Origin: Chthoniobacterales bacterium
GTDB taxonomy: Bacteria; Verrucomicrobiota; Verrucomicrobiia; Chthoniobacterales; UBA10450
Length of the DNA: 38,165 bases
Assembly (NCBI GenBank): GCA_025934755.1
Contig: JAICWQ010000009.1
Coordinates: 1-38,165 of the forward strand
Direction of reading: 5' to 3'
Both the position numbers and the translations under genes were made by a program. Positions 1 through 38,165 of this stretch are shown here, piece after piece. How positions within the stretch are numbered: position 1 is the stretch's first letter; each line of letters opens with the position of its first letter. The notes beneath the pieces were generated by a model, which was given only the letters and a program-made list of their open reading frames with translations, was not told the origin of the DNA and searched no databases.

Positions 1-5
1 AAACC

Positions 6-93
6 TGGCGGATGGGGAGGGATTCGAACCCTCGGTACCTTTCGGTACACACGCTTTCCAGGCGTGCACAATCGACCACTCTGTCACCCATCC
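6..93 (-). tRNA. tRNA-Ser (GGA)
   Basis: Read on the minus strand this is an 88-nt class II tRNA. The acceptor arms GGATGGG and CCCATCC pair perfectly, the discriminator base is G and the CCA end is encoded. The T arm carries GGTTCGAATCC. The anticodon loop CTGGAAA gives anticodon GGA, which reads UCC/UCU serine codons. The long variable arm (GTACC-GAAA-GGTAC) is what serine tRNAs need for recognition by SerRS. It lies downstream of cysS and the beta-helix gene on the same strand. Confidence 0.97.
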
Positions 94-147
94 AGTCGCA
101 AGGCCGACAATCTATCGCGAAATTTCGATAGTGAAACTTGGAGCTCG

Positions 148-831
148 TTACCTGCGGCTCCGCCGTTCCAGAATCTGAAGTTCCTGGCGCAACTTCGCTA
201 CGCTGCCCTCCGGCAACACTCCGCGAAAATTCACATTTGGATACACCAGACAGTCACGGCCGAGAATCGAGCCGGGATTAATCACCGCGTTGCAGCCAAT
301 CTCCGTTCGATCGCCGACGATGGCGCCGAACTTGGTGAGGCCGGTCGCCATGTTGCCTTCTTTCGCTGCGACCGCGATCTCGCTGTGATCCAGTTTCACA
401 TTCGACAGGATCACGCCGGCCCCCAGATGGGCTTTGTAGCCGAGAATTGAATCGCCGACATAATTGAAATGCGGCACCTGGGCTTCGTCGAAGATGATGC
501 TGTTCTTGAATTCGCACGAGTTGCCCATCACCACGCCATTGCCTACGACGACGTTCTCGCGCACGTAACAGCCGCTCCGGATCTGGCAGTTCTCGCCGAT
601 CCAGGCCGGGCCTTTCAGTACCGCCCCTTGCTCGACTACGGTGCCGCGGCCGACAAAAACGTTGGCGCTGATGAACGGCCGGCCGATGAGATCGCCAAGC
701 ACTGCCGGTTTCAGACGAAACTGCAAGTAGCTCGCGATCTGCTTGAGCGCGTTCCAGACGTATTGTTGATCTTCGAACAACTTCGGATGGGCCGTGTGTT
801 CGAGGCTTAGTATTTCTGCGGGCGCAAACAT
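148..831 (-). CDS. left-handed beta-helix (hexapeptide repeat) protein, GlmU-C/sugar-nucleotidyltransferase-like
   Basis: A 227-residue protein made almost entirely of imperfect hexapeptide repeats ([LIV]-G-x4), for example around VFVGRGTVVEQGAVL and VVVGNGVVMGNS, the signature of a left-handed parallel beta-helix. This fold occurs in acyltransferases and in the C-terminal half of GlmU and related sugar-1-phosphate nucleotidyltransferases. The nucleotidyltransferase domain itself (GxGTRL-type loop) is absent, so it is a stand-alone helix protein. Residues 105-175 (FKNSIIFDEAQVPHFNYVGDS, KLDHSEI) resemble the GlmU acetyltransferase region with its YVGDS-type motif. Acetyl transfer to an amino sugar is therefore plausible but not shown. 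The ATG lies 3 nt after the cysS stop, so the two are probably co-transcribed. Exact substrate unknown. Confidence 0.8.
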   Translation of the reverse strand: MFAPAEILSLEHTAHPKLFEDQQYVWNALKQIASYLQFRLKPAVLGDLIGRPFISANVFVGRGTVVEQGAVLKGPAWIGENCQIRSGCYVRENVVVGNGVVMGNSCEFKNSIIFDEAQVPHFNYVGDSILGYKAHLGAGVILSNVKLDHSEIAVAAKEGNMATGLTKFGAIVGDRTEIGCNAVINPGSILGRDCLVYPNVNFRGVLPEGSVAKLRQELQILERRSRR

Positions 832-834
832 TTT

Positions 835-2253
835 TTATTTCGCGCCGGCGCGTCGCGTTATTTTCTGCCCGTCCTTGGTATCGCGCGCTTCCCAGCCGAG
901 CGCATTCAACTGGTCGCGCAATTCATCGCTTTTCTGAAAATCTTTTGCAAGCCTCGCCTGAGTCCGGTCGTGCGCCAGTTTTTTCACTTCTTCAGGCAAC
1001 TCCGTGTCGCCGGCCTCGAAATCGAGCGTGTCGTTGATCCGGTTCCACCAAGTCAGCCAGGCCGCGGCAGTGTTCGCATCCAGCTTCTTTTCGTCCATTG
1101 CCCGGTTGGTTTCGCGAATGGTTTCGAACAAGAACCCAAGCGCGGCCGAAATGTTCAAATCATCATCCAAAGCTTTCTCAAATTCCGAATCTTCCGTTGA
1201 GCGTTGGACGTTGGGCGTTGGGCGTTGAGAATTTTCTTTTTCGGTAATCTCGCGCAGTCGTTCCACCCAATCGTCGATTCGACCCAGCGATTCCCGCGCC
1301 TCTTTCATTCCGTCCCAGGTGAAATTCAACTGCGTCCGATAATGGACCCGCATCAGCGCGTAACGCAGCTCGCGTCCGGTGTACCCTTTCCCAACCACAT
1401 CGGGCACGGTGTAAAAATTCCCCAGCGACTTCGCCATTTTCTGGCCGTCGACCAGCAGGTGGGCGCAGTGCAGCCAATAGTTGACGAACTTTTTCCCGGT
1501 CACGCCTTCGCTTTGGGCGATCTCGGCTTCGTGGTGGGGGAAAATGTTGTCGACACCGCCGCAATGAATGTCGATTTGATCTCCGAGCAGTGCGGTCGCC
1601 ATCGCGCTGCACTCGATATGCCAGCCCGGTCGCCCCGGTCCCCACGGCGAATCCCATTTCACATCGCCATCATCCTGGTCCCACGCTTTCCAGAGCGCGA
1701 AGTCGCCGATGTGTTCTTTGTCGTATTCATCGTGCTTCACCCGGCCGGTCGACTGCAATTCATCCAGATTGAAATGCGCGAGTTTTCCGTAGTTCGGAAA
1801 CTTATTGATCCGGTAGTAGACCGATTTGTCGTCGGCCTGGTAGGCCAGACCTTTCGAGATCAGCGCGCTGATCATCGAAATCATCCGGTCGATGTACTTT
1901 TGGCCGGTTGCGGCGGGATATTCGTCTGCGCGTTTGATTCGCAATTTCTCTGCGTCTTGAAAGAACGCGGTCTTAAATTGCCGGGTAAATTCCGGCAGCG
2001 GAACTTTCGATTCGCGAGCGCCCCGGATCGTTTTGTCGTCGACGTCGGTAATGTTCATGACGCGGTGAACTTTGAAGCCTCGGGCTTCGAGATGCCGCTG
2101 GAGCAAGTCTTCGAAAATGTAGGCGCGAAAATTTCCGATGTGGGCGCGGCTGTAGACCGTTGGGCCGCAAGTGTAGATGTCGACCTCTTTGGCATCGCGT
2201 GGTTGAAATTCTTCAACCTGACGCGAGTAGGTGTTGAAGAAGCGAAGGGCCAT
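835..2253 (-). CDS. cysS: cysteinyl-tRNA synthetase
   Basis: Class I aminoacyl-tRNA synthetase that charges tRNA-Cys. The N-terminus has YTCGPTVY followed by the HIGH-type motif HIGN. The zinc ligands typical of CysRS are present (that first Cys, the Cys in HIECSAM, and His/Glu in PHHEAE), as is the KMSKS loop KMAKSLGN. About 472 residues, normal for the family. The ORF track starts at a GTG two codons earlier; I chose the ATG at 2253 because AGGTG lies just upstream. A heptamer array (1196-1230) is read through in frame as a Pro/Asn/Gln/Arg-rich linker (near residues 342-353), between the catalytic core and the C-terminal helical domain. The stop is followed after 3 nt by the beta-helix gene. 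Confidence 0.97.
   Translation of the reverse strand: MALRFFNTYSRQVEEFQPRDAKEVDIYTCGPTVYSRAHIGNFRAYIFEDLLQRHLEARGFKVHRVMNITDVDDKTIRGARESKVPLPEFTRQFKTAFFQDAEKLRIKRADEYPAATGQKYIDRMISMISALISKGLAYQADDKSVYYRINKFPNYGKLAHFNLDELQSTGRVKHDEYDKEHIGDFALWKAWDQDDGDVKWDSPWGPGRPGWHIECSAMATALLGDQIDIHCGGVDNIFPHHEAEIAQSEGVTGKKFVNYWLHCAHLLVDGQKMAKSLGNFYTVPDVVGKGYTGRELRYALMRVHYRTQLNFTWDGMKEARESLGRIDDWVERLREITEKENSQRPTPNVQRSTEDSEFEKALDDDLNISAALGFLFETIRETNRAMDEKKLDANTAAAWLTWWNRINDTLDFEAGDTELPEEVKKLAHDRTQARLAKDFQKSDELRDQLNALGWEARDTKDGQKITRRAGAK
1196..1230. repeat. heptamer array (5 units) inside cysS
   Basis: On the plus strand five consecutive 7-bp units are visible: GTTGAGC, GTTGGAC, GTTGGGC, GTTGGGC, GTTGAGA. 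The array lies inside cysS and is translated on the minus strand as part of NSQRPTPNVQRSTE, a low-complexity linker. Two further units of the same heptamer occur upstream of trpB at 7981-7997. Confidence 0.85.
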
Positions 2254-2263
2254 GGTCACCTAT

Positions 2264-2317
2264 GGTAGCGGCGGTTCACCGAACCGCCATTGGCGATTAA
2301 GGTCAATCGCCGCTACC
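2264..2317. repeat. 54-bp three-way-junction palindrome
   Basis: The outer arms GGTAGC and GCTACC pair. Between them lie two complete hairpins: GGCGGTTC-ACC-GAACCGCC (8 bp) and GGCGATT-AAGGTC-AATCGCC (7 bp). The stop codon of ispF falls in the loop of the second hairpin, so the last codons of ispF come from this element. A degenerate relative sharing GGCGAT...CAATCGCCGCTAC is found at 28320-28363, and an element of the same topology at 31586-31640. Confidence 0.8.
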
Positions 2318-2797
2318 TGTTGTCTCGATCGTCGCCACCGCCATCGCCGAAATTCCTTCGCCGCGACCAATTGGACCAAGACGCTCGTTCGTTGTCGCTT
2401 TGATGCTTACTTGGGTGTCGGAAATGCCGATAGCAGCGCCGATTCGTTTCCGCATTTCAGGAACCTGCGGGCCAAGCTTTGGCGCTTCCGCGATCACCGT
2501 CGCGTCGATGTTTAGGATTCGACCTTTCTTTTCTGCGACCATTGCGCTTACCCGTTTCAAGATCTCGATGCTGCTTATCCCGCGGATCGACTCGTCCGTG
2601 TTTGGAAAATGTTGCCCGATGTCGCCGGCGCAAATGGCGCCGAGCAACGCGTCCGCGATCGCATGCGACAGTACATCGGCATCGGAATGACCTTCGAGGC
2701 CAAGGAGGTAGGGAATTTCAACGCCGCCCAGGATCAGTTTTCGGTTCTGACTCAGGCGATGAATGTCGTAACCGATTCCGCAACGGGTCGTGCTCAC
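2303..2797 (-). CDS. ispF: 2-C-methyl-D-erythritol 2,4-cyclodiphosphate synthase
   Basis: Fifth enzyme of the non-mevalonate isoprenoid pathway; it cyclises CDP-ME 2-phosphate to MEcPP with release of CMP. The 164-residue length fits the family. The N-terminal RCGIGYDIHRL provides the metal-binding Asp and His, and GHSDADVLSH provides the third metal ligand and active-site loop. DIGQHFPNTD and the C-terminal KATTNERLGPIGRGEGI, both strongly conserved, are also present. The start is a GTG. The C-terminal SGD and the stop are encoded by the palindrome at 2264-2317. cysS lies 50 nt downstream and suhB upstream on the same strand. Confidence 0.96.
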   Translation of the reverse strand: MSTTRCGIGYDIHRLSQNRKLILGGVEIPYLLGLEGHSDADVLSHAIADALLGAICAGDIGQHFPNTDESIRGISSIEILKRVSAMVAEKKGRILNIDATVIAEAPKLGPQVPEMRKRIGAAIGISDTQVSIKATTNERLGPIGRGEGISAMAVATIETTGSGD

Positions 2798-2809
2798 GGG
2801 CTTCGCCTG

Positions 2810-2889
2810 GTTGAATCGTTGAACCGTTGAATCGTTAAATCGCGTGACCGATGTATCGATGTATCGATGTATCGATTGGCGGTTGGTCG
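2810..2889. repeat. phased octamer array, two unit types
   Basis: Ten consecutive 8-bp steps can be read without losing phase: GTTGAATC, GTTGAACC, GTTGAATC, GTTAAATC, GCGTGACC, then GATGTATC three times, GATTGGCG and GTTGGTCG. It fills most of the 112-bp gap between ispF and suhB. No promoter-like sequence was recognised here, and the spurious minus-strand ORF 2794-3039 is its translation. Confidence 0.8.
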
Positions 2890-2909
2890 TTTTACCTTGT
2901 CGTTCGCAA

Positions 2910-3656
2910 TCACAACTTGAGATCGATTACACCATTTGATGCTACGATCGAATATTTGTCTTTCATATCTTCGAGTGGTCGCAAATCCACTGTTCCGCCG
3001 GCTGTTTCCACCAAAATCCATCCGGCAGCGATGTCCCACAAACTGATTCCGCGCTCAATGTAAGCGTCGAGCCGGCCGCAGGCGACGTAAGCCATGTCGA
3101 GCGCCGCGCTGCCGAGCACGCGACATTTGCGCGCGCGATGGAGCATTGTCTCGAAAAAGGGCAGGTTTGAATCGATCGACTGGTATGTTTTCGCTAATCC
3201 CACCGAAACCACAGCCTCGGAGAGTTCGGCCCGGTCGCTCACCCGGAAAGGCTGACCATTTAAACGCGGCTTCTCGCCTTTCTGCCCGGACCAGATTTCA
3301 TCGCGCATCGGATCGTAAATCACGCCGACGATGATCTCGCCTTTCCAGCGGAGCGCGATGGAAACGCAGAAATGCGGGATTCGGTAGAAATAATTGACGG
3401 TGCCGTCGAGGGGATCGACGACCCATTGATATTCGCTCGATTGGTCGCCAACGATTCCTTCCTCGCCATAAAGCGCATGCTCGGGGAATTGGTTGAGCAA
3501 CATTTTGGTAATGAGTTCCTGGGTCTGGACGTCGATGGCGAGTTTAATATCGTGGGCGAGCGCTGCGTTAACGTGTTGGGAATGGCCAAAGTTCTTGCGA
3601 AGCGATTGTCCCGCGGCACGGGCGGCGTTCTCGGCGGCGTCGAGATAGTGTTTCAT
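2910..3656 (-). CDS. suhB: inositol-1-monophosphatase family phosphatase
   Basis: Mg-dependent phosphatase of the IMPase/SuhB family that hydrolyses inositol phosphates or related sugar and nucleotide phosphates. Metal-binding motifs are in the usual order: GEEG (about residues 64-67), WVVDPLDGTVNY (Asp81, Asp84) and, near the C-terminus, SLWDIAAGWILVETAGG. 248 residues, typical length. The ORF track adds 23 N-terminal residues, but these are just the translation of an octamer repeat array (3674-3705), so I start at the internal ATG giving MKHYLDAAEN. Precise substrate cannot be told from sequence; the symbol is by family resemblance. Confidence 0.9.
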   Translation of the reverse strand: MKHYLDAAENAARAAGQSLRKNFGHSQHVNAALAHDIKLAIDVQTQELITKMLLNQFPEHALYGEEGIVGDQSSEYQWVVDPLDGTVNYFYRIPHFCVSIALRWKGEIIVGVIYDPMRDEIWSGQKGEKPRLNGQPFRVSDRAELSEAVVSVGLAKTYQSIDSNLPFFETMLHRARKCRVLGSAALDMAYVACGRLDAYIERGISLWDIAAGWILVETAGGTVDLRPLEDMKDKYSIVASNGVIDLKL

Positions 3657-3673
3657 GAAGAGGTTGAGACCGT

Positions 3674-3758
3674 GAGGAGTTGAGGAGTTGAGGAGTTGAG
3701 GAGTTGAGTGGTTCGGCCTCGACACTTTCTTCTCAACTCCTCAACGTCTCAACTCCTC
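3674..3758. repeat. octamer arrays in opposite orientation (suhB leader)
   Basis: Four perfect GAGGAGTT units run from 3674 to 3705. After a short spacer, the inverse orientation appears as AACTCCTC, AACGTCTC, AACTCCTC (3735-3758). The two arms can pair into a long hairpin in the 5' leader of suhB, between the terminator at 3764-3798 and the suhB ATG. Confidence 0.85.
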
Positions 3759-3763
3759 AAGGT

Positions 3764-3798
3764 AAAAAAACCGGGAGGAAAACAAGTTCTCCTCCCGG
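3764..3798 (-). terminator. rho-independent terminator
   Basis: On the minus strand a 9-bp stem CCGGGAGGA / TCCTCCCGG with a 10-nt loop is followed immediately by seven T residues. This is a textbook intrinsic terminator for minus-strand transcription arriving from coaB and the 19-residue peptide gene. It separates that operon from suhB. Confidence 0.92.
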
Positions 3799-3859
3799 GT
3801 TGAAGTTTGGGGTTTTGACTCCGAAAGATTTCCGGAATCGTTAGTTAGGCGAAGGGCGC

Positions 3860-3919
3860 TTAATGCCTTTTTCTTTTCTTCGCTTTACGTTTTGCTGCTT
3901 TCTTTTTTTTCTTAGCCAT
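3860..3919 (-). CDS. 19-residue Lys/Arg-rich peptide
   Basis: Too short for the ORF track. Minus-strand ATG to TAA encodes MAKKKKKAAKRKAKKRKRH: 14 of 19 residues are Lys or Arg and there is no acidic residue. A purine-rich GAAAGGGGGG lies 11 nt before the ATG and AGAAG is closer, either of which could act as a ribosome-binding site. Just upstream in the leader is a small hairpin with a GAAA loop. About 60 nt after the stop comes the strong terminator at 3764-3798. The gene sits 80 bp downstream of coaB on the same strand, so it may be the last gene of that operon or have its own promoter. It resembles lysine-rich tails of bacterial histone-like proteins and extreme basic ribosome-associated peptides, but I recognise no family. 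Nucleic-acid binding is an inference from charge only. Confidence 0.55.
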   Translation of the reverse strand: MAKKKKKAAKRKAKKRKRH

Positions 3920-3942
3920 TGACTTCTATTCCCCCCTTTCAG

Positions 3943-3956
3943 TCCGCTTTCGCGGA
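3943..3956 (-). other. GAAA-loop hairpin before the 19-residue gene
   Basis: On the minus strand TCCGC-GAAA-GCGGA forms a 5-bp stem closed by a GNRA tetraloop, 23 nt upstream of the peptide ATG. It may help define the 5' end or stability of that message; no known motif is claimed. Confidence 0.4.
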
Positions 3957-3999
3957 GTTTTGTGAAGAGTGGAATGACTTCACTTACCGCATGAATTCA

Positions 4000-4647
4000 T
4001 CACATGATTTTCTTTGTCAAACATTTTTCACGAACATTTTCAAAAATCTTTACCAGCTCGCGCGCGATAATTTTCTTGGGCGCGCGCGAAATTTTTTGAA
4101 TTCCGCCGTCGCGAAACAAAACGGTGACTTCGTTTTCATCACTGTCGATTGCAATGCGGGCATCGTTCGCAATCATGAGGTCGCAGTTCTTTTCACGAAG
4201 TTTCTTGAGCGCGTTCGCTTCGATGTTTTCGGTTTCAGCGGCAAATCCAACTGCGATGAAACTTCGATCTTGATTGGCAATCACGGCGAGAATGTCGCGC
4301 GTCGGCGTCAGCTCAAGCGAGAAATTGGAATCGCGCTTCTTAATTTTCTGGCTCGAAACGTTGGCCGGTTTGTAATCGGCAACCGCGGCCGACATCACCA
4401 GCACGTCGCAATTCTGAGCCTGACTTCGAAGGGCATCAAACATTTCGTCTCCGGTCGAAACCGAAATGAATTCGGCCGCGGATGGTGAAGACAGGTTCGT
4501 CGGGCCTGAAACCAAAATAACGTGGTGGCCGGCTTCGATCGCCGCTTCGGCGATGGCGTAACCCATTTTCCCGGACGAACGATTGGTCAGATAGCGAACG
4601 GGATCGATCGGCTCGCGGGTGGGCCCGGCCGTGACAAGAAATCTCAC
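4000..4647 (-). CDS. coaB: phosphopantothenate-cysteine ligase (CoaB domain protein)
   Basis: Second half of the usual CoaBC protein, here a separate gene. It joins cysteine to 4'-phosphopantothenate using CTP in coenzyme A synthesis. FLVTAGPTREPIDPVRYLTNRSSGKMG is the conserved start of the CoaB domain. ILVSGPTNL and SAAVADYKP follow, and the Lys-containing KIKK segment and VGFAAETE match the family. I start at GTG 4647, whose GTGA overlaps the coaC stop. The longer ORF (from 4713) only adds Arg-rich residues read out of frame through coaC. About 215 residues. The split falls exactly in the linker of fused CoaBC proteins. Confidence 0.9.
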   Translation of the reverse strand: MRFLVTAGPTREPIDPVRYLTNRSSGKMGYAIAEAAIEAGHHVILVSGPTNLSSPSAAEFISVSTGDEMFDALRSQAQNCDVLVMSAAVADYKPANVSSQKIKKRDSNFSLELTPTRDILAVIANQDRSFIAVGFAAETENIEANALKKLREKNCDLMIANDARIAIDSDENEVTVLFRDGGIQKISRAPKKIIARELVKIFENVREKCLTKKIM

Positions 4648-5267
4648 GCGATCAAATTTTCCTGTCGGGCGAGGAGAAATTCGGCGCGAAACGCGATGTC
4701 TTCGGTTTTCCAAAGACGACCGAGTCCTTCATAGCCGCAGGCCAGCATTCCTTCTTCGGGACCGATGAAGTCAACGCCGCGTGATTTCAACGTTGCCACG
4801 TTTTCAACCGTGGCCGGATGCGACCACATTTTCCCGTTCATGGCCGGCGCGATCAAAATTGGCGCCCGCGTCGCCAGGGCGATCGCAGCGAGGGGGTGAC
4901 TGGCCAGTCCGTGCGCGAGCTCGGCGATGACGTTCGCGGTCGCGGGAGCGATCAAAAGAAGGTTGGCGCGATCAGCCAGCTGAATGTGACCGGGGCGCCA
5001 GTTTTCCTTTTCGTCGAAAAAACTCGTCATCACTGGATTTTTGGAAAGCGTCTGCAAAGTGAGAGGAGTGATGAACTCGGTTGCGTCCGGCGTCATTACC
5101 GCGAACACCTGATGCCCTTGTTTCACCAGGAGACTCGCGAGCTCGGCCGATTTGTAGGCGGCGATGGAGCCGGTCACGCCGAGCACGACTGTTTTTCCGC
5201 CGCCCCGCATGCGGACCACTTTGCGCGCGCTGGGTTTTTCAGGTTGCCGGTTCGAATTCCGTTTCAT
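4644..5267 (-). CDS. coaC: phosphopantothenoylcysteine decarboxylase (CoaC domain protein)
   Basis: Flavin-dependent decarboxylase giving 4'-phosphopantetheine. VLGVTGSIAAYKSAELASLL is the FMN-binding start of the domain, with the catalytic His in HIQLADRANLLLIAPATANVIAELAHGLA. The PAMNGKMW motif (PXMNxxMW) binds substrate, and MLACGYEGLGR carries the active-site Cys of the flap. It ends at the point where fused CoaBC proteins continue into CoaB, and overlaps coaB by GTGA. A 20-residue basic leader precedes the domain and could be partly untranslated, since MRGGGKTVV is an alternative start. gmk ends 13 nt upstream. In many bacteria rpoZ lies between gmk and coaBC; no such gene is present here. 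Confidence 0.92.
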   Translation of the reverse strand: MKRNSNRQPEKPSARKVVRMRGGGKTVVLGVTGSIAAYKSAELASLLVKQGHQVFAVMTPDATEFITPLTLQTLSKNPVMTSFFDEKENWRPGHIQLADRANLLLIAPATANVIAELAHGLASHPLAAIALATRAPILIAPAMNGKMWSHPATVENVATLKSRGVDFIGPEEGMLACGYEGLGRLWKTEDIAFRAEFLLARQENLIA

Positions 5268-5280
5268 CGGATATGGACGA

Positions 5281-5892
5281 TCATTTCTGGATCAGTCGCC
5301 GGCTCAAATATCGCTCGGCATTCATGATGTGTCGAAATTTCTGCAAATCTTCATCCATGGTGCGGCTGATGATGGTGTAGCGATACTTCGGCCAGGATTC
5401 CATTTCACGAATCGCGTTGCCGAGGCGGGTCTCAATTTGTTCGGGCGTTTCCGTGCCACGTTTGGTCAATCGCCGGCGCAGTTCGTCAACGTCCGGCGGC
5501 ATCAGGAAAATATCGGCGAGCGCTTGGCGAATGAATTCGTCTTTGGCGTTGCGAATGTTCTCCGCGCCCTGGGTGTCGATATCGATCAATACATCGCGAC
5601 CGTGGCGCAAGTTCTCCGCAATCGGACCCAGGAGAGTGCCGTATTGGTGACCGTGCACGGTTGCGTGCTCCAGGAACTCGCCCGCCTTCGCTCGGGCATT
5701 GAATTCGTCGTTCGATAAGAATCGGTAATCTTCTTCGTGAACTTCGCCGGCGCGGGCGGGCCGAGTTGTGCAGGATACCGAATAGATGAACTCCGACGTT
5801 TTCCGAAGCGCCTCGACCAGGGTGGTCTTTCCGGCGCCGGATGGAGCGGAAAGGACGAAAAGAATTCCGTTGCGAGTGAATCGACTACTCAA
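5281..5892 (-). CDS. gmk: guanylate kinase
   Basis: Phosphorylates GMP to GDP. The P-loop SAPSGAGKTTL is near the N-terminus. The GMP-binding region SVSCTTRPARAGEVHEEDYRFLS follows, with the lid and LIDIDTQGAENI (Walker B-like) further on and LRRRLTKRGTETPEQIETRL downstream. The ORF track starts at 5967, which would overlap yicC by 83 nt and add 25 poorly conserved residues. A TTG at 5892 overlaps the yicC stop (TTGAGTAG) and gives the normal length of about 203 residues, so I prefer it, although no clear Shine-Dalgarno sequence is seen. It lies in the yicC-gmk-coaC-coaB order common in bacteria. Confidence 0.93.
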   Translation of the reverse strand: MSSRFTRNGILFVLSAPSGAGKTTLVEALRKTSEFIYSVSCTTRPARAGEVHEEDYRFLSNDEFNARAKAGEFLEHATVHGHQYGTLLGPIAENLRHGRDVLIDIDTQGAENIRNAKDEFIRQALADIFLMPPDVDELRRRLTKRGTETPEQIETRLGNAIREMESWPKYRYTIISRTMDEDLQKFRHIMNAERYLSRRLIQK

Positions 5893-6760
5893 GGTTTTGA
5901 ATTTGCTCGCGAATTTTTTCCAACTCCGCCTTGCAAAGGACGACCCGCTGGGAAATGCCGGCGTCATTCGCCTTCGCGCCGAGGGTATTCAGCTCACGGA
6001 AAATCTCCTGGGTGATGAATTCGAGAGTGCGTCCGACCGGCTCGCGCCGGCGGAGGTGATGGGCGAACTGCGCGAGGTGACTTTCCACCCGGGTCAACTC
6101 TTCGGAAACGTCGGACCGGTCGGCAAAGAACGAAATCTCTTTGACCAGCCGCTCGTCGTCCGACGCGATTGGCAAACCGGCTTTTTGAATTCGTTCCAGT
6201 AAAGTAGCGCGATATTTTTTGACGACATCGGGATGGATATTGCGAATCTCCTTGATTTGCTTTCGCATTGCTTTCAGCCGGCCAATCAAATCCTTGGCCA
6301 GATGTTTTCCTTCGCGTTCTCGCATTTTGATTAGCTCATTGAGGGCGGCTCGCAGGGCGCGCTCGATCGCCGGCCAGGTCGCGCTGGAATCGAACGATTC
6401 CTCGGGCGCTCGCATAACGCCGGGCGCCTGCAGGATCGCGCCGATTGTGATTTCGCCCGGCGCGTCCAACTCCTTTTGCAACGCGCGCATTGCGTCGTGA
6501 TAGGAACGGGCAAGATCGACGTCGAGGGCCAGCTTTCTCGGCACGGTTGAGCCGTTGTGATAACTGACAACGACATTGGTGCGTCCCCTCGAAATATTTT
6601 CGTTAATGCTCTGACGAATCTGTGGCTCAAGCGAAACCAGATCCCGAGGTAGATTAATCACAATGTCGCTTTGCTTTCGGTTCACCGAATTGAGTTCGAC
6701 CGTGAATTTCGTGCCCTCGTAATCCGTCTCACCGTGACCGTACCCGGTCATCGATCTCAT
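5885..6760 (-). CDS. yicC: YicC family endoribonuclease-like protein
   Basis: 291 residues beginning [11 protein letters not shown], the hallmark of the YicC/YloC family, followed by [13 protein letters not shown]. The C-terminus has the conserved [21 protein letters not shown] segment and a terminal helix ending [13 protein letters not shown]. coli YicC is reported to act as an endoribonuclease; the exact role here is inferred from family membership. The ATG overlaps the trpB stop as ATGA, and its own stop overlaps the likely gmk start. This indicates tight translational coupling in the trpB-yicC-gmk run. Confidence 0.93.
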
Positions 6761-7968
6761 TTCGATTTCTCCTTCAGACCGAACGCGGCCGCGGCTTGAT
6801 CAACGTCTTTGTCGCCGCGCCCGGAGCAGTTCACCAGAACGAGTTCGTTTCGTTTCATCTTTGGCGCATTCTTCACGAGATAAGCGATGGCGTGCGCGGT
6901 TTCGAGCGCCGGAATAATTCCTTCGGTTTCGGAAAGGGTCTTGAATGCGTTGAGGGCCTCATCATCGGTGGCGTAAGTATATTCTACCCGGCCGAGATCG
7001 CGTAAGTACGAATGTTCAGGGCCGACTGCGGCGTAGTCGAGTCCGGCCGACACCGAATGAGTCAGCTCGATCTGGCCTTCTTCATTTGCGAGCAAAAAAG
7101 TTTTTGTCCCCTGCAGAATGCCAAGGCGTCCGCCCTGAAAACGGGCGGCGTGCTTTCCACTGCGAATGCCTTCCCCGCCGGCTTCAACGCCAATCATTCG
7201 TACGGCCCGATCTTCCAGGAAAGGATGGAACAGGCCGATGGCGTTACTTCCTCCACCGACGCAGGCAACCAGCAAATCCGGCAATCGTTTCTCCCTTTCC
7301 AGAATCTGGCGCCGCGCTTCCACGCCGATGACGCTTTGAAAGTCGCGCACCATCATCGGGTAAGGGTGCGAGCCGAGGACGGAGCCTAATATATAATGAG
7401 TGGTCCGGACGTTGGTGACCCAGTCCCGCATGGCCTCGTTGATCGCCTCCTTGAGGGTAGCCTGACCGGCGGTCACGGGAACGACCTTCGCCCCAAGGAG
7501 TTTCATTCGAGCGACATTTAGTCGCTGCCGGTCCATGTCGACCTCGCCCATGTAAATGACGCATTCGCAGCCAAACCGCGCGGCAACTGTGGCCGTGGCG
7601 ACGCCATGCTGGCCGGCCCCGGTTTCGGCGATGATGCGCTGTTTGCCCATTCGCTGCGCGAGCAAGATTTGCCCGAGCGCGTTATTTATTTTGTGCGCGC
7701 CGGTGTGCAAGAGGTCTTCGCGCTTGAGGTAAATCCGGCCGCCGGCCAGGCGCTCGGTGAGGCGCTCGGCAAAATAGAGGGGAGTCGGACGGCCAGCGAA
7801 GTCGCGGAGCAAGGCGGAAAGTTCATCCTGAAATGCAGGATCAGTTTTCGCGCGCTCATACTCGGCGGCCAGGTCGTGCAGGGCCGACATGAGCGTTTCG
7901 GGCACAAACATTCCGCCATAGGGCCCGAAATGGCCGTGGACATCCGGCATTGTTTGAGTTGTCGGCAT
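6757..7968 (-). CDS. trpB: tryptophan synthase beta chain
   Basis: PLP enzyme that condenses indole with serine to make tryptophan. [16 protein letters not shown] opens the family, the PLP lysine is in [15 protein letters not shown], and the phosphate-binding loop is [10 protein letters not shown]. The monovalent-cation region and [10 protein letters not shown] at the C-terminus are also conserved. I start at the ATG at 7968 ([19 protein letters not shown], about 403 residues). The ORF track adds 22 residues, partly translated from a GTTGGGC repeat remnant. No trpA is adjacent, so the alpha subunit must be encoded elsewhere. It is unusual in being coupled directly (ATGA) to yicC rather than to other trp genes. 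Confidence 0.96.
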
Positions 7969-7980
7969 TTGAAAGCAGAA

Positions 7981-7997
7981 AACGTCCAACGCCCAAC
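7981..7997. repeat. heptamer array remnant upstream of trpB
   Basis: On the minus strand GTTGGGC, GTTGGAC and a partial GTT can be read in 7-bp steps. It is the same unit type as the array inside cysS (1196-1230) and lies in the short gap between mutY and trpB. Confidence 0.65.
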
Positions 7998-8041
7998 CCT
8001 CCTTCGCAACTACGGCGTGGCGGGCGCCCAACATCCAGCGT

Positions 8042-9016
8042 TTAATTCAGAAGTGCAGTGATCGCGCGACGGTGGGGCGAAGGAATGGGAATGGAATCGA
8101 GATCGCGGATGGAGAACCAAGGCTCACGGCGATCCTCAATCTTGCGGCGGCGCCGGCGAAAGATGCGGAGGGTGACGCGATGATTCGTGAAGGGAAAGAC
8201 CGTTTCGTAAATAATCGCGTCGTCTTTCCAATGTCTATTGAGCGGTGGCAAGATCCACATTCCGAGCCAGCGATCCGCCGATTTTTCGAGCAGGATTTTG
8301 TCCTCTCGTATAATGAGCGCGTGGTTTTCGGTAAGCTCCTTTACTGCTGGGCGCGCGCGCTTGATGGGTAATGACTCCGGATTTTTCGCACGACAGAATC
8401 TTTTGACGGGACAGACATGACACTTCGGGTTGCGCGGAAGACAGATTAGCGCCCCGAGATCGAGAAGGGCGGAATTGTATCGAGCGGGCGATTTCGCGGG
8501 CACGAGTCTGCCCGCATGATCCCAGAGAACCCTTCGGCCCTCGGTCGAATCAATTGGAATTCGTGAGTTGAAAACCCGGCTTAAGACACGGGAGACATTG
8601 GCTTCGACAATCGGCACGCTTTGATCAAACGCGAACGTTCCAATCGCGTGCGCGGTGTATTTGCCGATGCCGGGAAGTTTCTCGATTTGGCCAAGATCAC
8701 GCGGGAAGCGACCGCGATGTTGGTTCATAACGAGTTTGGCAGCTGCGTGAAAATTGCGTGCCCGGGTGTAATAGCCAAGGCCCTGCCAGGCGTGGAGAAC
8801 ATCGCTTTCTGAGGCGCGTGCCAGGGCGGCGAAGGTCGGAAATCGTCGGAGCCAGTTCTTGTAATATGGCAATACAGTGACGACTTGCGTTTGTTGCAGC
8901 ATGATTTCGGAAACCAGAACGGCGTAGGGATTGCGTGTCGTGCGCCAGGGAAGGCTGCGACCGTTTTGGCGATACCAGTTCAGAAGGGCTCGCTGAAAGG
9001 GCCGGTTTGTTGTCAT
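8042..9016 (-). CDS. mutY: A/G-specific adenine glycosylase
   Basis: Removes adenine mispaired with 8-oxoguanine. From ATG 9016 ([15 protein letters not shown]) the protein has 324 residues. The catalytic Glu37 is in [11 protein letters not shown], the helix-hairpin-helix is [11 protein letters not shown] with Tyr120, and four cysteines (192, 199, 202, 208; spacing C-x6-C-x2-C-x5-C) bind a 4Fe-4S cluster. The C-terminal NUDIX-like domain that reads 8-oxoG follows. One oddity: the position normally filled by a catalytic Asp (DGNVxRV) is Glu here (VEANVSRV, about residue 138). The ORF track start at 9199 would run into rnhC and adds 61 unrelated residues. First gene of the minus-strand run, divergent from rnhC. 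Confidence 0.94.
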
Positions 9017-9111
9017 GTCGGGTAGGGTCGAGACAATCTCTAGATGTTTCCGGCCAGAAATAGTAAGAGATTCCTCGACTTCGCCCGCAATGACAAGAAG
9101 GTGACCGGCAC

Positions 9112-10059
9112 GTGAATTCCTACACGCACGCGTTGACGGCTGAACAAGCGACAAAACTCCGCGCGGTGCTCGAAGAACTCGGTTTCGAGTTTGCGCCAAA
9201 GCAGTACACGCTTTTTTTCGCGCAGAAAAATAAACTCAGCGTCGCCGTTTACGAAAAAGGGCCGAAAGTGCTCGTTCAAGGCAAAGGCGTGGAAGAATTC
9301 ATCCAATTCGAGCTCGAGCCGAAAGTTTTAGGCGAGGCGAAACTTGGCTATGAAGAAGTCCATTCGCCCGAGATGTTTGAACCGCACTTCGGCGTGGATG
9401 AAAGCGGAAAAGGCGATTTCTTTGGACCACTCGTCATTGCCGGTGTCTACGCGGACCGTGGCATCGCGCGAAAGCTAATGGATGAGGGGGTCCAGGACAG
9501 CAAGCGAATCAGTTCCGACGCGCGGATTCGCGCAATAGCTGACGCTATTCGGAAATCTTCGATGGGTTTGAGCGACGTCGTTTTGATTGGGCCGGCGAAA
9601 TACAACGAGCTTTATGAGAACTTCGGCAATTTGAACAAGCTCCTGGCTTGGGGGCACGCTCGGGTAATTGAGAATCTGCTCGCCAAAAAGCCCGATTGTC
9701 CCCGCTCGCTGTCCGATCAGTTCGCCGACGCGCGGTTGATTGAGCAATCCTTGTTTCGGCACGGCCAAAAAATTCAAATCCAACAACGTCCGCGCGCAGA
9801 ATCGGACATTGCAGTCGCGGCGGCTTCAATTCTGGCGCGAGAGGGCTTCATCAACTGGCTTGATCGGGAGAGCAAAAAGCTTGGGGTCCGCCTGGATCGA
9901 GGTGCATCGCCGGCCGTAAAAGCGACGGCGCAAAAGCTGGTCGAATCGAAGGGTCCCGAAATCCTTCGTCAATTGGCGAAGGTCCATTTCCGAACGGCGC
10001 ATGCGGCTGCCCCGGAGCACTTTAGCGAGCCACCTCCGCGCCAGGAGTGGCGACGTTAA
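9112..10059 (+). CDS. rnhC: ribonuclease HIII
   Basis: Cleaves the RNA strand of RNA-DNA hybrids. The first 80 or so residues form the TBP-like substrate-binding domain typical of RNase HIII. The catalytic domain then begins FGVDESGKGDFFGPLVIAG, where DESGKGD is the diagnostic RNase HIII form of the DEDD active site. The third carboxylate is in DQFAD, and SDIAVAAASILAREGF is strongly conserved. 315 residues, normal. GTG start with AAGAAGG about 10 nt upstream. Divergent from mutY across 95 bp, which must hold both promoters. Confidence 0.93.
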   Translation: MNSYTHALTAEQATKLRAVLEELGFEFAPKQYTLFFAQKNKLSVAVYEKGPKVLVQGKGVEEFIQFELEPKVLGEAKLGYEEVHSPEMFEPHFGVDESGKGDFFGPLVIAGVYADRGIARKLMDEGVQDSKRISSDARIRAIADAIRKSSMGLSDVVLIGPAKYNELYENFGNLNKLLAWGHARVIENLLAKKPDCPRSLSDQFADARLIEQSLFRHGQKIQIQQRPRAESDIAVAAASILAREGFINWLDRESKKLGVRLDRGASPAVKATAQKLVESKGPEILRQLAKVHFRTAHAAAPEHFSEPPPRQEWRR

Positions 10060-10125
10060 ATCGGGCGGGCGACCGGCTGTCCGGGCAAGGTTCCTGCTAC
10101 AGGTACTAGACCTGATTTGGGAATT

Positions 10126-10854
10126 GTGGAAACTAGAATCCTAGCTTTAAACGCCGACCCGGTCTTCCAGGACCGCGCTCTGGCCGTTCTGGATGAAAAC
10201 GCGCGGTTGGAGGTCCAGGTTGTCCGCACCCTGTCTGAAGCGGTCTCGGCTTTGCTGGGTGAGAACTTCGATGGATTGATCATTGAGGGAGAGGAAGGAC
10301 TCGCCCTCGATCAGGCGACGAACATGCGCCAGCATTTTCCATCTCTTACGATTTCGTGCCTGCTTTATGCCCGCTGCCAACCTGAAACCGAAGCGACCGC
10401 GGCTGAGCAGAATATTGAGTTGTTCTCCATGCCGAGAAGCGATGTCAGCTTGCGAACAAAGCTGAATCGTTTTGTTCGCTCGCTTGACTCCCGTTCCGGG
10501 ACGGCTGCTGAAGGTATCGACCCCTGCCATTCTTTGATTGGAAATCTCAACCAATTCTCGGCTGCGGAGATTTTGCAGATGAGCTGCTTAAGTCAGCGCA
10601 GCGGCCGTTTTACCTTCAAGTCCGGCCGGGGAAACAGCGAGATTTATTTGCAACAAGGATCCGTGCGTCACGCGGTGTTTGGATCGCTGGAGGGCGAAGC
10701 TGCGGTCGCGGAGATTTTTCGCTGGCGACAGGGACGTTTCTATTTTGAAGAGGGAATTATCAGTCAGGAGCAGACGGTGAATCGGCCGTGGGCTCACCTG
10801 CTCATTGATAATCTGCAGAAGCTTGATGAGACCCTCGAACTGGTAGGTGTCTAG
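10126..10854 (+). CDS. DUF4388 (PATAN-like) domain regulator with receiver-like N-terminus
   Basis: About 242 residues. The N-terminal 120 residues (METRILALNADPVFQDRALAVL, FDGLIIEGEEG) have the alternating pattern of a response-regulator receiver fold, but I see no clear phosphoacceptor Asp, so it may be a pseudo-receiver. The C-terminal half (LIGNLNQFSAAEILQMSCLSQRSGRFTF, EIYLQQGSVRHAVFGSLEGEAAVAEIFRW) matches the DUF4388 domain found in signalling proteins of myxobacteria, Deinococcus, Verrucomicrobia and others. Start is uncertain: TTG 10117 or GTG 10126; I prefer the GTG because it opens the receiver-like strand directly. The next gene follows after 12 nt. Confidence 0.75.
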   Translation: METRILALNADPVFQDRALAVLDENARLEVQVVRTLSEAVSALLGENFDGLIIEGEEGLALDQATNMRQHFPSLTISCLLYARCQPETEATAAEQNIELFSMPRSDVSLRTKLNRFVRSLDSRSGTAAEGIDPCHSLIGNLNQFSAAEILQMSCLSQRSGRFTFKSGRGNSEIYLQQGSVRHAVFGSLEGEAAVAEIFRWRQGRFYFEEGIISQEQTVNRPWAHLLIDNLQKLDETLELVGV

Positions 10855-10866
10855 AATCTTGGTTCA

Positions 10867-11313
10867 ATGCGCGACAAGAAGCTCGAAACGAAATTACGCC
10901 TGGTTACTTTGCAGCTCGACAATTGGAAAAGGCTGCATGACCTGATCACCTACGGTCTCGATAAGGCGAAACCGATCATTTCGTCCGAACAGGAACGGCA
11001 GTTCACCGAAATCCGGAGCAATCTTTTGCAGGAGACCGAGTATGTCCTTCGTGAATTGAACATCGTTGCGGAAATATCCGGCAAGGCGATGAGCGTCTTG
11101 CAGCGGGGCGTGTCGGTCCGCGGAGTCCGAGATCTCCCGAGCGATGAAATTCGCCGGCTGGAAACGGATTGGAACGGCGTGTTTACGAAGCTTGGACTGA
11201 TGCAGGGCCAGCTCAAGGCGCGGCGGAAGCAATTGGCCGAACAGTCGGTGTTCGACTATTGCTTGAATCAGCTCCGAAATCGCCTGTTTCGACGTCCGGC
11301 AACGGCGCATTAA
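10867..11313 (+). CDS. small helical protein of unknown function
   Basis: 148 residues, predicted almost wholly alpha-helical with coiled-coil character (heptad-like KLETKLRLVTLQLDNWKRLHDLI, then IRSNLLQETEYVLREL). It has many charged residues, a basic C-terminus (LKARRKQLAEQ, RNRLFRRP), no signal peptide and no membrane segment. I do not recognise a family. It follows the DUF4388 gene after 12 nt and is probably co-transcribed with it, which suggests a partner in the same signalling unit; this is inference only. Confidence 0.65.
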   Translation: MRDKKLETKLRLVTLQLDNWKRLHDLITYGLDKAKPIISSEQERQFTEIRSNLLQETEYVLRELNIVAEISGKAMSVLQRGVSVRGVRDLPSDEIRRLETDWNGVFTKLGLMQGQLKARRKQLAEQSVFDYCLNQLRNRLFRRPATAH

Positions 11314-11345
11314 TCGGTAGCTGGCGGCCACTTAGACGGCTCGGC

Positions 11346-11368
11346 CCAAAGAATTTACTTTTCTTTGG
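11346..11368. other. hairpin between the helical unknown and the HU gene
   Basis: CCAAAGAA and TTCTTTGG form a perfect 8-bp stem with a 7-nt loop. There is no following T-run on either strand, so it is not a canonical intrinsic terminator. It may be a transcript end stabiliser for the upstream genes or part of the leader of the HU-like gene. Confidence 0.4.
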
Positions 11369-11417
11369 CTATCATGCCCGCGAATGTGCCGTCACACACG
11401 ATTTCTGTTTAGGAGTT

Positions 11418-11771
11418 ATGTCAAAACTTACCAAACGCGACATCGTAGTTGCGATCAGCAACCAGACCGGAATGGTGCAGCATCAGGTGTTTGATATTGT
11501 CCAGCGAACGCTCGACAAAATCACTGATAGCCTGGCTAACAACGTTCCGGTAGAGCTGCGTAACTTTGGAATCTTTCAGCCGCGGCTAACCAAGCCTCGC
11601 GTCGGCCGAAATCCAAATCAACCTGGCAGCAGTTTTGTGATTCCCTCACGGGCGACCGTAAAGTTCAAGGCGGGCAAGATCATGCGGCAAAGAGTCGAAA
11701 AACTCTCCCGCGAATTGAAAGAAGCCGCCTCCAAGAAACCGTCGCCGGTCGGAACTCGAAACGGCGGGTGA
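11418..11771 (+). CDS. HU/IHF family DNA-binding protein
   Basis: 117 residues from the ATG preceded by AGGAG; the longer ORF (from 11169) overlaps the previous gene and adds unrelated sequence. TKRDIVVAISNQTGMVQHQVFDIVQRTLDKITDSL is the helical dimerisation half. VELRNFGIFQPRLTKPRVGRNPNQPG is the beta-arm region with the conserved G-x-F and GRNP. The usual proline near the arm tip (IPA/IPS-x) is present as VIPSRATVKFKAGK. An extra basic C-terminal tail (SRELKEAASKKPSPVG) goes beyond the standard 90-95 residues. It would bend and compact DNA; which of HU or IHF cannot be told. Confidence 0.9.
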   Translation: MSKLTKRDIVVAISNQTGMVQHQVFDIVQRTLDKITDSLANNVPVELRNFGIFQPRLTKPRVGRNPNQPGSSFVIPSRATVKFKAGKIMRQRVEKLSRELKEAASKKPSPVGTRNGG

Positions 11772-11818
11772 CCGCAGCCCGCCGGACGGAGATATCGCGC
11801 TGCCAAGATCGCGCGCGA

Positions 11819-14305
11819 TCAGGATTTGGATTCGAGCAGGCGATGAATCGCTTGTTCTAGCCGCTCGAAATTGATTGGCTTGGTCAGGTGCTCGGAAAAT
11901 CCGGCATCTCGCGCCTTGGTCACGTCGGCCTCCATTCCGAAACCGCTCAGGGCGATTCCGGGCAACTCATTGCTTTTGCGCAGTTCGGTCATCAGCTCGT
12001 AGCCGGTGCGGTCGGGCAGACCAATGTCGCTGATGAGCAGATCGAAATGTTCTGACTGCGCTTTTTCAACCGCCTGGTCGGCCGAATGGGCAACGCTGAT
12101 ATCGTAACCTCGCCGCTCGAGCATCATTTTCATTCCCGTGCAGGTGTCGACGTGATCGTCGACCAGGAGGAGCCGGTGCTTTCGAGCCGGGTCCTTTTTT
12201 CCTGGGTCACCTATTTGCCCGCCATCCGCGCCGTTGGTCGCCGCGATGGGGGCCGGAACCGTTCTTAGCTCAACCACAAAAGTCGCCCCCATATCTTTCC
12301 CCGGACTTTCGACTCGAATCTTTCCGCGATGAGCGTCGACCATGGCCTTGGAAATGGCCAAACCAAGGCCGAGACCGCCAAATTTTCGTGTAATCGAAGT
12401 TTGTCCCTGTTCAAAAGCATTAAAAATCTTTCCGATTTTGTCGGAGTCGATTCCAATGCCGGTATCGGTCACGCGGATTTCGACTTCACTCGGGCCGGAA
12501 TTCGAAGTCGAAACCGTGATCGAACCTCCGGCCGGCGTGAATTTGACGCTGTTTTTGATCAGGTTCCAAAAGATCTGCTGCAAACGCGCGGGATCACCTT
12601 CGACGTAAACTTCGTGAGCGTTCAGCTCAAATCGCGGCTCGATTTTCTTGCGCTCCATGTCGTCACGACATATCTCGTAGGCTCGCCGGAGAATCTCGTG
12701 GACGTCAACGGTTTCGAGAGTCAGCTGCAATTTGCCCTTGGCAATGCGGGTGACGTCGAGCAAGTCGTCAATCAAACGCGCTTCGAGTTCGACATTTCGC
12801 CGGATCACTTCCAAGGCGTGCCATAATTTGGCCGATCGCGGCGTCGAAGCCTCCAGCTCGCTAACCATGGCAATCACGGGCGACAACGGGTTGCGCAGCT
12901 CATGTGAGAGCAAGGCGAGGAACTGATCCTTGGCCGCATTGGCGTTGATCAGCTCATGCCGCAGCGTCACATCGCGGGTTTTGTCTTCCACAAAATAGAG
13001 CACACCCTGAATGGTTTGATCCGCCGCCTGCAATCGCAGTAGCGTTACATTGACGAAGTGGTTCATCCCGCCTTCGTCCTGGAACGGTTGTTCAACCAGT
13101 TGAAACGGGGTCCCAAACGACAAAACGCGTTCGATTGCGTCAGGCGGCGCGATTTTTACCTCGTCGTAACCAGCCCCTATGACATCGCGTCGAACGGACA
13201 GGCCGCCGAAGCGTTGCGCCATTTGGGTAAAGGCTTCGTTGGCTTGCAAAAACTTTTGGGTGCCGGGATCGACGAACGCGATCCCGACCGGCATGTTGGC
13301 CAGGATTTTTTCGTTAAAAATAACTTCGCGTTCAATGCGTCGCGCGGCTTCGGTTTGCCGGCGATAAAATCGGCCGCCGAACCAGGCGAAAATCGAGATC
13401 GCCAGCACCAGCCATCCGGTGAGAACAGCCATTCGCTCGAGAAGGTCCCGGAGAGGTTTGTACGCGATCGCCTTCGGTTGTTTAACGACGACCGTCCAAC
13501 CCGTTGTCTCGACCGGTGCGAACGAGTAAAGATTGCCACCGCGCTCGAGAATGCCTGCCTTCATTTGAGTAATTTCCTCAGGCAAGATGGAATCTCGCGG
13601 AGCGCTTGTTCCCGGATTTGGCCGGAAATCGTTGGTGAATAATGGTCGCCCGGTTTGATCGACCACCTGGCAGGTCGATTGGTCGGCAAATTGAATGGTG
13701 GCGAGTCGCCGTCCAATTCGTTCGACTAAAACGGAAACGCCGAGATAGCCGATAATCGTTTTGTCGGGTGCGCGAATCGCCCCAACGACTTCAGTCACTA
13801 TTCGATTGTCTGAAAGGCGCGGATGAATCGGGGAAACGAAAGCCCCGGTAATTTTCGCCGCCTCCGCCCGCCAAAGATTTGAGTCAACGTCTTTGCCGAT
13901 CAGGGTCGGCACATAAGGAATCGAGGCGATTAGGCGGCCGTCCCGCCCGGTAACAAACATTCCGTCGATTCGGGGGTGGGCATAAAATGTCGTCCCGATC
14001 CATTGCTGGGTGGCGGATTGCGGATTCCCGGAATTCAAGACCCGAGTCACCTCAGGCGAAGTCTGGTAGTAATCGATGATTCCCCCGGTCCGGCTGAGAT
14101 CGTCACCGACGAGGCGGCCGATAAGTTGCACAAAGGTTCGCCGGTCCTTCAGAATGCTGGTCTCGAGGGTCCGACTCAGGATGGAGTAAGAGACTACCAA
14201 TGTGAGGATCGAGGGAATCCAGCCGGCCAGCAGAATGGAGATAACGATGTTGAACCGTTCGAGCCGATTGTGCCGCGTTTTCTTCAGGAGGTATCGCAAA
14301 GGCAT
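11819..14305 (-). CDS. hybrid sensor histidine kinase with C-terminal receiver
   Basis: 828 residues. A membrane segment near residues 20-42 (FNIVISILLAGWIPSILTLVV) and another near 290-310 bracket a large periplasmic Cache-type sensor domain. A PAS domain follows (about 328-450; NMPVGIAFVDPGTQKFLQANEAF). The HisKA domain has the H-box LLSHELRNPLSP (near 468). The ATPase domain has N-box NLIKNSVKFTP, G1 DTGIGID and G2 GGLGLGLAI. A receiver domain starts near 707 (LLLVDDHVD, phospho-Asp in LLISDIGLPDRTG, Lys in LTKPI). It has no separate output regulator next to it, so its phosphorelay partner is unknown. It lies 67 bp downstream of the exported unknown and may share its transcript. Confidence 0.93.
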   Translation of the reverse strand: MPLRYLLKKTRHNRLERFNIVISILLAGWIPSILTLVVSYSILSRTLETSILKDRRTFVQLIGRLVGDDLSRTGGIIDYYQTSPEVTRVLNSGNPQSATQQWIGTTFYAHPRIDGMFVTGRDGRLIASIPYVPTLIGKDVDSNLWRAEAAKITGAFVSPIHPRLSDNRIVTEVVGAIRAPDKTIIGYLGVSVLVERIGRRLATIQFADQSTCQVVDQTGRPLFTNDFRPNPGTSAPRDSILPEEITQMKAGILERGGNLYSFAPVETTGWTVVVKQPKAIAYKPLRDLLERMAVLTGWLVLAISIFAWFGGRFYRRQTEAARRIEREVIFNEKILANMPVGIAFVDPGTQKFLQANEAFTQMAQRFGGLSVRRDVIGAGYDEVKIAPPDAIERVLSFGTPFQLVEQPFQDEGGMNHFVNVTLLRLQAADQTIQGVLYFVEDKTRDVTLRHELINANAAKDQFLALLSHELRNPLSPVIAMVSELEASTPRSAKLWHALEVIRRNVELEARLIDDLLDVTRIAKGKLQLTLETVDVHEILRRAYEICRDDMERKKIEPRFELNAHEVYVEGDPARLQQIFWNLIKNSVKFTPAGGSITVSTSNSGPSEVEIRVTDTGIGIDSDKIGKIFNAFEQGQTSITRKFGGLGLGLAISKAMVDAHRGKIRVESPGKDMGATFVVELRTVPAPIAATNGADGGQIGDPGKKDPARKHRLLLVDDHVDTCTGMKMMLERRGYDISVAHSADQAVEKAQSEHFDLLISDIGLPDRTGYELMTELRKSNELPGIALSGFGMEADVTKARDAGFSEHLTKPINFERLEQAIHRLLESKS

Positions 14306-14372
14306 ACCTGGGGTCGCAAAGATAGCATAATAGCAGCACGCTGCTTGCCGACCAAACCGTTGAACGGCCGAT

Positions 14373-15251
14373 TTATTTTCGCTGCCGGATCGCGTCGTTC
14401 AATTGGCTTGCCTGGGCCCGAATTGCCGATACATCCGTGCGCGAAAGGCTCGTTTTACTGAGCAACGGTTGGAGGGTCTTTACCCCGGCGCGAATCTTCC
14501 CAAACAGCGGGGTGTGGGCCAACGACGGGGACAAAGTATCCAGTTCACTTGCAAAATAATTCGCCAGCTCTGGTCGAGCCAATGTACCAGCGCGTTGGGG
14601 CGAGAAATTCAGCTCGACGGTAGCAGCGCAAATTTCCAGGCCGCGAAGCCAACCTCCGAGACTGATCAAATGGGCCATCTTTTCGTCCCGCAGCGCAATC
14701 ATTGCCTGCTCAACATCGGCCTGGGTGGTGATCAATTCCTGCCGCATTCGCGGCCAGTCGCCGCGCTGACCAAGATCAGTCAGGCTCGCGCTGTGACGCA
14801 TTACGCGGTCGCCGACCCCGAGGCCGCGGGCATGGAGCAAGAGGACGCGGCCAAAATTCTCGATCGAACTTTTCTTTTCCGCCTCGACCAGCAGAAATCC
14901 GTCGGCGATCAACTCGCCGAAGATCAGGCCTTTTTGTTCGCGGGTTGCACCAGCGACTTCCGGAGACTCGCGCTTCAATTGATCGAACGGCAAGGGTCGG
15001 AGATCATCCAGTTGTTTAAAAATCTGGGCGATCGAGGGCGCGGTGTAACGATTAACGCCGAGTTCTTCGAATTCGTGCTCTTCGCCGGCGGGAGGCTCCT
15101 CCGCGTTCGCGGGATGAAATAGCACCATCGCAGCAAAAATCAGAAAGAGAGCCAAGGTGGATTTGAGGGCGATTCTCTGGTGATTTGCCGTGGCGTTTGC
15201 GAGGCAATTGCACCATTTTTGATTTGACGGCTGCGACGGAAACGCCATCAT
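14373..15251 (-). CDS. exported protein of unknown function
   Basis: 292 residues with a hydrophobic segment STLALFLIFAAMVLFHPANA followed by a likely signal peptidase site (ANA-EE), so it is probably periplasmic. The N-region before it is unusually long (about 30 residues), so a later start is possible. The mature part is largely helical with no recognisable catalytic motif (VNRYTAPSIAQIFKQLDDL, LGVGDRVMRHSASL). It lies upstream of the histidine kinase on the same strand and diverges from the glycosyltransferase gene. Such pairing might mean the protein feeds a periplasmic signal to the kinase, but nothing in the sequence proves it. Confidence 0.7.
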   Translation of the reverse strand: MMAFPSQPSNQKWCNCLANATANHQRIALKSTLALFLIFAAMVLFHPANAEEPPAGEEHEFEELGVNRYTAPSIAQIFKQLDDLRPLPFDQLKRESPEVAGATREQKGLIFGELIADGFLLVEAEKKSSIENFGRVLLLHARGLGVGDRVMRHSASLTDLGQRGDWPRMRQELITTQADVEQAMIALRDEKMAHLISLGGWLRGLEICAATVELNFSPQRAGTLARPELANYFASELDTLSPSLAHTPLFGKIRAGVKTLQPLLSKTSLSRTDVSAIRAQASQLNDAIRQRK

Positions 15252-15284
15252 GCGCCTGCTGTCTTAATACTGGCAGCTCACCTT

Positions 15285-16790
15285 ATGCAAGGAAGCCTCG
15301 GCTATGTGATTTGGACGGCCTGTTATCTCGCCGTGCTCATTGGCTTGTCCGCTTACGGTGTGCACCGGTATTTCATCATCTATCTCTTCCTTAAAAACCG
15401 CAAACGAGCCCCTCAACCAGCCGGGCGGTTTGAGCAGCTCCCCAAGGTCACGGTCCAGCTCCCTATTTTTAATGAGATTTATGTCGTGCAGCGGCTCCTT
15501 CGGTCTGTCAGTGAGCTCGATTACCCCCGCGAACTCCTCCAAATTCAGGTTCTGGACGATTCGACCGATGACACCCAGGAAGTCACCGCCTCTTGTGCCC
15601 AGGAATTACGCCGTAGCGGCTTCGATGTTCAACTGATTCACAGGGCGGATCGTACGGGATTTAAGGCCGGCGCACTGGAGGCTGGGTTGGAATCGGCCAG
15701 CGGCGAATTCGTTTGTATTCTCGATGCGGATTTCGTCGCTCCCCCGGACCTTCTTCAGCGGACCATCCAATTTTTCACCGATCCGAAGATTGGCATGATC
15801 CAGACCCGATGGGGCCATCTCAATCGCCGGTATTCGATGCTCACCCGGGTTCAAGCGATGTTTTTGGACGGCCACCTTTTGCTCGAGCAAACTGCGCGTA
15901 GTCGCAGTGGGCGGTTCTTCAATTTTAACGGAACGGCTGGGCTTTGGCGGCGCACCTGCATTCAGGAAGCCGGCGGATGGCAGCACGACACGCTTTGCGA
16001 AGATCTCGACCTGAGCTACCGCGCGCAGTTGGCCGGCTGGAAGTTCATTTTTCTGTCCGATGTCGTGACTCCGGCGGAATTGCCGGTCGACATGAATGGT
16101 TTCAAGTCCCAGCAACATCGCTGGACCAAAGGCTCCATTCAGACCTGTAAGAAATTGTTGCCTCAAATTTGGCGAAGCAACCTTCCGTTTGCGATCAAAG
16201 CGGAAGCCACCGGCCATCTTGTTTCAAACTTTGCTTATCTCTTGCTCGCTTGCCTCTGCGTCCTGTTGCATCCCTCGACCGGCGGCCCCCAAAGCGGATG
16301 GGTGCGCACTCTTTTGATCGACGTGCCAATTTTTTTTACGGCATCGGTGTCGGTGGCGGTCTTTTATGTTTGCGCCCAACGCGAGTTGCATCCGGGCAGC
16401 TGGATGAAACAAATGCTGCTGCTGCCTTGTTTGCTTGCGCTTGGCATTGGTCTTTCACTTAACAACGCGCGGGCGGTGCTCGAAGCCATTTTCAACCACC
16501 AGTCGGATTTCACCCGGACACCCAAGTACGGGATCGAGCGCAAATCGCAGACCTGGCGCGGCTGCAAATATCGCGCGCTGAAATCGGCTTTGCCGATAGC
16601 GGAATTGGCTTTCGGCCTTTATTTCAGCTATTTCGTGTGGTTCGCGGTGAGCAACCGGCAATACTTATCGGTACCGTTCCTGCTCATGTTCCAGGCCGGG
16701 TTCTTGTATGTTGCGCTATCGTCGCTCCTGCCGTGGTCGCCGAGATTCAGCTTTGGAACTTCGCGTACCGCCGAACCAATTATCGCGTGA
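15285..16790 (+). CDS. processive family 2 glycosyltransferase (cellulose-synthase/CslA-like)
   Basis: 501 residues. An N-terminal membrane segment (GYVIWTACYLAVLIGLSAYG) precedes a GT2 catalytic domain with VTVQLPIFNE, the first Asp pair in VLDDSTDDT (near residue 91), DADF (near 147), TCEDLDLSYR-type acidic motif (LCEDLDLSYRAQLAGW) and the processivity motif QQHRW. Four or so membrane helices follow. This layout matches inverting enzymes that polymerise and export beta-linked glucan or mannan. No cellulose synthase PilZ domain or bcs subunit lies nearby, so the product is unknown. An L,D-transpeptidase follows after 31 nt, suggesting an envelope role. Confidence 0.9.
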   Translation: MQGSLGYVIWTACYLAVLIGLSAYGVHRYFIIYLFLKNRKRAPQPAGRFEQLPKVTVQLPIFNEIYVVQRLLRSVSELDYPRELLQIQVLDDSTDDTQEVTASCAQELRRSGFDVQLIHRADRTGFKAGALEAGLESASGEFVCILDADFVAPPDLLQRTIQFFTDPKIGMIQTRWGHLNRRYSMLTRVQAMFLDGHLLLEQTARSRSGRFFNFNGTAGLWRRTCIQEAGGWQHDTLCEDLDLSYRAQLAGWKFIFLSDVVTPAELPVDMNGFKSQQHRWTKGSIQTCKKLLPQIWRSNLPFAIKAEATGHLVSNFAYLLLACLCVLLHPSTGGPQSGWVRTLLIDVPIFFTASVSVAVFYVCAQRELHPGSWMKQMLLLPCLLALGIGLSLNNARAVLEAIFNHQSDFTRTPKYGIERKSQTWRGCKYRALKSALPIAELAFGLYFSYFVWFAVSNRQYLSVPFLLMFQAGFLYVALSSLLPWSPRFSFGTSRTAEPIIA

Positions 16791-16821
16791 CAAAACGGAT
16801 TTGTTGAGTAAAGGAGCGCGG

Positions 16822-17493
16822 ATGTTTCGTTCCTCCGCCTTTGGGCTGGCGCTCTTTTTCGCGATTGGGCCGGCTTATGCCGGCAGTATCCCCGCTCCGA
16901 CTCTTAACACTCGCATCATCATCAGTGTTCGCGATCAGAAACTGATGTTGATGGAAAACGGACTGATCGCCGCGACCTATCCGGTTTCGACGTCCAAGTA
17001 TGGATTGGGCGACGGATGGGGAAGTCTCGCCACCCCGCTTGGACTGTTGCAGGTCGCACAAAAAATCGGCGACCGCGCGCCCATTGGCGCTGTGTTTCAT
17101 AATCGCCGCTGGACGGGCGAGGTTCTTCAACCAAACACGCCGGGACGGGATCCGGTCATGACCCGAATCATCTGGTTGCGTGGTTTGCAAATCGCGAACT
17201 CCCACGCCTTCAGCCGTTGCATTTACATTCACGGAACGAACGAGGAAAAATTGCTCGGCCGCCCCGCAAGTTTTGGGTGTATTCGGATGCGCTCAGTGGA
17301 TGTGGCTGCCCTTTATAGTCAGCTCCCGCTGGGGACGCCGGTCGAGATCGTTCAGGATAAGCTTCCCAAATCGTCGAACCTGGCCGATCCCGAAGTCTAC
17401 GGTTTCGATTCCCCAGCGTCAGCGTCGGGGCTGAGAAAAGACAAAGAACCTGCCCAAATCAAGGTTGCCTCCGGTTCCCGCGCCGGGACCTGA
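16822..17493 (+). CDS. L,D-transpeptidase (YkuD domain), secreted
   Basis: 223 residues from ATG 16822, which has AAAGGAG upstream; the longer ORF overlaps the glycosyltransferase gene. A signal peptide is clear (SSAFGLALFFAIGPAYAGS). The YkuD domain starts at RIIISVRDQKLML. Its active site is YIHGTNEEKLLGRPASFGCIRM, holding the conserved His and the catalytic Cys in SxGCIRM. Such enzymes make 3-3 peptidoglycan crosslinks or attach proteins to the wall. The C-terminal 40 residues are Ser/Pro/Lys-rich and probably disordered. Confidence 0.93.
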   Translation: MFRSSAFGLALFFAIGPAYAGSIPAPTLNTRIIISVRDQKLMLMENGLIAATYPVSTSKYGLGDGWGSLATPLGLLQVAQKIGDRAPIGAVFHNRRWTGEVLQPNTPGRDPVMTRIIWLRGLQIANSHAFSRCIYIHGTNEEKLLGRPASFGCIRMRSVDVAALYSQLPLGTPVEIVQDKLPKSSNLADPEVYGFDSPASASGLRKDKEPAQIKVASGSRAGT

Positions 17494-17551
17494 TCGAAGG
17501 TGACTGCAGAAGATTCGAAATCTGATCGTGGGTCGGTTTAATTAATTTTGA

Positions 17552-17701
17552 GCGCCGTAGGCGCGTCCTGTTTATAGCTTGGACGGTGATTTTCCGGTTA
17601 AAGCTCCTTTAGGAGCGTCATGACCAAGGAAGAAGTCGCTCCTGCCGGAGCTCTTCTTCTTGGGTAAACGATCTTCTATAGTCAGGCCGCGCCTACGGCG
17701 C
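17552..17701. repeat. 150-bp multi-hairpin inverted-repeat element, copy 1
   Basis: Bounded by GCGCC-GTA-GGCGC and GCGCC-TAC-GGCGC hairpins. The first 26 bp, ending in TTTATAG, recur inverted at the far end (with CTATAG) with about four mismatches. Internal hairpins are AGCTCC-TTTA-GGAGC followed by CATG, then GCTCC-TGCC-GGAGC nested in a longer CCAAG...CTTGG stem. The order and spacing match copy 2 at 22656-22807. It occupies most of the 288-bp gap between the L,D-transpeptidase and rpsT. The flanks share CGAAATCT on both sides. No ORF is supported inside. Confidence 0.8.
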
Positions 17702-17781
17702 TTCCATTTGTAAGTGACCCACTACCCGAAATCTTGACATTTGGCGGGTCTACGCGACCGTCGTCGCTCGATTTAAATTAG

Positions 17782-18021
17782 ATGGCTAATACAAAATCAG
17801 CTGCCAAACGCTCCCGACAATCGCTTGCCCGTTCCGGCCGAAACCGGGGCGTGCGGACGCGGCTGCGATCGCTCCAGAAAAATGTCAAGGGCGAGGGCAA
17901 ACCGGATGCCGAGCAAATCCGGCGTTTGATCTCTGCTCTGGATAAGGCCGTGAAACGCGGCGTCATTCACCGGAACGCGGCCGATCGCCGAAAGGCACGT
18001 TTAAACGCGCTCATGCGCTAG
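17782..18021 (+). CDS. rpsT: 30S ribosomal protein S20
   Basis: 79 residues beginning MANTKSAAKRSRQSLARSGRNR, the typical basic S20 N-terminus, with LDKAVKRGVIHRNAADRRKARLNALMR at the end. S20 binds 16S rRNA early in 30S assembly. A TTGACA hexamer lies 43 bp upstream of the ATG; I could not find a convincing -10 at the usual spacing, so the promoter is only suggested. The 150-bp repeat element ends about 30 bp before that hexamer. Confidence 0.97.
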   Translation: MANTKSAAKRSRQSLARSGRNRGVRTRLRSLQKNVKGEGKPDAEQIRRLISALDKAVKRGVIHRNAADRRKARLNALMR

Positions 18022-18115
18022 TCGGTGTTGGGAATCCCTGAAACGGATTCATCCTCGTTCGCAGTGGGCTCGCGTCGCGAGCCGGTTCCAGGCAGACTAA
18101 TGGGTGCGACTCATT

Positions 18116-19558
18116 ATGACCGCGCAGCCTCAGGTTTCCAAACGGCCTTTGAATCTCGTTATCTTTTTGCCGGATCAGCAACGGGTCGACACTTTGAGCT
18201 GTTACGGCAACCGAAAGGTTCACGCGCCGAACCTGAACCGGCTTGCCGATCAGTCGGTCGTTTTTCTGCGCGCTTATGTGACTCAACCCGTTTGCTCGCC
18301 CTCCCGCGCATCATTGATGACCGGAATGTGGCCTCACTTCAGCGACTGCACTAACAACGGATTCCCGCTTGATCCAAATATCCCGACGTTGCCCCAACTT
18401 GTTGGCGGCGACTACCGGGCCGGTTACGTCGGAAAATGGCATCTCAGGGAAGAAAAACCGACTCAGCGAGGATTTCACGAATGGGTGTCGGTGGAGGGAC
18501 TCAGCGATTACAGCCAATTTTTGTTCGAAAAAGGGCTGACCCCTGACCACAAAAATGGGGCGTTCTCCGCTCAAGCGATCAGTGATTTGCCCTTGGAATT
18601 ATCGCAGGCGGATTTTTTGCAGCGGCGCGCCTGCGATTTCATCCAGCGCAATCACAAAGCCCCATTCATTCTCGTTGTCTCGTTTGTTGAACCGCATTCG
18701 CCCTACAACGGACCATTTAATAATGAGCACAAATTGCGCGAATCGGACCTGGACGGGCTGGCGCCGGATTTTGACCCAAACGCCGTTCCGTTGCGTTATC
18801 GATTGCTTCGGGAATGGCAGAGAGAGAAAGCCCTGCACGACAAGAGGGTTCGCCAGTTTCGTTTCGGAATTACCCGCGCCGACTATTTGGACTTGAGGCG
18901 AAAGTATTACGGACTCGTTACCCTGGTCGATCGGAGCATTGGCTCGATTCTGTCCTGTCTCGAGAACGCCGGATTGATGGATCAAACGATCATCGCCCAT
19001 ACCAGCGATCATGGCGACTTGTTAGGTGACCACGGCCTTTTCGGTAAAGGCGTAATGTATGAACAAGCTGTGTGCGTTCCTTTCTTTGTTAGACTGCCGG
19101 ACGGTCCGCGAAAAATGGTGACTCAGCGGGTCAGTCACATCGATTTTGTGCCAACCATGCTCGATCTGTTGCAGCAACCTCCGGCAGCTAAAATGGCGGG
19201 TCGAAGCCTCAAACCGATAATGTTCGGACAAGAAGAACAACCGCAAAATGTATTCATCGAGTGGAACCCGTATAAGAAGCAGGAGAAGCGGCTGAAAAAG
19301 GGAACGTCGATTGCACCGGCTGAAGCGGTAAGCCGGGCGATCAGGGAATCGACCCGCACGGTGATTATGCCCGACGGGTGGAAACTCAGCCTGAGAGACA
19401 GCGACCTGTGCGAGCTGTACAACCTGGTCGAGGATCCGTCTGAGCAGCGAAATCTTTATTGCGGTGAGCAATGCACGGAAGTGATCGAGCGCTGCTCCAA
19501 TGAAATCCGGGACTGGCAGGAAAAGACAGCTGACACACTCCAGCTTCAATCGAATTGA
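18116..19558 (+). CDS. type I sulfatase (formylglycine-dependent)
   Basis: About 480 residues. NLVIFLPDQQRVDTLSCYGN gives the metal-binding N-terminus. PVCSPSRASLMTGMWPH contains the C-x-P-S-R signature, whose Cys must be converted to formylglycine. HTSDHGDLLGDHGLFGKGVMYE supplies further metal and substrate residues. There is no signal peptide, so it is likely cytoplasmic unless exported in another way. ATG 18116 is chosen; a GTG at 18104 in frame is possible. The stop overlaps or abuts a sulfotransferase gene, giving an adjacent sulfate-removing and sulfate-adding pair. The substrate (glycan, lipid or small molecule) is unknown. Confidence 0.93.
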   Translation: MTAQPQVSKRPLNLVIFLPDQQRVDTLSCYGNRKVHAPNLNRLADQSVVFLRAYVTQPVCSPSRASLMTGMWPHFSDCTNNGFPLDPNIPTLPQLVGGDYRAGYVGKWHLREEKPTQRGFHEWVSVEGLSDYSQFLFEKGLTPDHKNGAFSAQAISDLPLELSQADFLQRRACDFIQRNHKAPFILVVSFVEPHSPYNGPFNNEHKLRESDLDGLAPDFDPNAVPLRYRLLREWQREKALHDKRVRQFRFGITRADYLDLRRKYYGLVTLVDRSIGSILSCLENAGLMDQTIIAHTSDHGDLLGDHGLFGKGVMYEQAVCVPFFVRLPDGPRKMVTQRVSHIDFVPTMLDLLQQPPAAKMAGRSLKPIMFGQEEQPQNVFIEWNPYKKQEKRLKKGTSIAPAEAVSRAIRESTRTVIMPDGWKLSLRDSDLCELYNLVEDPSEQRNLYCGEQCTEVIERCSNEIRDWQEKTADTLQLQSN

Positions 19559-19566
19559 CGGACCCC

Positions 19567-20217
19567 ATGGTGCCGAACGGCTTTTATAAACAGCTCGACG
19601 AAGTGAAGCAATCCGACCTGGAGTTTGTCTGCTACGGCATACCGCGTTCCGGCAGCACCCTCGTTTACCAGTTGATCAGTGGAATTTATCCGCAAGGCGT
19701 CGCCAAAACCCATCGATATTGCCCCCACCGTGTGAAAACGACGGTGTCGTTCCGTGATTTTCGCGATGTTGTGGTATCGCTTTGGCGAAGAAGCAATCCG
19801 ATGAAACTGGAACAAGGAATGACGGACGACGATGTGAAAAAATTTACCGCGACATGCCGGCAGCGAATTGAAGAATTAGACCGATACTTTGAGCGCGGTG
19901 GAATTTGTCCCCTGCGTTACGAAGAGTTTGCCCCGAATCCAGCCCTGGTTTTCAGCGCCTTGGAGCGCGCCTACGGCATCATCGTTGCGCCCGAAAAAGC
20001 CGCGGCGCTGATCGCGGAATCTTCGATCGAAAAAAATGCGGCGATTGCGCAGAAGCTCGCCAGCTTCAAAAGCATCGATCCCGCTTCACAAATTCACGGC
20101 AATCACATTTATCGCGGGGAGGTCGGAGGCTGGCGGCAATTCGTGAGCGGCGAGGCGGCCGAACGTCTGGAGGAGTTGTTGCGCGAACCGCTGCTACGGT
20201 ACGGCTACGAAGCGTAG
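19567..20217 (+). CDS. sulfotransferase family protein
   Basis: About 216 residues. The 5'-phosphosulfate-binding loop is YGIPRSGSTLVYQLI, and the 3'-phosphate-binding motif is FRDFRDVVVSLWRRS. Together these mark PAPS-dependent sulfotransferases. The C-terminal part contains HIYRGEVGGWRQFVSG, matching the GxxGxWK-like motif. No transmembrane segment is seen. ATG 19567 is used; a TTG at 19555 would overlap the sulfatase stop. It is probably co-transcribed with the sulfatase, and a minus-strand unknown converges on it 17 bp later. Confidence 0.85.
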   Translation: MVPNGFYKQLDEVKQSDLEFVCYGIPRSGSTLVYQLISGIYPQGVAKTHRYCPHRVKTTVSFRDFRDVVVSLWRRSNPMKLEQGMTDDDVKKFTATCRQRIEELDRYFERGGICPLRYEEFAPNPALVFSALERAYGIIVAPEKAAALIAESSIEKNAAIAQKLASFKSIDPASQIHGNHIYRGEVGGWRQFVSGEAAERLEELLREPLLRYGYEA

Positions 20218-20234
20218 TCGAGAACGATCGGCGA

Positions 20235-20954
20235 TCAGAGCTTCCCGTTTATGACGCATTTGCCGTTGGGCCGCTGAAACCACGCTGGCAGCTCGATATT
20301 GGTCGTCACGATGCTGTCGTAACAGTTTTGGTTGATCGTGCCTTTGTGCGTACTTTCACCGAACACCGCAAAATTGTCTTTGGTCACATATAATCGCAGA
20401 TCCGGTGGCTTCGGAATTTCATCTTTTAGGTGGTCCATCAATTTGGCTGACGCGATCGTGGTTGGCATTTTGGAAAAAAGATAACGAAGCACTTTCACCC
20501 GCAGGAGTTGATGGATCCAAATCTGGTTCCAGCCGCGACGCTCCAGGAAAATATCGCCGAAGGAATTCTGCTGTTCGCCGGGAAAAAGGGTTTCGTCCGG
20601 CCGGCGGAGGAGCGCCTTGCAACGACAGAACAACAGGCCACTGGCCTCAGGCAAATCGCGAATGTTGGCGAGGAAGGTTCGAATTTTCGGAAGCACGAGC
20701 TCGATCGGATATTTGTCGTCTACGCACCAGTAAACCCACTCCTCATCATCGAGGTCGGCAATCAGTTGGAGCGCGGTCGCCCGGATTTCCGAGGGAGTTT
20801 TAACGTATTCGCGCCGATCGCTCGGCGTCCCGGCGAGGTCCTGGAAGGGGATTCGAAACAAGAACGGATGGTCGGGCCAGAGCTGGTCATATTTGAAGAT
20901 CATGTGGTCCGTGACCGCGCGATATCGATCGCAGGTTAGAATGATCCCTTTCAT
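20235..20954 (-). CDS. unknown protein, possible glycosyltransferase-like
   Basis: About 239 residues from the ATG giving MKGIILTCDRYRAVTDHMI; the track's start at 21014 adds 20 residues of poor character. The N-terminal strand-loop (GIILTCDRY) and an acidic YWCVDDKYPIEL around residue 80 resemble the nucleotide-sugar fold with a DxD-like site, but the match is weak and I cannot name the family. No signal peptide or membrane segment. It converges on the sulfotransferase gene, so a role in the same glycan or sulfated product is possible but unproven. Confidence 0.6.
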   Translation of the reverse strand: MKGIILTCDRYRAVTDHMIFKYDQLWPDHPFLFRIPFQDLAGTPSDRREYVKTPSEIRATALQLIADLDDEEWVYWCVDDKYPIELVLPKIRTFLANIRDLPEASGLLFCRCKALLRRPDETLFPGEQQNSFGDIFLERRGWNQIWIHQLLRVKVLRYLFSKMPTTIASAKLMDHLKDEIPKPPDLRLYVTKDNFAVFGESTHKGTINQNCYDSIVTTNIELPAWFQRPNGKCVINGKL

Positions 20955-21055
20955 GACGGCCGGCGAACAAGGTGCATTGCCGACTAGCACTATGCCATAG
21001 TGGGCGGCTGGCAAATCGACTTTGCTTCTCGGTCAGGTCGGCTAGATTTCCAACA

Positions 21056-21646
21056 ATGATTCCGGCCCTAATTCTAATTTTGTCGGCCGTCGCTTATCGG
21101 ATCGCGGCGGGCCTGCTTATCCATTCCGGCACCGCCCTCTGGCTGTCGAATTTCGCACCTCTCGCAGCGATCGCGCTTTGCGGCGCCGCTTATTTCCCGG
21201 CGAAATTCAAATTCACAGTCCCGCTGGGCGCGCTATTCGTTTCCGATTTGATTTTGAATTACATTTATGGCGCGCCGTTGCTTCAGGCGCAAATGCTCGG
21301 GCATTACATTGCCTTTTTCCTGATCGGATTATTGGGGTTGGCGATCCAGGATCGGGCTTCGCTCAAGACGCTGCTTCCGGCTTCAATCCTGGGATCGACC
21401 ATTTTCTATCTGGTCGTGAACACTTTCTCGTGGCTGAGTGAACCCGGTTATGCGAAAAATTTCGCGGGACTGATTCAAGCGCAAACCGTCGGGTTGTCGC
21501 AATACAGCGCCACGCCGACCTGGATGTTTTTCCGTAACACACTGCTGAGCGACTTGTTCTTCACCTTGCTTTTCGTGGCGTGCATGAACTTCGGGCGACG
21601 AACCAGCCGGACCCGCGCCGGTGAAGCTTTGCCTCGCGCCGCATAA
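21056..21646 (+). CDS. multi-pass membrane protein, DUF6580-like
   Basis: 196 residues from ATG 21056, with five or six hydrophobic segments (IPALILILSAVAYRIAAGLL, FAPLAAIALCGAAYF, FTVPLGALFVSDLILNYIYG, MLGHYIAFFLIGLLGLAI, ILGSTIFYLVVNTFSWL and a C-terminal one). The pattern with NFAPLAAIALCGAAYF and FVSDLILN resembles the DUF6580 family, whose function is unknown. Similarity to ECF-transporter S components is only in general architecture. The 29 extra N-terminal residues in the track are dropped because they lie before a clear membrane start. pdhA begins 6 nt after its stop, so it may be the first gene of the pdh transcript. Confidence 0.75.
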   Translation: MIPALILILSAVAYRIAAGLLIHSGTALWLSNFAPLAAIALCGAAYFPAKFKFTVPLGALFVSDLILNYIYGAPLLQAQMLGHYIAFFLIGLLGLAIQDRASLKTLLPASILGSTIFYLVVNTFSWLSEPGYAKNFAGLIQAQTVGLSQYSATPTWMFFRNTLLSDLFFTLLFVACMNFGRRTSRTRAGEALPRAA

Positions 21647-21652
21647 CATTCG

Positions 21653-22630
21653 ATGCAGCGTCCGGAGCAACGCGACGAAGTCGAGATGCTCGCGATGATG
21701 CTGCTGATTCGGCGTTTCGAAGAACGCGCGAGCCAGCAGTATCAAGCGCAGAAGATCGGCGGCTTTTGCCATCTATACATTGGACAGGAGGCTGTCGTGG
21801 CCGGCGCAGTCGCCGCAATTCGTGACGACGATTACATCATTACAGCGTACCGCGATCACGGGCATGCTCTTGCGCGCGGAATCAGCGCGAACGCCTGTAT
21901 GGCCGAGCTCTTCGGAAAGTCGACGGGCTGTTCCCACGGGCTCGGCGGATCGATGCACTTCTTCGACAAGAAGAACCACATGTACGGAGGTCACGCCATT
22001 GTGGGCGCCCACGTTCCCCTGGCTGCCGGACTCGCATTCGCGTCGAAATATCGGGAGGAGGACCGGGTGACTCTGTGCTTTTTCGGCGACGGCGCAATCA
22101 ATCAAGGCTCGTTCCACGAAGCGCTGAATCTCATCGCGCTCTATAAATTGCCCGTCATTCTGATTTGCGAAAACAACCTGTTCGCCATGGGCACCTCGGT
22201 GAAAAGATCGACCTCGTTGAAGCAAATTGTCGATCGGGCCGAAGGCTATGACATCCCCGGCGACATCGTCGATGGAATGAATTTCCGGGAAGTGCGCGAT
22301 AAAATCGCCGAAGTTGCCGCCTCGATTCGCAAAGATGCGCATCCGGCGTTTCTGGAAGTGCGAACGTATCGATATCGCGGCCATTCGATGTCCGATCCCG
22401 CCAGCTATCGGACAAAAGATGAACTGGAGAAATATCGTCTCGACGACCCAATCATTCGTTTGCGGGCTCAGCTGACTCGCGAAGGCAAATTGACTAACGA
22501 GCAATTCGACGCGCTCGACAAAAAAGCAAAAAAGGCCGCCCTCGAGTCGGTCAAGTTTGCCGAGGAAAGCCCGGAGCTCCCGGTCGCGGACGTTTACAAA
22601 TACGTTTACTACGAAGAGAAAAAGTCGTGA
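21653..22630 (+). CDS. pdhA: pyruvate dehydrogenase E1 component, alpha subunit
   Basis: 325 residues; thiamine-diphosphate enzyme that decarboxylates pyruvate and acetylates E2. Conserved segments: LIRRFEERASQQY, FCHLYIGQEAV, DHGHALARG, HGLGGSMHFFDKKNHMYGGHAIVGAHVPLAAGLA and the ThDP/Mg motif GDGAINQGSFHEALNLIALYKLPVILICENN. The phosphorylation-loop region YRYRGHSMSDP is also present. The stop codon TGA overlaps an upstream GTG (GTGA) of a 24-nt sequence that resembles the beginning of pdhB, so pdhA and pdhB were probably once directly coupled. Confidence 0.96.
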   Translation: MQRPEQRDEVEMLAMMLLIRRFEERASQQYQAQKIGGFCHLYIGQEAVVAGAVAAIRDDDYIITAYRDHGHALARGISANACMAELFGKSTGCSHGLGGSMHFFDKKNHMYGGHAIVGAHVPLAAGLAFASKYREEDRVTLCFFGDGAINQGSFHEALNLIALYKLPVILICENNLFAMGTSVKRSTSLKQIVDRAEGYDIPGDIVDGMNFREVRDKIAEVAASIRKDAHPAFLEVRTYRYRGHSMSDPASYRTKDELEKYRLDDPIIRLRAQLTREGKLTNEQFDALDKKAKKAALESVKFAEESPELPVADVYKYVYYEEKKS

Positions 22631-22650
22631 AGGAGATTACTTACGGTCAC
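22627..22650 (+). repeat. relic duplicate of the pdhB start
   Basis: GTG at 22627 overlaps the pdhA stop and reads MKEITYGH, while the functional pdhB begins MREITYRQ at 22818. At DNA level the first 23 nt agree at 17 positions, with most changes conservative or synonymous in the reading frame. The element at 22656-22807 lies between the two copies. The 64-residue ORF of the track is simply this relic running on through the repeat. Confidence 0.75.
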
Positions 22651-22655
22651 CTCCA

Positions 22656-22807
22656 GGGCCCTAGGCCCGGGATGCTTATAGATTTTGGTAAATCGCAAGC
22701 ATTAGCTCCGCTGGGAGCGACATGTGTGATGGAGGAGGCGTGCCGCCCCTCCGGGGCTTTGCTCCTGTGGCGCGGCGTGTTCTATAAACCTTTCGCGCCT
22801 ATGGCGC
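22656..22807. repeat. 152-bp multi-hairpin inverted-repeat element, copy 2
   Basis: Same layout as copy 1. The left end GGGCC-CTA-GGCCC is followed after 8 nt by TTATAG, giving the same 26-nt left arm length as copy 1. AGCTCC-GCTG-GGAGC with CATG follows, then a central GGAG...CTCC stem, TCTATAAA, and a right end GCGCC-TAT-GGCGC. Sequence identity to copy 1 is limited but the hairpins and spacer words are preserved. It sits between pdhA and pdhB and will be transcribed with them. Confidence 0.78.
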
Positions 22808-22817
22808 TCGAGAGATC

Positions 22818-23801
22818 ATGAGGGAAATCACTTATCGTCAAGCCTTGAACGAAGCGCTGGCCGAAGAACTCGCCCGCGACCCGAACGTATTTCTGATGGG
22901 CGAGGAAGTTGCCGAATACGACGGCGCCTACAAGGTGAGCCAGGGCTTGCTCGAGCGGTTTGGTCCCAAACGAATCATCGACACGCCGATCAGCGAAAAT
23001 GGATTCGCGGGCCTCGGGGTCGGCGCGGCCATGGCCGGGCTGCGGCCAATCATCGAGTTCATGACCTGGAGTTTTTCGCTCGTCGCTTTCGACCAGGTGG
23101 TGAACAACGCCCCCAATATGTTCATGATGTCGGGCGGCCAGTTCAACATCCCAATTACCTTTCGCGGACCCAACGGTCCGGCCCATCAGCTGGCGGCCAC
23201 CCATTCTCATGCCACCGAGAATTTCTATGCCAGCGTGCCCGGGTTAAAGGTTTGCACACCTGCCACCCCGCGGGACGCCAAAGGATTGTTGAAAACCGCC
23301 GTCCGCGATGACAATCCGGTTTTGGTTCTGGAAGCTGAGCTTCTCTACAGCTCGAAGGGGATGGTCGAGCCGCCGGACGAGGACCTTCTGATCCCACTTG
23401 GTAAGGCGGAATTGAAACGAGAGGGGAGCGACCTCTCAATTGTTTGCTACGCTCAAACGGTTCCACTTGCGCTGAAGGTGGCGGCTCAGCTCGAGGAGGA
23501 AGACATCTCGGCGGAAGTGATCGATCTCCGTTCGATCAAGCCGTGGGACGAACAAGCAATCTATAATTCAGTTTCCAAGACGCACCGGGTGGTGATTGTC
23601 GAGCAGGACCGTCCATTCTGCGGGGTGGGTGCGGAGATTTGTTACCAAATTCAGAAAAACATTTTCGATGAGCTCGACGCGCCGATCATGCGCGTTTCCC
23701 AAGAGGACGTTCCGATGCCCTACAACGAGAAGCTCGAGAAATTTGTTTTACCAAATGCCGACAAACTTCTGTCCGCAGTAAAGAAGGTCTGCTACGCGTG
23801 A
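22818..23801 (+). CDS. pdhB: pyruvate dehydrogenase E1 component, beta subunit
   Basis: 327 residues starting MREITYRQALNEALAEEL. Partner of pdhA; MGEEVAEYDGAYKVSQGL, IIDTPISENGFAGLGVGAAMAGLRPIIEFM and YASVPGLKVCTPATPRDAKGLL are characteristic of E1 beta. The C-terminal transketolase domain carries VIDLRSIKPWDEQAI and VEQDRPFCGVGAEICYQI. A relic of its original start lies 191 bp upstream, overlapping the pdhA stop; the present ATG lies 10 bp after the repeat element. Translation of pdhB is therefore no longer coupled to pdhA by overlap. Confidence 0.96.
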   Translation: MREITYRQALNEALAEELARDPNVFLMGEEVAEYDGAYKVSQGLLERFGPKRIIDTPISENGFAGLGVGAAMAGLRPIIEFMTWSFSLVAFDQVVNNAPNMFMMSGGQFNIPITFRGPNGPAHQLAATHSHATENFYASVPGLKVCTPATPRDAKGLLKTAVRDDNPVLVLEAELLYSSKGMVEPPDEDLLIPLGKAELKREGSDLSIVCYAQTVPLALKVAAQLEEEDISAEVIDLRSIKPWDEQAIYNSVSKTHRVVIVEQDRPFCGVGAEICYQIQKNIFDELDAPIMRVSQEDVPMPYNEKLEKFVLPNADKLLSAVKKVCYA

Positions 23802-23815
23802 TACCGGATTCTTTT

Positions 23816-23843
23816 CTCAACTCTCAACTCTCAACCATCAACT
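23816..23843. repeat. heptamer array (4 units) between pdhB and pdhC
   Basis: CTCAACT, CTCAACT, CTCAACC, ATCAACT in perfect 7-bp phase fill most of the 48-bp pdhB-pdhC gap. The reverse complement (AGTTGAG) shares the GTTGA core of the cysS array. It lies where a Shine-Dalgarno sequence for pdhC would be expected, and none is evident. Confidence 0.8.
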
Positions 23844-23849
23844 TCTGCA

Positions 23850-25205
23850 ATGCCTGAAATTCAGATGCCCAAGCTCAGCGACACGATGACGGAGGGGACT
23901 CTGGTCGCGTGGAAAAAGAAAAAGGGTGACAAGGTTTCGGCCGGCGAAGTCATCGCCGAGATCGAAACCGACAAAGCGACAATGGAATGGGAATCGCCTG
24001 AGGATGGCACGTTGACCGAAATTTACGTGGAAGAAGGCGGGAAGGTGAACGTTGGCGATAAGATTGGGTTCATCGGTGAAGAAGGCGAAAAAGCTCCCGG
24101 GAAGAAGGAGGAGTCGCCCACGAAAGAAGAAAAATCCAAACCCGCGGAAGAAAAAGAAAAGAAGGTCCAGGCGGAAAGTGAAAAGCCGGATTCCGCCGAA
24201 AAGAAAGAAAAGGAAACCGCACCGCCACAGGAAAAGAAAACGTGGCACCGGCCTCCGGCCGATGAATCCAAAGCAGACCATCGGCAAGATGCCGATGCCA
24301 CCGCGCGGGTGAAGGCGTCACCGGTTGCGCGGAGAGTTGCGGCCGAGTTCGGGGTCGATCTCTCGGGCGTGAAAGGAACTGGGCCGGAAGGTCGCGTCAC
24401 GGAATCAGATGTTCGTGCGGCTGCAAAATCCAAGGGTGTAGCGGCGGCCGTGCCCGCGGCAAAGCCTGCGCCAACCGAGCGGCCGGCACGGCCGCCGCTG
24501 CAACAGAGAGAAGGGGAGACGCGTGTACAACTTTCCGGTATGCGCAAAGGAATCGCTGAGCGCCTTGTTCAAAGTCTCGGACCAGTCCCGCACTTTTATC
24601 TGACGATCGAAATCAACGCTGCTCCGTTAATGGCCGCGCGCGAAGAATTGAAATCGGGTGGCGAGGAAAGCGATGCCGCCAAAATCACGGTCAACGATCT
24701 CGTGTTGAAAGCCGCGGTAATGGCCGCAGTCAAAGTTCCTCGGGTGAACGCTTCATTCGACGGCGACGCCCTTGTCCAATATGCCGGTGTCGATCTTGGA
24801 ATCGCGGTCGCGATTGAAGACGGTTTGCTCACCCCGGTGATTCGGGGCGCGCAGAACAAGTCGCTTCGCGAAATCAGCGAAGCAGTGAAGGACCTCGCGC
24901 ACCGGGCCCGCAACAAACGAATGAAACCGGAAGAATTTCACGGAGGATCGTTTACCGTTTCAAATCTTGGCGGAATGGGAATCGACTCGTTCAGTGCGGT
25001 GATTAATCCACCGCAAAGCTTCATTCTCGCAGTCGGAAAAGTGAACAAAGTGCCGGTCCTCGACGATTGCGACCAGACCGTCGTCGGCCAGCGGCTGTCG
25101 ATCACCATGAGCTGCGATCATCGCGTCGTCGATGGCGCTCTTGGCGCGGAGTATTTAAAGGAACTCCGCCACCTTCTGGAGAATCCCGCCCTGCTGCTGG
25201 TTTAA
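23850..25205 (+). CDS. pdhC: pyruvate dehydrogenase E2 (dihydrolipoamide acetyltransferase)
   Basis: 451 residues. One N-terminal lipoyl domain (PEIQMPKLSDTMTEGTLVAW; lipoylated Lys in EIETDKATMEWES near residue 43). Then a long Lys/Glu/Pro-rich linker (about residues 75-145), and a peripheral subunit-binding domain (SPVARRVAAEFGVDLSGVKG, GPEGRVTESDV). A catalytic domain ends with SCDHRVVDGALGAEYL, whose HxxxDG is the acetyltransferase active site. It transfers acetyl groups from E1 to CoA. Only one lipoyl domain, as in many alpha-beta-type PDH complexes. No E3 (lpd) gene is in the window. Its stop overlaps the convergent YkvA-like gene. Confidence 0.96.
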   Translation: MPEIQMPKLSDTMTEGTLVAWKKKKGDKVSAGEVIAEIETDKATMEWESPEDGTLTEIYVEEGGKVNVGDKIGFIGEEGEKAPGKKEESPTKEEKSKPAEEKEKKVQAESEKPDSAEKKEKETAPPQEKKTWHRPPADESKADHRQDADATARVKASPVARRVAAEFGVDLSGVKGTGPEGRVTESDVRAAAKSKGVAAAVPAAKPAPTERPARPPLQQREGETRVQLSGMRKGIAERLVQSLGPVPHFYLTIEINAAPLMAAREELKSGGEESDAAKITVNDLVLKAAVMAAVKVPRVNASFDGDALVQYAGVDLGIAVAIEDGLLTPVIRGAQNKSLREISEAVKDLAHRARNKRMKPEEFHGGSFTVSNLGGMGIDSFSAVINPPQSFILAVGKVNKVPVLDDCDQTVVGQRLSITMSCDHRVVDGALGAEYLKELRHLLENPALLLV

Positions 25206-25621
25206 CGCGCCGTTGTTTCCCAAGCCGTAAAATCGTCCAGCGTCTCGCGCGTTTTCTGGACGGCGAACGCCAAAACCGTGGCGTCATCCATGAAGCCAAG
25301 GCCGGGGATGAAATCGGGAACCAAATCCCACGGATCGAGCACGTAGATGATTGCGCCGATGATTATGACAAGGTTAGCCATGCTGATTTGGCGGTAATCC
25401 CCGCGATAATAGGCCCGAATTAAACGAAGCATCGTCTGGAGGTAGGCCCACAACTCTTTAAACGGCGTCTTCGGGATCGACCCCATCCTTCGACCAGCTT
25501 CTTCAAACAACTTCCCCAACGCCGCCGGATTTCTCGCGTACTCCTTCGCTCGCGCCAATGCTTCCGCAAAAATGCGGTTACGCCTTGGATCTTTCGCCAG
25601 CGCTTTTCGTTTCCGTTTCAC
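25202..25621 (-). CDS. YkvA family (DUF1232) membrane protein
   Basis: 139 residues; LVIIIGAIIYVLDPWDLVPDFIPGLGFMDDATVLAFAV is the DUF1232/YkvA signature, with one membrane-associated hairpin around D-P-x-D-x-x-P-D. The N-terminus is strongly basic (MKRKRKALAKDPRRNR). Function of the family is unknown. The last four nucleotides overlap the pdhC stop (convergent genes). A short remnant of a second copy of its 3' end lies just upstream at 25659-25724. Confidence 0.88.
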   Translation of the reverse strand: MKRKRKALAKDPRRNRIFAEALARAKEYARNPAALGKLFEEAGRRMGSIPKTPFKELWAYLQTMLRLIRAYYRGDYRQISMANLVIIIGAIIYVLDPWDLVPDFIPGLGFMDDATVLAFAVQKTRETLDDFTAWETTAR

Positions 25622-25658
25622 AACTCCCCCGATTTATTTGCCACGCCCAAGGGCCGTG

Positions 25659-25724
25659 TCAAAACGCGGCTATTTCCGAGGTCATCAAATTGTCGAGCGT
25701 CTCGCGGGTTAGCGCGACCGTGAA
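25659..25724 (-). pseudogene. remnant of a second YkvA-like 3' end
   Basis: On the minus strand this reads FTVALTRETLDNLMTSEIAAF then stop. The intact neighbour ends AFAVQKTRETLDDFTAWETTAR then stop, so the last 20 or so codons match in TRETLD and in spacing to the stop; the DNA also aligns (AGCGTCTCGCG shared). An in-frame stop (the end of the methyltransferase gene) precedes it, so it cannot be a gene. It looks like the tail of a tandem duplicate whose front has been lost. Confidence 0.65.
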
Positions 25725-26801
25725 CTATGAACCGCTCGGGAGTTTTATCGGCTTGGAGGCGAGGATAAGAGGCGACGGGCCAGGTGCTTTGACCTTGCGA
25801 ACTTTCTGGAATCCGCTGTCTTCCAGCCAGCTTTTAATTTCGTTGAAGCTAAACGTGTCACCCTTCTCCGTGTTGACGAGCATTTGCACGGCGAACATCA
25901 GTCCGACTGCCGGCCCGGTGCGTTGATCATTAACGAGCTGCTCTCCGATGGCGATCGTGCCGCCTGGTCTCAGCGCGCGAAATGTTTTCTTGAGCAATTG
26001 ACGGCTGCGCTCTTCCCCTTCGCTGTGCAAAATGTGTCCAAGAATTGCCAGGTCGTAACCACTGCCGAAGTCCGCTTCCAGCAAATCCCCCTCAATATAT
26101 TTGAATCGCTCCGCGACCCCAAATTTCCGGGTGATTCGTTTGGTCGTCGGAATCATTCCAGCCCAATCCACCGCCGTCACCCGAACGTGGGGAGATTTTT
26201 GGGCGACCGCGATTCCCCATATTCCGGAACCGGCCGCAAGATCGAGCACCCGCAGGTCGTTCTTTGCCTTCGACAACTTGAGATGGTTCGCCAGCGCCTG
26301 AGCCGCGGGAGAGCTCATCGGAATAATATTTTCGACAAGCTCACTGAAAAACCCGGTGCCTTCTGCCTCCTTGTTAACGGCGCGGACCGGCCGGCCGGTG
26401 CGCACCGTCTCGGACAGGTGAATCCATTTCGAATTAAGTTGGGGCAAGATCGTCTCAAAAAATCCCGCCTGGGTGCCCGGCTTGTTGCTGAGAAGAAAGG
26501 CTGCGCTCTCCGGCGTAAGGGAATATTTTCCTTGTCGATCCTTCTTGAGAAGATTGAGGCCGATCAGTGCGTTCATAATCGAACGGAGGCCTCGTTGCGA
26601 CGCGCCCGTTTGCCTCGCGACCTGGTCAAGCGTTTTGGCGCCTGCGGCCAGCGAATCAAACACTTTGTTGCTGACCGCGGCACTGATAATGAGCGGCGGG
26701 GCGTAGGCAAAACTGAGTTGCATCAGACGTTCCGGCGTGACTTGTTGGCCACGGCGAGTCCCTCCTTCGGCGGAGTTCTTTTTTCGAGTCTTGTTTGCCA
26801 T
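25725..26801 (-). CDS. SAM-dependent O-methyltransferase, acetylserotonin-OMT-like
   Basis: About 358 residues from ATG 26801 (MANKTRKKNS), which has AAGGGA upstream; the track's start adds 12 residues. A winged-helix dimerisation domain (about residues 30-110; SNKVFDSLAAGAKTLDQVARQTGASQRGLRSIMNAL) precedes the Rossmann methyltransferase domain with motif I VLDLAAGSGIWGIAVA, motif II-like VTAVDW and YDLAILGHILHSEGEE. This two-domain plan is that of plant and bacterial small-molecule O-methyltransferases. The substrate is not predictable. Basic N-terminal tail. Confidence 0.88.
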   Translation of the reverse strand: MANKTRKKNSAEGGTRRGQQVTPERLMQLSFAYAPPLIISAAVSNKVFDSLAAGAKTLDQVARQTGASQRGLRSIMNALIGLNLLKKDRQGKYSLTPESAAFLLSNKPGTQAGFFETILPQLNSKWIHLSETVRTGRPVRAVNKEAEGTGFFSELVENIIPMSSPAAQALANHLKLSKAKNDLRVLDLAAGSGIWGIAVAQKSPHVRVTAVDWAGMIPTTKRITRKFGVAERFKYIEGDLLEADFGSGYDLAILGHILHSEGEERSRQLLKKTFRALRPGGTIAIGEQLVNDQRTGPAVGLMFAVQMLVNTEKGDTFSFNEIKSWLEDSGFQKVRKVKAPGPSPLILASKPIKLPSGS

Positions 26802-26867
26802 ATTTTCCCTTGGTTTTTCGGAGGCTAAGATCGACAAATAACCAACGAGCGACCGCTGGCAAACGCA

Positions 26868-27206
26868 ATGGAAACTCCACCCGAGGAAAAGAATTTAGAA
26901 ACTATCTCTTTTGTCGTTCACGCCACTCGCGGCGTGATTCGCGGCCAGCAAACCCGCCGCAAAGCGATGGTGTTTTGTCTTGCCGTTGCCGTGCTGATGC
27001 TTCTGGCGGGATTCACCGTGTTGCAAACAACCCTTAATCCGCGCGAGCATCCGTGGTTCGTTATCTTGTTTTGGATCGCCTGCGTCTGGCTGACATTTAC
27101 CGCAATGCTTCTCGCGATTTTCGATTTGCTGATCATTCGGTCGCAGGGACGCAAAGCCCAGCGCGCGTTACGGGAAAGATTGGCAGCCGATGCGTCGAAT
27201 AAATGA
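26868..27206 (+). CDS. small two-helix membrane protein, unknown
   Basis: 112 residues with two hydrophobic segments (AMVFCLAVAVLMLLAGFTVL and WFVILFWIACVWLTFTAMLLAIFDLLII) and basic stretches on both cytoplasmic sides (RRK; RSQGRKAQRALRERL). I do not recognise a family. Its stop overlaps the dgt start by ATGA, so it is probably translated together with dgt. Confidence 0.72.
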   Translation: METPPEEKNLETISFVVHATRGVIRGQQTRRKAMVFCLAVAVLMLLAGFTVLQTTLNPREHPWFVILFWIACVWLTFTAMLLAIFDLLIIRSQGRKAQRALRERLAADASNK

Positions 27207-28318
27207 AAAACGGCTGGAAAACGCGCGAGCAAATGGAGGCGACCGAACGCACGACCCTCGCTGCATTTGCGCAAAAGTCCGGCGAATCGCAGGGACGAAA
27301 ATATCCGGAGCACAGTCACGCCTACCGGACCGAATTTCAGCGCGATCGCGCCCGGATCATTCACTCGCGCGCATTTCGGCGGCTCGAATACAAAACCCAG
27401 GTCTTTCTCAACGGGACTGGCGATCATTTGCGAACGCGTTTGACCCACTCGATTGAAGTTGCCTCCATCAGCCGGACCATCGCACGCGCCCTGTCCCTCA
27501 ATGAAGATTTGGCGGAAGCGATCGCCCTGGCCCACGACCTGGGCCACACCCCGTTCGGGCATTCCGGCGAAGAAATCCTGGCCGAATGCATGCGCGATCA
27601 CGGCGGTTTCGAGCACAACCGCCAAAGTTTGCGGGTCGTCGAACTGCTGGAAAATGCCTATCCCGATTTTCCCGGACTCAATCTGACGTTCGAAGTTCGC
27701 GAAGGTCTGCAAAAGCACGAGCGCTCTGGCGGATTTCCAACCCTCGAAGCGCAGATTGCGGATTTAGCGGACGAGATCACCTACTACAGTCACGATCTCG
27801 ACGACGCGGTCGACTTCGACATTTTGTCCCCAGCGCAATTGAATGATAACGAAGTGTGGAAGCGCAGCCAGCAACATGTGCTCACGCATTATCCGGATGC
27901 TCGCGAGCCGGAGCTCCACAAGCTGATCATTCGAAACATTATCGATGTCCAGGTCCAGGATGTCGTGACGACCAGCGCGGCGTCGATTTCCAAGGTGAAT
28001 CCAAAAAGCGCTGAGGATGTGCGAAAACAATCGCGCGCGCTGATTCATTATAGCGACGAATTGCGCAAGGCGAACCAGGCGCTACGAAAGTTTCTCTACG
28101 CGAACGTTTATTATCACCCTCGAGTGGCCGAAGTGAATCAGCGCGCATGCGAGATGTTGAAGCAGGTCTTTGAAAGCTACGTGGCGGATCCAAAACAATT
28201 GGGCGACGTGGCAACGGGGCGGCTGGAACAGGAAGGTCTGTACCGCACCGTATGCGATTACGTCGCCGGAATGACGGATCGCTATTTGATTGAAGAACAC
28301 GCCCGTATTGCGGGCTAG
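27203..28318 (+). CDS. dgt: dNTP triphosphohydrolase (dGTPase-like)
   Basis: 371 residues of the HD superfamily. FQRDRARIIHSRAFRRLEYKTQVF is the conserved N-terminal region. The HD metal-binding residues are in RTRLTHSIEVASI and ALAHDLGHTPFGHSGE, followed by FEHNRQSLRVVELLE and ADEITYYSHDLDDAVDF. Such enzymes hydrolyse dGTP or other dNTPs to nucleoside plus triphosphate and help balance dNTP pools. Length fits the short bacterial type, not the longer E. coli Dgt. The start codon overlaps the upstream membrane protein gene. Confidence 0.94.
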   Translation: MKNGWKTREQMEATERTTLAAFAQKSGESQGRKYPEHSHAYRTEFQRDRARIIHSRAFRRLEYKTQVFLNGTGDHLRTRLTHSIEVASISRTIARALSLNEDLAEAIALAHDLGHTPFGHSGEEILAECMRDHGGFEHNRQSLRVVELLENAYPDFPGLNLTFEVREGLQKHERSGGFPTLEAQIADLADEITYYSHDLDDAVDFDILSPAQLNDNEVWKRSQQHVLTHYPDAREPELHKLIIRNIIDVQVQDVVTTSAASISKVNPKSAEDVRKQSRALIHYSDELRKANQALRKFLYANVYYHPRVAEVNQRACEMLKQVFESYVADPKQLGDVATGRLEQEGLYRTVCDYVAGMTDRYLIEEHARIAG

Positions 28319-28319
28319 C

Positions 28320-28363
28320 AGCGGCTCAAAGCAGAACGGGCGATCTGGCGCAATCGCCGCTAC
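28320..28363. repeat. degenerate palindrome between dgt and cupin gene
   Basis: Contains GGCGAT-CTGGCGCA-ATCGCC and ends CAATCGCCGCTAC, the same right half as the 2264-2317 element, with a worn-down first hairpin (GCT-CAA-AGC). It fills the convergent dgt/cupin gap and, as at ispF, the CTA of its right end is the cupin stop codon on the minus strand. Confidence 0.6.
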
Positions 28364-28722
28364 TTCTTAAGCTCCACCAGGATCAGATGCATTGTGGTGT
28401 CGCCAATATTTTCTGCGGCGTGGGTTAACGGATCGCGATACAGAACGTCGCCGGTTTTGAGCTCGCCTTCGCTGGTCTTGCCGTCAGCCGCGTAGTTTCT
28501 GTATTTACCGCCGGTGATGACGTAAATCACGTTTGCGGGATGCGAATGCACCTGCTCCTTAACCCCGGGCGGCAGATTCGCTTCGAGGACGCGGACCCGA
28601 TCATTTTCGAACCTGACTTTTATTGTCCTGGCGTTAACAACGGCGGGATCTTGACCGGAGGCAGAAATCAACCAACCGGTGAACGCAAATATCGCAACAA
28701 TTGTGGAGATAAGGATTCGCAT
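28360..28722 (-). CDS. exported cupin-domain protein
   Basis: 120 residues from ATG 28722. A signal peptide is likely (MRILISTIVAIFAFTGWLISASGQ). The cupin fold shows in VLEANLPPGVKEQVHSHPANVIYVITGGKYR, with His residues of the first cupin motif, and in LKTGDVLYRDPLTHAAENIGDTTMHLILVELKK for the second. Such small periplasmic cupins are found widely in Acidobacteria and Verrucomicrobia; the ligand or reaction is not known. A TTG at 28758 is the track's start but lies before the signal peptide without a clear ribosome-binding site. Confidence 0.82.
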   Translation of the reverse strand: MRILISTIVAIFAFTGWLISASGQDPAVVNARTIKVRFENDRVRVLEANLPPGVKEQVHSHPANVIYVITGGKYRNYAADGKTSEGELKTGDVLYRDPLTHAAENIGDTTMHLILVELKK

Positions 28723-28775
28723 GCCTACGAGAAACACCTTCTCGCGAGCGAATTGCAAGACGTTAGTGTAATCGA

Positions 28776-29408
28776 CTACACCGCGGCGCTACCGATCTCG
28801 TCCTGCAAAAAAGTGATGAGAAGTCGCAGGCGCTGATTGACGGAAGCTTCTTCAAGCATGCGTTGTCGTCGAAGGGGGTCGTCGACGAAAGTTGAGGCGA
28901 CCAAATCAGCCAGCATCTCCAAATCGCCAAGTTGAGTGAGATAACGGTCGACTTTGGGCGGCAGCTGGCGGCCGGCCCGCTTCAGTTTTCGGTACAGCTC
29001 GAGCACTTTTTCGCCGAGGGCCTCGGTTTCAACTGTGGTGTCGTCGCTTGATTCGACGAGGTCGATTTTCGCCACCGGGAACGGGGTTTCCTGTTCGAAG
29101 CCGTTAAAACGCACGCGGTGCAAGCCTTGCAGCACGAGGTTGGATGTGCCGTCGCCGCGCCCAACACACGCTCGAATCAAACCGACCGTCGCGAAATGGA
29201 AAAAATCTTCGGGGGCCCGCCACTCGGGACAACTCGGCTTGATTAATGTGACACTAAACATTCGATCGCGTTGAAGCGCATGCTCGAGCATTTCGCGGTA
29301 GCGCGGTTCGAAAATGTAGAGGGGCAACAAGGCATGCGGAAAGAGAACCGCGCCCGGCAATGGCATCACCGGAACTTTATCCGGTAAATTGACGTCCCCA
29401 TTTTTCAT
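28776..29408 (-). CDS. LON substrate-binding domain protein
   Basis: About 210 residues. VPVMPLPGAVLFPHALLPLYIFEPRYREMLEHAL is the conserved opening of the Lon N-terminal domain, and GTSNLVLQGLHRVRFNGFEQE is its second conserved block. There is no ATPase or protease domain, so this is a stand-alone LON domain of the YcbQ/CRBN-like kind, thought to bind protein substrates. ATG 29408 is chosen because the longer ORF overlaps aroD by nearly 100 nt. It follows aroD after 26 nt and may be co-transcribed. Confidence 0.88.
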   Translation of the reverse strand: MKNGDVNLPDKVPVMPLPGAVLFPHALLPLYIFEPRYREMLEHALQRDRMFSVTLIKPSCPEWRAPEDFFHFATVGLIRACVGRGDGTSNLVLQGLHRVRFNGFEQETPFPVAKIDLVESSDDTTVETEALGEKVLELYRKLKRAGRQLPPKVDRYLTQLGDLEMLADLVASTFVDDPLRRQRMLEEASVNQRLRLLITFLQDEIGSAAV

Positions 29409-29434
29409 CCCTTGAAATTCGTGCTTAAACAACT

Positions 29435-30118
29435 TCAACGTCCGAGGGCCGAGCGCAACAGGGCGATAGATAATTGTCCTTCGACGTTTGGCCGGCCGAC
29501 CGAGGCATAGTTGAGAACGGAACCGCACTGGGCCAGGAGCAAACGAGAAATTGGGCCGAGGATGCCAATGCCCATCGCGCTAACTGCGATCCCCGCTCGA
29601 TTGTTTGTCAGAAAATCGACAAGCCGGCCGAGGGCGGCGGGAGTATCTGTCCGCGTCGCCACTTTGAAGACGTCGGCCCCCATCGTCTTCGCCAACTTCG
29701 CCTTGGCGCGAAAGCTGCGCAGGGAAGGGGTGGATTCGAAGTTATGATACGACAAAATCCGGCAAACCTTTTGCTTTTGCGCCTGAGCCAGGAGCAGTTT
29801 GAATTTCTGCGCGGCCCGGAGTTCGACATCGATGTATTTTGCGCGCGGCAAAAATCGCTCGAGCAGGTCGCGTCGGCATTCGAGGGAGAGATTTCCAGTT
29901 CCCCCTTCGCGCGGATCGCGAGCGGTGATGATCAGGGGAACGCGAAGACGGGAAATTTTTTGTTCGTCGGGGCCGGTGATTGGCGAAAGCGAATCGAGGC
30001 GAAGCTCAAACAGATCGGGCAAGTCTTTGAGGGCGATTGCCGCCGCCAGATCGGGCCCGGAGGATATGACGGCGACGAGCCGGGGTTCCACCACTTTACC
30101 CGATCTGCGCGTTGTCAT
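29435..30118 (-). CDS. aroD: type I 3-dehydroquinate dehydratase
   Basis: Third step of the shikimate pathway. The class I enzyme is recognised by FELRLDSL (substrate-binding Glu/Arg), the catalytic His in LSYHNF and the Schiff-base Lys in DVFKVAT. The C-terminal NYASVGRPNVEGQLSI matches the closing lid of the family. About 227 residues from ATG 30118, the expected size; the longer track ORF crosses the start of the divergent sugar transferase gene. Forms a likely pair with the LON-domain gene. No other aro gene is adjacent. Confidence 0.92.
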   Translation of the reverse strand: MTTRRSGKVVEPRLVAVISSGPDLAAAIALKDLPDLFELRLDSLSPITGPDEQKISRLRVPLIITARDPREGGTGNLSLECRRDLLERFLPRAKYIDVELRAAQKFKLLLAQAQKQKVCRILSYHNFESTPSLRSFRAKAKLAKTMGADVFKVATRTDTPAALGRLVDFLTNNRAGIAVSAMGIGILGPISRLLLAQCGSVLNYASVGRPNVEGQLSIALLRSALGR

Positions 30119-30139
30119 ATAGTTGGTTCTCTCGGTGTC

Positions 30140-30160
30140 AGGAGAGCGATTACCGCTCCT
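30140..30160. other. hairpin in the divergent aroD/sugar-transferase gap
   Basis: AGGAG...CG-ATTAC-CG-CTCCT forms a short stem with a 2-nt bulge, directly before the sugar transferase ATG (30168) and 22 bp from the aroD start. It could be an operator or affect translation; no known motif. Confidence 0.3.
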
Positions 30161-30167
30161 TTGTAGC

Positions 30168-31559
30168 ATGCTCGCGCGACGACAGGAATTAAACACGCAG
30201 CTGCAAGTCGTTATTGATGGCTTTCTGCTGGCGGCCTCACTTTGGGTGGCCTGGGTCCTTCGCTATTACAGCACGTTTTGGTTCGGTCTTAGAGATACGG
30301 TCGATCCGTTTCACAATTATCATTGGCTGTTTATCGTGATCATGCCGTTTGGGCCGATCCTGCTCGATCTGCAAGGTTTTTATCAATCGCCGCTGAGCAA
30401 GACGGTTTGGCGATCTCTTGTCCAGATCGTGCGCGCGATGATCGGACTGAGCATTAGTGTTAGTGCCTGCGTAATTTTTCTGCGATTTCCTCTCGCTAAT
30501 CGAAGCGTACCCCTTCTTTTCATTTTGATCGGCACGCTGGCGCTGCTGATTAAAGAGCGTTTGCTGGCCGCACGATTACGGGGGCGGGCAGTCCGGGGCG
30601 TGCAACGTGAGCCGGTGCTGCTCGCCGGTTTGCCCCAGGATTTGGCTGCATTCGAGCGCGCGTTCACTCCGGAACAACGATTACTCATCGAGGTGGTTGG
30701 ACGGATCAATATCGAGCAACAACCGATCTCCGATTTGGTAGAGGCAATGCACCAGCACGCGGTCTCACGAGTCATTTTCGCCGCCGGACACAGCCGATTG
30801 AATCGGGTCGAGGAAGCGATCAGCGCGTGCGAAGTGGAAGGCGTGCCGGCCTGGCTGGTGGCAGATTTTATTCAAACCTCGATCGCCAAACCCGATTTCG
30901 ACGCGTTCGCCGGGCGCCCCATGCTTGTGTTCCGTTCCACGCCGGAAGTTTCGTGGGCACTGTGGATCAAACGCGGGATTGATTTTGTCGGCGCGCTGGT
31001 GGCGTTGATAATTTTCGCGATTCCAATGGCGATCGTAGGAGTGATGATTCGGATCAGCTCTCCCGGTCCCGTAATTTTTCGGCAACGCCGGGCCGGTCGG
31101 TTCGGAAAGCCATTCGTGATGTACAAATTTCGGTCGATGACTGACGATGCCGAAATGCGGAAAGCCGAGCTCGAGCCTTTCAACCAGATGAACGGACCGG
31201 TGTTCAAAGTAGAAGCCGATCCACGGATCACTCCACTCGGTCGTTGGCTGCGACGGACAAGTTTCGACGAACTTCCGCAGCTTTGGAATGTCCTGGTCGG
31301 GGATATGAGCCTGGTCGGACCGCGGCCATTGCCCGTGTACGAGGTCGAGAAATTTGAAAACACCGCCCAACGCCGTCGATTGAGCGTGAAGCCGGGTCTG
31401 ACTTGCCTCTGGCAGATCAGTGGGCGCAATCAAGTCCGCGATTTCCAGGATTGGGTGCGACTGGATCTTGATTACATCGATCGATGGTCGCTAGCTCTGG
31501 ATTTCAAGATCCTCCTGCGAACGATCCCCGCCGTAATCCTCGGCCTGGGAGCGAAGTAG
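30168..31559 (+). CDS. polyprenyl-phosphate sugar-1-phosphate transferase (exopolysaccharide initiating)
   Basis: About 463 residues from ATG 30168. Four or five N-terminal membrane helices (LQVVIDGFLLAASLWVAWVL, NYHWLFIVIMPFGPILL, others) precede a cytoplasmic Rossmann-like region. A further membrane hairpin (FVGALVALIIFAIPMAIVGVM) leads into the catalytic domain: SPGPVIFRQRRAGRFGKPF, MYKFRSMTDDAE, LRRTSFDELPQLWNVLVGDMSLVGPRP and KPGLTCLWQISGRN. This is the bacterial sugar transferase domain that loads a sugar phosphate onto undecaprenyl phosphate to start capsule, exopolysaccharide or O-antigen. No polymer-assembly gene cluster is adjacent, so the polymer is unknown. Confidence 0.93.
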   Translation: MLARRQELNTQLQVVIDGFLLAASLWVAWVLRYYSTFWFGLRDTVDPFHNYHWLFIVIMPFGPILLDLQGFYQSPLSKTVWRSLVQIVRAMIGLSISVSACVIFLRFPLANRSVPLLFILIGTLALLIKERLLAARLRGRAVRGVQREPVLLAGLPQDLAAFERAFTPEQRLLIEVVGRINIEQQPISDLVEAMHQHAVSRVIFAAGHSRLNRVEEAISACEVEGVPAWLVADFIQTSIAKPDFDAFAGRPMLVFRSTPEVSWALWIKRGIDFVGALVALIIFAIPMAIVGVMIRISSPGPVIFRQRRAGRFGKPFVMYKFRSMTDDAEMRKAELEPFNQMNGPVFKVEADPRITPLGRWLRRTSFDELPQLWNVLVGDMSLVGPRPLPVYEVEKFENTAQRRRLSVKPGLTCLWQISGRNQVRDFQDWVRLDLDYIDRWSLALDFKILLRTIPAVILGLGAK

Positions 31560-31562
31560 CCC

Positions 31563-31578
31563 GTACTATCGTACTATA
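31563..31578. repeat. octamer doublet
   Basis: GTACTATC followed by GTACTATA, directly before the 31586-31640 palindrome. Two units only, but the same 8-bp step as the longer arrays in this window. Confidence 0.5.
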
Positions 31579-31585
31579 TATAGAG

Positions 31586-31640
31586 AGGTGGAACGCGCTT
31601 TCCGGGCGCGTTAATCGTGTTCGGAGAACCCGATCCACCT
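31586..31640. repeat. three-way-junction palindrome between sugar transferase and ribE
   Basis: Outer arms AGGTGGA and TCCACCT pair. Inside are ACGCGC-TTTCCGG-GCGCGT (6 bp) and ATCGTGTTC-GGA-GAACCCGAT (8 of 9 pairs). An alternative pairing exists: GTGGAACGCG (31588-31597) with CGCGTTCCAC (31650-31659), the latter touching the ribE stop codon. Topology matches the element at 2264-2317, though the sequence differs. It lies between convergent genes and may also act as a bidirectional transcript end. Confidence 0.75.
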
Positions 31641-31659
31641 GAAGCGTACCGCGTTCCAC

Positions 31660-32262
31660 TTATTCCTGCGGCGCGTAGCGTGCCAGCATTCGTTCAACGT
31701 ATTTGGCCAGAATGTCGAACTCGACGTTGACCAGGTCGCCAGTTTGGATGCCATCAAGATTGGTTTTTCTTTTGGTGTGCGGGATTATCCACACCGCGAA
31801 ACTCTTCGACAATAGCTCGGCAATCGTCAGGCTAATTCCGTTGATGGCAACCGAACCCTTGTAAGCCGCGTAATGGGCGAAATCAGACGGCAGTTCGACT
31901 TCAAGCCGATGGTCGGCGCCGCTGCGCTCGAAGGAAACGACTTTTGAGCTGCAATCGATATGTCCCTGCACGAAGTGGCCGCCCAAGGGCGCGCCGGCCA
32001 CGAGTGCGCGTTCGAGATTTACCAGACTATCGCGGCGAAGCCGTTTCAGGTTCGTGCGATCGAGCGTTTCCTGGAGAAGATCGAACGTCAGCTGCTCTTC
32101 GCGTTGCGCGCTGATGGTCAAACAACAACCGTTCACCGCCACGCTGTCACCAATGGTTGTCTCGGCGGCCAGTCGTGGTCCGGCCACCTGAAGCTGGGTG
32201 CCGCGGTCCGTCATCCGAATCCACAGCACTTTGGCGACTTCCTGGATTAAACCGGTGAACAT
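31660..32262 (-). CDS. ribE: riboflavin synthase, alpha chain
   Basis: 200 residues starting MFTGLIQEVAKV, the standard riboflavin synthase N-terminus. Two lumazine-binding repeats are visible, each with a VNGCCLTI or INGISLTI core (SVAVNGCCLTISA; GSVAINGISLTIAEL) and the first with ALVAGAPLGGHFVQGHID. It converts two 6,7-dimethyl-8-ribityllumazine molecules to riboflavin. The track's 20-residue extension is dropped because the canonical start is ATG 32262. No other rib gene or FMN riboswitch is next to it. Confidence 0.95.
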   Translation of the reverse strand: MFTGLIQEVAKVLWIRMTDRGTQLQVAGPRLAAETTIGDSVAVNGCCLTISAQREEQLTFDLLQETLDRTNLKRLRRDSLVNLERALVAGAPLGGHFVQGHIDCSSKVVSFERSGADHRLEVELPSDFAHYAAYKGSVAINGISLTIAELLSKSFAVWIIPHTKRKTNLDGIQTGDLVNVEFDILAKYVERMLARYAPQE

Positions 32263-32394
32263 GCGGGCGATTTTAGCGCTTTTGCGTCCGTGAGCCAACA
32301 CCAGACCGCAGTAGCGCGACAATTAAACACCGCCTTGTCGAGGAGCTGACCCGGCCACAACGCCAACTTTCGGCAGAAACCGAGGTCAACTTGT

Positions 32395-34161
32395 TTGCGC
32401 GGATGTCAGCTGAGACTTAATTCCCACGCAACTGTGGGCGCGAGATCATCTTCGAAGGCGGCGGTATGCGCCGCGTTAATCGCGATCACCTGGGCGGTCT
32501 TCGGGCAAACATCGCAATACGGCTTTGTGAATTACGATGATCCCGCTTACGTCAGCGAGAATCGTCAGATCCAGGCGGGGTTGAGCTGGCAGAACATCAA
32601 GTGGGCCTTCACCCATGTTCACTCCCACAACTGGCATCCGCTGACCACGATTTCGCACATGGCCGATTGCCAGTTTTTCGGATCGAACGCCGGTGCGCAC
32701 CATTTCGTTAACGTTTTACTGCACAGCGTCAGCGCGGTTCTGCTTTTTCTGCTCGTTCAACAAATCACCGCCGCCTTTTGGCGGAGCGCTTTTGTGGCAG
32801 CGGTATTTGCGATTCATCCGCTCCATGTCGAGTCGGTTGCGTGGATCTCTGAGCGCAAAGATGTCTTAAGCGGCTTGTTCTTCATGCTGACGCTGTTGGC
32901 TTACGTCCGCTACACGCGAAAGCCCAACGTGTCTCGCTATGCCGCCATGACGATCCTGTTCGGTTGCGGCCTGCTGTCGAAACCGATGCTGGTCACGGTC
33001 CCGGCAATTCTTTTGTTGTTGGATTATTGGCCGCTCAACAGATTGCAGAGGCCAGCGGCCAGCGGCCAGCGGCCGGCAAAACTGGTCATGGAAAAAATTC
33101 CCTTGTTCGTTTTGTCGCTCGGTTCGGCAATCGCGACGCTTATCGCGCAGCGCGGCGGGATCATGGAAATGGCGCACCTGCCGTTCACTTGGCGAGTCGC
33201 TAATGCCGCTTCGGTTTATCTCGTTTACATCTGGCAAATGTTTTGGCCAATAAATTTGGCCGCAATTTATCCGCATCCCGGCCAGCTGCCGTTTTGGGAA
33301 GCAGCCGGCGCCGGCGCGCTGGTGGTTTTATTGACGGCGCTCGCTTTCGTCAGTCGCAAACGCAGTCCGTATTTTCTAACAGGGTGGCTTTGGTATCTGA
33401 TCATGCTCCTGCCGGTGATCGGATTGATCCAGGTCGGGAGTCAGGCGCACGCTGATCGTTATACTTATTTATCGCAGATCGGTCTTTATCTCGCGTTCGT
33501 TTGGGGCGTGGTTGAGTTTTTGCAGCCGGTTCGGTACCGGCGGGAAATTTTTGCAACGCTCGCGCCGATCCTCATTGCTCTTCTGGGATGGCGCGCTTGG
33601 ATTCAAACCGGGTACTGGCGGGACACTGAGCGATTATGGAAACGAACACTGGCAGTAACCGGTCGGAACGATTTTGCGCATTTCGCACTTGGCGAATTTC
33701 TTTTGAAGGTCCACCGGCTCGATGAAGCGATCTCACAGTTCGAGATTGTTCTTGCTGGCCATCCAAACGATCCGGACCTGAATTTTCAAATGGGCTACGC
33801 GTTAATGGAAAAAGGAGATCTCGATCCTGCGATTCGCCATTTTGAGACGTCCCTGAAATTTAGACCCGACAATCCCGACACCGAGACGGACCTCGGCAAC
33901 CTGTTATTAAAAGCTGACCGCATCGATGAGGCGGTGGAACATTATCGAAATGTCGTCCGGCGTGAAGCTTGGAGCCCGTTGGCCCATTACAACCTCGCGG
34001 TCGGTCTCCATCGTCTGGGCCGATTTTCCGAAGCCGTTGTCCATTATAAAGAAGCGCTCGCTCTCGATCCAAATTATCCGGACGCCAAAGAGTTTTTGGA
34101 GCAGGCGTTGTTGCAAAGCAGCCAAGGGGACGGATCGAAGGCGGAGCCGGCGAAACCCTGA
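32395..34161 (+). CDS. membrane TPR protein, TMTC/O-mannosyltransferase-like (paralogue 1)
   Basis: 588 residues. An N-terminal multi-pass region of about 10-12 helices includes FVNYDDPAYV, NWHPLTTISHMADCQFFG, VNVLLHSV and HPLHVESVAWISERKDVLSGLF, resembling GT-C glycosyltransferases of the PMT/TMTC type (the Asp pair in NYDD lies in the first luminal loop). From about residue 420 three or four TPR repeats follow (FALGEFLLKVHRLDEAISQFE, YALMEKGDLDPAIRHFE, LGNLLLKADRIDEAVEHY, GLHRLGRFSEAVVHYKEAL). It probably glycosylates proteins or lipids at the periplasmic face; acceptor unknown. Start uncertain: TTG 32395 has GAGG 9 nt upstream, while GTG 32434 would align better with the paralogue. A heptamer array lies in the linker after LDYWPLNR. 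Confidence 0.82.
   Translation: MRGCQLRLNSHATVGARSSSKAAVCAALIAITWAVFGQTSQYGFVNYDDPAYVSENRQIQAGLSWQNIKWAFTHVHSHNWHPLTTISHMADCQFFGSNAGAHHFVNVLLHSVSAVLLFLLVQQITAAFWRSAFVAAVFAIHPLHVESVAWISERKDVLSGLFFMLTLLAYVRYTRKPNVSRYAAMTILFGCGLLSKPMLVTVPAILLLLDYWPLNRLQRPAASGQRPAKLVMEKIPLFVLSLGSAIATLIAQRGGIMEMAHLPFTWRVANAASVYLVYIWQMFWPINLAAIYPHPGQLPFWEAAGAGALVVLLTALAFVSRKRSPYFLTGWLWYLIMLLPVIGLIQVGSQAHADRYTYLSQIGLYLAFVWGVVEFLQPVRYRREIFATLAPILIALLGWRAWIQTGYWRDTERLWKRTLAVTGRNDFAHFALGEFLLKVHRLDEAISQFEIVLAGHPNDPDLNFQMGYALMEKGDLDPAIRHFETSLKFRPDNPDTETDLGNLLLKADRIDEAVEHYRNVVRREAWSPLAHYNLAVGLHRLGRFSEAVVHYKEALALDPNYPDAKEFLEQALLQSSQGDGSKAEPAKP
33050..33077. repeat. heptamer array inside paralogue 1
   Basis: GGCCAGC three times then GGCCGGC, in perfect 7-bp phase. 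Translated as part of LQRPAASGQRPAK, a loop between LLLLDYWPL and EKIPLF that carries a different heptamer array in paralogue 2. Confidence 0.85.
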
Positions 34162-34179
34162 GGCTTAGGATTTTCAACC

Positions 34180-36075
34180 GTGAAAACGCAACAATCGTCC
34201 CGGACACAGATTGGGATCGTCCTCTTTCTCGTTGCCATTACTTGGGCCGTTTTCGGCCAGACCGTCCGTCATCAATTCATTAACTACGACGATCCGCTTT
34301 ACGTTTATGACAATGCCCACGTCCGCGCTGGAATAAGCTGGCACGGAATTGGGTGGGCGTTTACCCACATCCATTCGCAGAACTGGCATCCGCTCACAAC
34401 GATATCGCACATGCTCGATTGCCAGCTCTTCGGCCTGAATCCGGGCGCGCATCATCTCGTCAACGTGTTTTGGCACAGCGTCGTCGCGGGATTGCTTTTC
34501 ATTTTGCTGACCCGAATGACCCGCGCGATGTGGCCGAGCGCGATCGCCGCGGCGATTTTCGCTGTTCATCCACTTCGAGTTGAGTCGGTCGCGTGGATTT
34601 CGGAACGGAAAGATCTGCTGAGCGGGACATTCTTCATCCTGACCCTGCTTAGCTATTTTTATTGGACTCGAAAGCCGACCCCTGGCCGCTACCTGCTGGT
34701 GGCGATTTTGTTCGCATGCGGTCTGATGTCGAAACCGATGCTTGTCAGTACGCCTCTCGTTTTGTTGCTGCTCGATTACTGGCCACTCGGGCGAATAGAG
34801 AGAACGGAGAACAGAGGGCACAGGATAGTTTGGAATCTGATTATCGAGAAGATACCGCTGTTCGCATTGTCGATCGGCTCCGTTGTGATGACCCTCTGGG
34901 CGCAAAACTTTGCCCTGGGATCGACCCAGTTTTTGCCGTTGAGCTGGCGAATCACCAACGCGCTCTTCAGTTATTTTGAGTACATCCGCCAAATGTTTTG
35001 GCCGGTGGACTTGATTCCATTTTATGTTCATCCGGAAAACCGGCTCGAGATCTGGCGGCTCTTGCTTGCCGCTGTGGTGTTGATTGCGATCACGACAGTC
35101 GCTTTTGTTCGACGACGACAAAATCCGTACCTGATCGTCGGCTGGTTTTGGTATCTGGTGATGTTGATTCCGGTGATCGGAATTGTGCAGGTCGGATTAC
35201 AAGGACACGCCGATCGTTACACCTACTTGCCAGAGATCGGATTGATCGTCGCGCTCATCTGGCTTGTCCGAGATCTGACCAAGTCGCGTCTGTCCGGTCG
35301 AAGCGACTCCGCCACCGCGGAGCGCGCGGGGAAAATCATTTTAAGCAGCGTGGCGGTGCTTGTTGTCGCTGTCTTGGCAATTTTGTCAGTGAAACAAACA
35401 GCCTATTGGCGCGACACTGAAACGTTGTGGCGGCATACCCTTGCCGTGACACCTGAGAGTGACGTGGCCCTCACCGGGTTGGGCGGAATCTTGTTTGTTC
35501 GCGGCGACGTCGACGATGCGATTGAGGATTACGAACACGCATTGCGATTACGCGATGGGAATGTGGCGGCCCATTTTGGGTTGGCTCGAGCGTTGGCAGC
35601 GAAACAAAAAACCGACACCGCGATTACACATCTTCGCAAAACGCTCGACATCCAACCTGATTACATGGCGGCCAGCAATGATCTGGGGGTGTTGCTTGCC
35701 AGCAAAGGTGAAATCGCCGAAGCGATCGCGGCCTGGCGGCAAACGTTGTCGTTCGATCCGGACAATGCCGATGCCGCAAACAATATCGCCTGGGTCCGGG
35801 CGACTGCGACGGATGCAAATTTGCGCGACGGGAAAGAATCGCTGGAACTCGCGCGGCGGGCAATTCGAAATGGCGGCGAGAACGCGGTTATCTTGCGAAC
35901 GTTGGCCGCGGCGGAAGCGGAGAACGGTGATTTTGGGCAGGCGATTGCGACCTGTCAGCGCGGCGAACATTTGGCCCAACAACACGGCGATTCCGGGATG
36001 GTCGAAAGTTTTCGACAATGCCTCGAATCGTTCCGGCGGGGCGAGCCATTGCACTCGACCCAGGTTGCGCATTAA
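34180..36075 (+). CDS. membrane TPR protein, TMTC/O-mannosyltransferase-like (paralogue 2)
   Basis: 631 residues, clearly homologous along its length to the preceding gene (ITWAVFGQT, FINYDDPLYV, NWHPLTTISHMLDCQLFG, HPLRVESVAWISERKDLLSG, LLLLDYWPLGR, QGHADRYTYLPEIGL). The N-terminal GT-C-like membrane region ends near residue 420 (TAYWRDTETLWRHTLAVTP) and is followed by TPR repeats (LGGILFVRGDVDDAIEDYEHAL, GLARALAAKQKTDTAITHLRK, LGVLLASKGEIAEAIAAWRQ). GTG start with AGGA about 9 nt upstream, 18 nt after paralogue 1, so they are probably one operon. The C-terminal TPR region is longer than in paralogue 1. Acceptor unknown. Confidence 0.85.
   Translation: MKTQQSSRTQIGIVLFLVAITWAVFGQTVRHQFINYDDPLYVYDNAHVRAGISWHGIGWAFTHIHSQNWHPLTTISHMLDCQLFGLNPGAHHLVNVFWHSVVAGLLFILLTRMTRAMWPSAIAAAIFAVHPLRVESVAWISERKDLLSGTFFILTLLSYFYWTRKPTPGRYLLVAILFACGLMSKPMLVSTPLVLLLLDYWPLGRIERTENRGHRIVWNLIIEKIPLFALSIGSVVMTLWAQNFALGSTQFLPLSWRITNALFSYFEYIRQMFWPVDLIPFYVHPENRLEIWRLLLAAVVLIAITTVAFVRRRQNPYLIVGWFWYLVMLIPVIGIVQVGLQGHADRYTYLPEIGLIVALIWLVRDLTKSRLSGRSDSATAERAGKIILSSVAVLVVAVLAILSVKQTAYWRDTETLWRHTLAVTPESDVALTGLGGILFVRGDVDDAIEDYEHALRLRDGNVAAHFGLARALAAKQKTDTAITHLRKTLDIQPDYMAASNDLGVLLASKGEIAEAIAAWRQTLSFDPDNADAANNIAWVRATATDANLRDGKESLELARRAIRNGGENAVILRTLAAAEAENGDFGQAIATCQRGEHLAQQHGDSGMVESFRQCLESFRRGEPLHSTQVAH
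34801..34828. repeat. degenerate heptamer array inside paralogue 2
   Basis: AGAACGG, AGAACAG, AGGGCAC, AGGATAG in 7-bp steps. It encodes most of ERTENRGHRIV, between LLLLDYWPLGR and EKIPLF, exactly where paralogue 1 has its GGCCAGC array. Confidence 0.6.
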
Positions 36076-36093
36076 GCGCCGGACAGCTGTGCT

Positions 36094-36110
36094 CGGGCAA
36101 CCGCTGCCCG
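36094..36110. other. hairpin in the gap before the TonB receptor gene
   Basis: CGGGCA-ACCGC-TGCCCG, 6 bp, about 20 bp after the paralogue 2 stop. It is followed by GGGAGGGTCGGACC and an A/T-rich run, without a clean U-tract. It may be a transcript end or part of a structured RNA; I recognise no known riboswitch. Confidence 0.35.
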
Positions 36111-36196
36111 GGAGGGTCGGACCAGGGGCAAAAATTCTTTAATTTTTTCCTAGGCAGCCGCCGGGAAATCCGATAGAACCGCCGAAAACGGGAGCT

Positions 36197-36218
36197 GGCC
36201 CAGACACTGGGCCTGTTT
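36197..36218 (+). terminator. probable rho-independent terminator
   Basis: GGCCCAG-ACA-CTGGGCC is a perfect 7-bp GC-rich stem followed by TGTTTT. It lies 120 bp after the paralogue 2 stop and before the TonB receptor promoter region, so it probably ends the paralogue operon. Confidence 0.7.
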
Positions 36219-36257
36219 TGCCCGTTCAAAAATATTTCAAAAAACTGAAAAAAAACC

Positions 36258-36284
36258 TTGTCAGCCTGCAGACTTTTCAATAAT
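36258..36284 (+). promoter_or_regulatory. candidate promoter for the TonB receptor gene
   Basis: TTGTCA (36258) resembles a -35 box. AATAAT (36279) resembles a -10 box at a 15-bp spacing, slightly short. A-tracts just upstream (36226-36255) could act as an UP element. It lies between the terminator and the receptor start. Sequence resemblance only. Confidence 0.35.
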
Positions 36285-36321
36285 CCCTAGCGCAAACCTA
36301 ACCAAACCCATGGAGAAACCA

Positions 36322-38165
36322 ATGACTAGAAACGTGCAAAAAACGTTGGGAATTAGCGTCGCTCTTGTAGCAGCCGTCGCATTTCCATTAATCATCGCGA
36401 CCAGCGCGCGTGCTCAAGATGCAACCGCACCCGCCCCGGCGGTGACTGGATCAAATATCGCGCCGAATGCGGCCGCACCAGCAGCGACCGAGGCGACAGC
36501 TGAGCGCGTCGTCGTTACCGGTTCGAACATTCCGACCGCTGAAGAAGTCGGCCCGAACCCGGTTGACACCTATCGCCGCGACGACATTACCCGCCTGGGT
36601 GTGCGCACTCCGACCGACCTGGTATTGAGACTTCCGGCCTCGACTGGATCGAACACCACTGAAAACAACACCAACGGTGGTGACGGCAGCACCCGTATCA
36701 GTCTCCGTGGTATCGACCCCAAAGAGACCCTGGTATTGCAAGACGGCCGGCGGCTTACCTACGCCGGATCGAGCTCGATTGACTTCAACCAGTTTCCATT
36801 GGGTTTGATCGATCACATCGACATCCTGAAGGATGGTGCTTCACCAATTTACGGCACCGAGGCTGTCGCTGGCGTGGTGAACGTGTTCTTGATTCATCGC
36901 TTCCGTGGGTTGGAGGTTTACGCCAGTTATGGCAACACGAATCTTGGTTTCGCGAATGACCGGGGTGAAGAAACGGCCTACATGTTGGCAGGCACTGGCG
37001 ATGACAAGACCAACATTGTCGTCTACGCAGGCATGTATAATGCCTCGGCGCTTTACTCGCGCGACGTCAATATTTCGCACGACCCGGATAAGACTGCGTA
37101 CGGCTCATTCGATTTCCGAAGCGGTAACATGGCTGGCCGCGTGACCAGCCGGTACTTCCTCGGGTTGGCGAAGAACCCGTTTAAGCTTGGCCTGCAAACA
37201 CCGACGCCGCACGCTTCGGCAAACCAGTTTACGGATACGCAATATGCTCCCGCCTTTTCGCCTGGTCTTCCAAGCGAGCGCATTCTTTTCAACTTTGCCG
37301 ATCTGACCCCTGACATTGCTGCGACGGACCGCGAATACCTCTACGGTTCACTCGATCGCGACATCTGCGACAAATACCTGACCGTGTTTGCCGACTTCAA
37401 ATACTTCCGTCAGTTCTGGGATGGCGGTCTAGCGCCGACGCCGTTCACTCCTGACGTCTGGGCGGATTCTGTCCACCCATTCGGTATTAGCAGCACTGGT
37501 ATCAGTGTGCCGACACAGAACGCCTTCAACCCGTTTACGGTGGGTGATTATACATCCCCCGGCGGGACCAGTCCGGTGACTCCGGTGTTCAACCTTCCGA
37601 GCTCGCCACCCGCTGGCACGGTGTTTACTACTGGCGTGCGTTACCGGTCTTTGGAGGTCGGGTTACGCACGGACAAGATCACCACGAACAACTATAATTT
37701 CACCGGTGGCCTGAAAGGCAATCTGGGCGAATTCTCCAATGCCTGGGACCAACTAAAAACCTGGGAGTGGGAGTTCGGTGTTCGTTATAGCGAAAGTAAT
37801 CGCGTGGCCAAATCCGGCGGCATCGTGGATAACGATGCGTTGCGGACTGCGTTGCTGGACACCAATCCGGCAACCGCCTTCAATCCATTTGGCAAAAACT
37901 TCAATAACAAAGCCACCCTTAACCGGATTTTTGTTACTACCCACGACATTGAAGAATCGGTTCTCATGACCGAAGACTTCGCGGTCCGTGGCGACATGTT
38001 TAATCTGCCGGGAGGCGCGGTTCGGTTTGCGATTGGTACCGCACACCTTGGTAATACCTTCTCCGATCAACCAGATCCGTTGACCATTGCCGGACAAACG
38101 ACCGGCTCGACCAATGGTCAGGCGACCAAGGGCAGCCGCGATGCCTGGTCCGCTTTCTGGGAAGT
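36322..38165 (+). CDS. TonB-dependent outer-membrane receptor (5' part; runs off window)
   Basis: About 614 codons with no stop before the window edge, so missing from the ORF track. The start at 36322 (MTRNVQKTLGISVALVAAVAF) has GGAG 6 nt upstream; an ATG at 36310 is also in frame. A signal peptide ends near SARA-QD. An Ala/Pro-rich stretch leads to ERVVVTGSNIP, a TonB-box-like segment. The plug domain follows: VDTYRRDDITRLGVRTPTDLVLRLP, RISLRGIDPKETLVLQDGRRL, and LIDHIDILKDGASPIYGTEAVAGVVNV. Beta-barrel strands continue to the edge. It would import a large or scarce nutrient using TonB energy; the substrate is unknown. It is the only gene of its transcript visible here. Confidence 0.92.
   Translation, partial: MTRNVQKTLGISVALVAAVAFPLIIATSARAQDATAPAPAVTGSNIAPNAAAPAATEATAERVVVTGSNIPTAEEVGPNPVDTYRRDDITRLGVRTPTDLVLRLPASTGSNTTENNTNGGDGSTRISLRGIDPKETLVLQDGRRLTYAGSSSIDFNQFPLGLIDHIDILKDGASPIYGTEAVAGVVNVFLIHRFRGLEVYASYGNTNLGFANDRGEETAYMLAGTGDDKTNIVVYAGMYNASALYSRDVNISHDPDKTAYGSFDFRSGNMAGRVTSRYFLGLAKNPFKLGLQTPTPHASANQFTDTQYAPAFSPGLPSERILFNFADLTPDIAATDREYLYGSLDRDICDKYLTVFADFKYFRQFWDGGLAPTPFTPDVWADSVHPFGISSTGISVPTQNAFNPFTVGDYTSPGGTSPVTPVFNLPSSPPAGTVFTTGVRYRSLEVGLRTDKITTNNYNFTGGLKGNLGEFSNAWDQLKTWEWEFGVRYSESNRVAKSGGIVDNDALRTALLDTNPATAFNPFGKNFNNKATLNRIFVTTHDIEESVLMTEDFAVRGDMFNLPGGAVRFAIGTAHLGNTFSDQPDPLTIAGQTTGSTNGQATKGSRDAWSAFWE

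Follow-up and report, generated by a model that had tools for sequence, protein, structure and literature searches.

A lysine-rich mini-gene with a structured transcript is conserved behind gmk-coaC in Chthoniobacterales

Introduction

Downstream of coaB, a contig of a Chthoniobacterales bacterium carries a reading frame of 19 codons, most of them for basic residues. Does such a short and A-rich frame encode a protein, and if it does, what might the product do? Peptides of 19 residues lie below gene-calling cut-offs and are skipped by gene finders. An initial annotation, made from the letters of the 38,165-nt stretch (the window) alone, had proposed a Lys/Arg peptide gene with its own leader hairpin and terminator. 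We followed the element through the genomes of its family and order and analyzed its coding constraint, RNA structure, genomic slot and longer relatives.

Results

A Mini-Gene on the Minus Strand

All features of the element (window positions 3860–4020 and the 3′ flank) lie on the minus strand (Table 1); the initial annotation had the coordinates right but gave no strand. Translation of the minus-strand open reading frame (ORF) yields MAKKKKKAAKRKAKKRKRH, containing 10 lysines, 3 arginines and 1 histidine and confirming the earlier count of 14 basic residues in 19 (histidine counted). The purine-rich site seen upstream is the Shine–Dalgarno (SD) sequence AAAGGGGGGA, the GAAA-loop leader hairpin reads CUCCGC-GAAA-GCGGA, and the strong terminator, expected about 60 nt past the stop, begins 61 nt past it. 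The strand, a further hairpin upstream, a covarying hairpin in the 3′-UTR, a –35-like box and longer relatives of the 19-mer are additions to that description.

Table 1. Features of the mini-gene element and its neighbors in the window
Feature	Position	Strand	Evidence or remark
–35-like box TTGACA, conserved, in the 3′ end of coaB	4015..4020	–	TTGAC in 115/118 copies
Leader hairpin H1, GUGAAG...CUUCAC	3962..3983	–	Consensus fold, 31 family transcripts
Leader hairpin H2, (U)CCGC-GAAA-GCGG(A), followed 3 nt later by the GAAAGG motif	3943..3956	–	Stem in 117/118 copies
SD AAAGGGGGGA, core of the near-invariant GCGGAYTGAAAGGGGGGA motif	3930..3939	–	Motif scans; usually one copy per genome
ORF, 19 aa, MAKKKKKAAKRKAKKRKRH, TAA stop included	3860..3919	–	Translation, family alignment, codon-position counts
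3′-UTR hairpin H3, GAUUCCGGA...UUUCGGAGUC	3817..3839	–	Covariation
Intrinsic terminator, 12-bp stem CCGGGAGGAGAA/TTTTCCTCCCGG + 7 U	3764..3798	–	Consensus fold, pattern scan
Upstream neighbor coaB (PF04127), behind coaC and gmk	4000..4686	–	Family search
Downstream neighbor, inositol monophosphatase family (suhB-like)	2910..3656	–	Other families have different genes here

Coding Constraint within the Family

The 236-nt element had DNA matches in 76 of the 83 family genomes, the distant genera matching partly and mostly at the terminator end; coaB matched in 77 of the 83, its position relative to the element unchanged. An intact ORF with an ATG start was present in all 75 extracted family copies, which cover all 14 genera, and ended in KKRH, KKKH, KKR or similar. 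The ORF length in these copies varies from 16 to 37 aa, and every insertion or deletion comprises whole codons and stays in frame. The initial annotation had named the ORF, its start and the terminator behind coaB as the features to look for in relatives, and the ORF and its start are kept in all family copies extracted, the terminator core being recognizable in nearly all copies; the opposite pattern, a lost frame beside a retained terminator, did not appear among them.

We compared 157 pairs of equal-length copies and counted 250, 255 and 738 differences at the three codon positions, against 353, 285 and 398 expected, and 585 synonymous codon differences against 232 expected. The expected counts are those of the same changes placed at random, and the pairs are not independent of each other, yet the excess is large. 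The excess of third-position and synonymous changes indicates that the peptide is under selection, and on the sequence evidence the ORF at 3919–3860 is a genuine, protein-coding gene. A chance A-rich ORF between coaB and the terminator would suit the low-complexity coding sequence and a length under gene-calling cut-offs, but it would account neither for the synonymous excess in the family nor for the ATG-started, Lys-rich frame that follows a common SD in 118 copies across the order, and its probability is negligible. The earlier caution about low complexity is settled by the strong coding signal.

Distribution across the Order

In a set with one genome for each bacterial or archaeal species, a scan for GCGGAYTGAAAGGGGGGA gave at least 80 stretches. 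The matches listed were from Chthoniobacterales, including Chthoniobacter flavus Ellin428, apart from about 14 unrelated ones of a chance-level kind. With one mismatch allowed, whole-genome searches of the order found the motif in 99 of 213 genomes and 27 of 45 genera; outside Chthoniobacterales, only two genomes matched. The gene is also present downstream of coaC in families f2, f4, f5, f7, f8, f9, f10, f11 and f12 and in one f13 genome, and the copies found in this survey often carry the motif in a variant form. No copy was found beside coaC in f3, in the single genome examined from f6, or in G209, a genome of 0.9 Mb. The layout noted in the window, of leader hairpin, mini-gene and terminator, is kept as one unit throughout the order. 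Two possibly related mini-ORFs, also Lys-rich, lie near coaC in genomes outside the order (G292, G264).

A Structured Transcript

The 236-nt stretch folds better than 200 of 200 dinucleotide shuffles (z = –3.57), and the consensus fold of 31 family transcripts yields both leader hairpins and the terminator, of which H1 and the terminator carry compensatory changes. In six sequences of this set, the closing pair of H1 has changed from G–C to C–G. The stem of H2 is 4–6 bp long with a variable loop, and between families CCGC/GCGG is replaced by the paired variants TCGC/GCGA, CTGC/GCAG and CAGC/GCTG. The covariation score of H2 (0.084 against 0.046; 0 of 500 shuffles) does not clearly exceed the slid-partner control, and the helix is supported mainly by its 84% of paired cells, against at most 48%, and by the paired changes across families. 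H3 is the best-supported helix of the transcript: compensatory changes affect nine of its nine pairs, with 40 double-changed cells, and the covariation score is 0.433 against 0.247 in shuffles (0 of 500), slid partners reaching at most 0.235. The terminator reads CCGGGAGGAGAA-CTTG-TTTTCCTCCCGG-TTTTTTT, and its core GGGAGRAG...CTYCTCCC is recognizable in nearly all copies; in the window's genome, the pattern GGGAGG-N6-20-CCTCCC occurs at this locus only.

Across the order the SD is near-invariant (GAAAGGGGGGA) and lies 3 nt past the CCGC/GCGG hairpin. Farther upstream, TTGAC mostly precedes the SD by 80–100 nt. A simple sigma-70 scan of the window did not call the TTGACA box, and the –10 element is variable among copies and weak in the window.

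These structures raise the question of whether the RNA itself is the functional product, with a trans-acting or sensor role for the hairpins, the near-invariant GCGGAYTGAAAGGGGGGA and the terminator, and a secondary role or a second function for the peptide. Such a regulatory RNA would fit the four conserved hairpins, the strong covariation of H3 and the tighter conservation of the leader motif than of the peptide. It fits poorly with a strong coding constraint that persists while the length shifts in codon steps, with a motif that contains the SD at a near-fixed spacing to the ATG in the order-wide copies, and with the Rfam search of the window, which gave no match above the gathering score at the element and returned only a tRNA. 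We regard it as a minor possibility, though one deserving some weight.

In some genomes, the promoter or leader contains one or two copies of the DnaA-box-like TTATTCACA together with near-matches (L271 in f11, L253 in f13, and L075, L082 and L089 in f1-g7), the repeats being spaced about 22 nt in f11. By their sequence, DnaA control of the mini-gene in some families is possible. A chromosome origin at the locus was rejected, as neither a 400-kb contig (G019) nor a 335-kb stretch (G168) had a clean sign change of GC skew.

Genomic Slot and Independence

Across Chthoniobacterales, the slot of the mini-gene is behind gmk-coaC(-coaB), and the gene on its other side varies. A convergent ruvB comes next in f5, and one f11 genome has an ilvN-like and then an ilvC-like gene there; these names were read from protein sequences and not assigned via family search. 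In f9 (genomes G144 and G153, loci L209 and L218), coaC and suhB flank a mini-gene that is turned around in place together with its leader and terminator. The inversion and the varying downstream gene show an independent unit for which coaB transcription is not required.

They also bear on another reading of the window, where a series of Lys codons and then a terminator precede suhB, as in the leader peptide of a lysine/arginine attenuator governing that gene. The f9 unit, however, lies on the strand opposite to coaC and suhB, while f5 and the f11 genome have the convergent ruvB and the ilvN-like gene in place of suhB. The Lys codons form part of K/A/P repeats of up to 99 aa, and a conserved antiterminator pairing is absent from the consensus fold. 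An attenuator leader peptide would have its terminator ahead of a co-oriented, conserved operon, and the f9 inversion and the non-conserved downstream gene exclude a suhB attenuator; we consider this explanation extremely improbable.

Several other features of the neighborhood were recorded. In Chthoniobacter and relatives (L118, L183, L178), coaC stands at the locus without an adjacent coaB, and the best coaB match of several Chthoniobacter-group genomes is divergent and on another contig. Short tandem and inverted repeats lie between genes of the window at 3673–3760 and 2808–2885, with TTGAGGAG units facing CTCCTCAA, and GATGTATC and GAATCGTT units. A degenerate rpoZ, a gene often found beside gmk, was ruled out, the omega matches being on other contigs; genome G000 has two omega (PF01192) matches above the cut-off (C14:7326-7454 and C109:7996-8118), neither adjoining gmk.

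Longer Relatives Resemble H1-Like Proteins in Composition

The 19-mer of the window is too short for profile searches, which require at least 20 aa. Across the order, the peptide varies from 16 to 99 residues and consists of K/A/P repeats; outside the window's family, AAKK/APAKK repeats make up its 29–99 aa, as in C. flavus, where the peptide has 41 aa (MATKKPAAKKPAKKLAAKKPAAKKTAAKKAAPKKKAAAKKK). The mean K+R content of the longer members is 33–58% per family, and the 118 copies contain in total two acidic residues and one aromatic residue or cysteine. Judged by these sequences, the 19-mer stands at the short end of a family of longer polycations.

Lys/Ala/Pro repeats, a variable repeat number and a near lack of acidic and aromatic residues are traits of Hc2/H1-like proteins, and all are present among the 118 proteins. 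An 89-aa member (G119) matched Pfam HC2 (PF07382; 6e-9, 36.7 bits against a cut-off of 40) and NCBIfam hist_H1_lk_Burk (NF038053; 5e-7, 30.1 against a cut-off of 80), in both cases below the cut-off, and the other members profiled against PF07382, NF038052 and NF038053 gave no match or a weak one. HC2 matches can stem from low-complexity composition alone, and common descent is not proved by them. In composition the peptides are like H1-like proteins, but with scores short of the curated thresholds they are not assignable to the named HC2 or BpH1 families. A protein-similarity search for further H1-like genes in the same genomes, with an idealized repeat as the query, did not recover the known copies either, presumably due to low-complexity filtering, and we found no described Verrucomicrobia H1-like micropeptide in the open-access literature.

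The size of chlamydial Hc2 (HctB, PF07382) likewise varies through Lys-rich repeats, and the protein binds both DNA and RNA (PMC2848022). Hc2 comes from the PVC superphylum, as do the bacteria studied here. The mini-gene peptides share with Hc2 and with BpH1 of Bordetella and Burkholderia (NF038053) the character of a Lys/Ala/Pro/Val repeat polycation of variable repeat number. They are shorter (16–99 aa, against 165–237 aa in Hc2 and 182–206 aa in BpH1), and their gene differs in its structured leader and in its fixed position behind gmk-coaC. The C-terminal KPAA tails of Pseudomonas AlgP and PhaF share the repeat composition and the expected intrinsic disorder; the AlgP tail is H1-like, and peptides derived from it bind DNA (PMC9239181). 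In AlgP and PhaF, the repeat is the tail of a larger protein, whereas in the mini-gene it is the entire protein.

The partner of the polycation could also be a polyanion other than nucleic acid, on polyphosphate or PHA granules as for the AlgP/PhaF tails. KPAA-like repeats are common to AlgP, which localizes to polyphosphate granules (PMC9239181), but the peptide has no granule-binding domain and lacks the N-terminal domain of AlgP, and granule genes are absent from the neighborhood. We consider a granule polycation improbable.

Size and K+R content similar to bS22, and a strong SD, would fit a ribosome-associated micropeptide of the bS22/eL41/bL37 kind, bound in an rRNA pocket. The bS22, eL41 and mS38 proteins are likewise very small, 60–70% basic (61% K/R in Borrelia bS22; PMC10618245) and often unannotated, as small basic ribosomal proteins can be. 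Unlike the mini-gene peptide, bS22 has a near-fixed length and a conserved motif. A motif of the kind KKRRKxKxxxHKRRKRxRxNRHKK, as in bS22/COX24_C (PF08213), is absent from the peptide and present in another ORF of the genome, MGSLKKRRKAKISKHKRRKRMRANRHKKRLRYKT (34 aa; G000:C109:11430-11516, L313), which matches bS22 chains in the Protein Data Bank (PDB), with E = 9e-4 for 7jil. This ORF is below the Pfam cut-off, and a match was found in 10 of the 10 genomes tested (equivalents L312, L314, L315 and L317–L320). With a bS22-like protein encoded at another locus of the genome, we conclude that the peptide is not bS22. A 37-mer from f8 matched no PDB chain, a conserved non-charged motif is absent, and a range of 16–99 aa is unexpected for a pocket-bound protein. 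The ribosome-associated option of the initial annotation is weakened by the separate bS22 and this length range, and we consider it unlikely.

Discussion

The computational comparisons show a conserved, coding and independently organized mini-gene with a structured transcript that, by its sequence distribution, has been inherited through Chthoniobacterales. Its most likely product, by analogy, would be a minimal H1/Hc2-like peptide, a polycation whose partner is nucleic acid or some other polyanion. We favor, as probable on balance, that the independently transcribed mini-gene makes a disordered Lys/Ala/Pro polycation acting on nucleic acid in the manner of H1, Hc2 or the AlgP tails. The nucleic-acid-binding micropeptide of the initial annotation thereby stands as the best-supported guess, by way of the longer H1/Hc2-like relatives, with the binding itself a prediction.

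Under the polycation model, the mini-gene would be expressed from its own unit, and probably strongly; by its charge, the peptide would neutralize and bridge DNA, RNA or both. Lacking a fixed fold, such a polycation would be little constrained in length. A more elaborate and rather doubtful reading would have a dual-function transcript particular to one order, in which a four-hairpin RNA has a regulatory role of its own beside the minimal histone-tail-like peptide, the peptide autoregulates via the leader, and DnaA-box-like sites contribute in some families.

The mini-gene would rank among the smallest bacterial protein genes with order-wide evolutionary backing, its histone-tail-like polycation spanning from about 90 to under 20 residues while its regulatory RNA frame is retained. 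As this case shows, genes far under annotation cut-offs can be exposed by conserved leaders and terminators. Chthoniobacterales include very abundant soil bacteria, and chromosome packing in this major uncultured group could be affected by a nucleoid- or RNA-coating peptide that has been overlooked.
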